Positions 1-64,000 of a stretch of DNA of 64,000 bases are shown here, piece after piece. Each line of letters begins with the position of its first letter. Within the stretch, counting starts at the first letter, position 1. Source of the stretch: Acidobacteria bacterium Ga0077551 (lineage in GTDB: Bacteria; Pseudomonadota; Alphaproteobacteria; Caulobacterales; Hyphomonadaceae); contig LNFC01000022.1 of assembly GCA_001464545.1 (NCBI GenBank), positions 62,001-126,000 on the forward strand, given 5' to 3'. The position numbers were made by a program, and so were the translations under genes. The notes beneath the pieces were generated by a model. It worked only from the letters and a program-made list of their open reading frames with translations. It ran no database searches and had not been told where the DNA came from.

Positions 1-1
1 G

Positions 2-229
2 ATCGTACTTGCCTTTGGTGTCGTCCGGCCGATGCTCTCGCCGAAGAAAGCTGACGTGGCGCTTGACGGTACGGCGGCGCCTGGTGCAGCCCCCGCCTTT
101 GCGGGCGGTGCGCCGGAATCGGATCCGCTCAACTATCTGAAAGACTACGCCCGGGAGCGTGAGGAAGAAACCGCTGCCCTGCTTCAGCAATGGCTGAACG
201 AAGATCAGAAGATTGCCGTCAATGAGTAG
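2..229 (+). CDS. fliF: Flagellar MS-ring protein FliF, C-terminal fragment
   Basis: Only the last 75 or so codons are in the window; the frame is open to the left edge. The first residues (IVLAFGVVRPML) read as the end of the second transmembrane helix of FliF, followed by an Ala/Gly/Pro-rich linker and an acidic helix ending LLQQWLNEDQK, the type of cytoplasmic tail that binds FliG. FliF forms the inner-membrane MS ring on which switch and export gate are built. The stop overlaps the start of the next gene. The identification rests on this tail and on the fliN-fliP-fliG context. Confidence 0.8.
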   Translation: MVLAFGVVRPMLSPKKADVALDGTAAPGAAPAFAGGAPESDPLNYLKDYAREREEETAALLQQWLNEDQKIAVNE

Positions 230-839
230 GCCCATGCTTTCAGGCTTGCCCCGGTTTGACGACAAGGGGGCCTTGCTTCCGCCAACCGATTGGCGGCGTT
301 CCTTCGACGACGCGGAAACTGGCGTCGGATTCGGCGCAGCCGATCAGTTCGTGAACGATACATTCAACGAAGAGGCGCCCCTGATTGAGGTGCCGTTTCA
401 GCCGCCGCCGCCGGCGCAACTTGACCTGACCTCGCTTGAGGCGTCGCTGGCAGCCCTCAGCGGGCGGCTCGAAAAGATCGAGCGCGATGCGCGGGCGCAG
501 GCGGTCGAAAATGTCCGGTCGATGGCCGCGAAACTGTTTCCGCTGCTGTCGAAAGCGTTCCTGGCGGAGGAGATCGGCCGTCACTTGCCTTCGCTCGTTC
601 CGGCCTCGGCCGCCGTGGTCGAGATACACGCCGAGGAGTCCCTCGCTTCCGATCTCAGGGACATGGTGGAGCGCAACAGTTCGCTCGCCCATCGCTGCAC
701 CATCCTGCCTGCCTCGGCCCCGGGGCAGGGACGAATCGACGTCTCGTGGCAGACAGGCGGGCTGACGTTCGATTTTGACAGCCTGCTGCAGGCTTGCCTT
801 GCGCAGCTGAATTCAACCCAAACCATGACCAAGGAGTAG
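222..839 (+). CDS. fliH: FliH/FlbE-like flagellar export ATPase regulator
   Basis: A 205-residue protein located between fliF and fliN, the usual place for FliH, the stator-like regulator that holds the FliI ATPase at the export gate. The N-terminal 70 residues are Pro-rich and probably disordered. A heptad-like helix follows (LEASLAALSGRLEKIERDARAQ begins near residue 75), then an alpha/beta C-terminal part as in FliH/HrpE proteins. I start it at ATG 222, which overlaps the fliF stop, rather than at the upstream in-frame TTG 213. Sequence similarity to FliH is weak, so the call leans on position and architecture. Confidence 0.65.
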   Translation: MSRPMLSGLPRFDDKGALLPPTDWRRSFDDAETGVGFGAADQFVNDTFNEEAPLIEVPFQPPPPAQLDLTSLEASLAALSGRLEKIERDARAQAVENVRSMAAKLFPLLSKAFLAEEIGRHLPSLVPASAAVVEIHAEESLASDLRDMVERNSSLAHRCTILPASAPGQGRIDVSWQTGGLTFDFDSLLQACLAQLNSTQTMTKE

Positions 840-843
840 AGGA

Positions 844-1167
844 ATGGCTCTTCCCGACACAGCACCTGCCATCGCCGCTGATGACGACCGCCGGGATGCT
901 TCCGGACGGAACGCGTTCCGCCGCTCGATCTATAGCGTGCCGGTCACCGTGACGGTCTCGATCGGCCAGAAGCGCCTCAGCGTGGCAGAGATTCTCGAGC
1001 TCCAGCCGGAGTCGATCGTTCCGCTTTCGTCGCGCATCGATGATCCGGTGGAACTGAGCATTGACAATCGCCTGATCGCGCGCGGCGAACTGGTGGAGAC
1101 GGGCGACGGCCAGATTGCCGTAAAGATCATCGAGATCATTGAACGAGCGCCGGACGAAAATGCCTAG
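844..1167 (+). CDS. fliN: Flagellar motor switch protein FliN
   Basis: A 107-residue SPOA-domain protein. From about residue 35 to 102 it has the FliN core: VPVTVTVSIGQKRLSVAEIL, then the loop with LQPESIVPL, the strand with PVELSIDNRLIARGELV, and the closing GQIAVKIIEII. FliN forms most of the cytoplasmic C-ring with FliM and helps dock export substrates. It begins 4 bases after the fliH-like gene and its 3' end overlaps fliP, so it is cotranscribed. The roughly 30-residue leader before the domain is short, as is common for FliN. Confidence 0.92.
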   Translation: MALPDTAPAIAADDDRRDASGRNAFRRSIYSVPVTVTVSIGQKRLSVAEILELQPESIVPLSSRIDDPVELSIDNRLIARGELVETGDGQIAVKIIEIIERAPDENA

Positions 1168-1930
1168 CATGGGTGTACTTCTTCGGTTTGTTTTCCTAGT
1201 GGTGCTGGCGGTCCTGTTCGCCGGCGCAGCGCAGGCTCAACAAGCCGTACCCGGACAAATTCCGGCCCTCGAAGGCCTGATCAATCCGAACGGCGATGGC
1301 CAGCTCAGCAGCTCGGTCATCCAGCTGCTGCTTCTGGTGTCTGTGCTCAGCCTTGTGCCGGGCATCGCCATGATGGTCACCTGCCTTCCGTTCATGGTGA
1401 TCGTCTTCTCGTTCATGCGTCAGGCGATCGGTGTGCAGCAGGCGCCGCCCAACATGATGATCATGGCGCTGGCCATGTTCCTGACCTTTTTCGTGATGGA
1501 GCCGGTCTTCATGTCGGCCTGGGAAAACGGCATCACGCCATATATGAACGGTGTGCTGGACGAGCAGCAGGCCTGGAAACTGACCACGGACCCGTTCCGC
1601 GAGTTCATGATGAGGCGGACGGATCCCGAAGCGTTGATGACGCTGGCTGACGCGGTCAACCGGCCGCTGGTCGAAGGTGAGGCGCCGTCCTTCTCGCTGC
1701 TTTCGACCGCCTTCATGCTGAGCGAAATCAAGCATGCGTTTCAGATAGGTTTCGTTATCTTCCTGCCCTTTATGGTGATCGACCTGGTGGTGGCTTCGGT
1801 ACTGATGGCCGTCGGCATGATGATGGTGCCGCCGACTGTCGTGTCGCTGCCGTTCAAGCTGGGCTTTTTCGTACTGGCAGATGGCTGGCTGAAAATAACT
1901 GAAGCTGTGCTCAGAGGTTATGGATCATGA
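1160..1930 (+). CDS. fliP: Flagellar type III export gate protein FliP
   Basis: An integral membrane protein of 253-256 residues with a cleavable signal peptide (hydrophobic stretch ending AGAAQAQ), then transmembrane segments and the FliP family signatures around TCLPFMVIVFSFMRQA and the C-terminal MMMVPPTVVSLPFKLGFFVL. FliP forms the core of the export pore with FliQ and FliR. Two starts are possible, ATG 1160 (overlapping the fliN stop) or ATG 1169; the in-frame TTG at 1139 lies too deep in fliN. The stop overlaps the ATG of fliG by four bases. fliQ and fliR sit 23 kb away in the same cluster. Confidence 0.95.
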   Translation: MPSMGVLLRFVFLVVLAVLFAGAAQAQQAVPGQIPALEGLINPNGDGQLSSSVIQLLLLVSVLSLVPGIAMMVTCLPFMVIVFSFMRQAIGVQQAPPNMMIMALAMFLTFFVMEPVFMSAWENGITPYMNGVLDEQQAWKLTTDPFREFMMRRTDPEALMTLADAVNRPLVEGEAPSFSLLSTAFMLSEIKHAFQIGFVIFLPFMVIDLVVASVLMAVGMMMVPPTVVSLPFKLGFFVLADGWLKITEAVLRGYGS

Positions 1931-3036
1931 ATACGCCGACCAAGCGCGATCGTGGCGATGCAGCGCCGGGGAGGGCGGGCCGCAAATCCAATATATCTGC
2001 CTCACAGCGCGCGGCGGTGATCATTACGCTGCTTGGCGAGACTGCGGCCAAGCCGATTGTGCAGAAGCTTGACGATGCGGCGCTTGCAAAGGTGGTGACC
2101 GCGATCGAGAACATCTCGACCCTGGCGAGGGAAGAACTGGTCGAGATCGTGATCGATTTCCTCACCCAGTTGCGGCAGAGTTCCGGGTCGTTGCGCGGTG
2201 GCCCGGAGAAGGCGCGGGAAGTCATGTCCGGCGTGCTGGATCCCGGCCGGATGAACGCGCTGTTCGGTTCTGCGCCCGTCGAAATGGACCTGTCCTTCCT
2301 GGAAACGGCGGACGTCTGGACACGTCTTGCGCAGAGGGAGGCGCCCGAGATTGCCGAGTATCTGGGCTCGATGACTCCGAACATCATCGCCCTGGTCCTC
2401 CGTAAGCTGAATACCGGCATGGTCTCGAGCATTCTGTGCCTTCTGCCGGATGAAAAGGTCAGCCCGACGCTCGGATACATGGTCGAAGCACCAAAGATCG
2501 ATCCGAGCATCGAACCTGCCGTCGAGCGCATGATCGAGATCGAGTTTCTCAACAAGGATCAGGACGTCTCGGAGAACAACGACGACCATCTCGGCGTGAT
2601 CGGTGAAGTGCTGAGCCTGATTCCGGCGCAGAAGCGCAACAACCTGATCGACTTCCTGCGCACGTCGCATGAAGCCAAGCTGCCGATCATCGAGAAGGGC
2701 TTGTTCACGATCGATGCGCTACCTGAGATCCTCCCGCGCAATGCGGTGACCGTGGTGTTCCGCCAGATCGACAATGCGGTCATGGTCAAGTTGCTGGCCA
2801 GTCTGCGGGACACCTATCCGCCGATACTTGAATTCCTGCTGAGCAATATCTCCTCCCGCATGGCCGATTCGATGCGCGAAGAGTTCAAGGACATGCCGGC
2901 GTTCAACGCTGATCAGGTGGAGACCCTGCAGCGCGAATTCCTGACAACGCTGATGGACCTCAGCCGCCGCGGTGTCATCACGATGATCCGCGCGACGGAC
3001 AAGAACGACGAGGCGAGCGTCCCGCTCCCTGGATAG
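1927..3036 (+). CDS. fliG: Flagellar motor switch protein FliG
   Basis: A 369-residue protein with an N-terminal domain beginning at about residue 25 (SQRAAVIITLLGE), a middle armadillo domain and a C-terminal domain that contacts MotA. The C-terminal part shows the FliG pattern of ISSRMADSMREEF followed by the helix before the RRGVI end. FliG transmits stator torque to the rotor. An ATGA overlap with fliP indicates translational coupling. It is the last gene of this + strand block and converges with flgI; the first 24 residues are basic and low-complexity, longer than in enteric FliG. Confidence 0.93.
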   Translation: MNTPTKRDRGDAAPGRAGRKSNISASQRAAVIITLLGETAAKPIVQKLDDAALAKVVTAIENISTLAREELVEIVIDFLTQLRQSSGSLRGGPEKAREVMSGVLDPGRMNALFGSAPVEMDLSFLETADVWTRLAQREAPEIAEYLGSMTPNIIALVLRKLNTGMVSSILCLLPDEKVSPTLGYMVEAPKIDPSIEPAVERMIEIEFLNKDQDVSENNDDHLGVIGEVLSLIPAQKRNNLIDFLRTSHEAKLPIIEKGLFTIDALPEILPRNAVTVVFRQIDNAVMVKLLASLRDTYPPILEFLLSNISSRMADSMREEFKDMPAFNADQVETLQREFLTTLMDLSRRGVITMIRATDKNDEASVPLPG

Positions 3037-3124
3037 CACGTGACGGGTGCGGAATGGACTGAAGCTGTTCGCGCCAAAGCAGTCACATCCTATAGGCGAT
3101 GCGGCAAACCTCGTCCAGGACCGT

Positions 3125-3146
3125 CAGTCGGCTCGCCGCCGGACTG
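3125..3146. terminator. Possible bidirectional terminator between fliG and flgI
   Basis: In the 122-base gap between the convergent fliG and flgI genes, AGTCGGC and GCCGGACT can pair around a TCGCC loop with one bulged base. No T-run follows on either side, so this is only a candidate stem-loop. Position between two convergent operons is the main argument. Confidence 0.3.
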
Positions 3147-3158
3147 CCAGCGAGGCGA

Positions 3159-4268
3159 TCATCTGATCACGAGATCCGCATGGATCGCGCCCGCCGTCTT
3201 CATTGCGCGGATGATGTCGGCCATTTCCTGCGGCGAAACGCCGAGGGCGTTCAGCCCGTCGATGAGCTGAGACAGCGTCACGTTGGGCTGGAGCATGGCG
3301 ATGTTGCGGCTGCCGGTTTCGGTGATCTGGATGTCCGAACGCGGCAGGACGATGGTTTCGCCATCCGAGAAGGGGTTCGGCTGAGAGGCGACCGGATACT
3401 CCGTCACACGGATCGAGATGTTGCCCTGAGCAATGGCCACTTTCGAGATCGTCACGTCCTCGCCCAGAACGATCGTGCCCGACTTCTCGTCGATTACGAT
3501 GCGGGCAGGTGAGGCGACCGTGACCGGCAGGTTCTCGATGCTGGCAAGCAGGCGCGCCGGAGATTCGGTCATGCCGCGCAAGTCGATTTGCACCGTACCC
3601 GGATCCAGCATGGAGGCTATGGGAAGCCGGAATTCGGCGTTGATCGTGTCCTCTATCCGCGCCGCCGTGGTGAAGTCCGGATTGCGCAAGGCGAGCACAA
3701 TGCTGTCGCGGCGGTTGAACTCGAAATTGACCTCGCGCTCGATGCGCGCGCCGTTGGGGACCGACCCGCCGGTGGGCGTGCCCCGCGTTTCACGCGCGGC
3801 CTGCGCCTGCACATCGATGCCGCTGACGATGATGCTGCCTTGGGCGGCCGCGTAAACCTCGTTGTCGGCGCCCTTCAGCGGGGTCATGATCAGCGTGCCG
3901 CCCTCGAGGCTGCTGGCGTCGCCGATCGAGGAGACCGACACATCGATGCTGGAGCCGTTGCGGGCAAATGGCGGCAGGGATGCGGTCACCAGCACGGCGG
4001 CCACGTTCTTCGGCTTGATGTCCTCGCCTTGGACGTTGACGCCGAGGCGTTCCAGCATGTGGGTCAGCGAATCTTCCGTGAACGGCGAGTTGCGGACCGA
4101 ATCGCCCGTGCCGTTGAGACCGACAACGATGCCGTATCCGACGAGGTCATTTTCGCGCACGCCTTCTACGTTCACGATATCCCGGATTCGGGACTGTGCC
4201 TGCGCTTGCGGCGTCCAGAGCAGGGACGACATGCCCAGAGCGGCAACCAGCCAGATGGACCACTTCAT
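3159..4268 (-). CDS. flgI: Flagellar P-ring protein FlgI
   Basis: A 369-residue periplasmic protein with a Sec signal peptide (MKWSIWLVAALGMSSLLW, cleavage near AQA-QS). Mature residues begin with the FlgI signature IRDIVNVEGVRENDLVGYGI and VGLNGTGD, and the C-terminus has the usual ISPQEMADIIRAMKTAGA-like block (here VSPQEMADIIRAMKTAGA). FlgI forms the bushing around the rod in the peptidoglycan layer and needs FlgA, encoded at 14,279, for assembly. It is the last gene of the flgE-flgK-flgL-flgI operon; only 4 bases separate it from flgL. Confidence 0.97.
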   Translation of the reverse strand: MKWSIWLVAALGMSSLLWTPQAQAQSRIRDIVNVEGVRENDLVGYGIVVGLNGTGDSVRNSPFTEDSLTHMLERLGVNVQGEDIKPKNVAAVLVTASLPPFARNGSSIDVSVSSIGDASSLEGGTLIMTPLKGADNEVYAAAQGSIIVSGIDVQAQAARETRGTPTGGSVPNGARIEREVNFEFNRRDSIVLALRNPDFTTAARIEDTINAEFRLPIASMLDPGTVQIDLRGMTESPARLLASIENLPVTVASPARIVIDEKSGTIVLGEDVTISKVAIAQGNISIRVTEYPVASQPNPFSDGETIVLPRSDIQITETGSRNIAMLQPNVTLSQLIDGLNALGVSPQEMADIIRAMKTAGAIHADLVIR

Positions 4269-4272
4269 CAGA

Positions 4273-5253
4273 TTACCTCAGAAAGTTGAGCAGGGTCAGG
4301 GACGAAAGGCGCGACGTGAGCAAGTACGAGGCTTCCAGGGTTGCTTCGAGGTGCTTGAGGGTGGACGCCGCTTCGTATTGATCGCGCGCCGACAAGCTGT
4401 TCAGTGCGGTCGTGAAAATGGTTTCTTCGATGTCGAGCGATTTCTTCTCTGCTTCGATCTGTTCCTGGATGACCCCGCGATCGGCGCGCACGTTCGTCAG
4501 CGCGGTCAGGCCGTTGCTCAGGCGCTGGGCGCCGGAAAGGGCGATATCGGGATCTGCCCTGAAGAGGGCAGGGCTGCTTTGGGGATCTGACAGGGCCATC
4601 AGTGCAAGACCCGAGATCAACTCGACAAGAGCGGGGTTGTTTGCGGTCACGGCATCGGGGTCCGACGACGTGGGCGAGCCTTGGAGTATGTTTGTCTGCC
4701 AGCCGCCCGTTGGGCTGTTGAAATAGACGTCGAGCGAGGCTGCAAAATCAGCTGAATCGATCGCGGTATTCGCAAGGTTTCGAATGTCCGTAAGCAGATC
4801 GTCCGGGCTGGAGAGGGGCTGTGTGGACGTTTCGTCGCCAGCGAAAAGGAAACGTTCGCCAAACCGGACGTTCAGACTGCTGAACACGTTGCCGAGCGCC
4901 GCCTCGGCATCCTTGGCGACAAGGCTTTGCGACAGTTCGTTGCCGCTCGACAGGGCGCCATACATGTCGGTGTCGATCCCCAGCACGCGCTCGTGGATCA
5001 GAGACATGCTGCGCTGCGTAACTGCGAGACGGCTTTCCCGGAGATCGAGTTGCTCCCGCCGGAAGGAGATGTCATCGACGGCCTTCTGGCTGAGCATGGC
5101 GGTGCCGATACGGCCTGAAAGGTGCGATGTGAGGTCCGCGTACCGGCCGGTTGTGGCTTCTACGGCTGTTGTCGAGACGTTCTGGCGCAGGCTCGCGACG
5201 GTTTGGCCGAACTGGGCAGAGATCAGGTTAGGCGGCAAGGGCGTGACGCGCAT
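4273..5253 (-). CDS. flgL: Hook-filament junction protein FlgL (HAP3)
   Basis: A 326-residue flagellin-fold protein: N-terminal helices (residues 1-140, with a GRYADLTSHLSGRIGTAML stretch like the flagellin start), a variable middle, and C-terminal helices with LTALTNVRADRG and a last segment ending SLTLLNFLR. FlgL with FlgK joins hook to filament. It follows flgK after 4 bases. Flagellin-like proteins are hard to tell apart by sequence alone; its place directly after flgK settles the call. Confidence 0.87.
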   Translation of the reverse strand: MRVTPLPPNLISAQFGQTVASLRQNVSTTAVEATTGRYADLTSHLSGRIGTAMLSQKAVDDISFRREQLDLRESRLAVTQRSMSLIHERVLGIDTDMYGALSSGNELSQSLVAKDAEAALGNVFSSLNVRFGERFLFAGDETSTQPLSSPDDLLTDIRNLANTAIDSADFAASLDVYFNSPTGGWQTNILQGSPTSSDPDAVTANNPALVELISGLALMALSDPQSSPALFRADPDIALSGAQRLSNGLTALTNVRADRGVIQEQIEAEKKSLDIEETIFTTALNSLSARDQYEAASTLKHLEATLEASYLLTSRLSSLTLLNFLR

Positions 5254-5257
5254 GGTC

Positions 5258-6706
5258 TCAGAGCTCCATCAACGTATTGATCATCTGACCGGCAATCTCG
5301 ATGACACGCGCATTGGCGGCATAGGCCTGCTCGATGAGCATCAGGTCCTGAAGCTGGTTGTCGATGTCGACCCCGGTTTCGGACTGTTCGGCTTCGACCA
5401 GGATATTGTACTGGGTTTCGGTCGAGGACAGCACGGACTCGTTGTAGATGCGCGCCTGTCCGGAAAATGAGGCAATCTGCGCGGCCATTTCGGTTGCGGA
5501 AAAGCTGCCCTGAAAGCCGGTTGCGCCGAGGGCCTGGACGGCGGTGAATGCGTCGAACATCCCTTTCAGGATAGTCTGGTTTCCTGGCGCGCCGGTCGTT
5601 GCGGCGCCAATCCCGTCGCGCAGGCGCCAGAGTGCGCCGCCCTGGCCGGGATCGACCGCGGCATTGATCGAGATCCGGCCGGCCAGGCCCGCTCCGCCGA
5701 GGGTATCGGTGTCGATGAAAAGGCCCGGATCGCCGGGCGTCTTTGTCGGGTCGATGGCATCGTCGGAAAGACGGCTGACCAGCTGGCTGGCGATCGTGTC
5801 CAGCTGCTCGCTGAGGGCAGGCAGATCCTGATCGCGCAAAGTGAACAGGGCGCCGAACAGGCCGCCCGACACGGCGCCGAACGAGGCCGCGCCCGGCGTC
5901 AAATTCACGCCGTCGACGGTCAGGCCAGACAGGTCGCCGCCGGCCAATGTCTCGTTTGGACCGAAGGCTGCAGACGGCGTAAACTGAATTTCGCGGGCGC
6001 GTCCTGCGAGGAGGAAAACCCCCTCTGTTGTCAGAACTTCAATTGTCCCGTGGTCGCGCTCCACCGTTTGTATCGGGAGGTACTCGGCAATCGTGTCGAG
6101 CACCCGCTGGCGCTCGTCCATGAGGGCGGCGGCTTCGCCGCTGGCCCGGTTGATGCCGGAAAGGCGGCCATTGATTTCCTCAATCTGCTTCAGAGCCGAA
6201 TTCACAACGTCAACACCGTTGCCGATCTCGCGGTCCGCTTCTGCGCGCTGGGTTGTGACCATGTCGGACAGGCTGTTGAGTTCGTCCGTGATGTTCTGCG
6301 CGGCTTGCAGAAGGCCTGCTGCCGCACTGGTCGATTCAGGGGTTGCAATCGCGCGGGAGAGCGCCGTTTCGAAGTCGGAAAAGGTCTTGAACAAACCATC
6401 CCCTTCGGATGTATCGCCGATACGGGCCGAGATCGATTTCCAGGTTGAGGCGAGTACGCTGGCCTGTGCCACGTCGCTGGTCAGTTCCCTCCGTTGGGCC
6501 TTGATGGCCGTATCGTTGACCCGTCCGACACCGTCCGATCGGACCCCGGCCGACGTTCCGCCAAGAACAACTTCGCTCAATGTGATTGAGCGGCGTACAT
6601 AGCCGGGCGTCGTCGCGTTGGCGACGTTCGTCGCCACGGTCTCGGCCCTCAGGCTGCTGACCTGAAGGCCGGACCGGGCGGCGTTGATGGCGCTGGAGAG
6701 GCTCAC
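5258..6706 (-). CDS. flgK: Hook-filament junction protein FlgK (HAP1)
   Basis: A 482-residue axial protein starting at GTG. The N-terminus has the rod/hook family motif (ATNVANATTPGYVRRS at about 27-42), followed by the FlgK coiled region and a C-terminal heptad helix ending IEIAGQMINTLMEL. FlgK is the first junction protein on the completed hook. It lies 29 bases downstream of flgE in the same operon. No frame problems are visible. Confidence 0.95.
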   Translation of the reverse strand: MSLSSAINAARSGLQVSSLRAETVATNVANATTPGYVRRSITLSEVVLGGTSAGVRSDGVGRVNDTAIKAQRRELTSDVAQASVLASTWKSISARIGDTSEGDGLFKTFSDFETALSRAIATPESTSAAAGLLQAAQNITDELNSLSDMVTTQRAEADREIGNGVDVVNSALKQIEEINGRLSGINRASGEAAALMDERQRVLDTIAEYLPIQTVERDHGTIEVLTTEGVFLLAGRAREIQFTPSAAFGPNETLAGGDLSGLTVDGVNLTPGAASFGAVSGGLFGALFTLRDQDLPALSEQLDTIASQLVSRLSDDAIDPTKTPGDPGLFIDTDTLGGAGLAGRISINAAVDPGQGGALWRLRDGIGAATTGAPGNQTILKGMFDAFTAVQALGATGFQGSFSATEMAAQIASFSGQARIYNESVLSSTETQYNILVEAEQSETGVDIDNQLQDLMLIEQAYAANARVIEIAGQMINTLMEL

Positions 6707-6735
6707 TTGGAAGTCCGCCTAGCCGTTTCGGGGCT

Positions 6736-8040
6736 CTATCGCTTCAGGTTCGTTGTTTCCTGAAGCATCTCGTCTACCGTTTGAACGATTTTTGCGTTCG
6801 ATGTGTAGGCGCGCTGCGTCTCGATGAGATCCGTCAGTTCCTGCGCGATGTCAGTGGTCGACTCCATCAGCGAGTATCCCGAGATACCCCCAACCGGGCC
6901 GGCATTGGCATCCCAGAGGTAAAGGTTGCCGCTGGACGCCGAGACAGTATAGGCCTGCGAATCGAGCGCCGTCAGGCCGTTCATGTTAGGAACATCGCCG
7001 ATCGGGATCTGGTAAAGTGTCCGGCGGAAGCCCGAGTCGTAGATGGCCCGCAGATACCCTTGATCATCAATCTCCACAGACTGAAGGTCGCCGATCGGCG
7101 CGCCATCCTTGGCCACAGATGTGGGCGCGAAGGGCGCCGCAAGCTGGGTGATGCCCGCGCTGTCGTTCAGACGGCCAATGAACACCGAGACGGGGCCATG
7201 CGGCAGCGTGATCGAAACCACACCGGACGCCGCGTCATAGGTTGCGCCATTGGTGGCCGCCACACTTGAGATCCGGCCGCCAGAGGTTGCGTTGTCTGTG
7301 AATACGATGTCGAGATCGCCGACCGATCCGGCGACCGTGTCCGCGCTGTCCTCGATCGTCACGGCCCATTGGTTGCTTGCGCCGGTGGCGGGCACAGTGG
7401 GAGCGAAGACGAAGGTCAGGGTCTGAGCCCGGCCGAGGTTGTCGAAGTATTCGACGGGCAGCGAATAGTTCCCGCCGGTTCCGCCAGCCCGTGTCGCGTC
7501 GGCCGGAATGTTGATGCCGAGGTCGATGCGGGAGGTCGGAGTCGCCGTGAACTGCGAGGTGGCAACGTTGACCGCCTCCAGGTTCACACCGCTGTTGCGG
7601 CTGACGTTTCCGATATTGCCCTGACCATCGGCTGGCCAGCCAAGGAGAAACAGGCCGCTTTGCGTTCTCAGGTTTCCGTTCTGGTCCGCAAAGAACGATC
7701 CGGTCGGTGTCAGCATCAGCCGGCGCTCTGATGAAAGTTCGTTCACGCCTGTACGATCGGTAACCGGAATGAGCCCCCTGCCGGAAACGGCGATATCCGT
7801 CGCGCTGCCCGTGGAAATCAGCGAGCCTGTTGCTCCGATGTCCTTGTACGTCGCAACTTCAACACCGCCTGCCGCATACGCGGAAGAGCGTGTTTGCAGA
7901 ACCATGCTCGAGAAGTCGACAAGGCTACGTTTGTAACCATTCGTTCCGGAGTTGGCGATGTTGTCGGAAATGGTGGCGAGGCGGGTGCCGTTGACACTCA
8001 AGCCCATAACCCCGGCGTTCAGGGACGATGAAATGCTCAT
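6736..8040 (-). CDS. flgE: Flagellar hook protein FlgE
   Basis: A 434-residue hook subunit. I start it at ATG 8040 (MSISSSLNAGVMGLSVNG), which has a good AGGAG about nine bases upstream; the reading frame extends 28 codons further but without family similarity. The N-terminal motif LATISDNIANSGTNGYKRS, the middle beta-rich domain and the C-terminal helix (ELTDLIETQRAYTSNAKIVQ) are all present. It is the first gene of the flgE-K-L-I operon. Hook length would be set by FliK, and the hook cap by FlgD, both encoded near 16-18 kb. Confidence 0.95.
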   Translation of the reverse strand: MSISSSLNAGVMGLSVNGTRLATISDNIANSGTNGYKRSLVDFSSMVLQTRSSAYAAGGVEVATYKDIGATGSLISTGSATDIAVSGRGLIPVTDRTGVNELSSERRLMLTPTGSFFADQNGNLRTQSGLFLLGWPADGQGNIGNVSRNSGVNLEAVNVATSQFTATPTSRIDLGINIPADATRAGGTGGNYSLPVEYFDNLGRAQTLTFVFAPTVPATGASNQWAVTIEDSADTVAGSVGDLDIVFTDNATSGGRISSVAATNGATYDAASGVVSITLPHGPVSVFIGRLNDSAGITQLAAPFAPTSVAKDGAPIGDLQSVEIDDQGYLRAIYDSGFRRTLYQIPIGDVPNMNGLTALDSQAYTVSASSGNLYLWDANAGPVGGISGYSLMESTTDIAQELTDLIETQRAYTSNAKIVQTVDEMLQETTNLKR

Positions 8041-8112
8041 ATCTGGTTGCTCCTGCGTCAGATAAGGGCGCAATCTGGAGCGAAGTCGTAAACAAGCGGA
8101 TAACCAAAGTTC

Positions 8113-8140
8113 ATACTGATTCACTTTGTTGAGTCAGTAT
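8113..8140. promoter_or_regulatory. 28-bp inverted repeat between motB and flgE
   Basis: ATACTGATTCA and TGAGTCAGTAT face each other across a six-base CTTTGT centre, giving ten Watson-Crick pairs and one T-G pair. It lies 28 bases past the motB stop and about 70 bases before the flgE start, both read on the minus strand. It is AT-rich and has no T-run, so it resembles an operator or a processing hairpin more than an intrinsic terminator. Function is unknown. Confidence 0.5.
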
Positions 8141-8167
8141 ACGGTAATTGTTCTCTCTGGCGGCGCC

Positions 8168-9028
8168 CTAGTTCGTCAGGATCGTTATCGAGATACGCCG
8201 GTTCTGGGCTGCGGCCGGATCGTCCTTGATGAGAGGGTCGGTGTCGGCTTTCCCGGTAACTTCCCGGACACGGGCGGGGTCAATGCCGCTGCGGAGCAGC
8301 AGCCGGCGCGCGGCGTTGGCGCGGTCGGCCGACAGGTTCCAGTTGTCGTAGATGGCGTCATTGCGATACCGGCGGTTGTCGGTATGGCCTACGATCTTGA
8401 TGTTATTCTGGAACGTTCCGAAAGACTCTGCAACGACGCCGAGAAGCTCGATCAGAAGGTCTGACGGCTCGCTGCGTCCAACGGGGAAGAGTGGTGTGCT
8501 CTCTGAGTCGACAAGTTCAAGCACGATGCCTTCCGGAGACATCTTGATCATGAGGTGTTCCGAAAGCTGCTGACTTTGTTCGTCGAGCGCGGTCTTGAGC
8601 GACTGGAGGTTCTCAGCGATGGCTTGCGTCTCGGCCTCGGACGTTCCGGCGGCGGCTTCCTGCTTGGATGCTGCTTCAGCCATGGAAGCATTCGAAGCCG
8701 GGGACTCGATATTGCGCTCGTGCGACGAGCCGGAGCCGGACCTCGCCAGCGTTTCCTCGGTGAAAATGGAGTCACCATTCAAAGCATCCGAGCCCCCGCC
8801 GGAAATACGGCTGATCGGAATGGAAGGGTTGAAATAGTCGGCAAGGCCCTTGCGCTGATCCTCGGTGGTCGCGTTGAGCAGCCACATCAAGAGAAAGAAC
8901 GCCATCATTGCGGTCACGAAGTCCGCATATGCCACTTTCCAGGCACCGCCATGATGTCCGTCGGCCTTGTAGACCTTCTTCCGTCTGATGATGATTGGCT
9001 GCACGGCAGCTGTTGGCTCGGTATGCAT
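8168..9028 (-). CDS. motB: Stator protein MotB
   Basis: A 286-residue stator subunit, started at ATG 9028. One transmembrane segment at about residues 31-53 carries the ion-binding Asp (D36 in KVAYADFVTAMMAFF). A long Ser/Ala/Glu-rich linker follows, then an OmpA-like peptidoglycan-binding domain (VGHTDNRRYRNDAIYDNWNL, then the SADRANAARR helix). Unusually, motA is not adjacent: it lies 1.1 kb away on the opposite strand beyond fliM. The linker is long compared with enteric MotB, as is common in alphaproteobacteria. Confidence 0.94.
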   Translation of the reverse strand: MHTEPTAAVQPIIIRRKKVYKADGHHGGAWKVAYADFVTAMMAFFLLMWLLNATTEDQRKGLADYFNPSIPISRISGGGSDALNGDSIFTEETLARSGSGSSHERNIESPASNASMAEAASKQEAAAGTSEAETQAIAENLQSLKTALDEQSQQLSEHLMIKMSPEGIVLELVDSESTPLFPVGRSEPSDLLIELLGVVAESFGTFQNNIKIVGHTDNRRYRNDAIYDNWNLSADRANAARRLLLRSGIDPARVREVTGKADTDPLIKDDPAAAQNRRISITILTN

Positions 9029-9075
9029 CGGGCACCTGACTTGTTCAGGCCGTCCAACTATCAGCTTTAGCTCAA

Positions 9076-9161
9076 TTAACCGCGCACACGGTACGCGCAG
9101 ATCGCTTGGCCTTGCTAACGATTCCTCAATCAATTCCCGTTCATTACCGAGTTAGTTAACA
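9076..9161. promoter_or_regulatory. Candidate CtrA half-sites in the motB-fliM divergent region
   Basis: The 154-base region between the divergent motB and fliM starts contains TTAACC at 9076-9081 and TTAACA within GTTAGTTAACAT at 9151-9162. TTAACC is the half-site of the CtrA box (TTAA-N7-TTAA) known from Caulobacter. Neither copy has a good second half at the right spacing, so each is only a candidate; the argument is that the same hexamer recurs in other flagellar control regions of this window. Confidence 0.4.
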
Positions 9162-9182
9162 TAAAATCGCCAAAGGTTCACA

Positions 9183-10082
9183 ATGTCGACCGTGCTGCGC
9201 AAAAAGATCGAGGCCCGAGCGGGTATCCCGACCGCAGTGCTGCAGCTCGATGACTTCTGGCAAACCCTGCAAAAACAAGTTTCGACATGGATGACCGACA
9301 CGCTCGGAACAGAGACATCTGCCGTCCTCGAAACGCGCAACGTGGTGCCGGGTACGACTGCAATCGGCCAGCTCGACAAGCTATTGAGCTTTGTATTCAA
9401 TGGGGATTTTTCGCCGGGCCTCTGTGCCGTAGCGGTGGATGAGTTCACGGCCACACTGAACGCGAGCCAACGCCTGCAACAGCCTCTCGCCGAGTTGTCA
9501 GGCGTGTCGGAACTGTTCCGGAAGCTGTTGCTCGAAACCCCCACATCGACCTTGTGGAACACCATCGCGGCAAATCTTGCCGGCCATATGTCCCTAGGCT
9601 CTCAAGCTCCGTTCTCGGACTACTCTTCAGCCCCGGGCGGGTTCACCCAGACGCAGCGTTACCTGATGATCGGCTTCAAAGCGGCGTCTGGCGACCAAGT
9701 TGTCCGCATGTGGATAGTTTTCCATCTCGACTATGTATTGCGCAACGCGCTTGAACTCGAGCTGCTTGCCGCCCGGATGAGCAAGTCCTCGTCAGGGCCG
9801 GGGAGTGAGACCCTGAGAGCGAGTGTTAAGTCTTCCATGATAACGGTCGATGGCGTGCTCAATCGTCTGACGCTGACGATTGGTCAATGCTCGCGGTTGG
9901 AGGTGGGCCAGTTAATCGCCTTGCCAGATGTCGATACGTCGCGGGTTTCGCTGAGAGCGGAGACCGTGAACGGGACCGTCGATATCGGCCTTTGTGAAAT
10001 GGGTGTCTGGAAACAGCAGCGCGCCCTGAAACTTAAAACACCCATTCTCGAACCCTTTACCCGGGAATTGGCAAATCTTTAA
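9183..10082 (+). CDS. fliM: Divergent FliM-like motor switch protein
   Basis: A 299-residue protein, shorter than typical FliM (about 320-350). The C-terminal 75 residues form a SPOA domain (VDGVLNRLTLTIGQCSRLEV, GQLIALPDVD, then VNGTVDIGLCEMGVWKQQRA). The middle section fits the CheC-like FliM core by length and hydrophobic pattern, but similarity is low. The N-terminus (MSTVLRKKIEARAGIPTAVL) has no LSQxEIDALL-type CheY-docking segment. It is divergent from motB and precedes motA. No other FliM candidate exists in the window, while fliG and fliN are present, which supports the call. Confidence 0.65.
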   Translation: MSTVLRKKIEARAGIPTAVLQLDDFWQTLQKQVSTWMTDTLGTETSAVLETRNVVPGTTAIGQLDKLLSFVFNGDFSPGLCAVAVDEFTATLNASQRLQQPLAELSGVSELFRKLLLETPTSTLWNTIAANLAGHMSLGSQAPFSDYSSAPGGFTQTQRYLMIGFKAASGDQVVRMWIVFHLDYVLRNALELELLAARMSKSSSGPGSETLRASVKSSMITVDGVLNRLTLTIGQCSRLEVGQLIALPDVDTSRVSLRAETVNGTVDIGLCEMGVWKQQRALKLKTPILEPFTRELANL

Positions 10083-10124
10083 CGACGACATCCGGGCCAA
10101 GGCGCCGGGAGACGGAGAGAGTAA

Positions 10125-10991
10125 GTGAACGCGGCTATCGGACTGACTATAACCATCGTGATGGTGTTTGGCGGCTACCTCCTGGCGGGCGGCAAGATGG
10201 ACATCATCATGCACTCGCTGCCATTCGAGATGATGATGATCGGCGGTGCTGCTGTCGGGGCTTTCGTTGCATCCAACGATTTCACAACGATCAAGCATAC
10301 CGCAGGTGACATCGTGACGGCGTTCGCGGGCCCGAAGTGGAAGAAGAAGGACTATGCCGATCTTCTCTGCCTGATGCACGAACTCCTCAACGTGCTGAAA
10401 CAGAATCCCGTGGACATCGAGGCTCATATCGAGGCGCCGCAGGAATCGTCCATCTTCACGAAGTATCCGCGGATCCTCAAGGATCACGACGCGATCGAAA
10501 TGATCTGCGACACGATCCGTTCGATGATCATGAACTTCGACAATGTGCACCAGGTTGAGATCCTTCTCGAGAAGCACCTCGAGAGCCTGCAGGAAGACAA
10601 GTTGCATGGATCGCACGCGTTGCAGAGCACGGCTGACGCACTGCCCGCGCTCGGCATCGTGGCCGCCGTGCTCGGGGTGATCAAGACGATGGCGTCGATC
10701 GACAAGCCACCGGAAGTCCTGGGCGGCATGATCGGCGGCGCGCTGGTTGGTACGTTCCTTGGCGTTTTCCTCGCCTATGGCGTCGTTGGCCCGTTCGCAT
10801 CGCGCGTGAAGCACACGCGCATGGAAGAACACATCTTCTACTCGATGATCGGCGAAGTGCTGGTGTCGAACCTGCACAAGAACCCCGTCAACATCTGCGT
10901 GGAAGTTGCCCGCCGGCATGCGCCGTCGCGCGTCCGCCCGTCGTTTGACGAAATCGAACAAGCGATCAGGGAGCTCAAGCAGGCGGCATGA
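10125..10991 (+). CDS. motA: Stator protein MotA
   Basis: A 288-residue, four-helix stator subunit starting at GTG 10125 with GGAGAG upstream. TM1 and TM2 are at the N-terminus (GLTITIVMVFGGYLLAGG and the MMMIGGAAVGAFVAS stretch); a cytoplasmic loop with charged residues follows; TM3 (DALPALGIVAAVLGVIKTM) and TM4 (LVGTFLGVFLAYGVVGPF) carry the conserved prolines. It works with MotB to drive FliG. Its last codons overlap the next gene by ATGA. The protein ends in -AA, see the finding on C-termini. Confidence 0.95.
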   Translation: MNAAIGLTITIVMVFGGYLLAGGKMDIIMHSLPFEMMMIGGAAVGAFVASNDFTTIKHTAGDIVTAFAGPKWKKKDYADLLCLMHELLNVLKQNPVDIEAHIEAPQESSIFTKYPRILKDHDAIEMICDTIRSMIMNFDNVHQVEILLEKHLESLQEDKLHGSHALQSTADALPALGIVAAVLGVIKTMASIDKPPEVLGGMIGGALVGTFLGVFLAYGVVGPFASRVKHTRMEEHIFYSMIGEVLVSNLHKNPVNICVEVARRHAPSRVRPSFDEIEQAIRELKQAA

Positions 10992-12748
10992 AGCGCGTAG
11001 GCTGGATCCTTCTTGGCACACTGCTCCTGGCGCAGCCGGGACAGGCGCTCAAGGACACTCCTGCGGGCCAGGAGCCTGACGCACGCCGTTCTGAATTCTC
11101 CAGCGAGCTCGATGCCTTCGTGCGTCAGGCGGTCGATGAAGGACTGCTGGACCCCGCCGGCAAGGCCAAACCACCCGGCGAGCCCAAATCCATCGTTCCG
11201 AAAGCCGCGGCACCGGAAGCCCCTCCGGTGGTGAAGAGCGTGGCCGTGCCCCCTGCCGCCACTACGCTCGATTGCTCCAAGCCGTACCCGCTCGATTTTA
11301 CCGAATACGCAGAACTGAAGCAGTACAGCGACATTTACGCCTATCGCGAAGAGTCCGGCAATGAAGGGCAGGCGCCGGGGACCCATGCCGGCGCGAGCCT
11401 CGCGAAAGCCTATCTCGCGCTCGACCTTGCAGCCGAAGCGGCGATGACCGTGAAGACTGGACGCGACCCGCAGTCGGTTGCCGTGCAGAATCTCGCAGTC
11501 CTTCTGAAAGGGCAGGGGCCGGCGCCGGCCGCTTACTTCGCCGAACTGGCGGCCTGCTATCCGCAGGCCGGTCTTTGGCACGCGCTCGCACTTCTTTCCG
11601 GGGAGGACGCGGCTGGTGCGGCCCTCCTGACTGAACAGGCTGAGGACTTTGCCGAGCTGCCCCTTCAATTGAGAGACCGGGCCGCCATCATCGCCATTCC
11701 GGCGCTCGACGCGATGAATGAGCGCAAACTGGCCAAGCTTCTCCTGGACACCTTTTCCGAAGAAGAGATCTCGAACTCTTCGCAGCTGCAGTTCAGCGAA
11801 GCCGTTATCGGTCTCGGTGAATCCAGTCCGGAGGCGGAGCAACGCATCGAGGGTTTCCTTATCCAGGCGCACTTTCAGGAGGCTGCCCTCGCGTCTCTGG
11901 TCCGGCACAAAAGACCGATCAATTCGGCCGTTCGCGAGATTCTGCTGGATGAAGTGGTTACCCGGATCGAGCTTGCCCAGAAAGACACCGACGTGCGGGC
12001 GGACTTGCGTTTCGTGCTCGACGAACTGAGCCGCAATTCCATGTATGAGCCCATGATGCGGCTGGCGGACCTTCCCAGCCTGCAATCGGAGGCCGCGCGC
12101 GAAGAGCTCACGCGGCATCTGGCAGGCAGCCTGCAGCGCGACCTCGCCAGCGAAGATCCCCTCCGCAACATCGCGGCCATTGAAGCCCTGATCAAGGACA
12201 AGGGACTGCTTGACGGCGCGCCCGACCGGGCCGCGCTTTACGAAACGGCCACCGTCGTAGCGGTCCGTCTCGGATTCGGTTCGTTGGGCGACACGCTGGC
12301 ATCAAAGGCGAAGGGTGGCGAGGAAGTCGCCATCGAGCGCGCAGTCCTTGCTTATCGGCAGAAAAATTATGAGGAACTGTACGGTCTCGCCGAAACATAT
12401 CCGGCCAATCAGCGCATCAACCGGATTGCAGCGTTGGCAGCGATTGATACGCGAGAACGTCAAAGACTGACGATGTTCGAAAGCCGCCTGAGCCTTGATC
12501 CCGAAACGATCCTTGCTCTGATCGAACAGGATGCCTCAACAAGCCACTGGCTGGTCTCCGAACGCTTCTATCAGGCGGCGCTGAAACTGGACGGCGATGA
12601 TCAGCAATGGCGCGTAGATCGCGTGATGGTCCTGAAGGCCCTCCCTGAGAAGACCTTGGTCCCCGAGCGTCTGGCAATGTCCACCATTTCGGGAAAGCTG
12701 GACAGCTCGCGCGCGTCGCTTGCACAGTTTTCGGGGGAGATGCCCTGA
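10988..12748 (+). CDS. Large exported helical protein in the motA-flgF operon (MotC-like role possible)
   Basis: I do not recognise this 586-residue protein by sequence. It has a signal peptide (MKRVGWILLGTLLLAQPGQA), a Pro/Lys-rich spacer to about residue 95, then a long, mostly helical Ala/Leu/Glu-rich body with repeat-like segments resembling TPR solenoids. It starts inside the motA stop (ATGA) and its stop overlaps the flgF start (TGATG), so it is translated with stator and rod genes. A periplasmic protein in this place could assist the stator, as MotC does in Sinorhizobium; that role is inference. Confidence 0.6.
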   Translation: MKRVGWILLGTLLLAQPGQALKDTPAGQEPDARRSEFSSELDAFVRQAVDEGLLDPAGKAKPPGEPKSIVPKAAAPEAPPVVKSVAVPPAATTLDCSKPYPLDFTEYAELKQYSDIYAYREESGNEGQAPGTHAGASLAKAYLALDLAAEAAMTVKTGRDPQSVAVQNLAVLLKGQGPAPAAYFAELAACYPQAGLWHALALLSGEDAAGAALLTEQAEDFAELPLQLRDRAAIIAIPALDAMNERKLAKLLLDTFSEEEISNSSQLQFSEAVIGLGESSPEAEQRIEGFLIQAHFQEAALASLVRHKRPINSAVREILLDEVVTRIELAQKDTDVRADLRFVLDELSRNSMYEPMMRLADLPSLQSEAAREELTRHLAGSLQRDLASEDPLRNIAAIEALIKDKGLLDGAPDRAALYETATVVAVRLGFGSLGDTLASKAKGGEEVAIERAVLAYRQKNYEELYGLAETYPANQRINRIAALAAIDTRERQRLTMFESRLSLDPETILALIEQDASTSHWLVSERFYQAALKLDGDDQQWRVDRVMVLKALPEKTLVPERLAMSTISGKLDSSRASLAQFSGEMP

Positions 12749-13461
12749 TGTCCAGCGCGATCTATACTTCCCTCGGCCGCCAACAGGGCCTGATGCAAGA
12801 GATGCAGGTTGTTGCCAACAACCTCGCAAACTCGAGCACGACGGGCTACAAGTCGGACCGGGCCATCTTCGCCGAGTTCCTCGTTTCACCTGGTCCTCAG
12901 GAAGACTCGGTGTCGATGGGCGGTCTCGGAGGGCACGCCTTCAAGCTTTCCCAGGGCGACTTCAAGTTCACGGGCGGCCAGTTCGATCTTGCCGTACAGG
13001 GCGAAGGGTTTTTCGTTCTCCAAACGCCGCAGGGGCCGCGCCTTACGCGCGCCGGCAATTTCCAGCTGTCCGCCGAAAGCACGCTGATCGATGCCTTCGG
13101 CAACGGTGTGCTGGGGGCAGGGGGCAATCCGATCACCATTCCCGAGGACGCCAATCAGGTCTCGATCGGGGCCGACGGGTCCATATCCGCCGACGGACAA
13201 TTGATCGACCGGGTGGGTGTGGTGCGGGCCGAAGGGGAGCTCCTGCGCGATTCAAACACCTTCTTTTCGGCTCCGGGCGGATACGCACAGTTTGAAGAAG
13301 CGAACATCATTCAGGGCGCGCTCGAACAATCCAACGTTTCTCCGGTTCTGGAAGTGGCCCGCATGATTGAAGTCCAGCGGGCGTACGAGGCGGGCCAGGC
13401 CATGCTCGACCGCGAAGACGACCGGATCAACCAGCTCATCACATCCCTGCGCGAACGCTGA
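12748..13461 (+). CDS. flgF: Flagellar proximal rod protein FlgF
   Basis: A 237-residue rod protein with the N-terminal motif VVANNLANSSTTGYKSDRA, a central FlgE/F/G-type domain (FDLAVQGEGFFVLQTPQGP, TRAGNFQLS) and a C-terminal helix ALEQSNVSPVLEVARMIEVQ. Its order before flgG and its length, shorter than FlgG, favour FlgF. The start codon overlaps the upstream gene stop. It forms part of the proximal rod with FlgB and FlgC, encoded near 24 kb. Confidence 0.95.
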   Translation: MSSAIYTSLGRQQGLMQEMQVVANNLANSSTTGYKSDRAIFAEFLVSPGPQEDSVSMGGLGGHAFKLSQGDFKFTGGQFDLAVQGEGFFVLQTPQGPRLTRAGNFQLSAESTLIDAFGNGVLGAGGNPITIPEDANQVSIGADGSISADGQLIDRVGVVRAEGELLRDSNTFFSAPGGYAQFEEANIIQGALEQSNVSPVLEVARMIEVQRAYEAGQAMLDREDDRINQLITSLRER

Positions 13462-13488
13462 AGTACGAAATGAAATGAGGAGAAACCC

Positions 13489-14274
13489 ATGAAGTCTCTA
13501 CAGATTGCAGCATCAGGGATGGCCGCCCAGCAAACGCGTGTGGACGTGATCTCGAACAACATCGCCAACATGAGCACGACCGCCTATCGTCCGCGCGTGG
13601 CCGAGTTCTCGGACCTCATGTACCAGCAACACCTCACCCCCGGAACAATCACTTCCCAGACCGGAACGGTCGTACCGGCAGGGATCCAGATCGGTACCGG
13701 CGTGCGGCCTTCGACGGTCTCGATGCAGATCACCCAGGGCGCGCTGCGCCAGACGGATGCCGAGCTAGACCTTGCCATAGACGGATCCGGATTTCTCGAG
13801 CTGACGCTGCCCTCGGGCGAGCCAGCCTATACCCGTGACGGCAAGCTCAGCCGCAGCCCGACGGGCGAAGTCGTGACAATGGACGGCTTTCCGCTCGCCG
13901 ACGGGATCGTCATTCCGGAGGATGCGCAGCGGATTTCCATCAGCCGTGATGGGGAAGTCGTGGCCTACTTCTCAGATGTCCCCGAGGGGCAGCCGATCGG
14001 AACGATCTCGCTCGTGCGTTTCATCAACGAAAAGGGGCTCGAGGCCCTCGGCGACAACATGTACCGGGAGACGCAAGCTTCAGGCGCTGCCAACCGGCTT
14101 GTTCCGGGTACAGATGGAGTGGGAGTCCTGCGGCAAGGTTTCATCGAGGATTCCGGGGTGGATGTCGTCAAGGAAATTTCGGATCTGATCGAAGCACAGC
14201 GCGGGTATGAGCTGAACTCCAAGGTCATCACCGCGTCCGACGAGATGCTGTCTGCCACAACGAGAATGAGGTAG
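13489..14274 (+). CDS. flgG: Flagellar distal rod protein FlgG
   Basis: A 261-residue rod protein of exactly the usual FlgG length. The N-terminus MKSLQIAASGMAAQQTRVDV and ISNNIANMSTTAYRPRVAEF is typical, as is the Tyr-rich DLMYQQ segment that separates FlgG from FlgF. The C-terminus has the ISDLIEAQRGYELNSKVI helix. A GAGGAG ribosome binding site precedes ATG 13489. It forms the distal rod that passes through the P and L rings. Confidence 0.97.
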   Translation: MKSLQIAASGMAAQQTRVDVISNNIANMSTTAYRPRVAEFSDLMYQQHLTPGTITSQTGTVVPAGIQIGTGVRPSTVSMQITQGALRQTDAELDLAIDGSGFLELTLPSGEPAYTRDGKLSRSPTGEVVTMDGFPLADGIVIPEDAQRISISRDGEVVAYFSDVPEGQPIGTISLVRFINEKGLEALGDNMYRETQASGAANRLVPGTDGVGVLRQGFIEDSGVDVVKEISDLIEAQRGYELNSKVITASDEMLSATTRMR

Positions 14275-14278
14275 TCCC

Positions 14279-14686
14279 ATGTTTTCGCTGATCGCAGCCG
14301 GAATGGGAGCGATGGTGGCCCTTACGGACGCCTCCTCGCTGGTGGCCGCCGAAGTCATTCGTGCCGGCGACGGTGTCACGGTCGCAAATGCCGAACTGCA
14401 GGAAGGGGACGGCCCCGAAGTCTATGACCTGTTTGCGGGCCGGGAAGTGCGCCGGACGGTCTATGTTGGCCAACCGATCACTCTGGACAATACCCAGCCG
14501 GCCCGCCTGGTTACGCGCAACCAGGTCGTGACCATAAAATTCATCAAGGGCCCGCTCGAGATTTCGACGTCTGGCCGCGCCATGGGCGACGCCGCCCTGA
14601 ACGAAAGTGTGAATGTGCTCAACCTTCAATCCCGTCAGATGGTTCAGGGCGTTGTTCAAGCTGACGGATGGATTCTCGCACAATGA
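14279..14686 (+). CDS. flgA: P-ring assembly chaperone FlgA (short form)
   Basis: A 135-residue exported protein with a hydrophobic N-terminus and a SAF/ChapFlgA C-terminal domain (REVRRTVYVGQPITLDNTQP, ARLVTRNQVVTIKFIKGPLE, then LNLQSRQMVQGVVQADG). FlgA delivers FlgI to the P ring in the periplasm. It is shorter than enteric FlgA and lacks the N-terminal subdomain, as in many alphaproteobacteria. It sits 4 bases after flgG, and its stop overlaps flgH. Confidence 0.9.
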   Translation: MFSLIAAGMGAMVALTDASSLVAAEVIRAGDGVTVANAELQEGDGPEVYDLFAGREVRRTVYVGQPITLDNTQPARLVTRNQVVTIKFIKGPLEISTSGRAMGDAALNESVNVLNLQSRQMVQGVVQADGWILAQ

Positions 14687-15390
14687 AACATCTCGCAACA
14701 CTCTCCTTCGCCGCTTTCGCCGTAACGGCATGTGCCAGCTCGCCGCATGAAACGGTCGAACTCGCTCCGGCCAAGTTCGACACGTACCAAGGCCCCTGGG
14801 CCTCGGAGACGGCCGGCCCGTCAGCGCCCGAGAATGCCTCGCTCTGGTCCACCTCATCCGATTCGCTGCTCAGCATGCGGCGCGCCAAGGATGTCGGCGA
14901 CCTCCTGACGGTCCTAGTCGAGATGAATGACCAGGCGAGCCTCCAAAGTTCGCTGTCTCGCACGCGCGATTCCAACGAGAACATGGCAGTCGAGTCATTC
15001 CTCGGGCTGCCGGAATGGGCCAATGGTGTCCTTCCCGGCGGGGCGTCCCTGTCGCCCGCCTATGACTACAACCGGGCATCGGGCCTGAATGGCAGCGGTG
15101 CGGTAAACCGGGCCGAGAAGGTTACCTTCACCCTGGCGGCGCGTGTGGTCGGTGTCGAGCCGAACGGCAACCTGATCATCCGCGGCTACCAGCAGACGCA
15201 GGTCAGCAATGAAGTTCGCTATCTGACGGTTTCGGGTGTTATCCGCGCGCAGGACGTAACCCGCACGAACACGGTTTCGTATGAAAAGATCGCCGACGCG
15301 CAACTGGCGTATGTCAGCAGCGGCGAGGCGACGGCAAATACCGAGATGAAGGCCATTCCCAAACTGCTCGACCGCTATAATCCGTTCTAG
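14683..15390 (+). CDS. flgH: Flagellar L-ring lipoprotein FlgH
   Basis: A 235-residue outer-membrane lipoprotein. I start it at ATG 14683 (overlapping the flgA stop as ATGA) because the signal peptide MKHLATLSFAAFAVTAC then ends in a lipobox Cys; the frame also has an ATG at 14668. FlgH features include RRAKDVGDLLTVLVEMND, the FTLAARVVGVEPNGNLIIRG block and the end VSSGEATANTEMKAIPKLLD. It forms the L ring. The order flgF-G-A-H is compact and cotranscribed. Confidence 0.96.
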   Translation: MKHLATLSFAAFAVTACASSPHETVELAPAKFDTYQGPWASETAGPSAPENASLWSTSSDSLLSMRRAKDVGDLLTVLVEMNDQASLQSSLSRTRDSNENMAVESFLGLPEWANGVLPGGASLSPAYDYNRASGLNGSGAVNRAEKVTFTLAARVVGVEPNGNLIIRGYQQTQVSNEVRYLTVSGVIRAQDVTRTNTVSYEKIADAQLAYVSSGEATANTEMKAIPKLLDRYNPF

Positions 15391-15399
15391 GATCATCCC

Positions 15400-15966
15400 A
15401 TGAAGAACATCATCGCAGCCATCATCGTCATCGTCTGCATTGTGGCGGGCGGGGTAGGGGGAAACTTCCTCCGGTCGATGTCGTCCGGGCCGTCTGATCC
15501 TGCAGCCAAGGCTGAAAAGCCTGCCAAGGATGCTCACGGAGAGAAGAAGGATGATGATCCCGCTGCGAAGAAGGACGACCACGGAAAAAAGCCGGACAAG
15601 GATAAGAAGAAGGACTCTCACGGCGGCGAGAGCGCCGACTCCGAAGTCTACTACTTCAAGTTCACCCGGGAATTCGTCGTGCCGATCATCCGCGAAGGCC
15701 GGGTACACAGCCTGGTCATCCTGAACCTGAACCTCGAAGCCGATGGGTCCATCGCCTCGAACCTCCAGAGTATGGAGCCCAAGCTGCGCGACAACATCAT
15801 GACTTCGTTGATCACGCTGAGCAACGACGGCACCACGTTCGAGTCCGTCACGAGCGTCGAAAACTACGAACTCATCCGCAGCACGGTCATGGACAACCTG
15901 CAGTCTGTTGTTGCCTCTGGAATCAGCAACGTCCTGATCGTCGACATGGCGAAACAGGATATCTGA
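15400..15966 (+). CDS. fliL: Stator-associated membrane protein FliL
   Basis: A 188-residue single-pass membrane protein: N-terminal anchor (IIAAIIVIVCIVAGGVGGNF), then an extremely charged Lys/Asp/His-rich linker (residues about 35-80) and a periplasmic FliL domain (VYYFKFTREFVVPIIREGRV). FliL rings surround stators and modulate torque. It is the last + gene before the convergent flgD, 9 bases after flgH. The linker composition is unusual but within the family norm. Confidence 0.92.
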   Translation: MKNIIAAIIVIVCIVAGGVGGNFLRSMSSGPSDPAAKAEKPAKDAHGEKKDDDPAAKKDDHGKKPDKDKKKDSHGGESADSEVYYFKFTREFVVPIIREGRVHSLVILNLNLEADGSIASNLQSMEPKLRDNIMTSLITLSNDGTTFESVTSVENYELIRSTVMDNLQSVVASGISNVLIVDMAKQDI

Positions 15967-16001
15967 CGGGCAGCCAGGTCCAGGCAGGCCCGGCGATTGA
16001 C

Positions 16002-16571
16002 TTACAAGATCGGCCGGGGTGCCACGCTGCCGGTGTACTCGCCGGCGGCGTTATAGGTATCAATGCTGTACTCGTACAGGTCGCCGGTCGGAACCTGGCC
16101 ACCAGACGTGGCGCTCCCATCCCACGAGTAGACGCCGGCGCCGATGCCGAGAGTCTCCGTCCAGACGGGCTGTCCAGCCTCATTCTTTATCGTGAGGACT
16201 CCCCGCGATGTGCCGGCCGGCATCTCCCCACTGAACTGAACGGAGTCGCCTGAGAAAGGCAGCCAGGAAGATTGCAGTGACAGGGCCTGACCGGGCGATT
16301 GCGCGGTCATCGTCCGTGCCAGATCGCTGATCATTGAGGAGATCGATTTGAGGTTTGTGTTAGTGTTCACCTGCTGCTCAAGAGAGGAGAAGGTCGCGAG
16401 CTGTTCGACGAACTGTGTCGAGTCCAGGGGGGACAACGGGTCCTGGTTGCGCACCTGGGCCGTCAGCAGTTTGATGAAGCTGTTGAACTCCTGACCAAAC
16501 GCCGGCTGGCTGGTAGGAGCCGTGGCAACCGAAGACGTGCCGGTATTGGATACGTTCGATACAGTGGTCAT
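16002..16571 (-). CDS. flgD: Hook cap / hook assembly scaffold FlgD
   Basis: A 189-residue protein with the FlgD N-terminal signature (FNSFIKLLTAQVRNQDPLSP, then LDSTQFVEQLATFSSLEQQV) and a C-terminal FlgD Ig-like/tudor portion with GVYSWDGSATSGGQVPTGDL. FlgD caps the growing hook. It lies 11 bases downstream of fliK on the same strand, so hook cap and hook ruler are coexpressed. The N-terminus is Thr/Ser-rich as expected of an export substrate. Confidence 0.95.
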   Translation of the reverse strand: MTTVSNVSNTGTSSVATAPTSQPAFGQEFNSFIKLLTAQVRNQDPLSPLDSTQFVEQLATFSSLEQQVNTNTNLKSISSMISDLARTMTAQSPGQALSLQSSWLPFSGDSVQFSGEMPAGTSRGVLTIKNEAGQPVWTETLGIGAGVYSWDGSATSGGQVPTGDLYEYSIDTYNAAGEYTGSVAPRPIL

Positions 16572-16582
16572 TGGCTGGGCTC

Positions 16583-18352
16583 CTAGAGTTTCATGTCGAG
16601 ACGCCCGCCCGGCAGCATGCGGGGCGAAGTCTGGTTATTGTGTGCAGTCATCGGCTCAAGCGCTGTGGCACCGCCCGCGTCGCTCAAGTTGCCCTGCCGC
16701 GCGAAAGGGTTGGGCGTGGGCGATTGCTGGGCGTTCTGTTGCTGTTGCTGGAAGCTCATGTTCTGGCTGGTGATGCCGTGACGTTCCAGCGCCTGGGTCA
16801 GTTCGAAATGCATGAGGCGCAACTGGCGCATCGCTTCAGGCGACTCGCCGGTGACAGTTACGTGCTGCAGGCCGTTCGCATCGAACTTGAAGTCGATCGA
16901 GACACGGCCGAGTTCGGGAGGATCCAGCTGGATCACGATCCGGTCCGCATCTCCATTGTCCGCGGCGTTCGAGACGATGCTGGTGATATCGGCAGGGGAG
17001 GCAACAAGGATGGCGTTGGCGGGCGCCATGACCGGGGGCGCTGCCACCGAGATGCTGGAGGACTGGATCGCGGCGGGGGGCGAAGCAGCCGCTGCCAGTG
17101 CCGGTGCACCCTGGGTGGACGGGCCGGGCGCCTCGGAGGCCGCAAGCTGTTCACCTGTGCCAAGCACATCCGCGAATTCCAAGGTCTCTGATGCGGGCAA
17201 GGACGGTCCGGAAGAGGGGGTATCGCTGACTTGGCCGCTGTCTGGCTTTGCAATGTTTCGGGGAGCGATCGCCGGGCTGGACGCAGCGACGGATGGAACA
17301 GCGCCGGCAACCGGCTGGCTGACGGTCTGGACGTCCAAAGCAGCCGCCGCGATACCGAAGGACGACGTGGGCGCGGACGCCAACGCCGCAGGCTCGCTTT
17401 GGGTACCGCTTTCGAATGATCTGTGCACGTCTTTTTCCGTGCGGGTCGCAGTGCCGGCGCGCGAGGAGGCGGCAGACGCTGCGATCTCTTTCGCTGGAAC
17501 GCTCGAGCCTACACTGGCGCCTGCGTCCATGCGAGGTGCAATCGCCGTCGGGAGCGCCGAAGGCTTAGATCCGTCCGGTTCGGAGAAATCAACGGCGTCC
17601 GCCAAACCTTGATTTTCGAGGTTTGCAGGTGCCGGCGCTGCGATTTGCGGAACGGCTTCGCGCGACGATGCAGCGTTTCGGTCCGTTTCCAATCGGCCCG
17701 TCGCTGCCTGCGAAACGGCTTCTGCCGGAGTTTGGGGAACGATGCGATCGGGTTCGCCAGCGATCGTGCGGGTCACCTCAGGTAAGGTTCCTGGATCAGC
17801 GGGTTCAGGACCGCCATGAAATCCCGGCAGACGGTCCGCTGGAAGCGCGTCTGCCAATCGGCCAGCCGCTGCCTGCGAAACAGCTTCTGCCGGAGTTTGG
17901 GGAACGATGCGATCGGGATCGCCAGCGACCGTGCGGGTCACCTCAGGCAAGGTTCCAGGATCAGCAGGCTCAGGACCGCCCTGAATTGGCGCTACTAATC
18001 TGGTGTCCGCCGATATGTCACCTGACTCGATGCCGGGCAGCAACGCTCCAGTGACGCCTGTTACCTGGGCCGCAAGCGCGGGTTTACTGGCCGCTGAAAC
18101 GGACAATAGGCCATCCTGAGAAAACTCCGGAAGTGTCGCCAGGCCGGCGCCCAGCGGCAGGGAAGGGGGCGCTGCCTGGGCTAGTGCAAACTCCTGCGGT
18201 GCGGTGCCGAGTGGTTCAGTTTGCGAGGTACGCGCCTTGGACAAAAGCTCGGAAAATTCTTCGCCGCTGCCCGGATTGGCCAAACGACGGTTCGGCGCTT
18301 CCTGAGCGGGAGACTCAAGGGGTCTGAAGATCAGATCAGGTGCGAGGGCCAT
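16583..18352 (-). CDS. fliK: Flagellar hook-length control protein FliK
   Basis: A 589-residue protein made of a long Ala/Pro/Ser-rich low-complexity ruler region and a compact C-terminal FliK domain at about residues 465-530, containing IVIQLDPPELGRVSIDFKFD and EAMRQLRLMHFELTQALERH. FliK measures the hook and switches export specificity through FlhB. The ruler contains a near-perfect tandem duplication of a 43-residue block with 55-residue period (see repeat). It leads the fliK-flgD operon and is divergent from flgJ. Confidence 0.9.
   Translation of the reverse strand: MALAPDLIFRPLESPAQEAPNRRLANPGSGEEFSELLSKARTSQTEPLGTAPQEFALAQAAPPSLPLGAGLATLPEFSQDGLLSVSAASKPALAAQVTGVTGALLPGIESGDISADTRLVAPIQGGPEPADPGTLPEVTRTVAGDPDRIVPQTPAEAVSQAAAGRLADALPADRLPGFHGGPEPADPGTLPEVTRTIAGEPDRIVPQTPAEAVSQAATGRLETDRNAASSREAVPQIAAPAPANLENQGLADAVDFSEPDGSKPSALPTAIAPRMDAGASVGSSVPAKEIAASAASSRAGTATRTEKDVHRSFESGTQSEPAALASAPTSSFGIAAAALDVQTVSQPVAGAVPSVAASSPAIAPRNIAKPDSGQVSDTPSSGPSLPASETLEFADVLGTGEQLAASEAPGPSTQGAPALAAAASPPAAIQSSSISVAAPPVMAPANAILVASPADITSIVSNAADNGDADRIVIQLDPPELGRVSIDFKFDANGLQHVTVTGESPEAMRQLRLMHFELTQALERHGITSQNMSFQQQQQNAQQSPTPNPFARQGNLSDAGGATALEPMTAHNNQTSPRMLPGGRLDMKL
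17692..17980. repeat. Two-copy 165-bp-period direct repeat inside fliK
   Basis: Two segments of about 124 bp, 17692-17815 and 17857-17980, are nearly identical and 165 bp apart. They encode two copies of a block beginning GGPEPADPGTLPEVTR and ending AVSQAA(A/T)GRL. The period is a multiple of three, so the frame is kept. The few differences include V/I and D/E swaps, implying a fairly recent duplication. Confidence 0.9.
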
Positions 18353-18373
18353 TCGGAAAGTAACTTCCTGCTG

Positions 18374-18415
18374 TTAACCTTAATACAACCATGCCCCGTA
18401 AAATATGCGTTAACC
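18374..18415. promoter_or_regulatory. Candidate CtrA half-sites in the fliK-flgJ divergent region
   Basis: The 115-base region between the divergent fliK and flgJ starts carries TTAACC at 18374-18379 (running on into TTAATAC) and again at 18410-18415. Two TTAACC hexamers within 42 bases of GC-rich DNA fit CtrA-type control of hook and filament-export genes. The proper TTAA-N7-TTAA form is not complete at either copy. Confidence 0.4.
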
Positions 18416-18467
18416 GAACACGCTGTTTTGGTAACTTCGTAGACGGATCAAACCGGAGACCGCTCAC

Positions 18468-18788
18468 ATGACACTTTCAGTTATGCCGGGCATGGGCACC
18501 GCCGATATCAAGTCAGCCGCGCCGAATGCTCCAATGTCGGCACGCGAAACGGCGGAACAGGATATCCGGCAGCGCTTCGAACAGATGCTGTGGGCGGAAA
18601 TGCTGAGCCATGCCGGGCTTGAGAAGGCGCTGACGCGGGGGGGCGGAGAGGCCGCTTCATCCTTTTCCAGATACGTCGTTGAGTCCATCGCCAAGGATCT
18701 TGCCGCAACCCATCCGTTGGGACTTGGCGAACATGTTGACCTTCCATCCTCTGAAAACTCCGCAGAAAACCTTGTGAGGCCCAAATGA
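18468..18788 (+). CDS. flgJ: FlgJ-type rod-binding protein (no muramidase domain)
   Basis: A 106-residue protein consisting only of the rod-binding (Rod-binding/FlgJ N-terminal) domain, residues about 30-90, with RFEQMLWAEMLSHAGLEKAL and a following SRYVVESIAKDLA helix. The peptidoglycan hydrolase half seen in enteric FlgJ is absent, as in most alphaproteobacteria, so a separate enzyme must open the wall. It is divergent from fliK and overlaps the next gene by ATGA. Confidence 0.78.
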   Translation: MTLSVMPGMGTADIKSAAPNAPMSARETAEQDIRQRFEQMLWAEMLSHAGLEKALTRGGGEAASSFSRYVVESIAKDLAATHPLGLGEHVDLPSSENSAENLVRPK

Positions 18789-19156
18789 GTGAGCAGCGCG
18801 TGATCGCGGCATTGGAGGAAATCCTTAAAAGGGAGCAAGCGCTGCTCAAATCCGGACGCGCGGCAGAAGTGGCCGCGTTGATCGGAGAGAAGATGATTGC
18901 CCTGCAGAACTTTGAAGAGTTTCTGCAATCAAGCGGATTGAGGGCGGCCGCTCCGGCGACCCGGCGCGGCATCGAACGGATCATTCAGACGGCGGAGGAA
19001 AATGCGGCGCATATGGACGCCGTGCGGAACGGTGTCCGCCACGCGCTCACCCGGCTGGAGAGCCTCAATACGGGCGCGCAGGTTGGATCCTACGGACGCG
19101 GCGGCGCACAACTCTCATTTTCGAACGCAACGGGCTCTTTCAGCAGAAAAGCCTAA
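18785..19156 (+). CDS. FlgN-like export chaperone for hook-filament junction proteins
   Basis: A 123-residue, largely helical protein with heptad-like stretches (VIAALEEILKREQALLKSGR, RIIQTAEENAAHMDAVRNGV) and a C-terminal GSYGRGG motif like the conserved YxxxG element near the end of FlgN proteins. FlgN chaperones FlgK and FlgL. The gene starts within the flgJ stop codon and precedes the flagellin. Assignment rests on fold, size and neighbours; direct similarity is modest. Confidence 0.6.
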   Translation: MSEQRVIAALEEILKREQALLKSGRAAEVAALIGEKMIALQNFEEFLQSSGLRAAAPATRRGIERIIQTAEENAAHMDAVRNGVRHALTRLESLNTGAQVGSYGRGGAQLSFSNATGSFSRKA

Positions 19157-19162
19157 CCCAGA

Positions 19163-19177
19163 TTAACCAGAGATTCA
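19163..19177 (+). promoter_or_regulatory. Candidate CtrA box upstream of the flagellin
   Basis: TTAA, seven bases (CCAGAGA), then TTCA: a 7-of-8 match to the CtrA box TTAA-N7-TTAA, lying 126 bases before the flagellin start and just after the flgN-like stop. I found no clear sigma-54 (GG-N10-GC) or sigma-28 element in the rest of this 146-base leader. Confidence 0.45.
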
Positions 19178-19302
19178 GCCTTACGTATTATTCCGGGATA
19201 CTGAAGCCAAGATTGGTTCGGGGATTTCCCCACTGTCAGGATGACACATACCGAACAACCCGCCGCGCACTGACGATGGCGAAACACCCAAAGGAATAAA
19301 GT

Positions 19303-20550
19303 ATGTCCAGTATCCTGACCAACAACAGCGCAATGGTCGCCCTTGAGACCCTGCGCAATATCAACCGCAACCTTGAAGGCGTCCAGAGCGAGATTTCGAC
19401 CGGCAAGAAAGTTGCCAATGCGAAAGACAACGCCGCCATCTGGGCCATCTCGACGGTCATGTCGACCGACGTCTCGAGCTTCAAGCAGATCTCCGACTCG
19501 CTGAACCTCGGTTCCTCGACGGTGGGCGTTGCCCGTTCGGCCGCTGAAAAAATCACATCGACTCTTCAGGAAATGAAGAACCTGATCGTTTCGGCCCAGG
19601 AATCGAACGTGGACCGCGACAAGATCCAGACGGATATCGAAGCCCTCCGCGGCACGATCAGCTCGATCGTCGGCGCTGCACAGTTCAATGGCCTGAACCT
19701 GATCGACGGTTCTTCTTCTGCCGACGTCAACGTACTCTCCTCGCTCGATCGCAATTCTTCGGGCAACGTCAGTGCTTCCTACGTCACCGTGACGCGCCAG
19801 GACCTGTCGCTCAGCAACACCGCGACCGCAGCCACGTTTGGCGCCACGGCAGTGACCAACCTTACCATCATCGACAACGACGGCACGGCTGCTGGTACGG
19901 CTGCGACGCTTGCCACCGCTGGCACGCAGGACATCACCATCGCTTCGGTTGCTGACGGTAACAGCTACCGCATCACGCTCAACGACACCGCCGCTGCAAA
20001 CAGCCTCGGCGCCCGCTCGTTCGAGTACGTTGCCGGCACCAGCGACAGCGCCGATTCCGTCGCTGCCAACCTCGCCTCGCAGATCTCGAACTTCTTCGCG
20101 GCGACCGGCGAAACCAACTACTCCGTCTCGCGCGTTGATGACGTCATCTCTATCACCAACTCCTCGGGCGGAAACCTCCTTGTCACGGCCGCTTCCGCTA
20201 CTGGCGGCACCGCCGGCACGAGCGCTGGCGGCCTGGGCGCCCTGAACAGCATCGACGTTACGACGAATGCGGGTGCAACGTCCGCTCTCACCTCGATCGA
20301 AACGCTGCTCGGCATCGCCATCGACGCTGCTGCTGAGTTCGGTTCTTCGCAGAAGCGCCTTGGCGCGCAGAACGAGTTCGTCTCTACACTGATCGACTCT
20401 TTCACTTCGGGTATCGGCGGTCTCACCGACTCTGACATCGAAGCTGCTTCGGCAAAACTGCAAGCTCTGCAGGTTCAGCAGCAGCTCGGCGTCCAGGCTC
20501 TGTCGATTGCCAACCAGCAGCCGCAGTCGCTTCTGTCGCTGTTCCGCTAA
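19303..20550 (+). CDS. Flagellin
   Basis: A 415-residue filament subunit. The N-terminal D0/D1 helices (SSILTNNSAMVALETLRNIN, then GKKVANAKDNAAIWAIS) and the C-terminal D1/D0 helices (SQKRLGAQNEFVSTLIDS and QQLGVQALSIANQQPQSLLS) are conserved. The middle 200 residues are a Thr/Ala/Gly/Ser-rich surface domain without Cys. At 415 residues it is longer than the roughly 270-residue Caulobacter flagellins because of this insert. It is the only flagellin in the window and is followed by a strong terminator. Codon use is the strongly biased type of a highly expressed gene. Confidence 0.96.
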   Translation: MSSILTNNSAMVALETLRNINRNLEGVQSEISTGKKVANAKDNAAIWAISTVMSTDVSSFKQISDSLNLGSSTVGVARSAAEKITSTLQEMKNLIVSAQESNVDRDKIQTDIEALRGTISSIVGAAQFNGLNLIDGSSSADVNVLSSLDRNSSGNVSASYVTVTRQDLSLSNTATAATFGATAVTNLTIIDNDGTAAGTAATLATAGTQDITIASVADGNSYRITLNDTAAANSLGARSFEYVAGTSDSADSVAANLASQISNFFAATGETNYSVSRVDDVISITNSSGGNLLVTAASATGGTAGTSAGGLGALNSIDVTTNAGATSALTSIETLLGIAIDAAAEFGSSQKRLGAQNEFVSTLIDSFTSGIGGLTDSDIEAASAKLQALQVQQQLGVQALSIANQQPQSLLSLFR

Positions 20551-20563
20551 ACTAATGACTAGG

Positions 20564-20590
20564 CCCGGGGGCAAGATGCCCCCGGGTTTC
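20564..20590 (+). terminator. Intrinsic terminator after flagellin
   Basis: CCCGGGGGC pairs perfectly with GCCCCCGGG across an AAGAT loop (nine GC-rich base pairs), followed by TTTC. It lies 13 bases after the flagellin stop and 12 bases before the flaF ribosome binding site, so flaF-flbT would be read by partial read-through or from their own promoter. Confidence 0.87.
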
Positions 20591-20613
20591 CTACACAGAT
20601 CCAGGAGGGCGAG

Positions 20614-21003
20614 TTGCAGGCATTGGCGTACAAGGCGTATGGCGAAATTTCGCAACGCACTGCCGGCGACAGGGAAGTTGAGTACGCTCTATTCCTCCAG
20701 ATCACCGAGGCGCTCGAGAGCGTCAAGAACCCCGAAACACGCTCCCTCTCAGACTGGGCCGATGCGCTAAGCCGGAACCAGCAATTGTGGACGATCATTG
20801 CGACAGACCTGCTGCAACCTGGCAACTCATTGCCGGACGATCTCAAGCGCAGCCTGCTTTTCCTTTCCGAGTATGTCCGCCAGACGAGCCTCAAGGTCCT
20901 GGAAGGCGAGGAAAGCATTCCTGATCTCATTGAAGTCAACAAGACCGTCATGGCCGGGCTCGTCCGCCAGTCGGCGTTCAGCGTGGAAGAGGAGGGGGTC
21001 TGA
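20614..21003 (+). CDS. flaF: Flagellar biosynthesis regulator FlaF
   Basis: A 129-residue protein of the FlaF family, characteristic of alphaproteobacteria. It starts at TTG 20614, supported by a strong AGGAGG six bases upstream. Family features include the N-terminal AYGEISQRTAGDREVEYALF and the middle NQQLWTIIATDLLQPGNSLP. In Caulobacter FlaF is needed for flagellin secretion and works opposite FlbT on flagellin expression. It overlaps flbT as TGATG. Confidence 0.93.
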   Translation: MQALAYKAYGEISQRTAGDREVEYALFLQITEALESVKNPETRSLSDWADALSRNQQLWTIIATDLLQPGNSLPDDLKRSLLFLSEYVRQTSLKVLEGEESIPDLIEVNKTVMAGLVRQSAFSVEEEGV

Positions 21004-21431
21004 TGTCCGGACTTGTACTGAAAATAGCGCCCGGGGAACGCTTCATTGTCAACGGCGCCCTGCTCGAGAACGGTGACAAGCCAGCCCGCATCCGAATTGC
21101 AGACGCAAACGTCCGTGTACTGCGTTGCCGGGATGCGCTTCGGCCGGAAGATGTTGATACGCCCGTTAAGCGCATCTATTTCGCCATCCAGCTGCTGATT
21201 ACCGGCGACCTAGATGTTGTGGACACGGTGCCAGCGATTGACGCGGAATGTATCGCGCTGCTGGACATATTCCGTCCGATCGATGCCGAACTCATCCCGA
21301 CGCTTCGCTCCATGCTCAGCCGCGGGAATCACTACTCGGCGCTTTGCCACCTTCGCCAGATCCTGGCGATCGAAGCACAGCTTCTCGGGCGCCAGGCGGC
21401 CCCGGGCGGCCTGCCTGCCAAGGTGGCCTAA
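21003..21431 (+). CDS. flbT: Flagellin mRNA regulator FlbT
   Basis: A 142-residue FlbT-family protein: LKIAPGERFIVNGALLENGD near the N-terminus, then KRIYFAIQLLITGDLD and a C-terminal helix GNHYSALCHLRQILAIEAQL. FlbT in Caulobacter binds the flagellin mRNA 5' leader and represses translation until the hook is finished. The 146-base untranslated region before the flagellin start is a plausible target. It is translationally coupled to flaF. Confidence 0.95.
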   Translation: MSGLVLKIAPGERFIVNGALLENGDKPARIRIADANVRVLRCRDALRPEDVDTPVKRIYFAIQLLITGDLDVVDTVPAIDAECIALLDIFRPIDAELIPTLRSMLSRGNHYSALCHLRQILAIEAQLLGRQAAPGGLPAKVA

Positions 21432-21434
21432 ACC

Positions 21435-22262
21435 GTGTACCAGCCGGTCATTCCTCTCACCGGGAACGGCGGATGGAAGTTCCTGCAGTCGACCTATGAT
21501 CGTCAGCTGCAAAGCCTTTCCAACTCGCCGCAGGTCAAGGCAGACCGGTCTTATTTGGTCGAGAAGTTCTCGGAACCCGTCACAAAAGAAGCCTTCCTGA
21601 ACGATAAGCGACTCATGCGGGTGGCACTGACGGCGTTCGATCTCGGCGGTGAGGAGTGGAAGCGCGGTTTTATCGACAAGGTATTGAAGGAAGCCAGCGA
21701 TCCGGAAAGCACATTCCTCGCCCGTCTGAATAATCCGAAGTACACGGCGTTCGCGAATGCCTTCAAGCCTGTCAACGGCACGATCACGATCGCGCCGGAA
21801 GCGCTCGACAAGATTGCAGCCGAGTTCAACAAATCGACTTTCGAAACGGCCGTCGGCAAAGTTGATGACTCGATGCGGCTGGCGCTCAACTACCAGTCTG
21901 ACATCAAGGGGTTGATGGGCAATGGCTCCAGCGAAACAGCGATCCTCTACCGGCTGCTTGGAAATGTCCCGGTCCGCACGGTTCTTGAGACAAGCCTCAA
22001 TCTCCCCACGGATATTCGCAAGTTGCCTATCGAGAAGCAGGCTGACATTCTCAAGACTAGCATCCAGAAACAGCTTGGCATAACCGATGTGAAAGACCTT
22101 GCCGACCCGGATCAGGTGGACCGGCTCATCAAGCGCTTTCATGCCCTCGAATCCGTCAGGAACGGCGCGGCCAACTTTTCGCCGGCAGCTAACGCGCTGA
22201 CGCTGCTGAACGGCAGCATCGGCGGCCAGGGCGGGATCAACCTGCTTCTCAGCGGGCTGTGA
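21435..22262 (+). CDS. DUF1217-family flagellar protein
   Basis: A 275-residue protein starting at GTG 21435, three bases after flbT. It resembles the DUF1217 proteins often encoded in alphaproteobacterial flagellar clusters (motifs such as NDKRLMRVALTAFDLGGE and repeated short helices with ALNY-type positions). No signal peptide or membrane segment is seen. Its function is not established; position suggests a role in flagellin regulation or axial-structure export. It converges with fliI with abutting stop codons and no spacer. Confidence 0.75.
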   Translation: MYQPVIPLTGNGGWKFLQSTYDRQLQSLSNSPQVKADRSYLVEKFSEPVTKEAFLNDKRLMRVALTAFDLGGEEWKRGFIDKVLKEASDPESTFLARLNNPKYTAFANAFKPVNGTITIAPEALDKIAAEFNKSTFETAVGKVDDSMRLALNYQSDIKGLMGNGSSETAILYRLLGNVPVRTVLETSLNLPTDIRKLPIEKQADILKTSIQKQLGITDVKDLADPDQVDRLIKRFHALESVRNGAANFSPAANALTLLNGSIGGQGGINLLLSGL

Positions 22263-23615
22263 TCAGCGCTTGGCCATTGTCACCGTTACAGGCGGCGCCG
22301 GGCTTGCTGCAGGCTTTGTTTCCAGAATTTCTTGAAGCTCCTTGAACGAGCCTTCGATGCCTTCGGCTTTTCGTGTTGCCACAAAATTGTCGAGAGCCGG
22401 AAACAGAGAAATCGCGCGGTCCGAGTTCAGGTCCCTGCCGAATTCGTAAAGGTTGGCACGGAGCATCGGGGCAACCTCCTCGTAAAGCGCTATCATCCGG
22501 CGATACTCCCGCAGAAGGTCGTTTTCTTCTGCCGTAGCGGCCTGCGGCAGGCAGCGCGACACGCTGCGTAGCACATCGATTGCCGGAAAGCGGCCCCGTT
22601 CAGCTATAGGGCGCGCGAGAATGATATGGCCGTCCAGCATCCCCCGGATCATGTCTGCGACGGGCTCTTCAAGGTCGGATCCGGCGACGAGCACCGAGAA
22701 GACGGCCGTGATGTCGCCCTTTCCCTCGGTGCCAGGGCCGGCCCGTTCTGCGAGTTCGGCAATCACGCGCACCGTTGAGGGCGGAAAAGCATTCAACGCG
22801 GGCACTTCGCCGGCCAGCAAGGCCGTTTCGCGGTGTGCTTCCGCCAGACGGGTGATCGAGTCGAACAGGAACAACACATTGTGTCCCTGGTCACGGAAGT
22901 GTTCGGCCGTTGCGATGGCGCAGTTGGCGGCGCGCTTCTTGGCGCCGGGTGATTCGCTCGCTGTCGCCGCGACGACAACGGTCCGCTTGCGCATTTCGGG
23001 CGTCAGCGTGTGCTGGATGAAGTCGTTGACCTCGCGGCCCCGCTCGCCAATCAGGGCGATGACCACGCGGTCCGCTTCCAATCCGGTCGCGAGAGACCCA
23101 AGAAAGGTCGATTTGCCGATGCCGGAGCCGGCGAAGAGGCCGAGCCTCTGGCCGCGGCATATCGGCAGCAGCGTGTCCGTAACCGCCCACCCTGTGGCCA
23201 GCCGGGGTCCCAGGCTCCGGCGCGCGTGAGGGGGGAGGGCAGGGGCATTCAGCGGCCGGATGCTCGCCCGGACCGGCGCGGCAGCCGGGTCGCCACCGGC
23301 CACTTCGCCGCGATAGTTGATGATATGCCCGAGCCAGTGATCCCCGGGCTCGATGCGGGCTTCCTGCTCGATTTCGACCCGGTCGCCGATGCGGATCGTG
23401 TCGCAAGGCGAAAAGAGCAGCGCGGTAACACTTTCGCCCGACACGCTGAGGATCTCGCCATGGATGGTCTGGCCGGGCTTCCGGATCTGGATTTCGTTGC
23501 CGACACCCGCCAGTTCGCTGACTCCTGCGAGCTTCAGCATGCCGGGGGCGACATCGGTCACGGTGCCCCACAGGCGATAGAGCTGGCTGGGCAGGGAGGC
23601 GGCAAGCGTGTGCAA
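22263..23615 (-). CDS. fliI: Flagellar export ATPase FliI
   Basis: A 450-residue F1-beta-like ATPase. Walker A is GSGIGKST (about residue 165), Walker B is in VLFLFDSITRLAEAHRE, and the flagellar/type III signature follows as ALNAFPPSTVRVIAELAERA. The apparent start is TTG 23615; no ATG lies nearby in frame. FliI energises substrate unfolding at the export gate with FliH and FliJ. It is divergent from flgB, sharing an 83-base control region with two TTAACC sites. Confidence 0.95.
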   Translation of the reverse strand: MHTLAASLPSQLYRLWGTVTDVAPGMLKLAGVSELAGVGNEIQIRKPGQTIHGEILSVSGESVTALLFSPCDTIRIGDRVEIEQEARIEPGDHWLGHIINYRGEVAGGDPAAAPVRASIRPLNAPALPPHARRSLGPRLATGWAVTDTLLPICRGQRLGLFAGSGIGKSTFLGSLATGLEADRVVIALIGERGREVNDFIQHTLTPEMRKRTVVVAATASESPGAKKRAANCAIATAEHFRDQGHNVLFLFDSITRLAEAHRETALLAGEVPALNAFPPSTVRVIAELAERAGPGTEGKGDITAVFSVLVAGSDLEEPVADMIRGMLDGHIILARPIAERGRFPAIDVLRSVSRCLPQAATAEENDLLREYRRMIALYEEVAPMLRANLYEFGRDLNSDRAISLFPALDNFVATRKAEGIEGSFKELQEILETKPAASPAPPVTVTMAKR

Positions 23616-23637
23616 GTAAACAAAACCCCTTCGGTTG

Positions 23638-23684
23638 TTAACCTATTCTTTAATTAATCGGAACATTTTCTCAAAAGGTTAACC
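23638..23684. promoter_or_regulatory. Candidate CtrA boxes in the fliI-flgB divergent region
   Basis: TTAACCTATTCTTTA at 23638-23652 is TTAA-N7-TTTA, a 7-of-8 match to the CtrA box, running into a second TTAATTAA. A palindromic GGTTAACC lies at 23677-23684. Both are inside the 83-base divergent region that must drive fliI to the left and flgB-flgC-fliE-fliQ-flhA-fliR-flhB to the right. Confidence 0.5.
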
Positions 23685-23698
23685 ACGGTGCCTTTCTC

Positions 23699-24055
23699 AT
23701 GATTTCGGACGTGCAACTGTTCCAGGTTTACGGCGCGATGGCCCGCTACGCGGCCGAGGCGCAAAGCGTGAGTGCGACCAATATCGCCCGGGCCAACGAG
23801 CCGGGCTACAAGGCGAAAGAGATCGAATCGTTTGATGCCTTCCTGGCGCGGGTGTCGAATTCGGCGGCGACCGACCCGATGACGGCCTCGTTCCGGGTGA
23901 CCGAGTCTAACGGTCCGATGTCGCCCAACGGCAACTCGGTCAGCCTCGAGCAGGAAATCTTCAATTCCGCTGAAGCCATGGGCCAGCACAGCCTGGCACT
24001 CTCCGTATACACCAAGTCTATGGACCTGTTGCGCACCGCAATCGGCCGCCGCTGA
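23699..24055 (+). CDS. flgB: Flagellar proximal rod protein FlgB
   Basis: A 118-residue rod protein starting at ATG 23699, first gene of the flgB-to-flhB operon. It has the rod-family N-terminal region (SVSATNIARANEPGYKAKEI) and a C-terminal helical segment ending YTKSMDLLRTAIGRR. FlgB builds the proximal rod with FlgC, FlgF and FliE. The gene directly precedes flgC, the invariant order. Confidence 0.93.
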   Translation: MISDVQLFQVYGAMARYAAEAQSVSATNIARANEPGYKAKEIESFDAFLARVSNSAATDPMTASFRVTESNGPMSPNGNSVSLEQEIFNSAEAMGQHSLALSVYTKSMDLLRTAIGRR

Positions 24056-24073
24056 TAAGTAAGGGAGCCATCA

Positions 24074-24457
24074 ATGAACCCGCTCAAGGCGACCATGATG
24101 CAGGCCATCCAGGGCATGGAGCTGCAGACCAAACGGATGGGCCTCTCCTCGGAGAACATCTCAAACGTCGATACGCCCGGCTATCAGCGCAAGCTTCTGA
24201 TGGTTGCGCCGCAACTGCCGAATGCCGACGCATTCCTCGAGACCCGCGTCCAGCTCGACCGGACCGAAGGCGTGCGCAATTTCGATCCGGATCATCCGAT
24301 GGCCGACCCCGATGGCTACGTCACACAGTCCAATGTTTCACTTGTGACCGAGCTGGCCGACATGCGCGAAGCCAACCGGTCCTACGAAGCCAACCTCAAT
24401 TCGTTCCAGCAGGCCCGGACAATGTACCGGTCCTTGCTGGATGTCCTGCGCCGCTAG
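24074..24457 (+). CDS. flgC: Flagellar proximal rod protein FlgC
   Basis: A 127-residue rod protein with the signature LSSENISNVDTPGYQRKLLM, a GYVTQSNVSLVTELADM segment and a final helix with ANRSYEANLNSFQQARTMYR. It is of usual FlgC length and lies between flgB and fliE. A GGGAG site precedes ATG 24074. Confidence 0.96.
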   Translation: MNPLKATMMQAIQGMELQTKRMGLSSENISNVDTPGYQRKLLMVAPQLPNADAFLETRVQLDRTEGVRNFDPDHPMADPDGYVTQSNVSLVTELADMREANRSYEANLNSFQQARTMYRSLLDVLRR

Positions 24458-24467
24458 GGAGACCTGA

Positions 24468-24767
24468 ATGTCAAATCTGGGGTTCAATCCATATAGTGCC
24501 TTCAACGCCGCAACCCGTGCGATCGACACCGGCAGCGCGGTCGCCAAGACCGATGCGGGCGGAAGCCAGATTGCCGAGGGCATCGGCGATTTCCGCGCCG
24601 CCTTGCAGCAGGCCGAGCAGACGGCCATGCAGACCGCTGTAACCGGCGCTGACCCCCATGCCATGGTGCAGGCGCTGAGCAATGCCGAGCTGATGCTCGA
24701 TGCGGTTGTCACGATCCGCGACAAGGTGGTGGAAGCCTATCAGGAACTGCTGCGGATGCCGGTCTGA
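24468..24767 (+). CDS. fliE: Flagellar basal-body protein FliE
   Basis: A 99-residue protein; the C-terminal half carries the FliE family pattern (AVTGADPHAMVQALSNAELM, then RDKVVEAYQELLRMPV). FliE is the adaptor between MS ring and rod and one of the first export substrates. It follows flgC after 10 bases and precedes fliQ after 15 bases. Confidence 0.94.
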   Translation: MSNLGFNPYSAFNAATRAIDTGSAVAKTDAGGSQIAEGIGDFRAALQQAEQTAMQTAVTGADPHAMVQALSNAELMLDAVVTIRDKVVEAYQELLRMPV

Positions 24768-24782
24768 GGCAGGTATCCAGTC

Positions 24783-25046
24783 ATGAGCGAAAGCGAAATC
24801 TTTGAAGTATTGCGCGCCAGCCTGTGGGGCGCAGTGATGATGGGTCTGCCGATTCTCGCGACCACGCTGGTCGTCGGTTTCGCCATCGGCCTCCTGCAGG
24901 CGCTGACCTCGATTCAGGAAATGACGCTGACGTTCATCCCGAAGATCCTGGCGGTCGTCATCGTCTTCTTTCTCTCGCTCGGTTACATGACCAAGGTCGC
25001 GCTCGACCTGTTCAATAACTGGGTCATTCCCTTGATTGCTGGATAG
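24783..25046 (+). CDS. fliQ: Flagellar export gate protein FliQ
   Basis: An 87-residue membrane protein with two long hydrophobic helices: one near GAVMMGLPILATTLVVGFAI and one near KILAVVIVFFLSLGYM, joined by the conserved loop LLQALTSIQEMTLTFIPK. FliQ is part of the FliPQR export pore. It sits between fliE and flhA. Confidence 0.96.
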   Translation: MSESEIFEVLRASLWGAVMMGLPILATTLVVGFAIGLLQALTSIQEMTLTFIPKILAVVIVFFLSLGYMTKVALDLFNNWVIPLIAG

Positions 25047-25054
25047 ATTTCGAC

Positions 25055-27133
25055 ATGCCGGATTCGAAACCCTATGGTGGCCTGACCAACCCGACCTCCC
25101 TGCTTGCGATCGGGTTGATGGTGGTCATCCTGTTCATGATCCTGCCGATGCCGGCCTGGGTCATCGATATCGGCCTGACTATCTCGTTTGCGTTGTCGAT
25201 CCTGATTTTCACAACCGTGATCTTCGTCCAGAAGCCGCTCGATTTCTCCTCTTTTCCCAGCATTCTTCTCGCGACACTGGTTCTGCGGCTGGCGCTGAAC
25301 GTCGCCTCGACCAAGCTGATCATCGGGCAGGGACACACAGGCACCGACGCCGCTGGTCATGTGATCGAAGGCTTTGCAATGTTCGTCATGGGTGGCGAGC
25401 TGTTTGTGGGTCTCATGGTATTCGCCGTGTTGATGATCGTTAACTTCATGGTGATCACCAAGGGCGCCGGCCGCATGGCGGAAGTGGGAGCACGCTTTGC
25501 TCTTGATGCCATGCCGGGCAAGCAAATGGCTATCGACTCCGATCTCGCCGTGGGCGCAATCACGCATGAAGAGGCCAAGCTCCGCCGGGCGCGCGAGCAA
25601 GAAGAGGCGGCTTTCCTCGGTTCGCTCGACGGCGCGTCGAAGTTCGTGAAGGGGGACGCGATTGCGGGCCTGCTTATCACCTGCCTGAACCTTGTAGCCG
25701 GCATGGGTTTCGGCCTGATGGCGCACGGTCTGAGCTTCAATGAAGCACTTCAGAACTATTCCATCCTGACGGTCGGCGACGGTCTGGTCACGCAGATACC
25801 GGCCGTGATCGTTTCGATATCGGCGGCGCTCCTCCTGTCCAAGGGCCGGGAAGAAGGCGCCATGGACCGCGCTCTCGGCCTTCAGCTCAGCGCAAGTTCG
25901 ACACCGTTGTTGATCGTCGGGGGCGTGATGGCGGTCTTTGCCTTTCTCGGTCTTCCCTTCATCCCGTTTATGACGGCGGCAGCCGGTTTCGTCTTTGTCG
26001 CCTTCCTGATCCGCAAGGAGGAAAAGCGCAAAGCCGAAGAGAAGGCCAATCCTGCGCCGTCCACTCAGCCCAAGGCTGCGAGAATAGGCGATTCGATCTA
26101 CTCTGACGAAATCCATCTCGAGGTTTCGCCGGACCTCGTGAACCTCGTTCTGGTCGGCGAGAATGGCTTCGAAAGCCGTATCGACAAGATCAGGCGCTAC
26201 ATCGCCGAAGAATATGGTTTTGTCCTGCCGGCGATCCGGATGACCGACAATCCGACACTGAAGAAGAACGAGTACCGCATCCGCATCCAGGGCGTGCGCC
26301 TTGATTCGGGCTTCCTGCGTCCGGGCAATGTGCTGGCCCTGATCGAGGACAACCAGCTGCCCCATCTGCAAGGCGAGAAGGTCCGTGAACCGGTCTACAA
26401 GGCGGCGGCGCGCTGGCTGCCTAATGGCCGGAAGCAGGAACTAGCGTCCGCCGGTATTCCGACGGTCGAGCCCATGGAAGTTTTGGCCACCCACATGCTT
26501 GAGGTAATCCAGGCCAACTTCGCGCTCGTCTTTACCCGGATGGTCATGGTCGAGACGCTTGAATCCCTGACCAAGATTACCGATACGGACCGTGCCCAGG
26601 CGAACCAGCGCTTTCTGGACGAGTATATTCCGGGCAAGGTCACGCCCGAAGTCCTGCTTTCGGTTCTGCGCCTCCTGCTGGCCGAGCGTATCTCCATCCG
26701 GAACCTTTTCCTGATCGTGGAGACAATCGCTGAAGTGAAGCCGTTGGGACTTAGCGTGCCCCGCATAGTCGAGCTCGTACGCCAGCGGCTCGCTTTCCAG
26801 ATTGTCGACCGGCTACAAGATGACCAGGGCCGGCTCCCGCTTGTCCAGCTTTCAGCCGGCTGGGAACAGAAATTCACTGAATATGAGATCAATGGCGAAA
26901 GCGGCAGCTCCGACATCGCCCTGCCGCCGGAGCTCTTTGGCGAGTTGATCACCGCCATCCAGGGGAAACTGAACGAAACTGCGCAGAAGGGCATTGTAGC
27001 AGCCGTCGCCACGACGTCAAAACGCCGCCGTTTCCTGCAAACGGTCCTCGCCAGCAAAGGCATTCGCAACGCCGTTGTCGCCTACGAAGAAATCAGCGCC
27101 AAGAGCAAGCCCTACATCATCGGCGTTGCGTAA
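25055..27133 (+). CDS. flhA: Flagellar export gate protein FlhA
   Basis: A 692-residue export gate component. The N-terminal half (to about 325) has the hydrophobic segments and the conserved FHIPEP-family region (SSFPSILLATLVLRLALNVA, then FVVITKGAGR-type VITKGAGRMAEVGARFALDA). A soluble C-terminal domain of about 360 residues binds chaperone-substrate complexes. The stop overlaps the fliR start as TAATG. The antisense frame here is a shadow. Confidence 0.97.
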   Translation: MPDSKPYGGLTNPTSLLAIGLMVVILFMILPMPAWVIDIGLTISFALSILIFTTVIFVQKPLDFSSFPSILLATLVLRLALNVASTKLIIGQGHTGTDAAGHVIEGFAMFVMGGELFVGLMVFAVLMIVNFMVITKGAGRMAEVGARFALDAMPGKQMAIDSDLAVGAITHEEAKLRRAREQEEAAFLGSLDGASKFVKGDAIAGLLITCLNLVAGMGFGLMAHGLSFNEALQNYSILTVGDGLVTQIPAVIVSISAALLLSKGREEGAMDRALGLQLSASSTPLLIVGGVMAVFAFLGLPFIPFMTAAAGFVFVAFLIRKEEKRKAEEKANPAPSTQPKAARIGDSIYSDEIHLEVSPDLVNLVLVGENGFESRIDKIRRYIAEEYGFVLPAIRMTDNPTLKKNEYRIRIQGVRLDSGFLRPGNVLALIEDNQLPHLQGEKVREPVYKAAARWLPNGRKQELASAGIPTVEPMEVLATHMLEVIQANFALVFTRMVMVETLESLTKITDTDRAQANQRFLDEYIPGKVTPEVLLSVLRLLLAERISIRNLFLIVETIAEVKPLGLSVPRIVELVRQRLAFQIVDRLQDDQGRLPLVQLSAGWEQKFTEYEINGESGSSDIALPPELFGELITAIQGKLNETAQKGIVAAVATTSKRRRFLQTVLASKGIRNAVVAYEEISAKSKPYIIGVA

Positions 27134-27888
27134 TGGACCTTGGCCTTCCGTTGTCGGACGACCTGACAGCTTGGATTGCGCTGTTCATGACGGTCGTGGC
27201 GCGGCTGTCCTTCATTATCTTCTTCTTGCCCGGAATCGGCGAACAAGTCATTCCGACGCGTGCCCGCGCTTTCCTGTTGATCGGTGTGGCCCTGGCGATA
27301 ACCACATCTGGGTTCATCACGGCTCCGGTTAGTACGGACCTGACGAGCTTGTTCGGGCTTCTGGTCACCGAAATCTTCATCGGGTTTGCACTAGGCGTGA
27401 TGTTGCGCGCAACGATCTGGATGATGACGATTGCGGGATCCGTCATCGCCCAGTCCATTGGCCTCTCGCAGTTCCTGGCCCCGGCATTGGAGCATGAGGC
27501 GCAAACGCTGACGTCGAACCTCCTGGCGATGGCCGGCGCCGCAGTGCTGCTATCGGCAAACTTTCATGTCGAAGTGATCGTGTCGCTGATGCGCCTGTAT
27601 ACGGATATTCCGCTGGGCGCGCTGACCTTGCTCAGCGGGCCGATGCTGGCCCAAAGCCTTTATTCGGCCTTCGGATTTGCGCTTCTGCTCGCTTGGCCGT
27701 TCGTGGTCGTCAACTTGCTCTACAATGTCAGTCTCGGTTTCATCAACAAGGCCTTGCCGTCGCTGATGGTGGCATTCGTCGGTGCGCCTTTCATGGTGGG
27801 GGCAGGGACCATGATGCTCGCCCTGTCGATTGCAGGCCTCCTGATCGCGTGGAAGGACCGCGCGATGCAGGTCGTCGGTTGGATGTGA
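27133..27888 (+). CDS. fliR: Flagellar export gate protein FliR
   Basis: A 251-residue membrane protein with about six hydrophobic segments, including MTVVARLSFIIFFLPGIGEQ, GFALGVMLRATIWMMTIAGS and the C-terminal PFMVGAGTMMLALSIAGLLI. FliR completes the FliPQR pore. It overlaps flhA by one base and is followed after 8 bases by flhB, a common alphaproteobacterial order. Confidence 0.95.
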   Translation: MDLGLPLSDDLTAWIALFMTVVARLSFIIFFLPGIGEQVIPTRARAFLLIGVALAITTSGFITAPVSTDLTSLFGLLVTEIFIGFALGVMLRATIWMMTIAGSVIAQSIGLSQFLAPALEHEAQTLTSNLLAMAGAAVLLSANFHVEVIVSLMRLYTDIPLGALTLLSGPMLAQSLYSAFGFALLLAWPFVVVNLLYNVSLGFINKALPSLMVAFVGAPFMVGAGTMMLALSIAGLLIAWKDRAMQVVGWM

Positions 27889-27896
27889 GATAGAAG

Positions 27897-28973
27897 ATGG
27901 CCGAGCAGGACGACAGCGCCGAAAAGGAATTTGACCCCACTGAGCAGCGCCTGACAGAGGCGCGCGAGGAGGGCAACATTCCGCAATCCAAGGAAGCCAA
28001 CGCGTTCGCACTGACGCTTGGTATCGTGGTTGCGGCCTTTGTGCTGAACGCCCTGGTTGGCCAGACCCTGTTCGAAGACTTCGCCTCAATGCTGTATCAT
28101 GGCGATGTCTATGCCGAAGACATGTTCAACGGCGGCGGCACCGCGACGTGGGGATGGGTCGGCAGTGTCATGCTGCATCTCCTGCCGATCTTCCTGGTGC
28201 TCGTGGCGATCGTGCTTGGTTCCTTGATTGTCCAGAAGGCGATCACGTTCTCGATGAAGAAGATCGAGCTAAAAGTTGAAAACATATCGCCGATGGAGAC
28301 CTTGAAGAAGCGCTTTGGCACGAGTGGTCTGCTCGACTTCCTCAAAGACACCGTCAAACTGCTTTTTGCGGGGGGGATCGGCGTCATCTTCCTGATCCAG
28401 TTCATGGAGGACTATTATGCCACCGCAGAAATGCAGATGGGCGACTTCTACCAGTTCACCTTCGATCAGGTCCTCCGCCTGATCCTGTACTTTCTCGCCT
28501 TTCAGGTCGTGCTCGCCGTGGTCGACCTGCCGCTCCAGCGACAGCTGCATCTCAACAAGCTGAAAATGTCGCGTGAAGAGATGAAAAAGGAAATGAAGCA
28601 GAGCGAGGGCGATCCGGAGCTGAAGATGAGGCGCCGCGAAAAGGCCTCGAAAATTTCGCGCGGGCAAATGCTGCAGGACGTGAAGACGGCAACGGTCGTG
28701 ATGGTCAACCCGACCCACTATGCCGTCGCCCTGAAATGGGATCCCGACGGCAAAAAAGCGCCGGTCTGCGTGGCCAAGGGTGTCGATCACATGGCAGCCA
28801 AGATCCGCGAAGTTGCGGCCGAGAACAAGGTGCCCATCTACCGTGATCCGCCGGCCGCGCGTTCGCTCTACAATATGATCGAGATTGACGAGGAAATCCG
28901 CCCGGAACACTTTGCTGCCGTCGCGGCCGCTATCCAGTTCATAGACCGCCTCAAGAACCCGCCGCAGGGATAA
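27897..28973 (+). CDS. flhB: Flagellar export specificity switch protein FlhB
   Basis: A 358-residue protein: four membrane segments in residues 1-210, then a cytoplasmic domain containing the autocleavage site NPTH (in VMVNPTHYAVALKWDPD, about residue 269). Cleavage between N and P and interaction with FliK switch export from hook to filament substrates. The N-terminus EKEFDPTEQRLTEAREEGNI is typical. Last recognised export-gate gene of the flgB operon. Confidence 0.97.
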   Translation: MAEQDDSAEKEFDPTEQRLTEAREEGNIPQSKEANAFALTLGIVVAAFVLNALVGQTLFEDFASMLYHGDVYAEDMFNGGGTATWGWVGSVMLHLLPIFLVLVAIVLGSLIVQKAITFSMKKIELKVENISPMETLKKRFGTSGLLDFLKDTVKLLFAGGIGVIFLIQFMEDYYATAEMQMGDFYQFTFDQVLRLILYFLAFQVVLAVVDLPLQRQLHLNKLKMSREEMKKEMKQSEGDPELKMRRREKASKISRGQMLQDVKTATVVMVNPTHYAVALKWDPDGKKAPVCVAKGVDHMAAKIREVAAENKVPIYRDPPAARSLYNMIEIDEEIRPEHFAAVAAAIQFIDRLKNPPQG

Positions 28974-28976
28974 GCG

Positions 28977-29312
28977 ATGGCTGCAAAGAAAGATGTTCTG
29001 CAGAAGATTGTGGCCCTCAAACGCCAGAGTGCAGAGCAGCACGTGCGTCTGCTGCAGCTGGAGGTCGAGCGCATAGAGGTTTCGATCAGTGCTCTTGCTG
29101 CCAGCCTTAGATCCATGGACGAAGGCAAGGCAGGGATAGATGCGCATCAGCTTGCCGAGGTGAACGGCTATGTTGGCAAAATCATCAAGGACATCGGCGC
29201 TCGTCATGCCGAGCTTTCGCGAAAACAGTCAGAGCTGCACGAAGCGCGCGAAGCTCTGAAGCGCGTTTTCCATTCGCAGGAGCGTCTGGGTGAGGTTGTT
29301 CCGGGCAAGTAG
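28977..29312 (+). CDS. Small coiled-coil protein, probably FliJ-like
   Basis: A 111-residue, almost wholly helical charged protein with heptad repeats (KIVALKRQSAEQHVRLLQLE through HAELSRKQSELHEAREALKR). Size, antiparallel coiled-coil pattern and location 3 bases after flhB match FliJ, the ATPase-ring stalk that couples FliI to FlhA. FliJ sequences are poorly conserved and no fliJ lies next to fliI here, so this is the best candidate in the window. Confidence 0.6.
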   Translation: MAAKKDVLQKIVALKRQSAEQHVRLLQLEVERIEVSISALAASLRSMDEGKAGIDAHQLAEVNGYVGKIIKDIGARHAELSRKQSELHEAREALKRVFHSQERLGEVVPGK

Positions 29313-29363
29313 GGTGAACAGCAGGCGACTGGACCTGCTCTGCGCTCGGGGAGGGGGGGGGCG

Positions 29364-29377
29364 CCTGCGGCCGCAGG
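29364..29377. terminator. GC palindrome after the flhB operon, possible terminator
   Basis: CCTGCGGCCGCAGG is a perfect 14-base palindrome lying 52 bases past the FliJ-like stop. Immediately before it is a run of nine G (29353-29361). No T-run follows, so termination is only a guess. Confidence 0.3.
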
Positions 29378-29490
29378 AGAATTGGTATACCAGATGAGAA
29401 ACAATATCGGTCAGGTTGGGCCTCGTGACTTTTCAGTACCGTCTGATTCTTCTTGAGACAGGGAGGCACTGTAAGTCAGTACACTGTGTA

Positions 29491-29496
29491 TTAACC
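29491..29496 (+). promoter_or_regulatory. TTAACC half-site upstream of the chemoreceptor
   Basis: TTAACC occurs 55 bases before the preferred receptor start (29552), the same hexamer seen in the flagellar control regions. The second half (TTAA at seven-base spacing) is absent, so this is a weak candidate for CtrA control. Confidence 0.3.
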
Positions 29497-29551
29497 AGCT
29501 AAACGTATGTCAGAATTCTGGCGGGTTTGCCGATTCGAGGAGCAGGTTTCT

Positions 29552-31777
29552 ATGTTTAAGGCATTTGGTGGCAAGTCCGAGGATGGGTCTGAGGGTTACT
29601 TTCAGGCGATCATGCGCTCCCAGGCAGTAATTGAGTTCAAGCCGGACGGAACAATCCTGACGGCGAACGACAACTTCCTGAGAACTTTGGGCTACTCCCT
29701 GGGCGAAATCGCCGGCCGCCACCATTCCATGTTTGCAACGCCCGAGTTTGCGGCAAGCGCAGACTATCGCAGCTTCTGGGATCGGCTGAACCGCGGCGAA
29801 TTCATCGCCGACAAGTTTCTCCGAATTGGCAAAAGTGGCCGGCAAGTCTGGATCCAAGCGTCTTACAACCCTGTTTCCGACAAGACCGGCAAGGTCGTGA
29901 AAGTGGTGAAATTTGCCACCGACATCACGTCCCAGGAAGAAGCCGCCATCGCTGCTGCTGCCAAAAGCGCGGCGCTTGAGGCCTCGCAGGTTGCCACAAT
30001 GGTTGTGGATCGCGACTTCAAGGTTACATACGTTAACAAGGCCACGCAGGACCTCATCGCAAGCCATGGCGAAGTCTTCAAGAAGCATTTTCCAGGCTTC
30101 GATCCCCATAAAATGCTCGGCATGAACATTGATATATTCCATAAGAATCCGGCGCACCAACGCCAGATGCTTTCGGATCCCTCGAGATTGCCACACCGGA
30201 CAGACATCACCATTGGTGACCTAAAGTTTGCCCTCGAAGTAGGGGCCGTGTTCGACGCAAAGCGGCAATATGTCGGCAATGTACTCCAGTGGAACGACGT
30301 TACTCAAACACGCTTGTATAACGGAATGATTCAGGCGCTCGACCGCTCTCAGGCAATCATCGAGTTTACCTTGGATGGCATTATCGTTCAGGCAAATGCA
30401 AACTTCTGCCAGACGGTTGGTTATACGCTTGACGAGATCAAGGGCAAGCACCACTCGATGTTCGCCCTGCCAGAGTATGCCCGCAGCGCGGAGTACCGCG
30501 CGTTCTGGGACAAGCTGAGAAACGGCGAATTTGAACGGGGCAAGTACCCACGCCTCGCCAAGGGGAATCGCGAGATCTGGATCGAGGCGACTTACAACCC
30601 CATCAGGGACGCCACCGGCAAACCTTACAAAATCGTCAAGTTCGCAACCGACATCACGCAGATCGAGGCCGACCGCAAGGCGGGCGAAGCCGAGCGAGCC
30701 GCCCGCGCCGAAGAACAGTCGAGGGTGGTCAGCGGCCTCGCCGATGCACTTGGCCATCTGGCCGACGGCAATCTGACCGCGCGCATCAGTCAGCCCTTCC
30801 CGGGCGAGTATGAAAAGCTGCGGAGCGACTTCAACGAAGCCATGGGCAAGCTGCAGGACGCGATGAAAACCATCATCGTCAACGCCGGCGGCATCCATTC
30901 CGGTGCAGGTGAAATCAGTCAGGCCTCTGACGACCTCTCGCGCCGCACGGAACAGCAGGCGGCCAGCCTCGAGGAGACCGCAGCGGCCCTTGACGAAATC
31001 ACCGCGACCGTCCGCAAGACTGCGGAAGGTTCCAAGCAAGCCAACGGCGTTGTCGCAACGACCCGCTCCGACGCTGAAGCGTCTGGTCACATTGTGCAGG
31101 AAACGGTCGCTGCCATGGCGGAGATCGAGAAATCCTCGAAGCAGATTTCACAGATTATCGGCGTAATCGACGAGATCGCCTTCCAGACCAACCTGCTGGC
31201 GCTTAACGCCGGTGTCGAAGCGGCACGGGCAGGCGATGCGGGCAGGGGCTTTGCGGTCGTCGCGTCCGAAGTTCGGGCGCTCGCGCAAAGGTCTTCCGAG
31301 GCCGCGAAGGAAATCAAGGGTCACATTTCGGCGAGCTCGCAGCACGTTGAAACCGGCGTCGAACTCGTCGGCGAAGCCGGCAAGGCGCTGCATAAGATCG
31401 TGATCAAGGTCAACGAGATCAGCGGTCTGGTGTCGGAGATCGCCGCTTCGGCCCAGGAGCAGGCGACGGCTCTGGCGGAAGTGAACACTGCAATCAACCA
31501 GATGGACCAGGTCACCCAGCAGAACGCAGCCATGGTCGAGCAGTCGACGGCGGCCAGCCACTCGCTGACCCAGGAAGCCGAAGAACTGATCAGCCTGGTC
31601 TCGCGCTTCCAGACTGGGATTGCCCCGTCCCAGACGCAGACCAACGCCCGCGCAAAGGCGAAGCCGAAGAGCAACGCCTACCCACCCGTGCTGCAGCAGC
31701 GCGAACGGGTCGCCCGGTTTGCGTCAAATAGCGGCAGCGCCGCACTCAAGGCCGACGACGATTGGCAGGAGTTCTAG
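29552..31777 (+). CDS. Soluble chemoreceptor with three PAS domains (MCP)
   Basis: A 741-residue cytoplasmic methyl-accepting protein with no membrane segment. It has PAS domains at about 20-125, 130-245 and 250-365 (first and third share the DITxxE end), a HAMP-like segment at about 391-435 and an MCP signalling domain at about 448-690 whose hairpin tip reads EIAFQTNLLALNAGVEAARA. I start at ATG 29552, preceded by GAGGAG at good spacing; the frame opens at ATG 29507. The last five residues, DWQEF, match the xWxxF pentapeptide that tethers CheR and CheB. It probably senses a cytoplasmic or redox signal. Confidence 0.9.
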   Translation: MFKAFGGKSEDGSEGYFQAIMRSQAVIEFKPDGTILTANDNFLRTLGYSLGEIAGRHHSMFATPEFAASADYRSFWDRLNRGEFIADKFLRIGKSGRQVWIQASYNPVSDKTGKVVKVVKFATDITSQEEAAIAAAAKSAALEASQVATMVVDRDFKVTYVNKATQDLIASHGEVFKKHFPGFDPHKMLGMNIDIFHKNPAHQRQMLSDPSRLPHRTDITIGDLKFALEVGAVFDAKRQYVGNVLQWNDVTQTRLYNGMIQALDRSQAIIEFTLDGIIVQANANFCQTVGYTLDEIKGKHHSMFALPEYARSAEYRAFWDKLRNGEFERGKYPRLAKGNREIWIEATYNPIRDATGKPYKIVKFATDITQIEADRKAGEAERAARAEEQSRVVSGLADALGHLADGNLTARISQPFPGEYEKLRSDFNEAMGKLQDAMKTIIVNAGGIHSGAGEISQASDDLSRRTEQQAASLEETAAALDEITATVRKTAEGSKQANGVVATTRSDAEASGHIVQETVAAMAEIEKSSKQISQIIGVIDEIAFQTNLLALNAGVEAARAGDAGRGFAVVASEVRALAQRSSEAAKEIKGHISASSQHVETGVELVGEAGKALHKIVIKVNEISGLVSEIAASAQEQATALAEVNTAINQMDQVTQQNAAMVEQSTAASHSLTQEAEELISLVSRFQTGIAPSQTQTNARAKAKPKSNAYPPVLQQRERVARFASNSGSAALKADDDWQEF

Positions 31778-31982
31778 GACGAAGGGCAAGCGTTGAGCCT
31801 GCATCCGCAGTGTATCCCGCGGCCGCGCCTTCCACCAGTGTGGATCCGGCGCGGCGGAGGGAGACCACCCGGATGCAGCTCTCGCCATCCCGAATGCAGG
31901 ACATTCTCTCTACAAAAGTAAGAATGTGTTTCCTGATCCACTTATAAGACGTGTTGCCGGTGCAGGAGCTTGAGTACGCCGC

Positions 31983-32852
31983 ATGAATCACTTGGCCGCC
32001 TCGCCCCGCTCACGCGTCTTGATTGAAGGTGAATACGCTTTAACCCAGCGCAATTTCGATCAGATCGCTGCCTTCCTCAGAGATGAGACCGGCATCGCGC
32101 TGACCGAAGCCAAAGCGACGCTAGTCTACTCGCGCCTGGCCAAACGTATCCGCAAACTTGGCCTCGCCAGCTTCGACGAATACTGCGCCTTTGCCGTCAG
32201 CCCTGCAGGAGCAGGGGAGCGTACCGAGATGATGGCGGCGCTGACCACCAACGTCACCCGGTTCTTCCGTGAACCCCACCACTTCGACCATTTCCGCGCC
32301 AGTGTCGGCCCGCGACTTATCGAGGCGGCGAAAAGCGGAGCGCGTGTTCGACTTTGGTCGGCCGCCTGTTCGAGCGGCGAAGAGCCTTACTCGCTGGCTC
32401 TGACGATCCTTGGGCTTTGCCCGGACATAGGACGCTACGATCTTCGCATACTCGCCAGCGACATAGATCCCAACATCGTGGCGAAAGCCAAGGCGGGCCG
32501 CTACCGCGAGGATGCCGTTGCGCCCATTCCTGCCGCGCTGAGAACGCGTTGGCTCAGCCGAGATGGCGAACGCGACGGTATGTGGACCGTCCGCCCGGAA
32601 GTGCGCGATCTCATCGTGTTCAAGGAACTCAATCTCATCGGTGATTGGCCGATGCGCGGACAGTTCGACGCAATCTTTTGCCGCAACGTTGTCATCTATT
32701 TCGAAGAGGCGACCCAGGCGTTCCTGTGGAACCGATTTAAGAATGCGCTGACGCCGGAGGGCAGGCTGTACATCGGTCATTCCGAGCGCGTTGATGTCGC
32801 CGGGTATGAAAGCGACGGACTGACTGTCTACAAACTGTCAGGGGCGCGCTGA
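31983..32852 (+). CDS. cheR: Chemoreceptor methyltransferase CheR
   Basis: A 289-residue enzyme that methylates receptor glutamates using S-adenosylmethionine. The N-terminal helical domain is followed by the SAM site ([18 protein letters not shown]), then [20 protein letters not shown] and the FCRNVVIYF block. AGGAG lies 14 bases before ATG, a rather long spacing. It begins 205 bases after the receptor gene and shares one base with the cheB start, so the order receptor-cheR-cheB suggests a dedicated adaptation module. Confidence 0.95.
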
Positions 32853-33868
32853 TGAAGAAAATTCGCGTTCTCGTAGTCGACGACTCCGCAACGATCCGTG
32901 GGCTGATAATTGCGGCTCTCTCCGCAGATTCAAGCATCGAAGTTGTCGGCACGGCTGGCGATCCCATCGAGGCGCGCGCGGCGATCAAGGAACTCAATCC
33001 TGACGTCATTACCCTCGATGTCGAGATGCCGAAGATGAGCGGCATCGAATTTCTCGAGAAGATCATGCGGCTGCGGCCGATGCCGGTGATCATGGTATCG
33101 ACCCTGACGCAGGCAGGCGCCTCTGTCTCGATCGACGCGTTGGCGCTGGGCGCCTTCGATTGTGTCGGCAAGCCCGCCTTCGAGGATCTGGTCGACAAGG
33201 TCAAAGCGGCTGCAAGGGCGCACGTGAGGGGAGCGGGAGACCGCGCAGCCCCCAGTCCGCGTCAGGCCGGATATCGTCCGGCAAACAAGATCATCGCCAT
33301 CGGCTCTTCGACGGGCGGCGTGGAAGCGCTGATGCAGGTCTTGGCGCCTTTCCCGGAGAATTGTCCGCCTACGGTAATCACCCAGCATATGCCGGCGAGT
33401 TTCACGGCCAGCTTCGCAGCGCGCCTCGACAGGACTTGCGCACCGAAGGTGCAGGAAGCGAGTGACGGCGCGCCACTATTGCCCGGCCACGTCTACCTCG
33501 CGCCCGGCGGTGCGGCCCACCTTGAAGTCGCGAACGGACTTCAGCCGCGCTGCAGGCTGCGAGAGGGGCCAACGGTCAATGGCCACCGCCCGTCAGTGGA
33601 CGTCCTCTTCGATTCCGTAGCCGACGTTTACGGTCGCCGGGCAGTCGGCGTCATTCTGACCGGCATGGGACGGGACGGCGCCGCAGGATTGCTCGCAATG
33701 CGCAAGGCAGGCGCGAAAACCATAGGTCAGGACGAAGTGACCAGCGTCGTCTATGGCATGCCGAAGTCAGCATTTGAGGCCGGCGCGGTAGAGCAGCAGT
33801 TGCCGCTCGGCGCCATCGGACAAGCGACGCTCGACCTTTGCGCGCTTGAAGCCAGGGGAGCGGCGTAA
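32852..33868 (+). CDS. cheB: Chemoreceptor methylesterase CheB
   Basis: A 338-residue response regulator-enzyme. The receiver (residues 1-125) has acidic D10/D11, phosphoacceptor D56 ([10 protein letters not shown]) and K near GKPAF. The C-terminal esterase shows the catalytic triad motifs [10 protein letters not shown] (Ser), [10 protein letters not shown] (His) and [11 protein letters not shown] (Asp). It demethylates receptors when phosphorylated by CheA. The stop overlaps the start of the 41-codon ORF that follows (TAATG). It ends in -AA. Confidence 0.96.
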
Positions 33869-33993
33869 TGTCTGATGCTGTCCTGAGCCCTTTCCTGCTT
33901 AAAACAATGAAGACTACTCCGCAGAAAACTGGCTTTCAAAGGCTGCAGCAACTTTCTGATAACTATCAGAGAACCTATGGAACGCGCGCATGA
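33868..33993 (+). CDS. Unrecognised 41-residue ORF between cheB and cheD
   Basis: A short frame beginning [20 protein letters not shown] and ending QRTYGTRA. Its ATG overlaps the cheB stop (TAATG) and its TGA overlaps the cheD ATG (GCATGAG), so the operon reads without any gap. A strong AGGGGAG lies seven bases before the start, whereas cheD has no good ribosome binding site of its own. It may be a real small protein or a coupling leader for cheD. It is basic and has no membrane helix. I recognise no family. Confidence 0.65.
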   Translation: MSDAVLSPFLLKTMKTTPQKTGFQRLQQLSDNYQRTYGTRA

Positions 33994-34553
33994 GCCAGGT
34001 CGTCTCACCTGCTGCCCCCCCGCCACGCCGGGAGCGGTTGGTTCATGTAATCCAGGGTGAACACGGCGTAAGCCGGGATCCCGGCGTGATCTACACGACC
34101 ATTCTCGGTTCGTGTGTCGCGACCTGTATATGGGATCCTCTAGCCCGCGTTGGCGGGATGAACCACTTCCTTTTGCCGGGCGGCGAAGGGTGTGGAGATT
34201 CCATGCGTTACGGCGTCAACTCGATGGAACTTCTGATCAATGGTTTGCTTCAGAACGGCGCTGCACGGTCGCGCCTGCAGGCCAAACTGTTCGGCGGCGC
34301 CCACGTTATCAAGAACCTCAGTGATGTGGGCGCTCAGAACGCCGAGTTCGCCACTCGGTTTCTGAACGACGAAGGCATTGCGTGCGTCGCAAAGAGTCTC
34401 GGCGGCAATCGCGCGCGGCGTGTGCGCTTCTGGCCTACCGATGGCCGTGCGGGACAAATGCTCCTCGAGTCGACGTCGCCGGAAGTGATGATCGCCGAGC
34501 GCGCCCGCGTGGTGCCAGCTCCGGTCGAAGATGGATCGGCCGAACTCTTCTAG
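33990..34553 (+). CDS. cheD: Chemoreceptor glutamine deamidase CheD
   Basis: A 187-residue enzyme that deamidates receptor glutamines. The catalytic Cys and His are in TTILGSCVATCIWDP and GGMNHFLLPG, followed by YGVNSMELLINGLL and AKLFGGAHVI, all family hallmarks. It starts within the stop of the small upstream ORF. It is the last + strand che gene and converges with a minus operon; its last residues, SAELF, resemble the end of the convergent helical protein (GAELF). Confidence 0.94.
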   Translation: MSQVVSPAAPPPRRERLVHVIQGEHGVSRDPGVIYTTILGSCVATCIWDPLARVGGMNHFLLPGGEGCGDSMRYGVNSMELLINGLLQNGAARSRLQAKLFGGAHVIKNLSDVGAQNAEFATRFLNDEGIACVAKSLGGNRARRVRFWPTDGRAGQMLLESTSPEVMIAERARVVPAPVEDGSAELF

Positions 34554-34763
34554 GGCAACGTCACCGGGTCGTCCGGCACAAAGGCCGAAGACCCGGGCCG
34601 GCCGCGCGCAAACGCCTGGTACGAGCTGGGCGGTACCGAAAGTGCGATTTGACGAAGTGGGGTGGGGGAGCGCCTCGGTCTTGGCGCAGCGCGGCGTTGG
34701 TGATCAAAGGACGGATCGTTTCGGACGCCGCGTGAGGCGTTCGCGGGACTAGAACAGTTCGGC
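34539..34763. repeat. Inverted 15-bp repeat ending two convergent che genes
   Basis: GCCGAACTCTTCTAG (34539-34553) forms the last codons and stop of cheD. The same sequence with one change, GCCGAACTGTTCTAG on the minus strand (34749-34763), ends the facing gene. They bracket a 195-base gap with no gene. The repeat may reflect a shared C-terminal peptide (AELF) or a DNA-level inverted repeat. Confidence 0.75.
34564..34596. terminator. Hairpin downstream of cheD
   Basis: CCGGGTC (34564-34570) and GACCCGG (34590-34596) can pair, with an inner CGGC/GCCG stem around ACAAAG. It begins 11 bases after the cheD stop in the gap between convergent operons. There is no T-run, so a terminator role is likely only by position. 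Confidence 0.4.
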
Positions 34764-35126
34764 TCCAGTTGGCACATCACTCTCAGCATACGGAACGCCG
34801 AGGCCGCGCAATGCGTCGCGAACGGCATGGAGGCGCACTTGATCAAGTGCTTTGCCGATGTTGATCACTTCACCGGAAGGCGCCGTTTCCAGCGCGCTCG
34901 TGAACGCCGCAATGGACCCAAGTGTCTGCGAGACCCGGTCGATCTCCTGCAGACGGCTGATCAAAGATGCGGTCAGGAACGTGTCTGACTGCAGACTGGA
35001 AGACAGCGCTTCCTGAAAGTCATTGCACGTATGTTCGAGCTCACGGATAATCGATCCGAGCCGCGCCAGAAGCAGGGACGGCGCAACTTCCGATTCAAAG
35101 CATGAAGTCACGTTCTCGGCAATCAC
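34749..35126 (-). CDS. Unrecognised helical protein of the che operon
   Basis: A 125-residue, mainly helical protein with no signal peptide, opening at GTG 35126, two bases after the stop of the second cheY gene; the ribosome binding site is weak, so the start is uncertain. It contains SRLQEIDRVSQTLGSIAAFT-type amphipathic helices and could form a four-helix bundle. I cannot assign a family. Caulobacter has small che-operon proteins of unknown role in similar places (CheE, CheU), but homology is not shown here. It ends GAELF, like the facing CheD. Confidence 0.6.
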   Translation of the reverse strand: MIAENVTSCFESEVAPSLLLARLGSIIRELEHTCNDFQEALSSSLQSDTFLTASLISRLQEIDRVSQTLGSIAAFTSALETAPSGEVINIGKALDQVRLHAVRDALRGLGVPYAESDVPTGAELF

Positions 35127-35128
35127 GA

Positions 35129-35515
35129 CTAGAGCCGGCCTACAACGGCTTCGACAGTTTTGCGCAGGCTTTCCGGCGTGACCGGTTTGGGCAGGAAGTT
35201 GTTCATGCCCAGGCGCTGTCCTTCGGTGACGACCGTTGAGTCAGTCGTGCCAGATACGAGAATGAAACCGGTGCGCTGCAGCTGTCCCGAGGCGCGTATA
35301 GCCTTGAGCAGATCCAGTCCGCTTTTGCCGGGCATGTTGTAGTCGGAGACAACCAGGTGAACCGGTGTCTTCAGCATGAAGCTCAACGCTCCATCACACG
35401 TCGTTTCGGAAAAGATATTCTTGATTCCGCACTGTTCGAGTCCATTGATCAAGACGCCCCGGCTCGCAGCCATGTCGTCGACAACAAGAATTCGGAGGCT
35501 GTCCTTGATCGACAT
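35129..35515 (-). CDS. Single-domain response regulator, second CheY
   Basis: A 128-residue receiver with no output domain. Acidic D13/D14 (LRILVVDDMAASRG), phosphoacceptor D58 (LVVSDYNMPGKSG), the Ser/Thr position (ILVSGTTDS) and Lys in FLPKPVTPE are all intact. I start it at ATG 35515 with AAGGACG upstream. It lies downstream of cheW after a gap of about 240 bases holding hairpins. It may compete with the first CheY for phosphate from CheA or act as a phosphate sink; which one binds the switch is unknown. Confidence 0.85.
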   Translation of the reverse strand: MSIKDSLRILVVDDMAASRGVLINGLEQCGIKNIFSETTCDGALSFMLKTPVHLVVSDYNMPGKSGLDLLKAIRASGQLQRTGFILVSGTTDSTVVTEGQRLGMNNFLPKPVTPESLRKTVEAVVGRL

Positions 35516-35697
35516 CTTTCGTCCTTTTGGGCGTGAACCAGCGCGATCCACTTGGCGCTGATTATCTCGGTTCTCGTTGATATGAGGTTACGTTGCTGTA
35601 CAAATTGGTGAAAGCGGCATTTAGGAAAAGTGCCCCGGAGTGTGGTACCCGAAACTCTGGCAGTCCTTACTTGATCCGTCTCGGGATGATGCCCGCA

Positions 35698-35734
35698 CCC
35701 GCTCCCTGTCCGGCCCGCAGCAGCAGGGAACGGG
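35698..35734 (-). terminator. Hairpin downstream of cheW
   Basis: CCCGCTCCCTG (35698-35708) and CAGGGAACGGG (35724-35734) form ten base pairs with one C-A mismatch. A second perfect palindrome, CCTCCGCGGAGG, is at 35739-35750, directly after the cheW stop. Both would interrupt transcription between cheW and the second cheY, but there is no clear T-run. Confidence 0.45.
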
Positions 35735-35753
35735 TTAGCCTCCGCGGAGGAAA

Positions 35754-36224
35754 TCAGGCGGCCGCTGACATCTGGGCGGCGGGCGCCAGGGTTGTCAGGT
35801 CGATCACCCGGATCATGTTGCCCTCAAGGGCGACCAGGCTCTTGAAGAAGGCCTTGGAAGTTTCCGAGGCAATCTCAGGGGTTGGCTGAAGGATGCTGTC
35901 CTTCAGCGAAAGAATGTCGGAAACGGCTTCTACCACAAGGCCGATCAGCTGATCACCGATCTGCACGACGATCGTCACGTTGGAGGGCGTCGGATCGGTT
36001 GAAGGCATGCCGAGCCGTGCGCCCAGATCCACGATCGGCAGAACCGTTCCGCGCAGGTTGATGACGCCGCACACATATGAGGGCGAGTGAGGGATTGGCG
36101 TCGGTTTTGCCCAGCCGCGAATTTCGCGTACGGCCATGATGTCGACGCAGAAGGTCTGGCCGCTGATCGTGAAGGAAATGAACTTGTTCTCATTCATCGG
36201 GGGCGTCTCATTCTTGTCGTGCAT
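35754..36224 (-). CDS. cheW: Chemotaxis coupling protein CheW
   Basis: A 156-residue CheW-domain protein linking receptors and CheA: FISFTISGQTFCVDIMAVRE, then VCGVINLRGTVLPIVDLGAR and VVEAVSDILSLKD. I start at ATG 36224, preceded by AAGGAAG. The frame can open at TTG 36242, which overlaps the end of the upstream CheW-like segment of cheA. It is followed by hairpins. It ends MSAAA. Confidence 0.94.
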   Translation of the reverse strand: MHDKNETPPMNENKFISFTISGQTFCVDIMAVREIRGWAKPTPIPHSPSYVCGVINLRGTVLPIVDLGARLGMPSTDPTPSNVTIVVQIGDQLIGLVVEAVSDILSLKDSILQPTPEIASETSKAFFKSLVALEGNMIRVIDLTTLAPAAQMSAAA

Positions 36225-36238
36225 GTGTACTTCCTTAC

Positions 36239-38295
36239 TCAAGCTGCCTCTGACAGGTCCGCTGTCATGCTTTTCCTGGAGACTATCCGGTCAACGTCAA
36301 GAATTAGTGCAATTCTTCCGTCGCCAAGGATGGTTGCGGCAGCTATTCCGGGTACGGATCCATAATTTTCTTCGAGACCTTTGATCACGACCTGTCGCTG
36401 GTCGAAGATCTCGTCCACCAGAAGCGCACTCAGGGCACTGTCTTCCGTCTGGGTGAGCACGACGATCTGGTTGTCGACTTTCGTCAGGGGGGCACGGTAA
36501 CCGAGCGTCGCCCCGACATCCACCAGTGGAACGAAGGCGCCCCGGATAAAGACGACTTGCCCTTCGGTCGACAGATAGTGAATATCTTCCGGTTTTGGCT
36601 TGAGAGTTTCCACGATGTCCGTAAGCGGAATGATTGTGGTCTGCCCCGCAATCCGGACAACCATTCCGTCGAGGATCGCGAGTGTCAAAGGAAGACTGAT
36701 GATGAAAGACGAGCTGCCTGGATCGATTTCTTGACGACATCCATTCCGACGCCGCGGCCCGAAAGGTTCGACACTTCCGAAGCCGTCGAGAAGCCCGGCA
36801 TGAAGAGGAGGTTGTCGATCTCGCCGTCGGTCAATTGTTCGTCGGCCGAGATCAATCCCTTTTCGATAGCAATCTGACGCACTCTCGGGCGATTGATCCC
36901 CGCGCCGTCGTCGCTTACCTCGATGATCACCCTGCCGGACCGGTGCATTGCAGAAAGCCGGACAACGCCCTCGCGGGGCTTGCCTGCCGCCTCGCGTTTT
37001 TCGCGGGATTCCAAGCCGTGATCGACAGCATTCCGGATCATGTGGGTCAGCGGATCTGACAGCCGCTCGATGACGATCTTGTCGACTTCGGTCGACTCGC
37101 CTTCGGTGACCAGGCGGACGTCCTTGCGCGTTGCGTTGGAGGCCTCGCGAACAATACGCGACATTCTCTGGAAGAGCGGCTTCACGGGCTGAGCGCGGAT
37201 CGACATCACGCTTTCCTGAATGTCGCGGGTGAGTTGCTTGAACTCATCGAGACCGCCGGCCAGCGGGGAGTTCGGCGGGAACCCGGCATCGAAGACGGCT
37301 TGAGAAAGCATCGACTGGTTGATGACCAGTTCGCCGATCAGGTTGATCAGCCGGTCGACCCGGTCGAGTTCTACCCGGACGGTGGCTTTTGGCGCTTTCC
37401 CGGCATCCTTTCCGTTGGCGTCGGCGGAGGCGCCCGGCGACGGACCGTGATCGGAATCTTCGTGCAAGGCTTGCAGAGAGGCAGCGGGCGCCTGTTTGCT
37501 CGGCGTCTGCGTTTCAACGGGCGCCGGGCGCGGCGCGCTGCTGACAGCGGTCCGCTCGATTTTCAGATCGCACTCATCTTCCACGAACTCGAATACTTCC
37601 CGGATCGCGGTTTCGGTGACCATGGCCGGCATTGTGAGGGACCATTTCAGGTAACTCTTTTCGCAGTCCATATGATCCAGCAAAAGGAGATCGCTCCAGT
37701 CGCAGGTGACCGAATAGTCGCCCAGAAGCCGGAGCGCCCGCAGCAACAGGACAGAGTCGTTTCCGCGCGCAAACAGGTTCTCGTGCGGTGAAAGTGTAAT
37801 GCGCCAGTTGCCGTCCTCGGCGGGAGGCGGGGGAGGGGCATCGAAGTCAAGACTGAAGTCGAGCGCTATGGGTTCGAAGACAAAGTTTTCGGCGCTCGGT
37901 GCAGCATTGTCGCTGTCGATGAACGATTCCAGCTCGGAGATCAGGTGATCGATTTGCTCGCCATCGACCTGATCGCCGGATTGGGCCGAGGCCACCAGAT
38001 CTGCCAGAAAATCCGCAGAACGCAGAAACAGCGCAATCAGGTCTGTCTGAGGCTCAAGCCGTCCCGCCCGAACTTCGTCCAGCGTCGTCTCGAACTTGTG
38101 TGCGAACCGGACCAGGTCGTTGAGCGCGAAGGCGCCCGCGCCGCCCTTGATCGAATGAACAGCCCGGAAAACCGAGTTCACCTTCTCCGGATCGCGGTCG
38201 CCATCCCGAATGGAGGTGAGGCCCGTCTCAAGATCCTGAAGCAAGTCTTCGCACTCAAGGAAGAACGTCTCCCGGATTTCGTCCATCGTGTCCAT
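36239..38295 (-). pseudogene. cheA: Chemotaxis histidine kinase CheA, frameshifted with internal deletion
   Basis: The kinase is split into two frames. The first (38295-36685) encodes HPt (His47 in AVHSIKGGAGAF), a linker, the dimerisation helix (DRVDRLINLIGELVINQSML) and the ATPase (N box IRNAVDHGLE, G1 SDDGAGI, GRGVGMDVVK), then ends ARLSSSVFL-stop. The second (36688-36239) begins in SLPLTLAILDGMVVRIA and carries the CheW-like P5 domain; its only start is a TTG without ribosome binding site. In other CheA proteins about 25 residues separate GMDVVK from LPLTLAI; here KSIQ runs almost directly into GSSSFIIS, so 13-14 codons are missing and the frame is lost. Either a real mutation or an assembly error. 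Confidence 0.85.
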
Positions 38296-38317
38296 TGGCA
38301 ATTCCGTTTCGGTTAGT

Positions 38318-38683
38318 TCAGGCAGCTACACGATGAATGATGCTGATCAGTTTTTCTTTGTTGAATGGCTTGACGATCCATCCGGTTGCACCGGCGTCAC
38401 GCGCGCGCTGCTTCAGCTCGGTGGCGCTCTCGGTCGTCAGTGTAAGGATGGGAACGCCCTTGAAGTCTTCCCGGGCGCGGACAGCCTCGATGAAGCCGAA
38501 GCCGTCCATCCGGGGCATGTTGATATCAGTGATGATGACCTGGGGATTCACGGCGTCCATGACCTCAAGGCCATGAATTCCGTCTTCTGCAAGGTGCACT
38601 TCGAAGCCAGCCTCGGCGAGCGCGAGGCGGATCATGTCGCGCATGGTTCTTGAATCGTCGACCGCCAAAATTCTAAGCGACAT
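38318..38683 (-). CDS. cheY: Chemotaxis response regulator CheY
   Basis: A 121-residue single receiver with ILAVDDSRTMRDMIR, phosphoacceptor D53 (IITDINMPRMDGFGF), TLTTES and the conserved Lys in WIVKPFNKEKL. It starts in the stop of the STAS gene (TAATG) and lies 23 bases upstream of cheA, the classical place for the CheY that signals to the motor. Its target here would be the FliM-like protein, whose usual docking segment is missing. It ends in RVAA. Confidence 0.93.
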   Translation of the reverse strand: MSLRILAVDDSRTMRDMIRLALAEAGFEVHLAEDGIHGLEVMDAVNPQVIITDINMPRMDGFGFIEAVRAREDFKGVPILTLTTESATELKQRARDAGATGWIVKPFNKEKLISIIHRVAA

Positions 38684-38976
38684 TATGAAGCCCCCTGTTC
38701 TTGTGAAAATGCAGTGTCGAGCCCGGTGAACTCCAGGGCCTGAATCATGGGTTGGGACGGCGAAACCAGACTGAAACCCTGTTTGTCAGAGTCCCAGGTC
38801 AGCTTGGCGCTCAAAAGCAACTGCAGGCACCCGCCACCAATGTGGCCGACCTTGCTGGCATCAATGACAACTGGGTGTCCGCGCCGTTCGAGCAGGGCGG
38901 CCTGGAGTTTGGGCGCCGCTTTGGCGCCTAGGTCCGCATCAAGAACGAGCGAGTTTTCAGCTACGAGTTCCGTCAA
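38683..38976 (-). CDS. STAS-domain protein heading the che operon
   Basis: A 97-residue STAS domain protein starting at TTG 38976 with AAGGGAG eight bases upstream. The fold pattern is clear (SLVLDADLGAKAAPKLQAAL, then HPVVIDASKVGHIGGGCLQL). The site that carries the phosphorylatable Ser in anti-anti-sigma factors (usually D-S-S/T-G) reads GGG, so it is unlikely to be regulated by phosphorylation. STAS proteins head some alphaproteobacterial che operons with unknown function. It is cotranslated with cheY. Confidence 0.82.
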   Translation of the reverse strand: MTELVAENSLVLDADLGAKAAPKLQAALLERRGHPVVIDASKVGHIGGGCLQLLLSAKLTWDSDKQGFSLVSPSQPMIQALEFTGLDTAFSQEQGAS

Positions 38977-39345
38977 CGGTCGTTCTCCCTTCGGTAGTGT
39001 TAGCGCGGTTTCCGGTGGGGTGCTGAGAAGCGCCCACGCCTGACCTGCTGATCACTTAAGGGTGGTAGGTGAATTTTGATTTAAGGTCGGGACCGCTGTA
39101 AGCATTGGTCGCAGCTGATGCTGAAGGAGCGGCAATTCGGCGATTGCTTGCATCTCGACAGTCAGTTCCGGTCTTCACCTTCAGATATTCCAAGGAACAT
39201 AGGATTGAATGGCGCAATGCTTGCCGGCTTTCACCATGTCTGCGAAGTGAGGGTCGTTGAGCTGTGAAACGATGGGAAGGACACGCGGAACGGTCTTCGG
39301 CCAACGTCGCCCGGTATGCTTCAAGCCTCTTGGTGGTCTTAAATT
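38977..39345. other. 369-base intergenic region between the che operon and dusA
   Basis: This divergent region must hold the promoter of the STAS-cheY-cheA-cheW operon and of dusA. I see no convincing sigma-70 or CtrA element. Short open frames on the minus strand (for example 39056-39304) have neither a ribosome binding site nor recognisable similarity and are not called as genes. Confidence 0.4.
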
Positions 39346-40332
39346 ATGTTGAAAAAACAAGATTATAGATTCTCCGTCGCCCCCATGATGGACTGGACCG
39401 ACCGGCATTGCCGGGCCTTCCACCGGGTGTTGACGAAAAGGGCGCTCCTTTGGACGGAGATGGTGACCGCCGATGCCGTGATCCACGGCGACCGGGCCCG
39501 GATTTTGGGCTACGGCCCGGAGGAGCACCCTGTCGTTCTGCAGCTCGGCGGCTCGGACCCTGTCAAGCTCGCCCAGGCGGCGCGTATCGCGGAAGATTTT
39601 GGTTATGACGAGGTTAACCTGAATTGCGGCTGCCCGTCCGACCGCGTCCAGTCCGGATCTTTCGGCGCCTGCCTGATGGCCGAGCCGGATGTCGTGGCAG
39701 AGTGTGTTTTCGCGATGCGCGGGGCCGTCTCCATTCCGGTCTCCGTTAAGAACCGCATTGCGATCGACGATCTGCCGGCCCGGGAGACCCTCTTTACCTT
39801 TGTAGACAAGGTGTCGGCGGCCGGATGTTCCGTGTTCACCGTGCATGCGCGGGCCGCGTGGCTCAAGGGCCTCAGTCCGAAGGAGAACCGCGAGGTGCCG
39901 CCGCTTGACTACGGCCTGGTCGCCCAACTGAAACGCGCGCGTCCCGATCTTGCGATCATCCTTAACGGCGGCATCACCACCCTTGATCAGTGCACAGAGC
40001 ACCTCGGAACATTCGACGGCGTGATGATAGGCCGCGCGGCGTACCAGACGCCGGAACTGCTCGGCAGCGTCGATGCGCGGCTTTTCGGCGCGGCAGAGTC
40101 CGTTTCTGCGCCTCAGGCGATCCGCGCCTACGAACCCTATATCGCCGCACGTCTGTCCGAGGGGGCCAGCCTGCATTCGATGACGCGGCACATGCTCGGC
40201 TTGTTCGCCGGGCAGCCGGGTGCGCGGCAGTGGCGGAGAATTCTGTCCGAACAGGCGCCGCGCAAGGGCGCCGGACTGGAGGTGCTCCGCGCCGCGCTCG
40301 CCGCCGTGGAAGAAAATCTCCCCGCAGGTTAA
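39346..40332 (+). CDS. dusA: tRNA-dihydrouridine synthase DusA
   Basis: A 328-residue FMN enzyme that reduces uridines in the D-loop of tRNA. Family motifs: the FMN-binding start YRFSVAPMMDWTDRHCRAFH, VLQLGGSDPVKLAQAARIAE, the catalytic Cys segment EVNLNCGCPSDRVQSGSFGA and NGGITTLDQC followed by GVMIGRAAYQTP. These fit the DusA subclass (MMDWTDRH). It is monocistronic. The upstream ribosome binding site is poor. Confidence 0.96.
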   Translation: MLKKQDYRFSVAPMMDWTDRHCRAFHRVLTKRALLWTEMVTADAVIHGDRARILGYGPEEHPVVLQLGGSDPVKLAQAARIAEDFGYDEVNLNCGCPSDRVQSGSFGACLMAEPDVVAECVFAMRGAVSIPVSVKNRIAIDDLPARETLFTFVDKVSAAGCSVFTVHARAAWLKGLSPKENREVPPLDYGLVAQLKRARPDLAIILNGGITTLDQCTEHLGTFDGVMIGRAAYQTPELLGSVDARLFGAAESVSAPQAIRAYEPYIAARLSEGASLHSMTRHMLGLFAGQPGARQWRRILSEQAPRKGAGLEVLRAALAAVEENLPAG

Positions 40333-40635
40333 CTAAGTTCTGTATTTTTTCTTAAACATGAAATAGCCCTCGGCACCCTCGGGACGCGGGAATTAGTCGC
40401 ACGGATCACCGCGCTTTTGCTTTAGGTGCGTGAATTACTCGAAGTCTCCCTGATCCAGTCCGCCGCCAGGCCGCAGTAGCGCGGGCAGTTGTCGCGGATC
40501 AGTCGTTTCCGGGCGCTGCACCACTCGGCCCCGATGGCAGCCCTTCTACCGGCACTGCCGGAGCCGTGGGGTCCATGATTGCGCGGTAAGCATCCGGTTA
40601 AGGCTCTGCTCAGGCATTCGAACTAGGCTTCGCGC
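40333..40635. other. 303-base intergenic region before the hybrid kinase
   Basis: No gene is called here. On the minus strand two overlapping frames have GC-rich third positions: one of 25 codons from ATG 40576 to a stop at 40499, and one open from about 40617 to a stop at 40422 ending with a Cys/Arg-rich stretch (CPRYCGLAADWIRE). They could be remnants of a frameshifted small gene. A GGTTAA (reverse TTAACC) lies at 40596-40601, 35 bases before the kinase start. Confidence 0.35.
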
Positions 40636-42126
40636 ATGACATCGCCGCCCCGCAGCCCCTCCGATACCGATTCGCCTGAACAGGCCTTCCTGGCGACCGC
40701 CAGCCATGAAATCCGCACGCCCCTGAACGGCATCCTCGGCACGGTGTCGCTACTGCTTGAAACCGACCTTTCGCCTGCCCAGCGCGAATATGCCGAGACG
40801 ATCCGCCTCTCCGGCGGACGCCTGCTCGACCTGCTGAACAATGTGCTCGACTATGCACGCCTTGATGCCTCGGCGGTCGAACTAGAGACGGAAAACTTCT
40901 GCCCGCTGCAGCTCGCCCGCGAAGTTGCGGAACTGCTCGCGCCGCGTGCCCACGCGGCTGGGCTCGACCTTGCTGTGCGGGCGGTCCATTGGCCCGTCCC
41001 CATTTACGAAGGGGATGCCGGCCGGCTGCGCCAGATCCTGTTCAATCTCGTCGGCAACGCCTTGAAGTTCACGCGCCAGGGCGCCGTCCTTGTCGATGTC
41101 GAGCCGCTCGCCACCGGGCTTGCCCTGCATGTCCGCGATACGGGCCCCGGCATTGCCGAGGAAGACCAGGCGCGCCTGTTCGAGGCCTTCCGCCAGTCTG
41201 CATCCGGAGATGCCTACCGCGATGGCGGCGTCGGCCTAGGCCTTGCCATCGTCAAGCGACTGGCAGACCTGCTCGGCGGCAGCGTCACTGTCGCATCGCG
41301 TCTTGGGGAAGGGGCGACCTTTTCCGTCCGCGTTCCCCTGCGCCTGGCAGACGCTTTGCCGCTGCATGACGCGGTCCGCCTCGGCGGCCGGATTGGCCTG
41401 GCGGGTCTGCCGCCTGCCACAACCTTGGCGCTTGCGGCCGCAATGTCCGGCCTCGAAACAGGCGCCTTCCAGATCGACCTGTCGACCGGCCAGGTCCCTG
41501 AGGGGATTGATGTACTTCTGATAGGCGCAGACCTGCCGGAGGCCATGGTGGCCGCCCTTGCCCGCAAGGCGCCCGCGCTCGTTGTCCTGCGTCCGGAAGA
41601 CCGCGGTGCCATTGGCCGTTTCCGCCAGCTCGGTTGCCGGGGCTGGCTGGTGCGCCCGCTGCGCATGTCATCGATTGCCGAGCGCATCCATCTGGCGCGA
41701 ACGGGCCGCCTCGTTGCGGAAGAGCCAGAGACAGAGGCTGGCGGCGGCCGCGTGCTGATCGCGGATGACAATCCTGTAAACGCGCTGATTGCACGCCGCG
41801 CCTTGGAATCAGCCGGATTTACCGTCACTGTGGCCGCAACCGGAAGCGAAGCGCTCGAGGCTGCGGCGCGGATGGCTCCGGAACTTGTACTGATGGATTT
41901 GAGAATGCCGGTTATGGACGGGTTCGAAGCGATGCGGCGGCTGCGGGCAGGCGGGTTCACCGCACCGATCATCGCCGTGTCGGCGGAAATCAATCCGGAC
42001 ATCGAACGGCGCGCCCGCGACAGCGGGGCCAGCGGCGTTGCCGCCAAGCCGCTCGATGCGCAGGCCCTGCGCTCGCTCGCGCTGCAATGGACCGCCGGCG
42101 CAGGCCGCCTGACGGGCGCTGCATGA
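40636..42126 (+). CDS. Soluble hybrid histidine kinase with pseudo-receiver and receiver
   Basis: A 496-residue cytoplasmic kinase. The order is HisKA (phospho-His in ATASHEIRTPLNGILG, about H25), HATPase (NLVGNALKFT, RDTGPGIAEED, GGVGLGLAIVKR), a degenerate receiver at about 240-355 lacking the phosphoacceptor Asp, and an intact receiver at about 370-485 (RVLIADDNPVNALIA, VLMDLRMPVMDGF, AAKPLD). There is no membrane or sensor domain, so the input must come through a partner or the pseudo-receiver. ATGA overlap couples it to the MFS gene. No cognate phosphotransfer protein is adjacent. Confidence 0.88.
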   Translation: MTSPPRSPSDTDSPEQAFLATASHEIRTPLNGILGTVSLLLETDLSPAQREYAETIRLSGGRLLDLLNNVLDYARLDASAVELETENFCPLQLAREVAELLAPRAHAAGLDLAVRAVHWPVPIYEGDAGRLRQILFNLVGNALKFTRQGAVLVDVEPLATGLALHVRDTGPGIAEEDQARLFEAFRQSASGDAYRDGGVGLGLAIVKRLADLLGGSVTVASRLGEGATFSVRVPLRLADALPLHDAVRLGGRIGLAGLPPATTLALAAAMSGLETGAFQIDLSTGQVPEGIDVLLIGADLPEAMVAALARKAPALVVLRPEDRGAIGRFRQLGCRGWLVRPLRMSSIAERIHLARTGRLVAEEPETEAGGGRVLIADDNPVNALIARRALESAGFTVTVAATGSEALEAAARMAPELVLMDLRMPVMDGFEAMRRLRAGGFTAPIIAVSAEINPDIERRARDSGASGVAAKPLDAQALRSLALQWTAGAGRLTGAA

Positions 42127-43856
42127 CGGACGCCGCGGTGATCCCGGTTCCCGATAAGACCCCGCCGCGTTTCATCCGCGCGCTGCGGGCGATGCGCGAC
42201 CGGCGCATGGCGGCGATGTTCCTGCTCGCGCTGTCCGCCGGCTTGCCTTACGGCGCCGTGCTCGGCACGCTGAATGCCTGGCTGACCACCGAAGGTGTCT
42301 CACCCTCGACCATCGGTGTCCTGTCGATCGTCACCATCGGCTACGCGTTCAAGTTCCTCTGGTCGCCGGCCTTCCAGACCGCGCATCACCCCTTTCCGTT
42401 CCTGGGGCCGCGCCGCACCTGGCTGCTCAGCCTGCAGCTGCCGATTGCCGGCCTCCTGTTCCTCCTCGCCTTTTCGAACCCCGGCGAGAATATCGGCCTG
42501 GTCGCCGTCATTGCCCTGTTCGCCGCCCTGTTCTCGGCGACGCATGACATCGTTCTGGATGCCTGGCGCATCGAAGTGGCGCGGTCCGAAGAAGACAAGG
42601 ACCTGATGGCCGCACTCTACCAATTCGGCTACCGGATTGCGGGCTTCATTACGGGCTTCCTCGCGCTGCTTCTGGCGGGCTATTTCGGCTGGGTCGTGGT
42701 CTACGTGATGATCGCCGCGATGATGGTCCTGTCCATCGCCGGCACGCTGCTCGCGCCGGAGCCCGAAATCGAAACCGGTCCGGGCAGCAAACGGCTCACC
42801 TTCCAGGCAGGCATACCGGAGCGCGAGCGAACCTTCGCGACCCTGCTGGTCGCGGCCGGCTGGATCGCCGCGTTCCTGATGATCGCGAGCTTCGTGATCG
42901 CCTCGTTCACGCAGGTCCCCCCACCCAAGGGCGGCGCCTTCGTTACCGAGCAAGGTCCCTGGATCGTGTTCCTGACCGTACTGATGCCGGCCGCCGGGGC
43001 GCTGATCCTCCTCATGCGCCATGGGCGCGAACCCGCCGAAATCATCGACGGCCCCACAGGGGAGACGCGCGCGGCGCGCATCACCCGCGCGGTTTTCCGG
43101 TCCATCTTCGATCCGCTGATGGATCTGATCGGCCGCCTGCGTTGGGGCGCGCTGCTCGTGCTGCTCCTGGCGCTGACCTACCGGTTCACCGATTCCGTCT
43201 GGGGCTCCTTCGCCTATCCGTTCTATCTGGACGACCGGTTCGGCGCGCTGCACCACACCATGGCAGACGTCGCCGTCGCCTCGAAGTTCTTCGGCGTACT
43301 GATGACCGTTGCCGGCGCCGCCCTCGGCGCTGTCGTCATCAGTTTCGCTGGCCGCATGCCTGTTCTGGTCGCGGGCGCCGTACTGGCGGCCGCGACCAAT
43401 CTGCTATTTGCCGATCTCTCGCGCGGCGGCATGGGCATCGACGCGTTCCTCGAATGGACAAGGCTCGCTGAACCGTTCCGCGTGTTCGCCGGTTGGGCCG
43501 CACAGATTTCGCCGGAAGGGCAGGGCGCGGAAGCGGGCGAGCGCATGGCGCGCCTGATGATCGCGATCGCCGGTGAAAACCTGGCCGGCGGTTTCGCCAG
43601 CGTTGCGGTTGTCGCCTATCTCACGTCCGTCGTGAACCCGCGCTTTGCCGCTGTTCAATATGCATTGCTCGCCTCGCTCACCATGCTGATCGGCACGCTG
43701 GGCCGCCCCTGGCTCGGCGCCATGATCGAGACGCAGGGCTATTACAGCGTCTTCATCCTGACCTTCTGGCTCGGCGGCATTGCCGTCGCCCTGTCCGCCT
43801 TCGAATGGTTCCGGCAGTCCCGCATGGTTCCGGCTAAACCTTTGCCTGCGGAATAA
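42123..43856 (+). CDS. AmpG-like MFS permease
   Basis: A 577-residue membrane protein of the AmpG/PAT branch of the major facilitator superfamily, which in enterobacteria imports anhydro-muropeptides for wall recycling. Family-like stretches are LSAGLPYGAVLGTLNAWLTT, GYAFKFLWSP and LGPRRTWLL in the first helices. At least 12 hydrophobic segments can be counted, with an extra loop near 290-320. Starts at ATG 42123 within the kinase stop codon, so kinase and transporter are made together. The substrate is an inference. Confidence 0.82.
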   Translation: MTDAAVIPVPDKTPPRFIRALRAMRDRRMAAMFLLALSAGLPYGAVLGTLNAWLTTEGVSPSTIGVLSIVTIGYAFKFLWSPAFQTAHHPFPFLGPRRTWLLSLQLPIAGLLFLLAFSNPGENIGLVAVIALFAALFSATHDIVLDAWRIEVARSEEDKDLMAALYQFGYRIAGFITGFLALLLAGYFGWVVVYVMIAAMMVLSIAGTLLAPEPEIETGPGSKRLTFQAGIPERERTFATLLVAAGWIAAFLMIASFVIASFTQVPPPKGGAFVTEQGPWIVFLTVLMPAAGALILLMRHGREPAEIIDGPTGETRAARITRAVFRSIFDPLMDLIGRLRWGALLVLLLALTYRFTDSVWGSFAYPFYLDDRFGALHHTMADVAVASKFFGVLMTVAGAALGAVVISFAGRMPVLVAGAVLAAATNLLFADLSRGGMGIDAFLEWTRLAEPFRVFAGWAAQISPEGQGAEAGERMARLMIAIAGENLAGGFASVAVVAYLTSVVNPRFAAVQYALLASLTMLIGTLGRPWLGAMIETQGYYSVFILTFWLGGIAVALSAFEWFRQSRMVPAKPLPAE

Positions 43857-43860
43857 GTCC

Positions 43861-46137
43861 TCAGGCGCCGTGCACCTGGTCGATGTCGAACGCGGCCAGT
43901 GTGGCAAGGTCCACGATATCGCCGACCGTTGCACCGAGTGACGCGATCTGCACCGGCTTCTCGAGCCCGAGCAGCATCGGGCCGATCACGACGGCGCGGC
44001 TCATCTGCTCCAGCAGGTTCGTCGCAATCGAGGCCGAGTGGATCGCCGGCATGACCAGCACATTCGCGGGTCCCGTCAGGCGCGAGAACGGATAGAGCAG
44101 CTTGTGGTTCGGATTGAGGGCCACGTCGGCATTCATGTCGCCTTCGTATTCGAAGTCGATGCCCGGTGTCTTGTCGAGGATCGCGACCGCATCGCGCACC
44201 TTGTCCGCACGCTCGCCCATCGGGTTGCCGAAGGTCGAGTAGGACAGGAAGGCCACGCGCGGCGTGAAGCCGAGGCTGCGCACGCTGCGTACTGCCTCAA
44301 GCGAAATGTTGGCCAGCGTACGGCCATCGGGCAGCTCATTGACGCTCGTATCGGCGATGAAGATCGTCTTGCCCATGTTGATCACCATCGACATGCCGAT
44401 CACGGCCTGCCCTGGGATCGGGTCGAGAACGAGCAGCGCATCCTTCAGCGCCGCGTCGTAGGCGCGCGTCACGCCGGTGACCATGCCGTCGGCATCACCG
44501 TTCTTCAGCATGCAGCAGCCGAACACGTTGCGATCCTGGTTCACGAGACGCTGCACGTCGCGCTTCAAATAGCCTTTGCGCTGCAGCCGCTCATACAGCA
44601 TGTCGACATAGGCCGGGTTGTTGTCAGAAAGGCGCGCATTGATAATGTCGAGCGCGCCTGCCGGCACGCCCATCTGCTCCATGGTGGCCTCGACCTGAGC
44701 TTCGCGCCCGATCAAGATCGGATGGCCAAGCCCCTGGTTCTTGAAACTCCAGGCGGCGCGTACCACTGCGGGTTCTTCGCCTTCCGCAAACACGATCCGG
44801 CGCTGCACGTCGCGGCACTTCGCCTGGACACCCTGCAGGAATCCTGCGGACGGATCTGCCCGGCGCACGAGGCTCTTGCGGTAGGCTTCCATGTCCGTGA
44901 TCGGCTTGCGGGCAACGCCGGTATCCATTGCGGCCTGCGCAACCAGCGGCGGCACGAAGCTGATCAGGCGCGGGTCGAACGGTGTGGGGATAATGTATTC
45001 CCGTCCGAAGGTCGGGCGGGCGCCATGATAGGCAGCGGCCACTTCATCCGGCACGTCTTCGCGCGCGAGTTCTGCCAGCGCGCGTGCGGCAGCGACCTTC
45101 ATCTCTTCGTTGATGCTCCGGGCACGGACATCCAGCGCGCCGCGGAAGATGTAGGGAAAGCCGAGAACGTTGTTGACCTGGTTCGGATAGTCCGACCGTC
45201 CGGTAGCGATGATCGCATCGTCACGCACCGATTTGATGTCTTCAGGGGTGATTTCCGGATCGGGGTTGGCCATCGCGAAGATGATCGGGTTCTTGGCCAT
45301 GGATTTGACCATGTCCTTGGTCACCGCGCCCTTGACCGACAGGCCGAGGAAGACATCCGCGCCGTCCATGGCTTCGGAAAGCGTGCGTTTCTTGGTCTTG
45401 ACCGCAAAGGCAGACTTGAACTGGTCCATCTTCTGGGTGCGGCCTTCATAAACCACGCCCGCAGTATCGCAGAGCAGGATGTTCTCACCCTTGACGCCGA
45501 GATGGCGGATGAGGCCGGCGACCGAGAGGCCCGCTGCGCCCGCGCCGGAGACGGCAACCTTGACGTCGGACAGCTTGCGTCCGGTGATATGGCAGGCGTT
45601 TATCAGGCCGGCGGCGGCGATGATCGCGGTGCCGTGCTGGTCGTCGTGGAAGACCGGAATGTCGAGTTCTTCGCGCAAGCGGCTCTCGATGATGAAGCAA
45701 TCGGGCGCCGAGATATCCTCGAGGTTGATGCCGCCCCAGGTCGCGCCGATATTGCGCACAGTACGGATGAAGTCTTCTGCGTCCGTCGTGTTCACTTCGA
45801 TGTCGAAACTGTCGATATCCGCGAACCGTTTGAACAGGACCGCCTTGCCTTCCATCACCGGCTTCGAGGCCATCGGACCGAGATTGCCGAGACCGAGAAT
45901 GGCCGTGCCGTTGGAGATCACCGCCACGAGGTTGCCCTTGGACGTATAGTCGTAGGCGAGGTCTTCGTTTCCGGCGATCGCCAGAACCGGAATGGCCACG
46001 CCGGGGCTGTAGGCCAGCGACAGGTCGCGCTGCGTGCTCATCGGCTTGGTCGGGATCATCGAGATCTTGCCCGCGGTCGGGTGCGAGTGGAAATCGAGGG
46101 CTTCCTGGTCAGTGAAGCTCGGACGCTGCGTGGTCAT
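43861..46137 (-). CDS. maeB: NADP-dependent malic enzyme with phosphotransacetylase-like domain (MaeB)
   Basis: A 758-residue protein in two parts. The malic enzyme portion (1 to about 430) has [15 protein letters not shown], the metal/catalytic [20 protein letters not shown] segment and the NAD(P) site [17 protein letters not shown]. The C-terminal 320 residues resemble phosphate acetyltransferase ([17 protein letters not shown]) and usually serve regulation, not acetyl transfer. It converts malate to pyruvate, CO2 and NADPH. It is divergent from mutS. Full family length. Confidence 0.96.
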
Positions 46138-46271
46138 GTGGGCTCTGTATCGTTTCGATTGGGATGGTTCCTCGTCTAGGCCGCTGCGACCGGCCTGCCA
46201 ACAGCCAAATCCGCACAGTTACAGCCGCCCGGCTTTGCGAATCCCTCCCGCAACGGCTAGCGTGCCGCCCC

Positions 46272-48968
46272 ATGCCGGACACCGCCCCGAAATCCCCTGC
46301 AGCCGCTGCCGCGTCCGAGCCGACGCCGTTCATGGCGCAGTACCTGTCGATCAAGGCGGCGCAGCCGGATGCGCTCCTGTTCTTCCGGATGGGCGACTTC
46401 TACGAGCTTTTCTTTGAAGACGCCGTCACGGCTTCGCGCGTTCTCGACATCACGCTGACGTCACGCGGCGAACATGACGGGGCGCCGATCCCGATGGCCG
46501 GCGTCCCATATCACGCGGCGGAAGGGTATCTGGCGCGGCTGATCAAGGCCGGCTGCCGGGTCGCCGTCTGCGAGCAGACCGAAAGTCCGGCAGAAGCCAA
46601 AAAGCGCGGCTCGAAATCCATCGTCCGACGAGAGATCGTGCGCGTCGTCACGCCGGGCACGCTGACGGAGGAGACCTTGCTGCCCGCCCGGCAGGGCCAG
46701 GCGCTAGCTGCCCTCGCCTTCTCGGGGCAGGGCGAGGCTGCGCTCGCCGTGTGCGATGTCTCGACAGGCCAGTTTGAGCTCACCGCGCTGGAGCCCGCGC
46801 GCATCGCGGACGCACTGCTCGCCTGGCCGCTCAGCGAACTGGTCATTTCGGAGACCGACCGGGACCGTCCTGCGCTCGCGGGCCTTCGCGAGATGACGGC
46901 GGCGCCGGTCACCGAACGGCCTGCCCGCACAGGCACGCCCAAGACCGGCGAAGCGCTCCTGAAGGAAGCCTTCGGTGTTGCCGCCCTCGATGGGCTCGGC
47001 GACTTCTCGAAAGCAGAACTCGCTGCCGCCGGCCTGCTGCTCGACTATGTGAAACTCACGCAGGCGGGACGCCCCGCGCGCCTTGCCGTACCGAAGCGCG
47101 GCGAGCCCGGCGGCACGCTGCTGATCGACCCCGCCACCCGTGCCAGCCTTGAGATCGACCGGTCTTACGCCCGTGGCCGCGAAGGCACGCTGCTCGCCGC
47201 GATCGACCGCACCGTCACCGCCCCCGGCGCGCGCCTGCTGGCCGCGCAGCTCGCCCGCCCGTCGCGGGACCGGTCGGAAATCGAGGCGCGCTATGACGCT
47301 GTCAGCTTCTTCGCGGCCGAACGCATCGCCCTCGGCGATGTCCGCACGGCGCTCAAATCCGCGCCGGATCTGGAGCGCGCCTGCATGCGCCTCGCCCTCG
47401 GCCGGGGCGGCCCGCGCGACCTTCAGGCGCTCGCCCGCGCGCTGGGCTCTGGCCAACAGTGCGCCGCGATCCTGCAGGCGTCTGGCGCGACATTGCCCTC
47501 ACGTCTGGATGCCGCGGCCCGCATTCTCGGACTCGGCGATCTGACCGGCCTGCGCGCGCTCGCTTCCGAACTTTCGGCTGCGCTGGTCGAAACCCCGCCC
47601 ATGCTTGCGCGAGACGGCGGCTTCATTGCCCCCGGCTGGGACAAGGCGCTCGATGAGGTGCGCAGCCTGCGCGAGGACAGCCGCCGCGTGATCGCCGAGA
47701 TGCAGGGCCGCTATGCTGAGGCAACCGGTATCAATGCGCTGAAGATCAAGTTCAACAATGTGCTTGGCTACTTCATCGAAGTGCCCGCGCGCCTTGCCGA
47801 TCCGATGCTGAAGCCGCCGCTCGCGAACGATTTCATCCACCGCCAGACAATGTCCGGCGCGGTGCGTTTCTCGACGACGGAGCTGGCTGAACTCGCCGGC
47901 CGTATCAGCCGCGCGGAAGAAGAATCGAAGGCGATCGAGATGGCGCTGTTCGAGGGCTTCTGCGCGCGGGTCGCCGCCGAGAGCGAAACGCTCGCCCGCG
48001 TCGCTGCCGCCATTGCAGACATCGATGTGGCCGCCGGCAACGCCGTCTGGGCAGACGAAACCGGCGCGGTGCGGCCTGTCATCGACGCCGCGCCCGTCTT
48101 CGACGCCAAGGCTCTGCGCCACCCGGTCGTAGAATCCGCGCTGCGCCGGGAAGGGAAAGGCTTCACGGCCAACGACCTTGCCCTCGACGCTGCCGGGAAG
48201 AGCGCGCCGCGCTTCCTGCTCGTCACCGGGCCGAACATGGCGGGCAAGTCGACCTACCTGCGCCAGGCAGCTCTCGCAGTCATTCTCGCGCAGGCGGGCT
48301 GCTTCGTGCCCGCCGCCTCATTGCGCCTCGGCCTGGCTGACCGCGTCTTCTCCCGTGTCGGCGCCTCGGACGATCTCTCGCGCGGGCGCTCCACCTTCAT
48401 GGTCGAAATGGTGGAAACCGCCGCCATCCTGAACCAGGCGACCGCCGAAAGCTTCGTCATCCTTGATGAAGTCGGCCGCGGCACGGCCACCTGGGACGGC
48501 CTCGCCATCGCCTGGGCCGCTGTGGAGCACCTGCATGAACAGACACGCTGCCGCGCCATCTTCGCCACGCACTATCACGAACTCACCGCGCTCGCCGCCG
48601 AACTGCCGGGCGCGGCAAATGCCAGCCTCAAGGCGCGCGAATGGAAGCAGGACCTGATCTTCCTGCACGAGGTCCAGCCCGGCCCCGCCGACCGTTCCTA
48701 CGGTGTGCAGGTCGCCCGCCTCGCGGGCTTGCCGCGCAGCGCCGTCAGCCGGGCCGCGCAAATCCTGAAGCAACTTGAAGCAAGCCCTTCGGCAGCAGAA
48801 AGCCTGCCGCTGTTCGCCGCCGCGCCGGTTGAACTGGATACGGACGTCCCGCCCGAAGCTGCCGCTGTGCTCGCGGCGCTCGACGCGCTCGATCCCGATG
48901 CGCTCACCCCGCGCGAAGCCTTGGCGATGCTCTACGAGCTGAAAATTCTGGGCAAAGGCAAAGCCTGA
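46272..48968 (+). CDS. mutS: DNA mismatch repair protein MutS
   Basis: An 898-residue mismatch-recognition ATPase. I start it at ATG 46272; the mismatch-binding motif is [15 protein letters not shown] (Phe-X-Glu: F-Y-E), and Walker A is [15 protein letters not shown]. Walker B and the signature helix read [17 protein letters not shown]; most MutS have GTST, so Ser is replaced by Ala here. Clamp and lever domains are full length. A C-terminal segment of about 100 residues after the ATPase fits the tetramerisation tail. The upstream frame to 46164 is not family-like. Confidence 0.97.
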
Positions 48969-48976
48969 TCGGCGCC

Positions 48977-49417
48977 TCAGCGCGGGTTCAGGGCGAGAGC
49001 TTCCAGCACCCGCACCGCGGCCTGCAGGCTCGGGATGTCGCCGATCTCTTCGACCAGCCGCCGCGCGTCGCGCTTCAGGTCATGCGCTTGCAGGTCACGC
49101 CCCCGCCCGCCGTCCGCGTTGGGAGCAATCTCGAACGGCTCATAGAACCAGCCGATCGGCTTGCCGAGCGCCACAGCGATCTCGAGCAGCCGCCCGGCGG
49201 ACATCCGGCTATGTCCCGCTTCATATTTCTGGATCTGCTGGAAGGTCACGCCCAGCAGCGCGGCCAGCGCTTCCTGCGTCAGGCCCAGCTCCCGGCGTCC
49301 CTGGCGCAGGCGCTGGCCCACGAACCGGTCGGCATCGGTCGGCTTGCGCGCTTCATGCGCGGGCGATGTATCTTCACGGGTTGCCAAGGCAGCCTCCAGA
49401 ACGTCAGATTTGTCCAT
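48977..49417 (-). CDS. XRE-family transcriptional regulator
   Basis: A 146-residue DNA-binding protein. A helix-turn-helix occupies about residues 35-90 (RLRQGRRELGLTQEALAALL, GVTFQQIQKYEAGHSRMSAG), followed by PIGWFYEPFE and a helical C-terminal tail. This layout is common among alphaproteobacterial Cro/CI regulators near metabolic genes. I start it at ATG 49417. It converges with mutS after 8 bases. Target genes are unknown; the tail lacks any recognised sensor domain. Confidence 0.85.
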   Translation of the reverse strand: MDKSDVLEAALATREDTSPAHEARKPTDADRFVGQRLRQGRRELGLTQEALAALLGVTFQQIQKYEAGHSRMSAGRLLEIAVALGKPIGWFYEPFEIAPNADGGRGRDLQAHDLKRDARRLVEEIGDIPSLQAAVRVLEALALNPR

Positions 49418-49489
49418 CGATAGACAATGCAATCTGCAGGCCAGATTCGACTGCTGCGTGTATTCGCGCGGCGTTTCTGCGCCGCCGCG

Positions 49490-50176
49490 TCAGGCGGTAA
49501 CCTTGACCGGCGGCTCGAACTTGGTCGACTTCAGGATGAGGTCATCGGGCGCTGCAATCATCGCCTTGTACATCGCTTCCGGGTAGGCCTGATGAGGCTT
49601 GCCGGGATCATAAGGCGGCTGCTTCACGGCGCCGCCTTCGCCCGCGTAGGTGTCCGGATGCGTAAAGGTCTTCAGCTCAGCCGGCGTGATACCGACCTTT
49701 TCCACAACGGCGGGATCAATCCAGGCACGCGGATCGATCGGCACGGTCGAGCAGGCGACTTCAAGGGTCATGTTGTCCGGACCCGCAAAATAGATCGAAT
49801 GGCACATTGCATGGTCCATCGGGCCGATCACGTTGACGCCCTTGGTGCGGATCCGGTCGCGGATCGCCAGCAGGTCGTCCAGTGTGTCGACCCGGAAGGC
49901 GAGGTGCTGCATCGTTCCGGGGGCGGACGGGCCCGCGCCGGTGCCGGCATGCGTCACGCCCAGCTGGATCGGGATGTCTTTCACGGCCGGCAGCTGCACG
50001 ACCGAGAAATACGAATGGTCATCCATGTGCAGGAAGGCGTGCACGCCGCCGGGCACACCGTGCATGTCAAACAGGGCGGAGAGCTGGAAGCCCATCACGT
50101 CCGAAAAGAAGGCGATATGCTCGCGGATGTCCGCTGCCATGATCGCAATATGGTGAATCCCGTTCGCCTTGATCAT
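49490..50176 (-). CDS. VOC (glyoxalase/extradiol dioxygenase-like) family protein
   Basis: A 228-residue protein of the vicinal-oxygen-chelate superfamily, started at ATG 50176 after GGGAGGAG. The first beta-alpha-beta module (IKANGIHHIAIMAADIREHI) supplies the His pair, and a second follows with GTMQHLAFRVDTLDDLLAIR and NMTLEVACS, which supply the other likely metal ligands (His and Glu). The last 60 residues (TPAELKTFTHPDTYAGEGGA onward) are outside the core. It is divergent from an alpha/beta hydrolase; such pairs can act in ring cleavage, but the substrate is not predictable. Confidence 0.75.
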   Translation of the reverse strand: MIKANGIHHIAIMAADIREHIAFFSDVMGFQLSALFDMHGVPGGVHAFLHMDDHSYFSVVQLPAVKDIPIQLGVTHAGTGAGPSAPGTMQHLAFRVDTLDDLLAIRDRIRTKGVNVIGPMDHAMCHSIYFAGPDNMTLEVACSTVPIDPRAWIDPAVVEKVGITPAELKTFTHPDTYAGEGGAVKQPPYDPGKPHQAYPEAMYKAMIAAPDDLILKSTKFEPPVKVTA

Positions 50177-50272
50177 GGCGTTCTCCTCCCTTGACCCTGC
50201 GGCCACATGGACAGGGCCGTTCTCGCCCATAATGTGCACCCCAGAACCAAAAGGGGCAAGGAGGCAGACGAG

Positions 50273-51397
50273 ATGGCTGGCGCAGGGGAAATCGTCCGGG
50301 AACCGTATCTTGTAATCCACAAGGATCCTTCGAGCTTCAAGGACGTCTATGGCGGGGCAGGCGACAATATCGCCGTCGAATGCATGCGCATCTATCCGGC
50401 CGGCACATCGGCAGAGCCGCTTGTCTCTGCACTCGCCCGCGCCGGGCAGCACGTCATCTACGCCAACACCCGTTACCGCGGGAACGACACCGCCCTGATC
50501 ATGGAAAAATGCGCCGCCGATTTCGGCGCCTGTATCGAGCACGCCCGCACACGACTTGGCTACAAGCGCGTCATCCTCGGTGGCTGGTCCGGCGGCGGTT
50601 CGCTGTCGCTTTTCTATCAGGACCAGGCCGAACGGCCCACGATCACGCAAACACCCGCGGGCGATGCCTATGACCTGATGAAAAAGACCCTGCCCCCCGC
50701 CGACGGCATCATGCTGCTCGCTGCACATGTAAGCCGCGCGATCACGCTGACCGAATGGATGGACCCGTCAGTCGCCGACGAAGCGCGTCCCTTCGAGCGC
50801 GATCCGGCTCTGAACATCTACGATCCCGCCTGTCCGGCGCAGCCTCCCTATACGACGGCGTTCGTTGCCAGCTTCCGCGCGGCGCAGGTTGCCCGCAACC
50901 GCCGCATCACCGCCTGGGTGCAAGAGACCCTGGCAGACCTTCGCCGGCGCGGGGAAGACAACGCGGAGCGCGCCTTTACCGTACACGGAACAATGGCGAG
51001 CGTCTGCTGGACAGACCCCACGCAGGAGCCCTCAGACCGCAGGCCCTATACCTGCTATCTGGGCGAGCCTCGCATCGCGAATGACGGACCCGTGGGCCTT
51101 GCCCGCTTTACCACGCTGCGCTCCTGGCTCTCGCAATGGGGATATGACACGACCAACGCAGACGGGCTCGGCAATGCTGCGCGCATTTCCTGCCCCGTCC
51201 TCGTGATCAACAATACCGCCGACCTGGCCTGCACCCCGAGCCATGCGCGGCGCCTGTTCGACGCCGTCGGCCATGCCCGCAAGGCCTACCGCGACATTCA
51301 GGGGGCGGATCATTATTACATCGAGCGGCCCGACTTGCTGCCGGAGGCCGTCAAGGTCTGCTCAGACTGGATGGAAACGGAAAGCCTCGCAGGCTGA
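50273..51397 (+). CDS. Alpha/beta hydrolase
   Basis: A 374-residue alpha/beta-fold hydrolase, started at ATG 50273 after AAGGAGG. The nucleophile elbow is GGWSGGGS (Ser about residue 107), the acid is probably in VLVINNTADLACTPSHA, and the His in GADHYYIERPD. A long lid insertion lies between about 150 and 285. It is divergent from the VOC gene with 96 bases between starts, implying shared control. It may cleave an ester or a ring-fission product; the substrate is unknown. Confidence 0.75.
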   Translation: MAGAGEIVREPYLVIHKDPSSFKDVYGGAGDNIAVECMRIYPAGTSAEPLVSALARAGQHVIYANTRYRGNDTALIMEKCAADFGACIEHARTRLGYKRVILGGWSGGGSLSLFYQDQAERPTITQTPAGDAYDLMKKTLPPADGIMLLAAHVSRAITLTEWMDPSVADEARPFERDPALNIYDPACPAQPPYTTAFVASFRAAQVARNRRITAWVQETLADLRRRGEDNAERAFTVHGTMASVCWTDPTQEPSDRRPYTCYLGEPRIANDGPVGLARFTTLRSWLSQWGYDTTNADGLGNAARISCPVLVINNTADLACTPSHARRLFDAVGHARKAYRDIQGADHYYIERPDLLPEAVKVCSDWMETESLAG

Positions 51398-51401
51398 CCG
51401 G

Positions 51402-51779
51402 TCAGTTTGCCGGCGGAAGGCGAACGATGTCGTCTTCGTCAGAGGCCGGTTCCGGCTGGAGCAGGGCATCCGGGGCGCCTTCGAGATCGATGCCGAGGCC
51501 TTCAACATCCTCGAAATCGCCGCCCGCGCCGCCGGGCCCGATGATCAGGCCGCCCGCGCTACTGGATTGGCTGGCCCCGATCCTCAGCCCGCCGGGCGCG
51601 TCATTCGTCCGGCCGATGTTGAGGTTCAGCGTGCCCTGCACTTCGGCGGTCTGGGTGACCTCTGCAGCAGGCGCGGCTTCAGCCGGCGCCGCTTCAGCGG
51701 TTGCGGCCGGCGTTGTGAGGGAGCAGCCGGCGCCGACGAGCGACAACAGGAGAAGGGCAGTGATCGGTTTCATCCACAT
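51402..51779 (-). CDS. Small Ala/Gly-rich lipoprotein
   Basis: A 125-residue lipoprotein: signal MWMKPITALLLLSLVGAGC ends in lipobox VGAGC. The mature part is a Pro/Ala/Glu-rich tether, a Gly/Ser/Asn-rich region (APGGLRIGASQSSSAGGLII) and an acidic C-terminal tail. No catalytic motif. It lies 3 bases downstream of gshB and is probably cotranscribed; it converges with the hydrolase gene. Confidence 0.75.
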   Translation of the reverse strand: MWMKPITALLLLSLVGAGCSLTTPAATAEAAPAEAAPAAEVTQTAEVQGTLNLNIGRTNDAPGGLRIGASQSSSAGGLIIGPGGAGGDFEDVEGLGIDLEGAPDALLQPEPASDEDDIVRLPPAN

Positions 51780-51782
51780 TCC

Positions 51783-52751
51783 TCAAGCATGACGCTCCAG
51801 CGACCTTGCCGCAAGCTTCGTTTCCACAACGTCCCAGAATTTGGCAGTTGCATCAATGCCCGACAGCCGCTTCAGCGCCTGAAGTCCGGTGGGCGAGGTA
51901 ACGTTCACCTCGGTCAGCCGCCCGCCGATCACATCGATCCCGGTCAGCACCAGGCCCCGGCGTTTCAGTTCCGGGCCGATGCGCGCGCAGATAAGCTTGT
52001 CGGCAGAGGACAGCTCGGTCGCTTCGGCCGTGCCGCCGACCACGAGGTTGGAGCGTACCTGTCCGGCCTTGGGCCGGCGGTTGATCGCGCCCACCGGCTC
52101 ACCGTCGATCAGGATCACCCGCTTGTCGCCTTCGGACACCGCCGGCAGGAAGGCTTGCACCATCACCGGTTCACCCGACCGGCCGAGGAATAGTTCCAGC
52201 AATGAGTCGAGATTGGAATCGGCTTCGGTCAGCCGGAAGACGCCTGCGCCGCCATGCCCGTAGAGCGGCTTGACGATGATGTCGTGATGCTTCGCCCGGA
52301 AGGCATCGATCACTGCCCGGTCGCGCGTCACCAGCGTCGGCGGCATGATGTCCGGAAACATCAGCGGAAAGATCTTCTCCGGACTGGAGCGCACGCCGGC
52401 CGGATCGTTCAGCACCAGCGTTTCGGCGGAAACTTCCTCCAGCAGGTGACAGGCGGTGATGTAGCCCATGTCGAAGGGCGGATCCTGGCGCATCAGGATG
52501 ACGTCCACGTCGTTCTTGAGATCGAGCGTGACCGGCTCGCCGAACAGGCCTGGTGTTTCGCGCACCCGCTGCACGCGGGCCGGGCGGGCCCGGGCGGTCA
52601 CGCGGCCTTCGGTCCAGGCGAGGTCGCCCGGGCCATAGACGAACAATCCATACCCGCGCGCCTGCGCCGTCTCGGCGAGCGCAAAGCTCGTGTCACCGTC
52701 GATATTGACCCGCTCCAGCGGATCCATCTGAATGGCTATGCGCAATGTCAC
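51783..52751 (-). CDS. gshB: Glutathione synthetase GshB
   Basis: A 322-residue ATP-grasp enzyme joining gamma-glutamylcysteine and glycine. It has the N-terminal IAIQMDPLERVNIDGDTSFA block, the RQDPPFDMGYIT segment, the ATP-grasp glycine loop VKPLYGHGGAGVFRL, RVILIDGEPVGAINRRP and the C-terminal EVNVTSPTGLQAL. All positions expected of the prokaryotic enzyme are intact. It probably forms an operon with the BON-domain lipoprotein upstream (39 bases) and the small lipoprotein downstream. Confidence 0.97.
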   Translation of the reverse strand: MTLRIAIQMDPLERVNIDGDTSFALAETAQARGYGLFVYGPGDLAWTEGRVTARARPARVQRVRETPGLFGEPVTLDLKNDVDVILMRQDPPFDMGYITACHLLEEVSAETLVLNDPAGVRSSPEKIFPLMFPDIMPPTLVTRDRAVIDAFRAKHHDIIVKPLYGHGGAGVFRLTEADSNLDSLLELFLGRSGEPVMVQAFLPAVSEGDKRVILIDGEPVGAINRRPKAGQVRSNLVVGGTAEATELSSADKLICARIGPELKRRGLVLTGIDVIGGRLTEVNVTSPTGLQALKRLSGIDATAKFWDVVETKLAARSLERHA

Positions 52752-52790
52752 GCGGTGTATCGCCCCCGTTGTTACGGAAGGCGCGCGGTC

Positions 52791-53498
52791 TCAGCGGCTT
52801 CCTGGTTCGTAATTGGCGCCGTGCAGTTCGCTCAACGGCTCGGTCGTATATGACGCGTCGGGGGCCGGTTGATAAGTGGGGGGCGGGGGCGCTTCAGTCG
52901 TGATCGGCGCAGCCGGCCGTCCGGACGCATCGCGGATGCGGACATACGAGACGACCTGAGCGACGCCGCCGACAACGCTGGCCTCTTCGGCCGCCGCTCG
53001 CAGTTCTTCGGTGTCCCGGGCGATGCCCATCAGGTAGACGACGCCGCCATAGGTCTCGATATTGAAGTTGACGCTCTTGACCTTGCTGGAGCCGATCAGG
53101 CGCGCGCGCACCCGGCCGGTGATGATCTCGTCCGAGACGTTCGACATGAATCCGCCGGGCGGCTCAATCCGCACTTCGTTGGCCACGTCCACCGTGCGCG
53201 AAGAGCTCCAGGCTATGCCTTCCGCGAAGGTGCGGTCTTCCGGCTCGTTCACCCGGCCGGACAGAAGCACCAGCCCATTGGCCACTTCAACATCGACCTC
53301 GGCAAACCGGGCCCCGCTCTCGTTCAGCAGCTTCGCCTTGATCTCGTTGGAGGCGGTGGCGTCGTCGAGCGCCTCGCCCATCGTCTTTTCCTGCACGGAG
53401 GTCAGGCCAACCGCGCCGGCTGTCCCGATCACGGCGGCGGCGCAGCCCGGCAAGGCGAGGGTGGCAAGCAGGCAAGGTAGCACAAGAACGTTACGCAT
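52791..53498 (-). CDS. BON-domain lipoprotein (DolP/OsmY type)
   Basis: A 235-residue exported lipoprotein: MRNVLVLPCLLATLALPGC ends in an LPGC lipobox. Two BON domains follow at about 47-115 (ATASNEIKAKLLNESGARFA) and 125-195 (DEIITGRVRARLIGSSKVKS, then EEASVVGGVAQVVSYV). A Pro-rich tail closes the protein. In E. coli the double-BON lipoprotein DolP supports outer-membrane integrity. Position before gshB suggests an envelope or stress role, which is inference. Confidence 0.87.
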   Translation of the reverse strand: MRNVLVLPCLLATLALPGCAAAVIGTAGAVGLTSVQEKTMGEALDDATASNEIKAKLLNESGARFAEVDVEVANGLVLLSGRVNEPEDRTFAEGIAWSSSRTVDVANEVRIEPPGGFMSNVSDEIITGRVRARLIGSSKVKSVNFNIETYGGVVYLMGIARDTEELRAAAEEASVVGGVAQVVSYVRIRDASGRPAAPITTEAPPPPTYQPAPDASYTTEPLSELHGANYEPGSR

Positions 53499-53693
53499 GA
53501 GGGGATGTCCTGGAAGTCACGGTGGAGGAAACTTCATTAAGCGGAGGATAGGGCTAAACGGCGGCATTCTCCAAATGAAACCCTGTATAGCTTATGAACG
53601 AACGGCGCGCCTGCGTGCATCTGCGCCTTTTTGCTGGTTGCGGGAGGCGGCGCGTGTTAGGATTTAGGCATCGTCGCAAAAGGAGCCCTTGCC

Positions 53694-54098
53694 CTGTCAT
53701 CCGCCAAATCCCGGGTTGAGCCCCCAAAAAACGTCTCGCTTGCCGACATCAAGGTGCTGGCCGAGGCTCTCTCGAAAGTCCTCGAAGACGACAAGGCTGA
53801 AGACCTTGCCTTCATTGAGCTTCAGGGCAAATCCTCTCTCGCCGATTTCATGATCATCGCTTCGGGCCGTTCCGGACGGCACGTGGCGGCGCTTGCCGAA
53901 CACGTCGCGCAGGAGGCCAAACGCCTGACCGGCCGCCCGGCCAGCGTCGAAGGCATGGCCAATGCCGACTGGGTGCTGATCGATACCGGAGACGTGATTG
54001 TCCACCTCTTCCGGCCTGAAGTGCGCGAATTCTACAATCTCGAAAAAATCTGGATGTCAGACACGTCGGCTCACCGGGCGCAGCGCGCGTCCTCCTGA
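53694..54098 (+). CDS. rsfS: Ribosomal silencing factor RsfS, apparent CTG start
   Basis: RsfS binds ribosomal protein uL14 and blocks subunit joining in stationary phase. The DUF143 core is clear (DDKAEDLAFIELQGKSSLAD, FMIIASGRSGRHVAALAEHV, then MANADWVLIDTGDVIVHLFR). Between the in-frame stop at 53658 and GTG 53754 there is no ATG, GTG or TTG. CTG 53694 is preceded by AGGAG at eight bases and gives a 134-residue protein. Starting at GTG 53754 would lack a ribosome binding site. The gene lies 3 bases before rlmH, the usual partner. Confidence 0.88.
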   Translation: MSSAKSRVEPPKNVSLADIKVLAEALSKVLEDDKAEDLAFIELQGKSSLADFMIIASGRSGRHVAALAEHVAQEAKRLTGRPASVEGMANADWVLIDTGDVIVHLFRPEVREFYNLEKIWMSDTSAHRAQRASS

Positions 54099-54101
54099 TC
54101 C

Positions 54102-54566
54102 ATGAGGCTGCAGATTGTCGGGGTGGGGCGCCTGAAAGACGGCCCCGAACGCAGCCTGACCGATGACTATCTGGCCCGCACCCAGCCGCTCGCCCGCCAG
54201 CTCGGTTTCCGCGCTCTCGAAGAACATGAAGTCGCCAGCGGCGGCGGACTCGAAGCCGAAGGCGCCCGCCTGATTTCCCGCATACCGGACGGCGCCAAAT
54301 GCCTGCGCCTTGATGAAGCGGGCGAAAACCTCACTTCCACCGAACTTGCCCGCCGCCTCGCCATCTGGCGCGACGAAGGCCTGCGCGACACGGTCTTCTT
54401 CATTGGCGGCGCAGAAGGCTTCTCGCCCGAAGTCCGCCGCCTCGTTCCCAAGGCGCTGGCCTTCGGCGCCCAGACCTGGCCGCACCGCCTGGTTCGCGCG
54501 ATGCTGACCGAGCAGATCTACCGCGCCATGACGATCCTCGCCGGCACGCCCTACCACAAGGCCTGA
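54102..54566 (+). CDS. rlmH: 23S rRNA pseudouridine1915 N3-methyltransferase RlmH
   Basis: A 154-residue SPOUT methyltransferase. The RLQIVGVGRLKDGPE start, the SAM-knot segments TVFFIGGAEGFSPEVRR and the C-terminal WPHRLVRAMLTEQIYRAMTI and GTPYHKA are invariant RlmH features. It modifies helix 69 of 23S rRNA. It is cotranscribed with rsfS. A strong GC hairpin follows. Confidence 0.98.
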   Translation: MRLQIVGVGRLKDGPERSLTDDYLARTQPLARQLGFRALEEHEVASGGGLEAEGARLISRIPDGAKCLRLDEAGENLTSTELARRLAIWRDEGLRDTVFFIGGAEGFSPEVRRLVPKALAFGAQTWPHRLVRAMLTEQIYRAMTILAGTPYHKA

Positions 54567-54591
54567 CGCTCTTCCTTTAAGGCGGAGGGGT

Positions 54592-54627
54592 GGGCCCCGG
54601 CGGTCAGGGGGAGGAAAACCGGGGCCC
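54592..54627. terminator. GC-rich hairpin downstream of rlmH
   Basis: GGGCCCCGG (54592-54600) pairs perfectly with CCGGGGCCC (54619-54627) around an 18-base loop, 25 bases past the rlmH stop. It lacks a T-run; a rho-dependent pause or structural role is possible. Confidence 0.45.
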
Positions 54628-54791
54628 GTAGATGCACAAGTGGCGCGTGCCCGAAGGCCGGCTGCCTGCTTCATCATGCACTTTCTACGCGGCGGGGCGA
54701 AACTGGATCACTCCGCGTGCATTTTTTTGCAGCGGTTGCCGTCCGGGGGCGAGGCCCTTTAAGGAAGGGACTGAAGCAGGAGGCATGTGCC

Positions 54792-56090
54792 ATGCGGGGC
54801 GGGGCTATGTGGCGCATTTACGGACCGGTGATCGCCGTCGCCATTCTGGGCTTCGTGATCGCCCTCTTTGTTATGGATCCGGCGCCGCCGAAGACCATAC
54901 GCTTCGGCGCCGGAGCGCCAGGCGGCGCCTATCACGCCTATGCCCAACGCTACCAACGCCTGCTCGCCGAGCAGGGCGTGGACGTCGAACTGGTCGATAC
55001 CGCCGGCTCGATCGACAATCTCCGCCTGCTTGAAGAGGATTTCATCGATGTCGCGCTGGTGCAGGGCGGCCTGACCGGCGTTTCCGAAGAAAAGACGCTG
55101 CGCTCCCTCGGCGGCCTGTTCGAGGAACCTTTCTGGGTGTTCGTCCGTGAGGGCGTCCCGGCCACCGATTTCGGCGACCTGAAGGACCTGCGTGTTTCAA
55201 TCGGTCCGGAAGGCTCCGGCACCCGTGCGCTCGCGGCCTCACTGCAGCGGGCTTACGGCGGCGACTGGACCAACGGCGCCCGGCTGGCGATGTCGACCCG
55301 CGAAGCCGAAGCCGCCCTGCGCGCCGGGGACATTGACGCGGCCGCCTTCGCGGCCTCGCCGGACGCGGCCTATATCCAGGCGCTGCTGCACGCCGAGGGC
55401 ATCCGGCTGCTGCCGTTTGACCGGGCCGAAGCGATTGCCCGGCGCGAGGAGGGGCTATCCTCGGTTATCCTCCTGCGCGGGGTCGCCGATATCGGCTCGG
55501 ACATTCCGGAACGCGACGTTCCGCTCATCGCAGCCGTCTCGCAGCTTGTGGTGCGCGACGACGTACACCCCGCCATCGAAGCCGTTCTGCTGGATGCGGC
55601 GCTGGCTATCCACTCGGACAAGAGCCTGTTCTCGCCCGCTGGCCGCTTCCCGAACGCGAACAATACCGACCTTCCGGTCAGCAAGCAGACCATCCGCTTT
55701 TACCGCGACGGGCCGTCCTTTCTCAGACGGTACTTTCCGTTCAGCGTGGCCAACTTCCTGGACCGCGCCTGGGTGCTCGCCATTCCGTTGCTGACCCTGG
55801 CCTTCCCGCTGGTGCGCGCCGCCCCGCCGATCTACCGCTGGCGCGTCCGCCGCCGGATCTACATCTGGTACAGGGACCTGCGCGCGCTCGAGGAAGAGGG
55901 CAGGGCCACGCCGCCGGGCGAGCCGCGCAAATCGGTGATCAGCCGGCTGGAACGCCTGCAGGCCGATATCGGCAAGCTGGACGTACCACTCTCCTACAAT
56001 GACGACCTCTACCGCCTGCGCAGCCATGTAGAGTTCGTGAGGCAGTTGCTCAGCACGGCCGGCCCCGCCTCCTCGGTGCAGATTTCCTAA
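54792..56090 (+). CDS. TAXI-family TRAP-type solute-binding protein, membrane-tethered
   Basis: A 432-residue protein started at ATG 54792 after AGGAGG. It has an N-terminal signal anchor (about 6-27), a TAXI solute-binding domain at about 36-300 (APGGAYHAYAQRYQRLLAEQ, VSIGPEGSGTRALAASL), a second membrane helix at about 322-345 and a basic, helical cytoplasmic tail to the end. No TRAP permease gene is near. Tethering plus an inward tail suggests a ligand sensor or a component of a distant transporter. It converges with the LytTR gene, stops overlapping by 4 bases. Confidence 0.8.
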   Translation: MRGGAMWRIYGPVIAVAILGFVIALFVMDPAPPKTIRFGAGAPGGAYHAYAQRYQRLLAEQGVDVELVDTAGSIDNLRLLEEDFIDVALVQGGLTGVSEEKTLRSLGGLFEEPFWVFVREGVPATDFGDLKDLRVSIGPEGSGTRALAASLQRAYGGDWTNGARLAMSTREAEAALRAGDIDAAAFAASPDAAYIQALLHAEGIRLLPFDRAEAIARREEGLSSVILLRGVADIGSDIPERDVPLIAAVSQLVVRDDVHPAIEAVLLDAALAIHSDKSLFSPAGRFPNANNTDLPVSKQTIRFYRDGPSFLRRYFPFSVANFLDRAWVLAIPLLTLAFPLVRAAPPIYRWRVRRRIYIWYRDLRALEEEGRATPPGEPRKSVISRLERLQADIGKLDVPLSYNDDLYRLRSHVEFVRQLLSTAGPASSVQIS

Positions 56091-56830
56091 AGCAGGCCAG
56101 CGGCTTTCACCTCGGCCGTGAAGGTGCGCGATACGGGCGCTTCCTTGCCGGAGGGCAGCACCAGCGAGACCTTGCCGCCCTGCCGTTTCACATCCCGCAC
56201 CGCAGCCTTGGACACCCACCAAGACCGGTGCACCTGCAGCCCGCCGCCGCCGTCCAGTTCGCGGATCGCATCGGCGAGCCGCATCAGGATCAATTCCTCG
56301 CCGAGGCTCGTGTGCACACGCAGGTAATGGTCCTCGGACGACACGGCATGCAGTTCCGCCTGCCGGAATTTCAGCGGCAGGCGCGACAGGAAGGCGCGGG
56401 CTGCATCCGGCTCGGTCAGTTCCGATGAGCCGGACGGCGCCTCGCGGGCGCGGCCGACGGCGTAGCCAACCACCACCATGATCAGGCAAACGGCCAGCAC
56501 ATAGCCGTACTGCTCCAGCAGGAAAGATGCCCTCATCGGGCTGCCGATGACGGCCGAGAAAGCGTAAAGCGACAGCGTTACCGGAACAGCGATGAGGGCA
56601 GCTCCGGCCAAGATCCGCAACGCAAGCGGCCAGGGCTCAAACCGCGTCCCGAAAATGAACGGGATGACGAAGGACGATGAAGCCATGCCGGTGCCGATGG
56701 TCACCAGCCACATCGCAAAGATGATCCAGGCCGGCCCGTTCACATTGTAAACGCCGAACCAGGTGAACGCGCCGGACAGGACCACGACCAGCATTGCGCT
56801 GCGAAACAGGGCTTTGAGATGGATCGGCAT
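56087..56830 (-). CDS. Membrane-bound LytTR-domain transcription factor
   Basis: A 247-residue protein. The N-terminal half has about four hydrophobic segments (SAMLVVVLSGAFTWFGVYNV, GPAWIIFAMWLVTIGTGM, ILAGAALIAVPVTLSLYAFS and YGYVLAVCLIMVVVGYAVG). The C-terminal 100 residues are a LytTR DNA-binding domain (AVSSEDHYLRVHTSLGEELI, VHRSWWVSKAAVRDV). I start it at ATG 56830. No receiver is attached, so the membrane part itself may sense. It is divergent from the DUF2306 protein, a likely target. Confidence 0.85.
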   Translation of the reverse strand: MPIHLKALFRSAMLVVVLSGAFTWFGVYNVNGPAWIIFAMWLVTIGTGMASSSFVIPFIFGTRFEPWPLALRILAGAALIAVPVTLSLYAFSAVIGSPMRASFLLEQYGYVLAVCLIMVVVGYAVGRAREAPSGSSELTEPDAARAFLSRLPLKFRQAELHAVSSEDHYLRVHTSLGEELILMRLADAIRELDGGGGLQVHRSWWVSKAAVRDVKRQGGKVSLVLPSGKEAPVSRTFTAEVKAAGLL

Positions 56831-57002
56831 CGATTTCCCCGGTGTATCTGGCGCTTCGCGAACCGTACTGACGGCATTTCGCGAAGGATTCCAGCCCGAA
56901 CACGTAGTGCCGGTGGCGGAAGCGGGAAGGGGCGGCGAAGTTGACCTGGCCGGACGAGACACCGTCCAGAAACTGTCCAAAAGAACCCAGGAGTCCACAC
57001 CG

Positions 57003-57557
57003 ATGACCGCCGTTTCGCCCGATGCCTTTCCAGCCCGCCGCTTCTCCCTGAACGGGTGGCGCTCGCGCAATGTGAACAAGATCAACCTGGCCATCGGCGC
57101 CAGCGTTTTTGTGGCCATCAGCCTGTTGATTTTGAAGGACATGCCGCCCGTCCGGTTCCGGCTTGATGCCAGTCCGTTCCTGACGGCCCCTGCCATGATC
57201 AAGGTGCACGTCCTGGCGGCGGTCACCGCCTTCTTCACCGGCCTCATTCTCCTGGCGGGCGTCAAGGGCAACCTGATGCACCGGACCCTCGGGTACGGCT
57301 GGGTGGTGGCCATGGCGGCCACGGCGATCAGCTCGTTCATGCTCTTCGGTCCGGTCGGCAGCTACCTCAGCCTCATCCACGCCCTGTCAGCCTGGACCCT
57401 GATTGGCCTGCCGATGGCTATCGCTGCTGCCCGCGGCGGCAGGATCCGCGCCCATGCCCGTCACATGACCGGCATGTTCACGGGCGGCATGCTGATCGCC
57501 GGGCTCTTCACCTTCCTGCCGGGCCGTCTGATGTGGGATCTTTTCTTTACGGCATGA
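57003..57557 (+). CDS. DUF2306-like membrane protein
   Basis: A 184-residue protein with about four transmembrane segments (NLAIGASVFVAISLLILKD, MIKVHVLAAVTAFFTGLILL, HRTLGYGWVVAMAATAISSF, HARHMTGMFTGGMLIAGLFT) and conserved His residues facing the membrane, as in the DUF2306 family, which some studies link to heme or electron transfer. I start it at ATG 57003 after CCAGGAG. It is divergent from the LytTR gene. Confidence 0.75.
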   Translation: MTAVSPDAFPARRFSLNGWRSRNVNKINLAIGASVFVAISLLILKDMPPVRFRLDASPFLTAPAMIKVHVLAAVTAFFTGLILLAGVKGNLMHRTLGYGWVVAMAATAISSFMLFGPVGSYLSLIHALSAWTLIGLPMAIAAARGGRIRAHARHMTGMFTGGMLIAGLFTFLPGRLMWDLFFTA

Positions 57558-57647
57558 TCGGCGGCGGTCGTCGATTGAAGCCTTACGGCTGTCGCAGAAC
57601 ACCGCTAGGAGTCTCCTCAGGGCCGGTCAGGCGCTGAGGAGGCAAAC

Positions 57648-58817
57648 ATGAAAAAGATCACATCACTCGCAATCCTGTCCGTGCTGGCGGCGTGCCAGTC
57701 TCCGGCCGAAATGCCCCTCGTCGCCGACGTGTTTACGCCGAAAAGCGCCGATGAAGCGCTTGAGCCCTATTACCGGTCCCTGCCGGAAGACTTCTATCCG
57801 CGCGCGCCGGCCGGGCTCGCGCTGCCGGAGGCCGGCAAGCCGCTGACCCGCATCCTCGTCGGCTCCTGCCTGGATGAAGAAAAGCCAGGCAGCGCATCGC
57901 TGCGCTCGGTCGCTGCCGAAAGCGCGGACCTCTTCCTGATGATCGGCGACAATGTCTACGGCGACCGCGACGGCCCCGCTTACGTCAACAACCAGCCCGA
58001 ACTGAACGAGCTCCGCGCCAGCTATGCCGACCTTGCCGCACGTGAGGACTTCAAGGCCGTGCGGGCGAAGTTCCCGATGATGGTGGCCTGGGACGATCAT
58101 GATTACGGCGCCAACGATGCCGGCCGGGATTTCCCGTTCCGCCGCCTCGCCGAGCGCATCCACGAGCGTTTCTGGGGCCTCGAGAACGAGGATGTCGGCG
58201 CCTATCCCGGCACCTATTATGCCCGCACCTTCGGCCCCGAAGGCCAGCGCACCCAGATCATCATGCTCGATACCCGCTTCTTCCGCTCGGCGCTGACGCC
58301 AACCGACGAATGGGGCAAGAAGGGCAAGGAACGCTACATTCCCTCCGCCGATCCCGAACAGGACATGCTCGGCAACGACCAGTGGACCTGGCTCGAAAAC
58401 CGGCTTCAGGATCCCGCCGACCTGCGCCTGATCGTCTCCTCGATCCAGGTGCTGCCAACCGACGGCCACGGGTTCGAGGCCTGGGCGGCCATGCCGCTGG
58501 AGCAGCAGCGCCTCTATCGCCTCGTGCGCGAGACCGACGCCAAGGGCGTCGTGTTCGTCTCGGGCGACCGGCATACCGGCTTTCTGTACAAGGACGATGC
58601 CGCGCTGCCTTACCCGGCACACGAGATCACCGCCTCGTCCCTGAACGTCGCCTTTGCGGAGACGACGACGGAGATGGACCGCGCGCAGGTCGGGGAAGGG
58701 TATCCGCCGGAAAATTTCGGCGCGATCGGTATCGACTGGACGGCCGGGACGGTCAGCCTCGAGATCAAGTCCAACACCGGCGAGACCGTGCGCCAGGTAA
58801 CCGCCGCCTTCCGCTGA
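57648..58817 (+). CDS. PhoD-like metallophosphatase lipoprotein
   Basis: A 389-residue lipoprotein (MKKITSLAILSVLAAC, lipobox Cys16) of the alkaline phosphatase D family. Metal-site motifs present are VGSCLDEEKP, LMIGDNVYGDRDGP, VAWDDHDYGANDAG and VSGDRHTGFL. It should hydrolyse phosphate esters in the periplasm or at the outer membrane, with Ca/Fe in the family. It precedes an MFS gene by 12 bases, possibly forming an operon. No Pho box was identified in the 90-base leader. Confidence 0.9.
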   Translation: MKKITSLAILSVLAACQSPAEMPLVADVFTPKSADEALEPYYRSLPEDFYPRAPAGLALPEAGKPLTRILVGSCLDEEKPGSASLRSVAAESADLFLMIGDNVYGDRDGPAYVNNQPELNELRASYADLAAREDFKAVRAKFPMMVAWDDHDYGANDAGRDFPFRRLAERIHERFWGLENEDVGAYPGTYYARTFGPEGQRTQIIMLDTRFFRSALTPTDEWGKKGKERYIPSADPEQDMLGNDQWTWLENRLQDPADLRLIVSSIQVLPTDGHGFEAWAAMPLEQQRLYRLVRETDAKGVVFVSGDRHTGFLYKDDAALPYPAHEITASSLNVAFAETTTEMDRAQVGEGYPPENFGAIGIDWTAGTVSLEIKSNTGETVRQVTAAFR

Positions 58818-58829
58818 TCCAGGACGCGC

Positions 58830-60071
58830 ATGTCAGGCTACAGGAATGTGATCACCCTGATCCTTGCGATCTGCCTGATGCAGGCGGCCGCAAGTTTCCT
58901 GGGCGTGATCACGCCGGTCGGGCTGACCGAACTCAAGGCCGGTGAGACCCTCACCGGGCTGATCGGCGCGATTTACTCCGCGGGGTTCATGGCCGGGGCC
59001 TGGGCCGGGCCCGCCTTGATTGGCCGCTATGGCACCATCCGCCTGTATGCCGCCGCGGCTGCGATCACGGCCGTTTGCGCGCTGGCGATGGGCATGGTGC
59101 CCGGCATCGCTGCCTGGGGTGCGTCGCGCGTGCTGCAGGGCATCGGCTTCGGCCTGCTGTTTGCGAGCGCCGAAAGCTGGCTGGGCCAGGCCGTTCCGAA
59201 AGACCGGCGCGGCGACATGATGGGGTTCTACTATTTCCTCTCGCGGATTGCCGGATTGCTCGCGCCTTTCCTCGCCTTTGGTCTCTCGGCGCTCGATCCG
59301 CGCGGCCTCAACTGGGTGTCGATCCTGCTCTGCCTCTCCCTCACCACCCTGTGCCTGACCCGGCAGGAAGAACCGGCGCCGCCGGCCCGCGATGTCATGC
59401 GCCCGCTGGATCTGTTCCGGCTGGCCCCGTCGGCGGTGACCGGGTGTTTTCTCGCGGGCCTGCTCAATACGGGCACGCTGGCCCTGCTGCCCACCTGGAC
59501 CAGCACTTTCGAGATCGGTGGGGGCGGGACCAGCGCGGCGGCCTGGGCAGCTGCGGCAGCCGCGGCCGGCGCGCTGCTGGTGCAATGGCCGGCCGGACGG
59601 ATTTCGGACCGGGTGGAGCGGCGCCTCGTGGTCGCCGGCCTGTCCCTGTTCTCGGGCGCCGCAGCGCTGGCGCTTGCGGCGGGGGCCACGCGGTTCAGCG
59701 AACCGGTCGTGCTCGTGCTGCTGTGCCTCTGGGGCGCCGGCGCCTTCGCGTTCTATGGCGTCTGCGCCGCCCATGCGATCGACCGCGCCGGTCCGGGCCG
59801 GATTCCGCAGGTGATGAGCGGCATCCTGTTCGTCTGGGCCGCAGGTTCGGTGGCCGGGCCCGTTATGTCCGGCGTCGCGATGAGCGTCGGCGGCCCGCAG
59901 GCCCTGTTTGGCCTTGCCGCGGCCGGCCTGTTCCTGCTGGCCGGGATCATGCTGGTGCGCAGCCGCGTCCGCCCGCCGCCCGAGACGGTCGCGGCGGAGG
60001 CTTTCATGCCCGCTGACGCGGCATCGGTCACCATGCCCGTCCCCGACCCTCGCGGAGCAGGGAAAACGTAG
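58830..60071 (+). CDS. MFS transporter (YcaD-like)
   Basis: A 413-residue, twelve-helix major facilitator with the motif-A-like loop GPALIGRYGTIRLYAAAAAI between helices 2 and 3 and the second copy WPAGRISDRVERRLVVAGLS between 8 and 9. The N-terminal MSGYRNVITLILAICLMQAA and the helix-4/5 pattern LQGIGFGLLFASAESWLGQ resemble the YcaD subgroup. Substrate unknown. It follows the PhoD-like gene closely and the suc operon begins 217 bases downstream. Confidence 0.82.
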   Translation: MSGYRNVITLILAICLMQAAASFLGVITPVGLTELKAGETLTGLIGAIYSAGFMAGAWAGPALIGRYGTIRLYAAAAAITAVCALAMGMVPGIAAWGASRVLQGIGFGLLFASAESWLGQAVPKDRRGDMMGFYYFLSRIAGLLAPFLAFGLSALDPRGLNWVSILLCLSLTTLCLTRQEEPAPPARDVMRPLDLFRLAPSAVTGCFLAGLLNTGTLALLPTWTSTFEIGGGGTSAAAWAAAAAAAGALLVQWPAGRISDRVERRLVVAGLSLFSGAAALALAAGATRFSEPVVLVLLCLWGAGAFAFYGVCAAHAIDRAGPGRIPQVMSGILFVWAAGSVAGPVMSGVAMSVGGPQALFGLAAAGLFLLAGIMLVRSRVRPPPETVAAEAFMPADAASVTMPVPDPRGAGKT

Positions 60072-60190
60072 CCGGTTGAACACCGGGCGCAGAATTCGCT
60101 CCACGCGATATCCGGCGCCTGGATTGACCGCCGGCGGGATCACCTTGCGGCAATCTGGTTTCCTGGGTTCGAGAATTGATACCCAGCGTG

Positions 60191-60218
60191 TTGCAGGGCC
60201 CGTCGTTGTTGGTATACA
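60191..60218 (+). promoter_or_regulatory. Possible sigma-70 promoter of the suc operon
   Basis: TTGCAG (60191-60196) and TATACA (60213-60218) are 16 bases apart and lie about 70 bases before the sucC start. This is a reasonable match to the -35/-10 consensus in a region with no other candidate. Not confirmed by any transcript. Confidence 0.4.
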
Positions 60219-60288
60219 GCGGCGCGAACCACAGGGATGACGGGCTGGCGAAGGGCGACCAGACTTCGCATCCAACAGGGAAAACTCC

Positions 60289-61482
60289 ATGAACATTCAC
60301 GAATACCAGGCCAAGGCGCTGCTGAAGTCCTTCGGTGCGCCGGTTGCTGAAGGCGTGCCGGTCCTGTCTCTGGCCGATGTACAGAAAGCCGTCGATTCGC
60401 TGCCCGGCCCGCTCTGGGTCGTGAAAAGCCAGATCCACGCCGGCGGGCGCGGCAAGGGCAAGTTCATCGAGAAGGAAGCCGGCGAAAAGGGCGGCGTGCG
60501 CCTCGCCTTCTCGAAGGAAGACGTGAAGAAGCATGCTGAAGCGATGCTCGGCAAACACCTCGTGACCGCGCAGACCTCTGCCGCCGGCAAACAGGTGAAC
60601 CGCCTCTACGTGGAAGACGGCGCCGACATCGAGAAGGAACTCTACCTCTCGATCCTCGTCGACCGGTCGACCTCAAACGTCGCGTTCGTCGTCTCGACCG
60701 AAGGCGGCATGGACATCGAGGCGGTCGCGCATGACACGCCGGAGAAAATCATCACGGTACAGATCGACCCGCTGGTCGGCGTGACCAAGGCTGACGCCGA
60801 GAAGCTCAACGCCGCGCTGCACCTCACGGGCACTGCCGCAGCCGACGGCCTGAAACTCTTCCCGATCCTCTACAAGGCCTTCACCGAGAAGGACATGGCG
60901 ATGCTCGAGGTGAACCCCCTCATCGTGATGAAGGACGGCCACCTGCGCGTGCTCGACGCGAAAGTCTCGTTCGATGGCAACGCGCTGTTCCGCCACCCGG
61001 ACGTTCAGGCGCTCAAAGACGAAACCGAACAGGACGCCAAGGAACTCGAAGCGGCCGAATGGGACCTCGCCTATATCGCGCTCGACGGCACGATCGGCTG
61101 CATGGTCAACGGCGCCGGCCTCGCGATGGCGACGATGGACATCATCAAGCTCTACGGCGAAGAGCCCGCGAACTTCTGCGACGTCGGCGGCGGCGCCGGC
61201 AAGGAGAAGGTGGCGGCTGCCTTCAAGATCATCATGAAGGACCCCAACGTGAAGGGGATCCTCGTGAACATCTTCGGCGGCATTATGAAGTGCGATGTCA
61301 TCGCCGAAGGCGTAATCGCAGCCGTGAAGGAAACGAACCTCTCTGTCCCGCTGGTCGTGCGCCTTGAAGGCACGAACGTCGAACTCGGCAAGAAGATCAT
61401 CAAGGAAAGCGGCCTGAACGTGATTTCGGCCGACGACCTCGATGATGCAGCCCAGAAAATTGTCAAAGCGGTCCGCAAGTGA
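60289..61482 (+). CDS. sucC: Succinyl-CoA synthetase beta subunit SucC
   Basis: A 397-residue ATP-grasp subunit of the TCA-cycle enzyme that interconverts succinyl-CoA and succinate with NTP formation. Signatures: [36 protein letters not shown], the [20 protein letters not shown] segment and [15 protein letters not shown]. Codon use is highly biased, as for an abundant protein. Its stop overlaps the GTG of a small lipoprotein gene lying between it and sucD, an unusual interruption. Confidence 0.98.
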
Positions 61483-61790
61483 GGCTGGTCGTCGCTATGT
61501 CTTCCATTGCGATTGCGGCTGCGTGTTCTAGTGAACCCGATCGGCTCTTCGATTTTGAGGAGGGCAAGGAAGCATGCTGGACTGCGATAAAAGCCGCTGT
61601 CGGCGATGATTTGTTGGGTGCTTCGGCGGGCGCCACAATTCAGTCCGGCACCGAGAAATACACACCGATGTACTCCGACCTGCAGGGCAACGTCTTCGAG
61701 TGTCAAATCAACCGTTTCAAGATCACCGATGTCAGGAAGAACGGCCAGTCCATTCTTAGCGACGTCCCAAAAGAACTGAGAGCGTTCTAA
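61479..61790 (+). CDS. Small lipoprotein inserted between sucC and sucD
   Basis: A 103-residue protein (97 from the alternative ATG 61497) that I do not recognise. [16 protein letters not shown] is a signal with lipobox Cys16, and the mature part has two further Cys ([21 protein letters not shown]) that could form a disulfide. It opens at GTG 61479, overlapping the sucC stop; the ribosome binding site is weak. Third positions are much more A/T-rich than in sucC or sucD, suggesting a later arrival or low expression. The sucD start follows 4 bases after its stop. Confidence 0.7.
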
Positions 61791-61794
61791 ATCC

Positions 61795-62697
61795 ATGTCC
61801 ATTCTGATCGACAAGAACACGAAAGTCCTGACGCAAGGCATGACCGGCAATACCGGCTCGTTCCATACCAGCCAGGCGCTTGAATATTACGGCACGCAGA
61901 TGGTCGGCGGCATTCATCCCAAGAAGGGCGGCGAGATGTGGACGGCGGCGAACGGCAAGGAATTGCCGATCTTCGCCTCCGTCGCCGAAGGCAAGGCCAA
62001 GACCGGCGCCACCGCGTCCGTGGTCTACGTGCCGCCAGCAGGTGCTGCGGCCGCCATCGAGGAAGCGATCGACGCGGAAATCCCGCTGATCGTCTGCATC
62101 ACCGAAGGCGTGCCGGTCATGGACATGGTCCGCGTCAAGGCGAAGCTGATGAAATCGAAGTCGCGCCTGATCGGGCCGAACTGCCCGGGCATCATCACCG
62201 CCAACGAATGCAAGATCGGCATCATGCCGGGTTCCATCTTCAAGAAGGGCTCGGTCGGCATCGTCTCGCGCTCCGGCACGCTGACCTATGAAGCCGTGTT
62301 CCAGACCACCAATGCCGGCCTCGGCCAGACCACGGCGGTCGGCATCGGCGGCGACCCGGTCAAGGGCACCGAGTTCATCGACATGCTGGAAATGTTCCTG
62401 GCGGACGATGAGACGAAATCGATCATCATGATCGGCGAGATCGGCGGCTCTGCCGAAGAAGAAGCCGCGCAGTTCCTGATCGACGAGGCCAAGCGGGGCC
62501 GCAAGAAACCGATGGCGGGCTTCATTGCCGGCCGCACCGCCCCCAAGGGCCGCACGATGGGCCATGCTGGCGCAATCGTGTCTGGCGGGAAGGGCGATGC
62601 AGAGTCAAAGATTGCAGCGATGGAAGCTGCGGGAATCCGTGTAAGCCCAAGCCCGGCGCGTCTTGGTACGACGCTGGTCGAAGTGCTAAAGGGTTAG
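61795..62697 (+). CDS. sucD: Succinyl-CoA synthetase alpha subunit SucD
   Basis: A 300-residue alpha subunit, with the CoA-binding start [62 protein letters not shown] and the phospho-His loop [20 protein letters not shown] (active-site His in GHAGAI). It pairs with SucC. It sits third in sucC-lipoprotein-sucD-sucA. No strong ribosome binding site is visible, so translation may depend on coupling to the intervening gene. Confidence 0.98.
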
Positions 62698-62791
62698 AAC
62701 AACCCTGGTAGACTGGCCTGCAGCCGCGCGCTGAAAATCAGCCGCGATTGCAGGCGGGGCTCTGCACCCCGGAACCTGCAGGCGGCATCAT

Positions 62792-62818
62792 CCGCCCCCA
62801 TATGCTTGCCGGGGGCGG
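62792..62818. promoter_or_regulatory. Hairpin in the sucD-sucA leader
   Basis: CCGCCCCC (62792-62799) and GGGGGCGG (62811-62818) pair perfectly around an 11-base loop, ending about 10 bases before the sucA ribosome binding site. A CCTGCAG/CTGCAGG inverted repeat lies upstream (62717 and 62776). It could be a terminator-attenuator or an mRNA stability element within the 145-base gap. No T-run. Confidence 0.45.
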
Positions 62819-62842
62819 CAGCTCTGGAAGGATGATTTTGCA

Positions 62843-64000
62843 ATGGCAGACGATGGCAGCCCGGTAAACGGCCCGCGCAGCTCCGGCAACACTGCGATGC
62901 TGGAAACCGCGTTCCTCTACGGGGGCTCGGCGCTCTGGATCGAGCAGATGCAGGCAGCCTATGCGAAGGACCCCTCGTCGGTGCCGGAAAGCTGGCGCGC
63001 CTTTTTCGCCGAACTCGGCGATGACGCTGCCAGCGCCACGACCAATGCCAAGGGCGCCAGCTGGAAACGCGAAGGCTGGCCGCAAGCCAAATCCGGCGAC
63101 GATGTTGCCGCCTTCGACGGCAACTGGGCTGCGCTTGAGCCGAAGCTCGAGAAGAAGATCAAGGCCGCGAGCCCCGCCGCCGCACCGGCCGACATCTCCC
63201 AGGCCGTGACCGACTCCATCCGCGCGATCATGATGATCCGCGCCTACCGTATCCGCGGCCATCTCGCCGCCCAGCTCGATCCGCTGCGCCTGTCGAACTT
63301 CGGCGAACAGCCGGAACTCGACCCCGCCTCCTACGGCTTCAAGCCGGAAGACCGCGACCGTCCGATCTTCATCGACAACGTGCTCGGCCTCGAGCGCGCC
63401 ACCATCAACCAGATGCTGGATATCCTGAAGCGCACCTATTGCTCGACGCTTGGCATCGAGTTCATGCACATTTCCGACCCCGCCGAGAAAGCCTGGCTGC
63501 AGGAACGGATCGAAGGCCCGGACAAAGGCGTCGCGTTCACCCGCGAAGGCAAGTTTGCGATCCTCCGCAAGCTGATCGAAGCGGAAACCTTCGAGCGATT
63601 CCTGCACAAGCGCTTCCCGGGCACCAAACGCTTCGGTCTCGATGGCGGCGAAGCCGCCGTGCCGGCGCTGGAGCAGATCATCAAGCGCGGCGGCGCACTC
63701 GGCGTCAACGAAATCGTCGTCGGCATGCCGCACCGCGGCCGCCTCAACATGCTCGCGGCCGTGATGGGCAAGGGCTATGACAAGATCTTCCACGAGTTCC
63801 AGGGCGGCTCCACGCAGGGCGCTGGTACGTTCGGCTCGGGCGATGTGAAATACCACCTCGGCGCCTCGTCGGACCGCGAGTTTGACGGCAACACAGTTCA
63901 CCTCACCATGAGCGCCAACCCCTCGCACCTTGAAGCGGTGAACCCGGTCGTGCTCGGCCGTACGCGCGCCAAGCAGTTCACGGAATCGCGCGAGAAGGGC
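62843..64000 (+). CDS. sucA: 2-oxoglutarate dehydrogenase E1 component SucA, N-terminal part
   Basis: The first 386 codons of the thiamine-diphosphate E1 subunit of 2-oxoglutarate dehydrogenase; the gene runs off the right edge (family length about 980-1000). The N-terminal ETAFLYGGSALWIEQMQAAY, RIRGHLAAQLDPLRLSNFGE, LDILKRTYCSTLGIEFMHIS and the catalytic-region EIVVGMPHRGRLNMLAAVMG and FGSGDVKYHLGASSDR are typical. Start at ATG 62843 with AAGGA upstream. It follows sucD after 145 bases holding a hairpin, in the reverse order to E. coli. Confidence 0.97.
   Translation, partial: MADDGSPVNGPRSSGNTAMLETAFLYGGSALWIEQMQAAYAKDPSSVPESWRAFFAELGDDAASATTNAKGASWKREGWPQAKSGDDVAAFDGNWAALEPKLEKKIKAASPAAAPADISQAVTDSIRAIMMIRAYRIRGHLAAQLDPLRLSNFGEQPELDPASYGFKPEDRDRPIFIDNVLGLERATINQMLDILKRTYCSTLGIEFMHISDPAEKAWLQERIEGPDKGVAFTREGKFAILRKLIEAETFERFLHKRFPGTKRFGLDGGEAAVPALEQIIKRGGALGVNEIVVGMPHRGRLNMLAAVMGKGYDKIFHEFQGGSTQGAGTFGSGDVKYHLGASSDREFDGNTVHLTMSANPSHLEAVNPVVLGRTRAKQFTESREKG

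Follow-up and report, generated by a model that had tools for sequence, protein, structure and literature searches.

A net 40-base loss, probably real and very recent, splits the only cheA found in a draft alphaproteobacterial genome

Does a bacterium whose che cluster appears complete still possess a working CheA? In the window, the 64,000-nucleotide stretch of DNA that we analyzed, cheA is read in two pieces that lie in different frames. An earlier note on this DNA had claimed that a small deletion shifts the frame where the ATPase domain ends, as either a real null or an assembly error. Comparison with a sister genome agreed with this claim in kind, place, and size, and the same two explanations are still the live ones. 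The locus is organized as follows:

36685..38301, minus strand: cheA 5′ piece, 538 codons; P1 (Hpt), P2-like region, P3 dimerization domain, and P4 ATPase domain cut at its end
36708..36724 (C22:98708-98724), minus strand: indel junction, net 40 bases below the sister
36239..36688, minus strand: cheA 3′ piece, 149 codons; P5 (CheW-like) domain in a different frame

Pfam searches located two elements of a functional CheA in the 5′ piece, the Hpt domain at residues 8–98 (PF01627, E 6.2e-16) and the dimerization domain, H-kinase_dim, at 306–368 (PF02895, E 2.3e-18). A complete ATPase domain and P5 within one chain are missing. The HATPase_c match covers profile positions 4–85 of 111, compared with 4–110 in the sister. 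The 538-residue frame ends with GRGVGMDVVKKSIQ followed by 10 residues and a stop, which places the stop 10 codons after KKSIQ and not 13 codons on, as had been claimed. The 149-residue frame encodes P5 from LTLAILDGM onward and carries a CheW domain at 8–138 (E 1.4e-25), in agreement with the proposal that the alternative frame is the P5 domain.

For the sister, we used locus L004, taken as contig 2 of genome G024 of the same genus; the two sequences are identical at the break. L004, a MAG contig, is labeled as an acidobacterium, yet it corresponds to an alphaproteobacterial genome of this genus, and the label looks wrong. The sister cheA is a single open frame of 708 codons from stop to stop, encoding a 700-residue CheA of the alphaproteobacterial che-cluster kind with all four Pfam domains, whereas the window copy is split at the end of HATPase_c. 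DNA identity between the two is ~96% on either side of the break (1552/1615 and 578/604 bases). Between these flanking matches, 3 window bases stand against 43 sister bases, leaving the window a net 40 bases shorter. The alignment proposed earlier as a check shows an unbroken sister frame, and the predicted loss of about 13–14 codons by a number of bases that is not a multiple of three is borne out. So is the spacing: from GMDVVK to LPLTLAI the sister has the expected 25 residues, and the joined window frames have ~12 (counted by eye; 12–13 had been given). The GG and GxG of the last ATPase motif were also said to be lost; of these, the last GxG glycine is apparently retained in the other frame.

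The spacing at this point is highly constrained among relatives. We scanned one genome for each species and obtained 65 related cheA loci. In 61 of these, the segment that starts at GRGVG and extends six residues past LPLT was exactly 45 residues long, a length that is absent from the window. The four loci unmatched by the motif pattern (L046, L064, L065, and L067) each stay in one frame across this point according to tblastn with the sister protein. In 60 of the 61 measured loci, the open frame through the motif spans 683 codons or more. The exception is L028 (Nereida ignava CECT 5292), whose frame is cut short by a different in-frame stop upstream of the motif; its cheA (~6001–8049) has this single stop in the P3 region and is otherwise continuous. 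Among the 65 loci, L028 provides a second case of a broken cheA, of independent origin. The frame-breaking lesion of the window is absent from its close relatives, as expected of a recent pseudogene. Another close locus is L005 of Henriciella mobilis (61% in the best segment); the sister and L005 both have STAS, cheY1, and cheW neighbors in common with the window cheA.

To place the lost residues in the fold, we modeled the sister protein with AlphaFold (mean pLDDT 79.3, pTM 0.55; 28-row alignment). The model contains the G2 helix at residues 520–529, followed by strands at 533–539 and 543–551. By this model, the window copy retains the G2 helix, lacks strand 533–539, and has strand 543–551 out of frame. 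The solved structures of CheA (1b3q, 1i58, and others) align with the sister across this part, whereas their match to the window piece ends at residues 529–533. We infer from established knowledge of the ATPase fold that the window CheA would be devoid of ATP-dependent autophosphorylation.

We consider it probable, at roughly 0.7, that a genuine frame-shifting indel (net −40 bases), very recent in origin, inactivates the sole cheA found in the draft. The competing explanation is an error of assembly or consensus, in which cheA is intact in the genome and its missing bases were dropped, for instance, at short palindromes or from a mixed population. We regard this as a distinctly less probable, although serious, alternative. 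Short palindromes are indeed visible by eye within the sister stretch, but its predicted fold is unremarkable (z −1.37), and hairpin-driven loss was rejected, as 20 of 200 shuffled versions fold at least as well. The 3 junction bases match the sister poorly, and the flanks are unique from k = 11–12 within the 386 kb read, with no misjoin-prone repeat at either. Across the whole draft genome, the 17-base junction pattern matches exactly once, at this locus, and with 3 mismatches at 11 sites. The odd junction bases, the unique flanks, and the single exact match together favor a real event over a repeat-driven misjoin.

The 259-kb sister contig has 211 ORFs of at least 100 codons; 198 of these passed the alignment limits (80% coverage, 75% identity), 7 fell under them, and 6 had no hit. 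Among the 198, cheA is the only one with a frame-breaking net difference greater than 2 nt, which argues against an assembly error. In the other ORFs, frame-breaking net differences amount to ±1 or ±2 nt, many of them near ORF ends or within doubtful ORFs, and some of these 1–2-nt differences may be sequence errors in either genome. One aligned ORF has insertions of 35 and 7 that sum with its other indels to a multiple of three.

In a looser, protein-based test with sister ORFs as queries against the window genome, 9 of 211 looked frame-split, 183 were full, 7 were partial, and 12 had no match; besides cheA, 8 of the 9 differ by 1–2 nt at the DNA level. In the reverse direction, 10 of 320 looked frame-split, 181 were full, 7 were partial, and 122 had no match, many of them probably because the window contig was read beyond the coverage of the sister contig. 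Four of these 10 were compared as DNA: three have 1-nt gaps. The fourth (G000 C22:165679-167763) is interrupted by large gaps at three places (125, 196, and 113 bases) and appears to represent two genes in a different arrangement. One flagged ORF near window positions 53068–54095 was discarded because it consists of an intact gene, which we take to be rsfS-like, with a spurious antisense stretch joined to it.

Substitutions between the two genomes bear on the age of the break. P3–P4 (229 codons) differs from the sister by 22 synonymous and no nonsynonymous changes, and P5 (149 codons) by 15 synonymous and none, with 149/149 residues identical. Together, these 378 codons contain 37 synonymous differences and no amino acid change. 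The entire P1–P4 part (529 codons) has 51 synonymous and 12 nonsynonymous differences, all 12 located in P1–P2 and the linkers. For orthologues on the contig, the median dN/dS is 0.07 (74 equal-length pairs; pairs of unequal length or <70% identity were left out). Had the 378 codons drifted since the split, ~60 amino acid changes would be expected on the window branch, and none was observed. By a simple estimate (Jukes-Cantor, changes unpolarized), the neutral time is at most ~5% of the branch. The absence of amino acid changes means that the lesion is either very young or an assembly error, since this is also what a healthy gene would show. The 378 codons show undiminished purifying selection. 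This fits only a very young break; relaxation marks older pseudogenes and is not needed in a very young one.

The synonymous divergence of cheA from the sister (dS 0.14) is lower than that of cheB (0.18), cheW and cheY2 (~0.30 each), and the contig median (0.20). Recombination in the region 32852–38301 is perhaps responsible.

We also considered whether the two frames could yield working products. Split CheA proteins exist: that of Rhodobacter sphaeroides is split between domains, and both parts are functional. In the window, ribosomes could restart at TTGA, where the TTG of the 3′ piece overlaps the upstream stop by 4 nt (36685–36688), so that P1–P4 and a free P5 would serve the array or a partial kinase. 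A gene that works as two proteins in this way is very improbable. The TTG is an ordinary leucine codon of the LPLTLA motif, no Shine-Dalgarno-like purine stretch lies directly 5′ of it (by eye), and the full conservation of P5 is equally explained by a young break. The precedent is CheA3/CheA4 of R. sphaeroides (PMC6829392), in which CheA functions are distributed over more than one polypeptide; the window resembles this system in having CheA functions on separate chains, but its break differs in lying inside the ATPase fold and not between domains.

Alternatively, programmed frameshifting might join the two long, conserved frames, which overlap at the break. The joined product would still be without ~13 residues of the ATPase fold, which are lacking in none of the 61 measured loci, and the sister cheA is one plain frame. 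We judge both a working split protein and programmed frameshifting to be unlikely, and the latter to have the smallest chance of all.

The draft genome of the window (3.08 Mb, 25 contigs) is 92% complete. A search for a second cheA, suggested in the earlier note, found none in this draft: the CheA query matched this locus only. A family search for further CheW-domain genes in the draft returned two matches, cheW and the P5 piece. Querying the draft with the sister DNA across the broken stretch revealed no intact copy; strong matches were confined to the flanks on either side (E 5.6e-18 and 4.4e-16). Of the 27 listed matches, the remaining 25 have E values of 0.008 or weaker, and we rejected them as cheA copies: they are short (the best spans 19 bases of contig 23, at E 0.008) and were taken as chance. 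A second cheA could still lie in the ~8% of the genome that is possibly missing.

The surrounding che genes and the neighboring receptor gene are as follows:

38683..38976, minus strand: STAS-domain protein, intact (profile and end-to-end sister alignment)
38318..38683, minus strand: cheY1, intact (profile and end-to-end sister alignment)
35754..36242, minus strand: cheW, intact; the sole free-standing CheW found in the draft genome
35129..35551, minus strand: cheY2, intact
34749..35126, minus strand: small che-cluster ORF (125 amino acids), possible CheT/CheZ-like phosphatase (sub-threshold)
33990..34553, plus strand: cheD, intact
32852..33868, plus strand: cheB, intact
31983..32852, plus strand: cheR, intact
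29507..31777, plus strand: PAS-MCP chemoreceptor, intact

All nine aligned end to end with the sister. Their full length would equally be expected if the cheA break were an assembly error.

The small ORF has no Pfam match at E 0.01. It gives a sub-threshold, colinear match to the NCBIfam CheT family (E 0.16), and in L005 and L007, where small ORFs also lie by these genes, they share a DRx[ST]Q segment as well as an xLF close to or at the C terminus. We take DRx[ST]Q to fit the DxxxQ phosphatase motif of CheZ and CheT. Based on these sequence features, the ORF is possibly a divergent CheY-P phosphatase. The CheD C terminus reads ELF in both the window and L005. The MCP contains PAS domains and ends in DWQEF, which resembles the CheR-tethering pentapeptide.

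If the lesion is real, its consequences would run as follows. A net loss of 40 bases, with 3 poorly matching bases left at the joint, would shift the cheA frame, and translation would terminate 10 codons into the wrong frame. Owing to this stop, the ATPase domain would be without the strand that follows the G2 helix, and P5 would not be attached; the domain that docks to receptors and CheW would thus be separated from the kinase. With autophosphorylation abolished, phosphotransfer to CheY or CheB would also be absent. The receptors would be disconnected from CheY, and swimming would proceed without receptor bias. The remaining che genes would have had no time yet to decay. Judging from its gene content, the cell probably swims without steering.

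Finally, we surveyed the genus. Among its 42 genomes, including that of the window, a CheW-type domain was detected in 4, an MCP signaling domain in 6, and FliG_C in all 42; in the 37 genomes with at least 90% completeness and at most 5% contamination, the counts are 4, 5, and 37. Two FliG_C matches occur in 39 of the 42. The window itself contains a FliG_C protein (1927–3036, plus strand, 369 amino acids, E 2.5e-13), a weaker match than the copy on contig 9 (E 1.2e-30). The difference between CheW-type domains (4/42) and FliG_C (42/42) indicates that lack of chemotaxis is common in the genus. Most of its species probably have a motor, as judged by FliG alone, and no recognizable CheW-type chemotaxis.

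The CheA proteins of the genus fall at two places in a 68-row tree, with the window and its sister beside Henriciella and those of G008 and G055 apart. From the nearest CheA we deduce a kinship with Hyphomonadaceae. The supported branches force at least two changes, and several long branches were flagged, that of G055 included. The two placements fit separate gains or uneven loss. In the same tree, the CheA of a contig labeled “Nocardioides marinus” (L030) grouped with Rhodobacterales, and this label looks wrong.

Whole flagellar and chemotaxis gene sets have been lost in Caulobacterales (PMC12700997). There, behavior genes are gone from probably related bacteria, whereas in the window one gene is cut and FliG and the other che genes are kept. 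Among the titles and abstract openings of the literature matches listed, we recognized no description of this cheA lesion or of chemotaxis loss in the genus, and a word search of PMC7200025 found no chemotaxis terms.

The cheA break is ordinary gene decay that involves no new mechanism and is informative mainly as a loss that is possibly at its first step. We tentatively propose, at a little under even odds, that it represents the first step in losing a species' sole chemotaxis system, with FliG and the other che genes still intact. For annotation, this genome should not be credited with working chemotaxis despite its full che cluster. If the break is real, it dates the loss of chemotaxis to the very recent past, and, if the proposal is true, the lineage would allow one to test the timing and sequence in which bacteria give up chemotaxis rather than motility.
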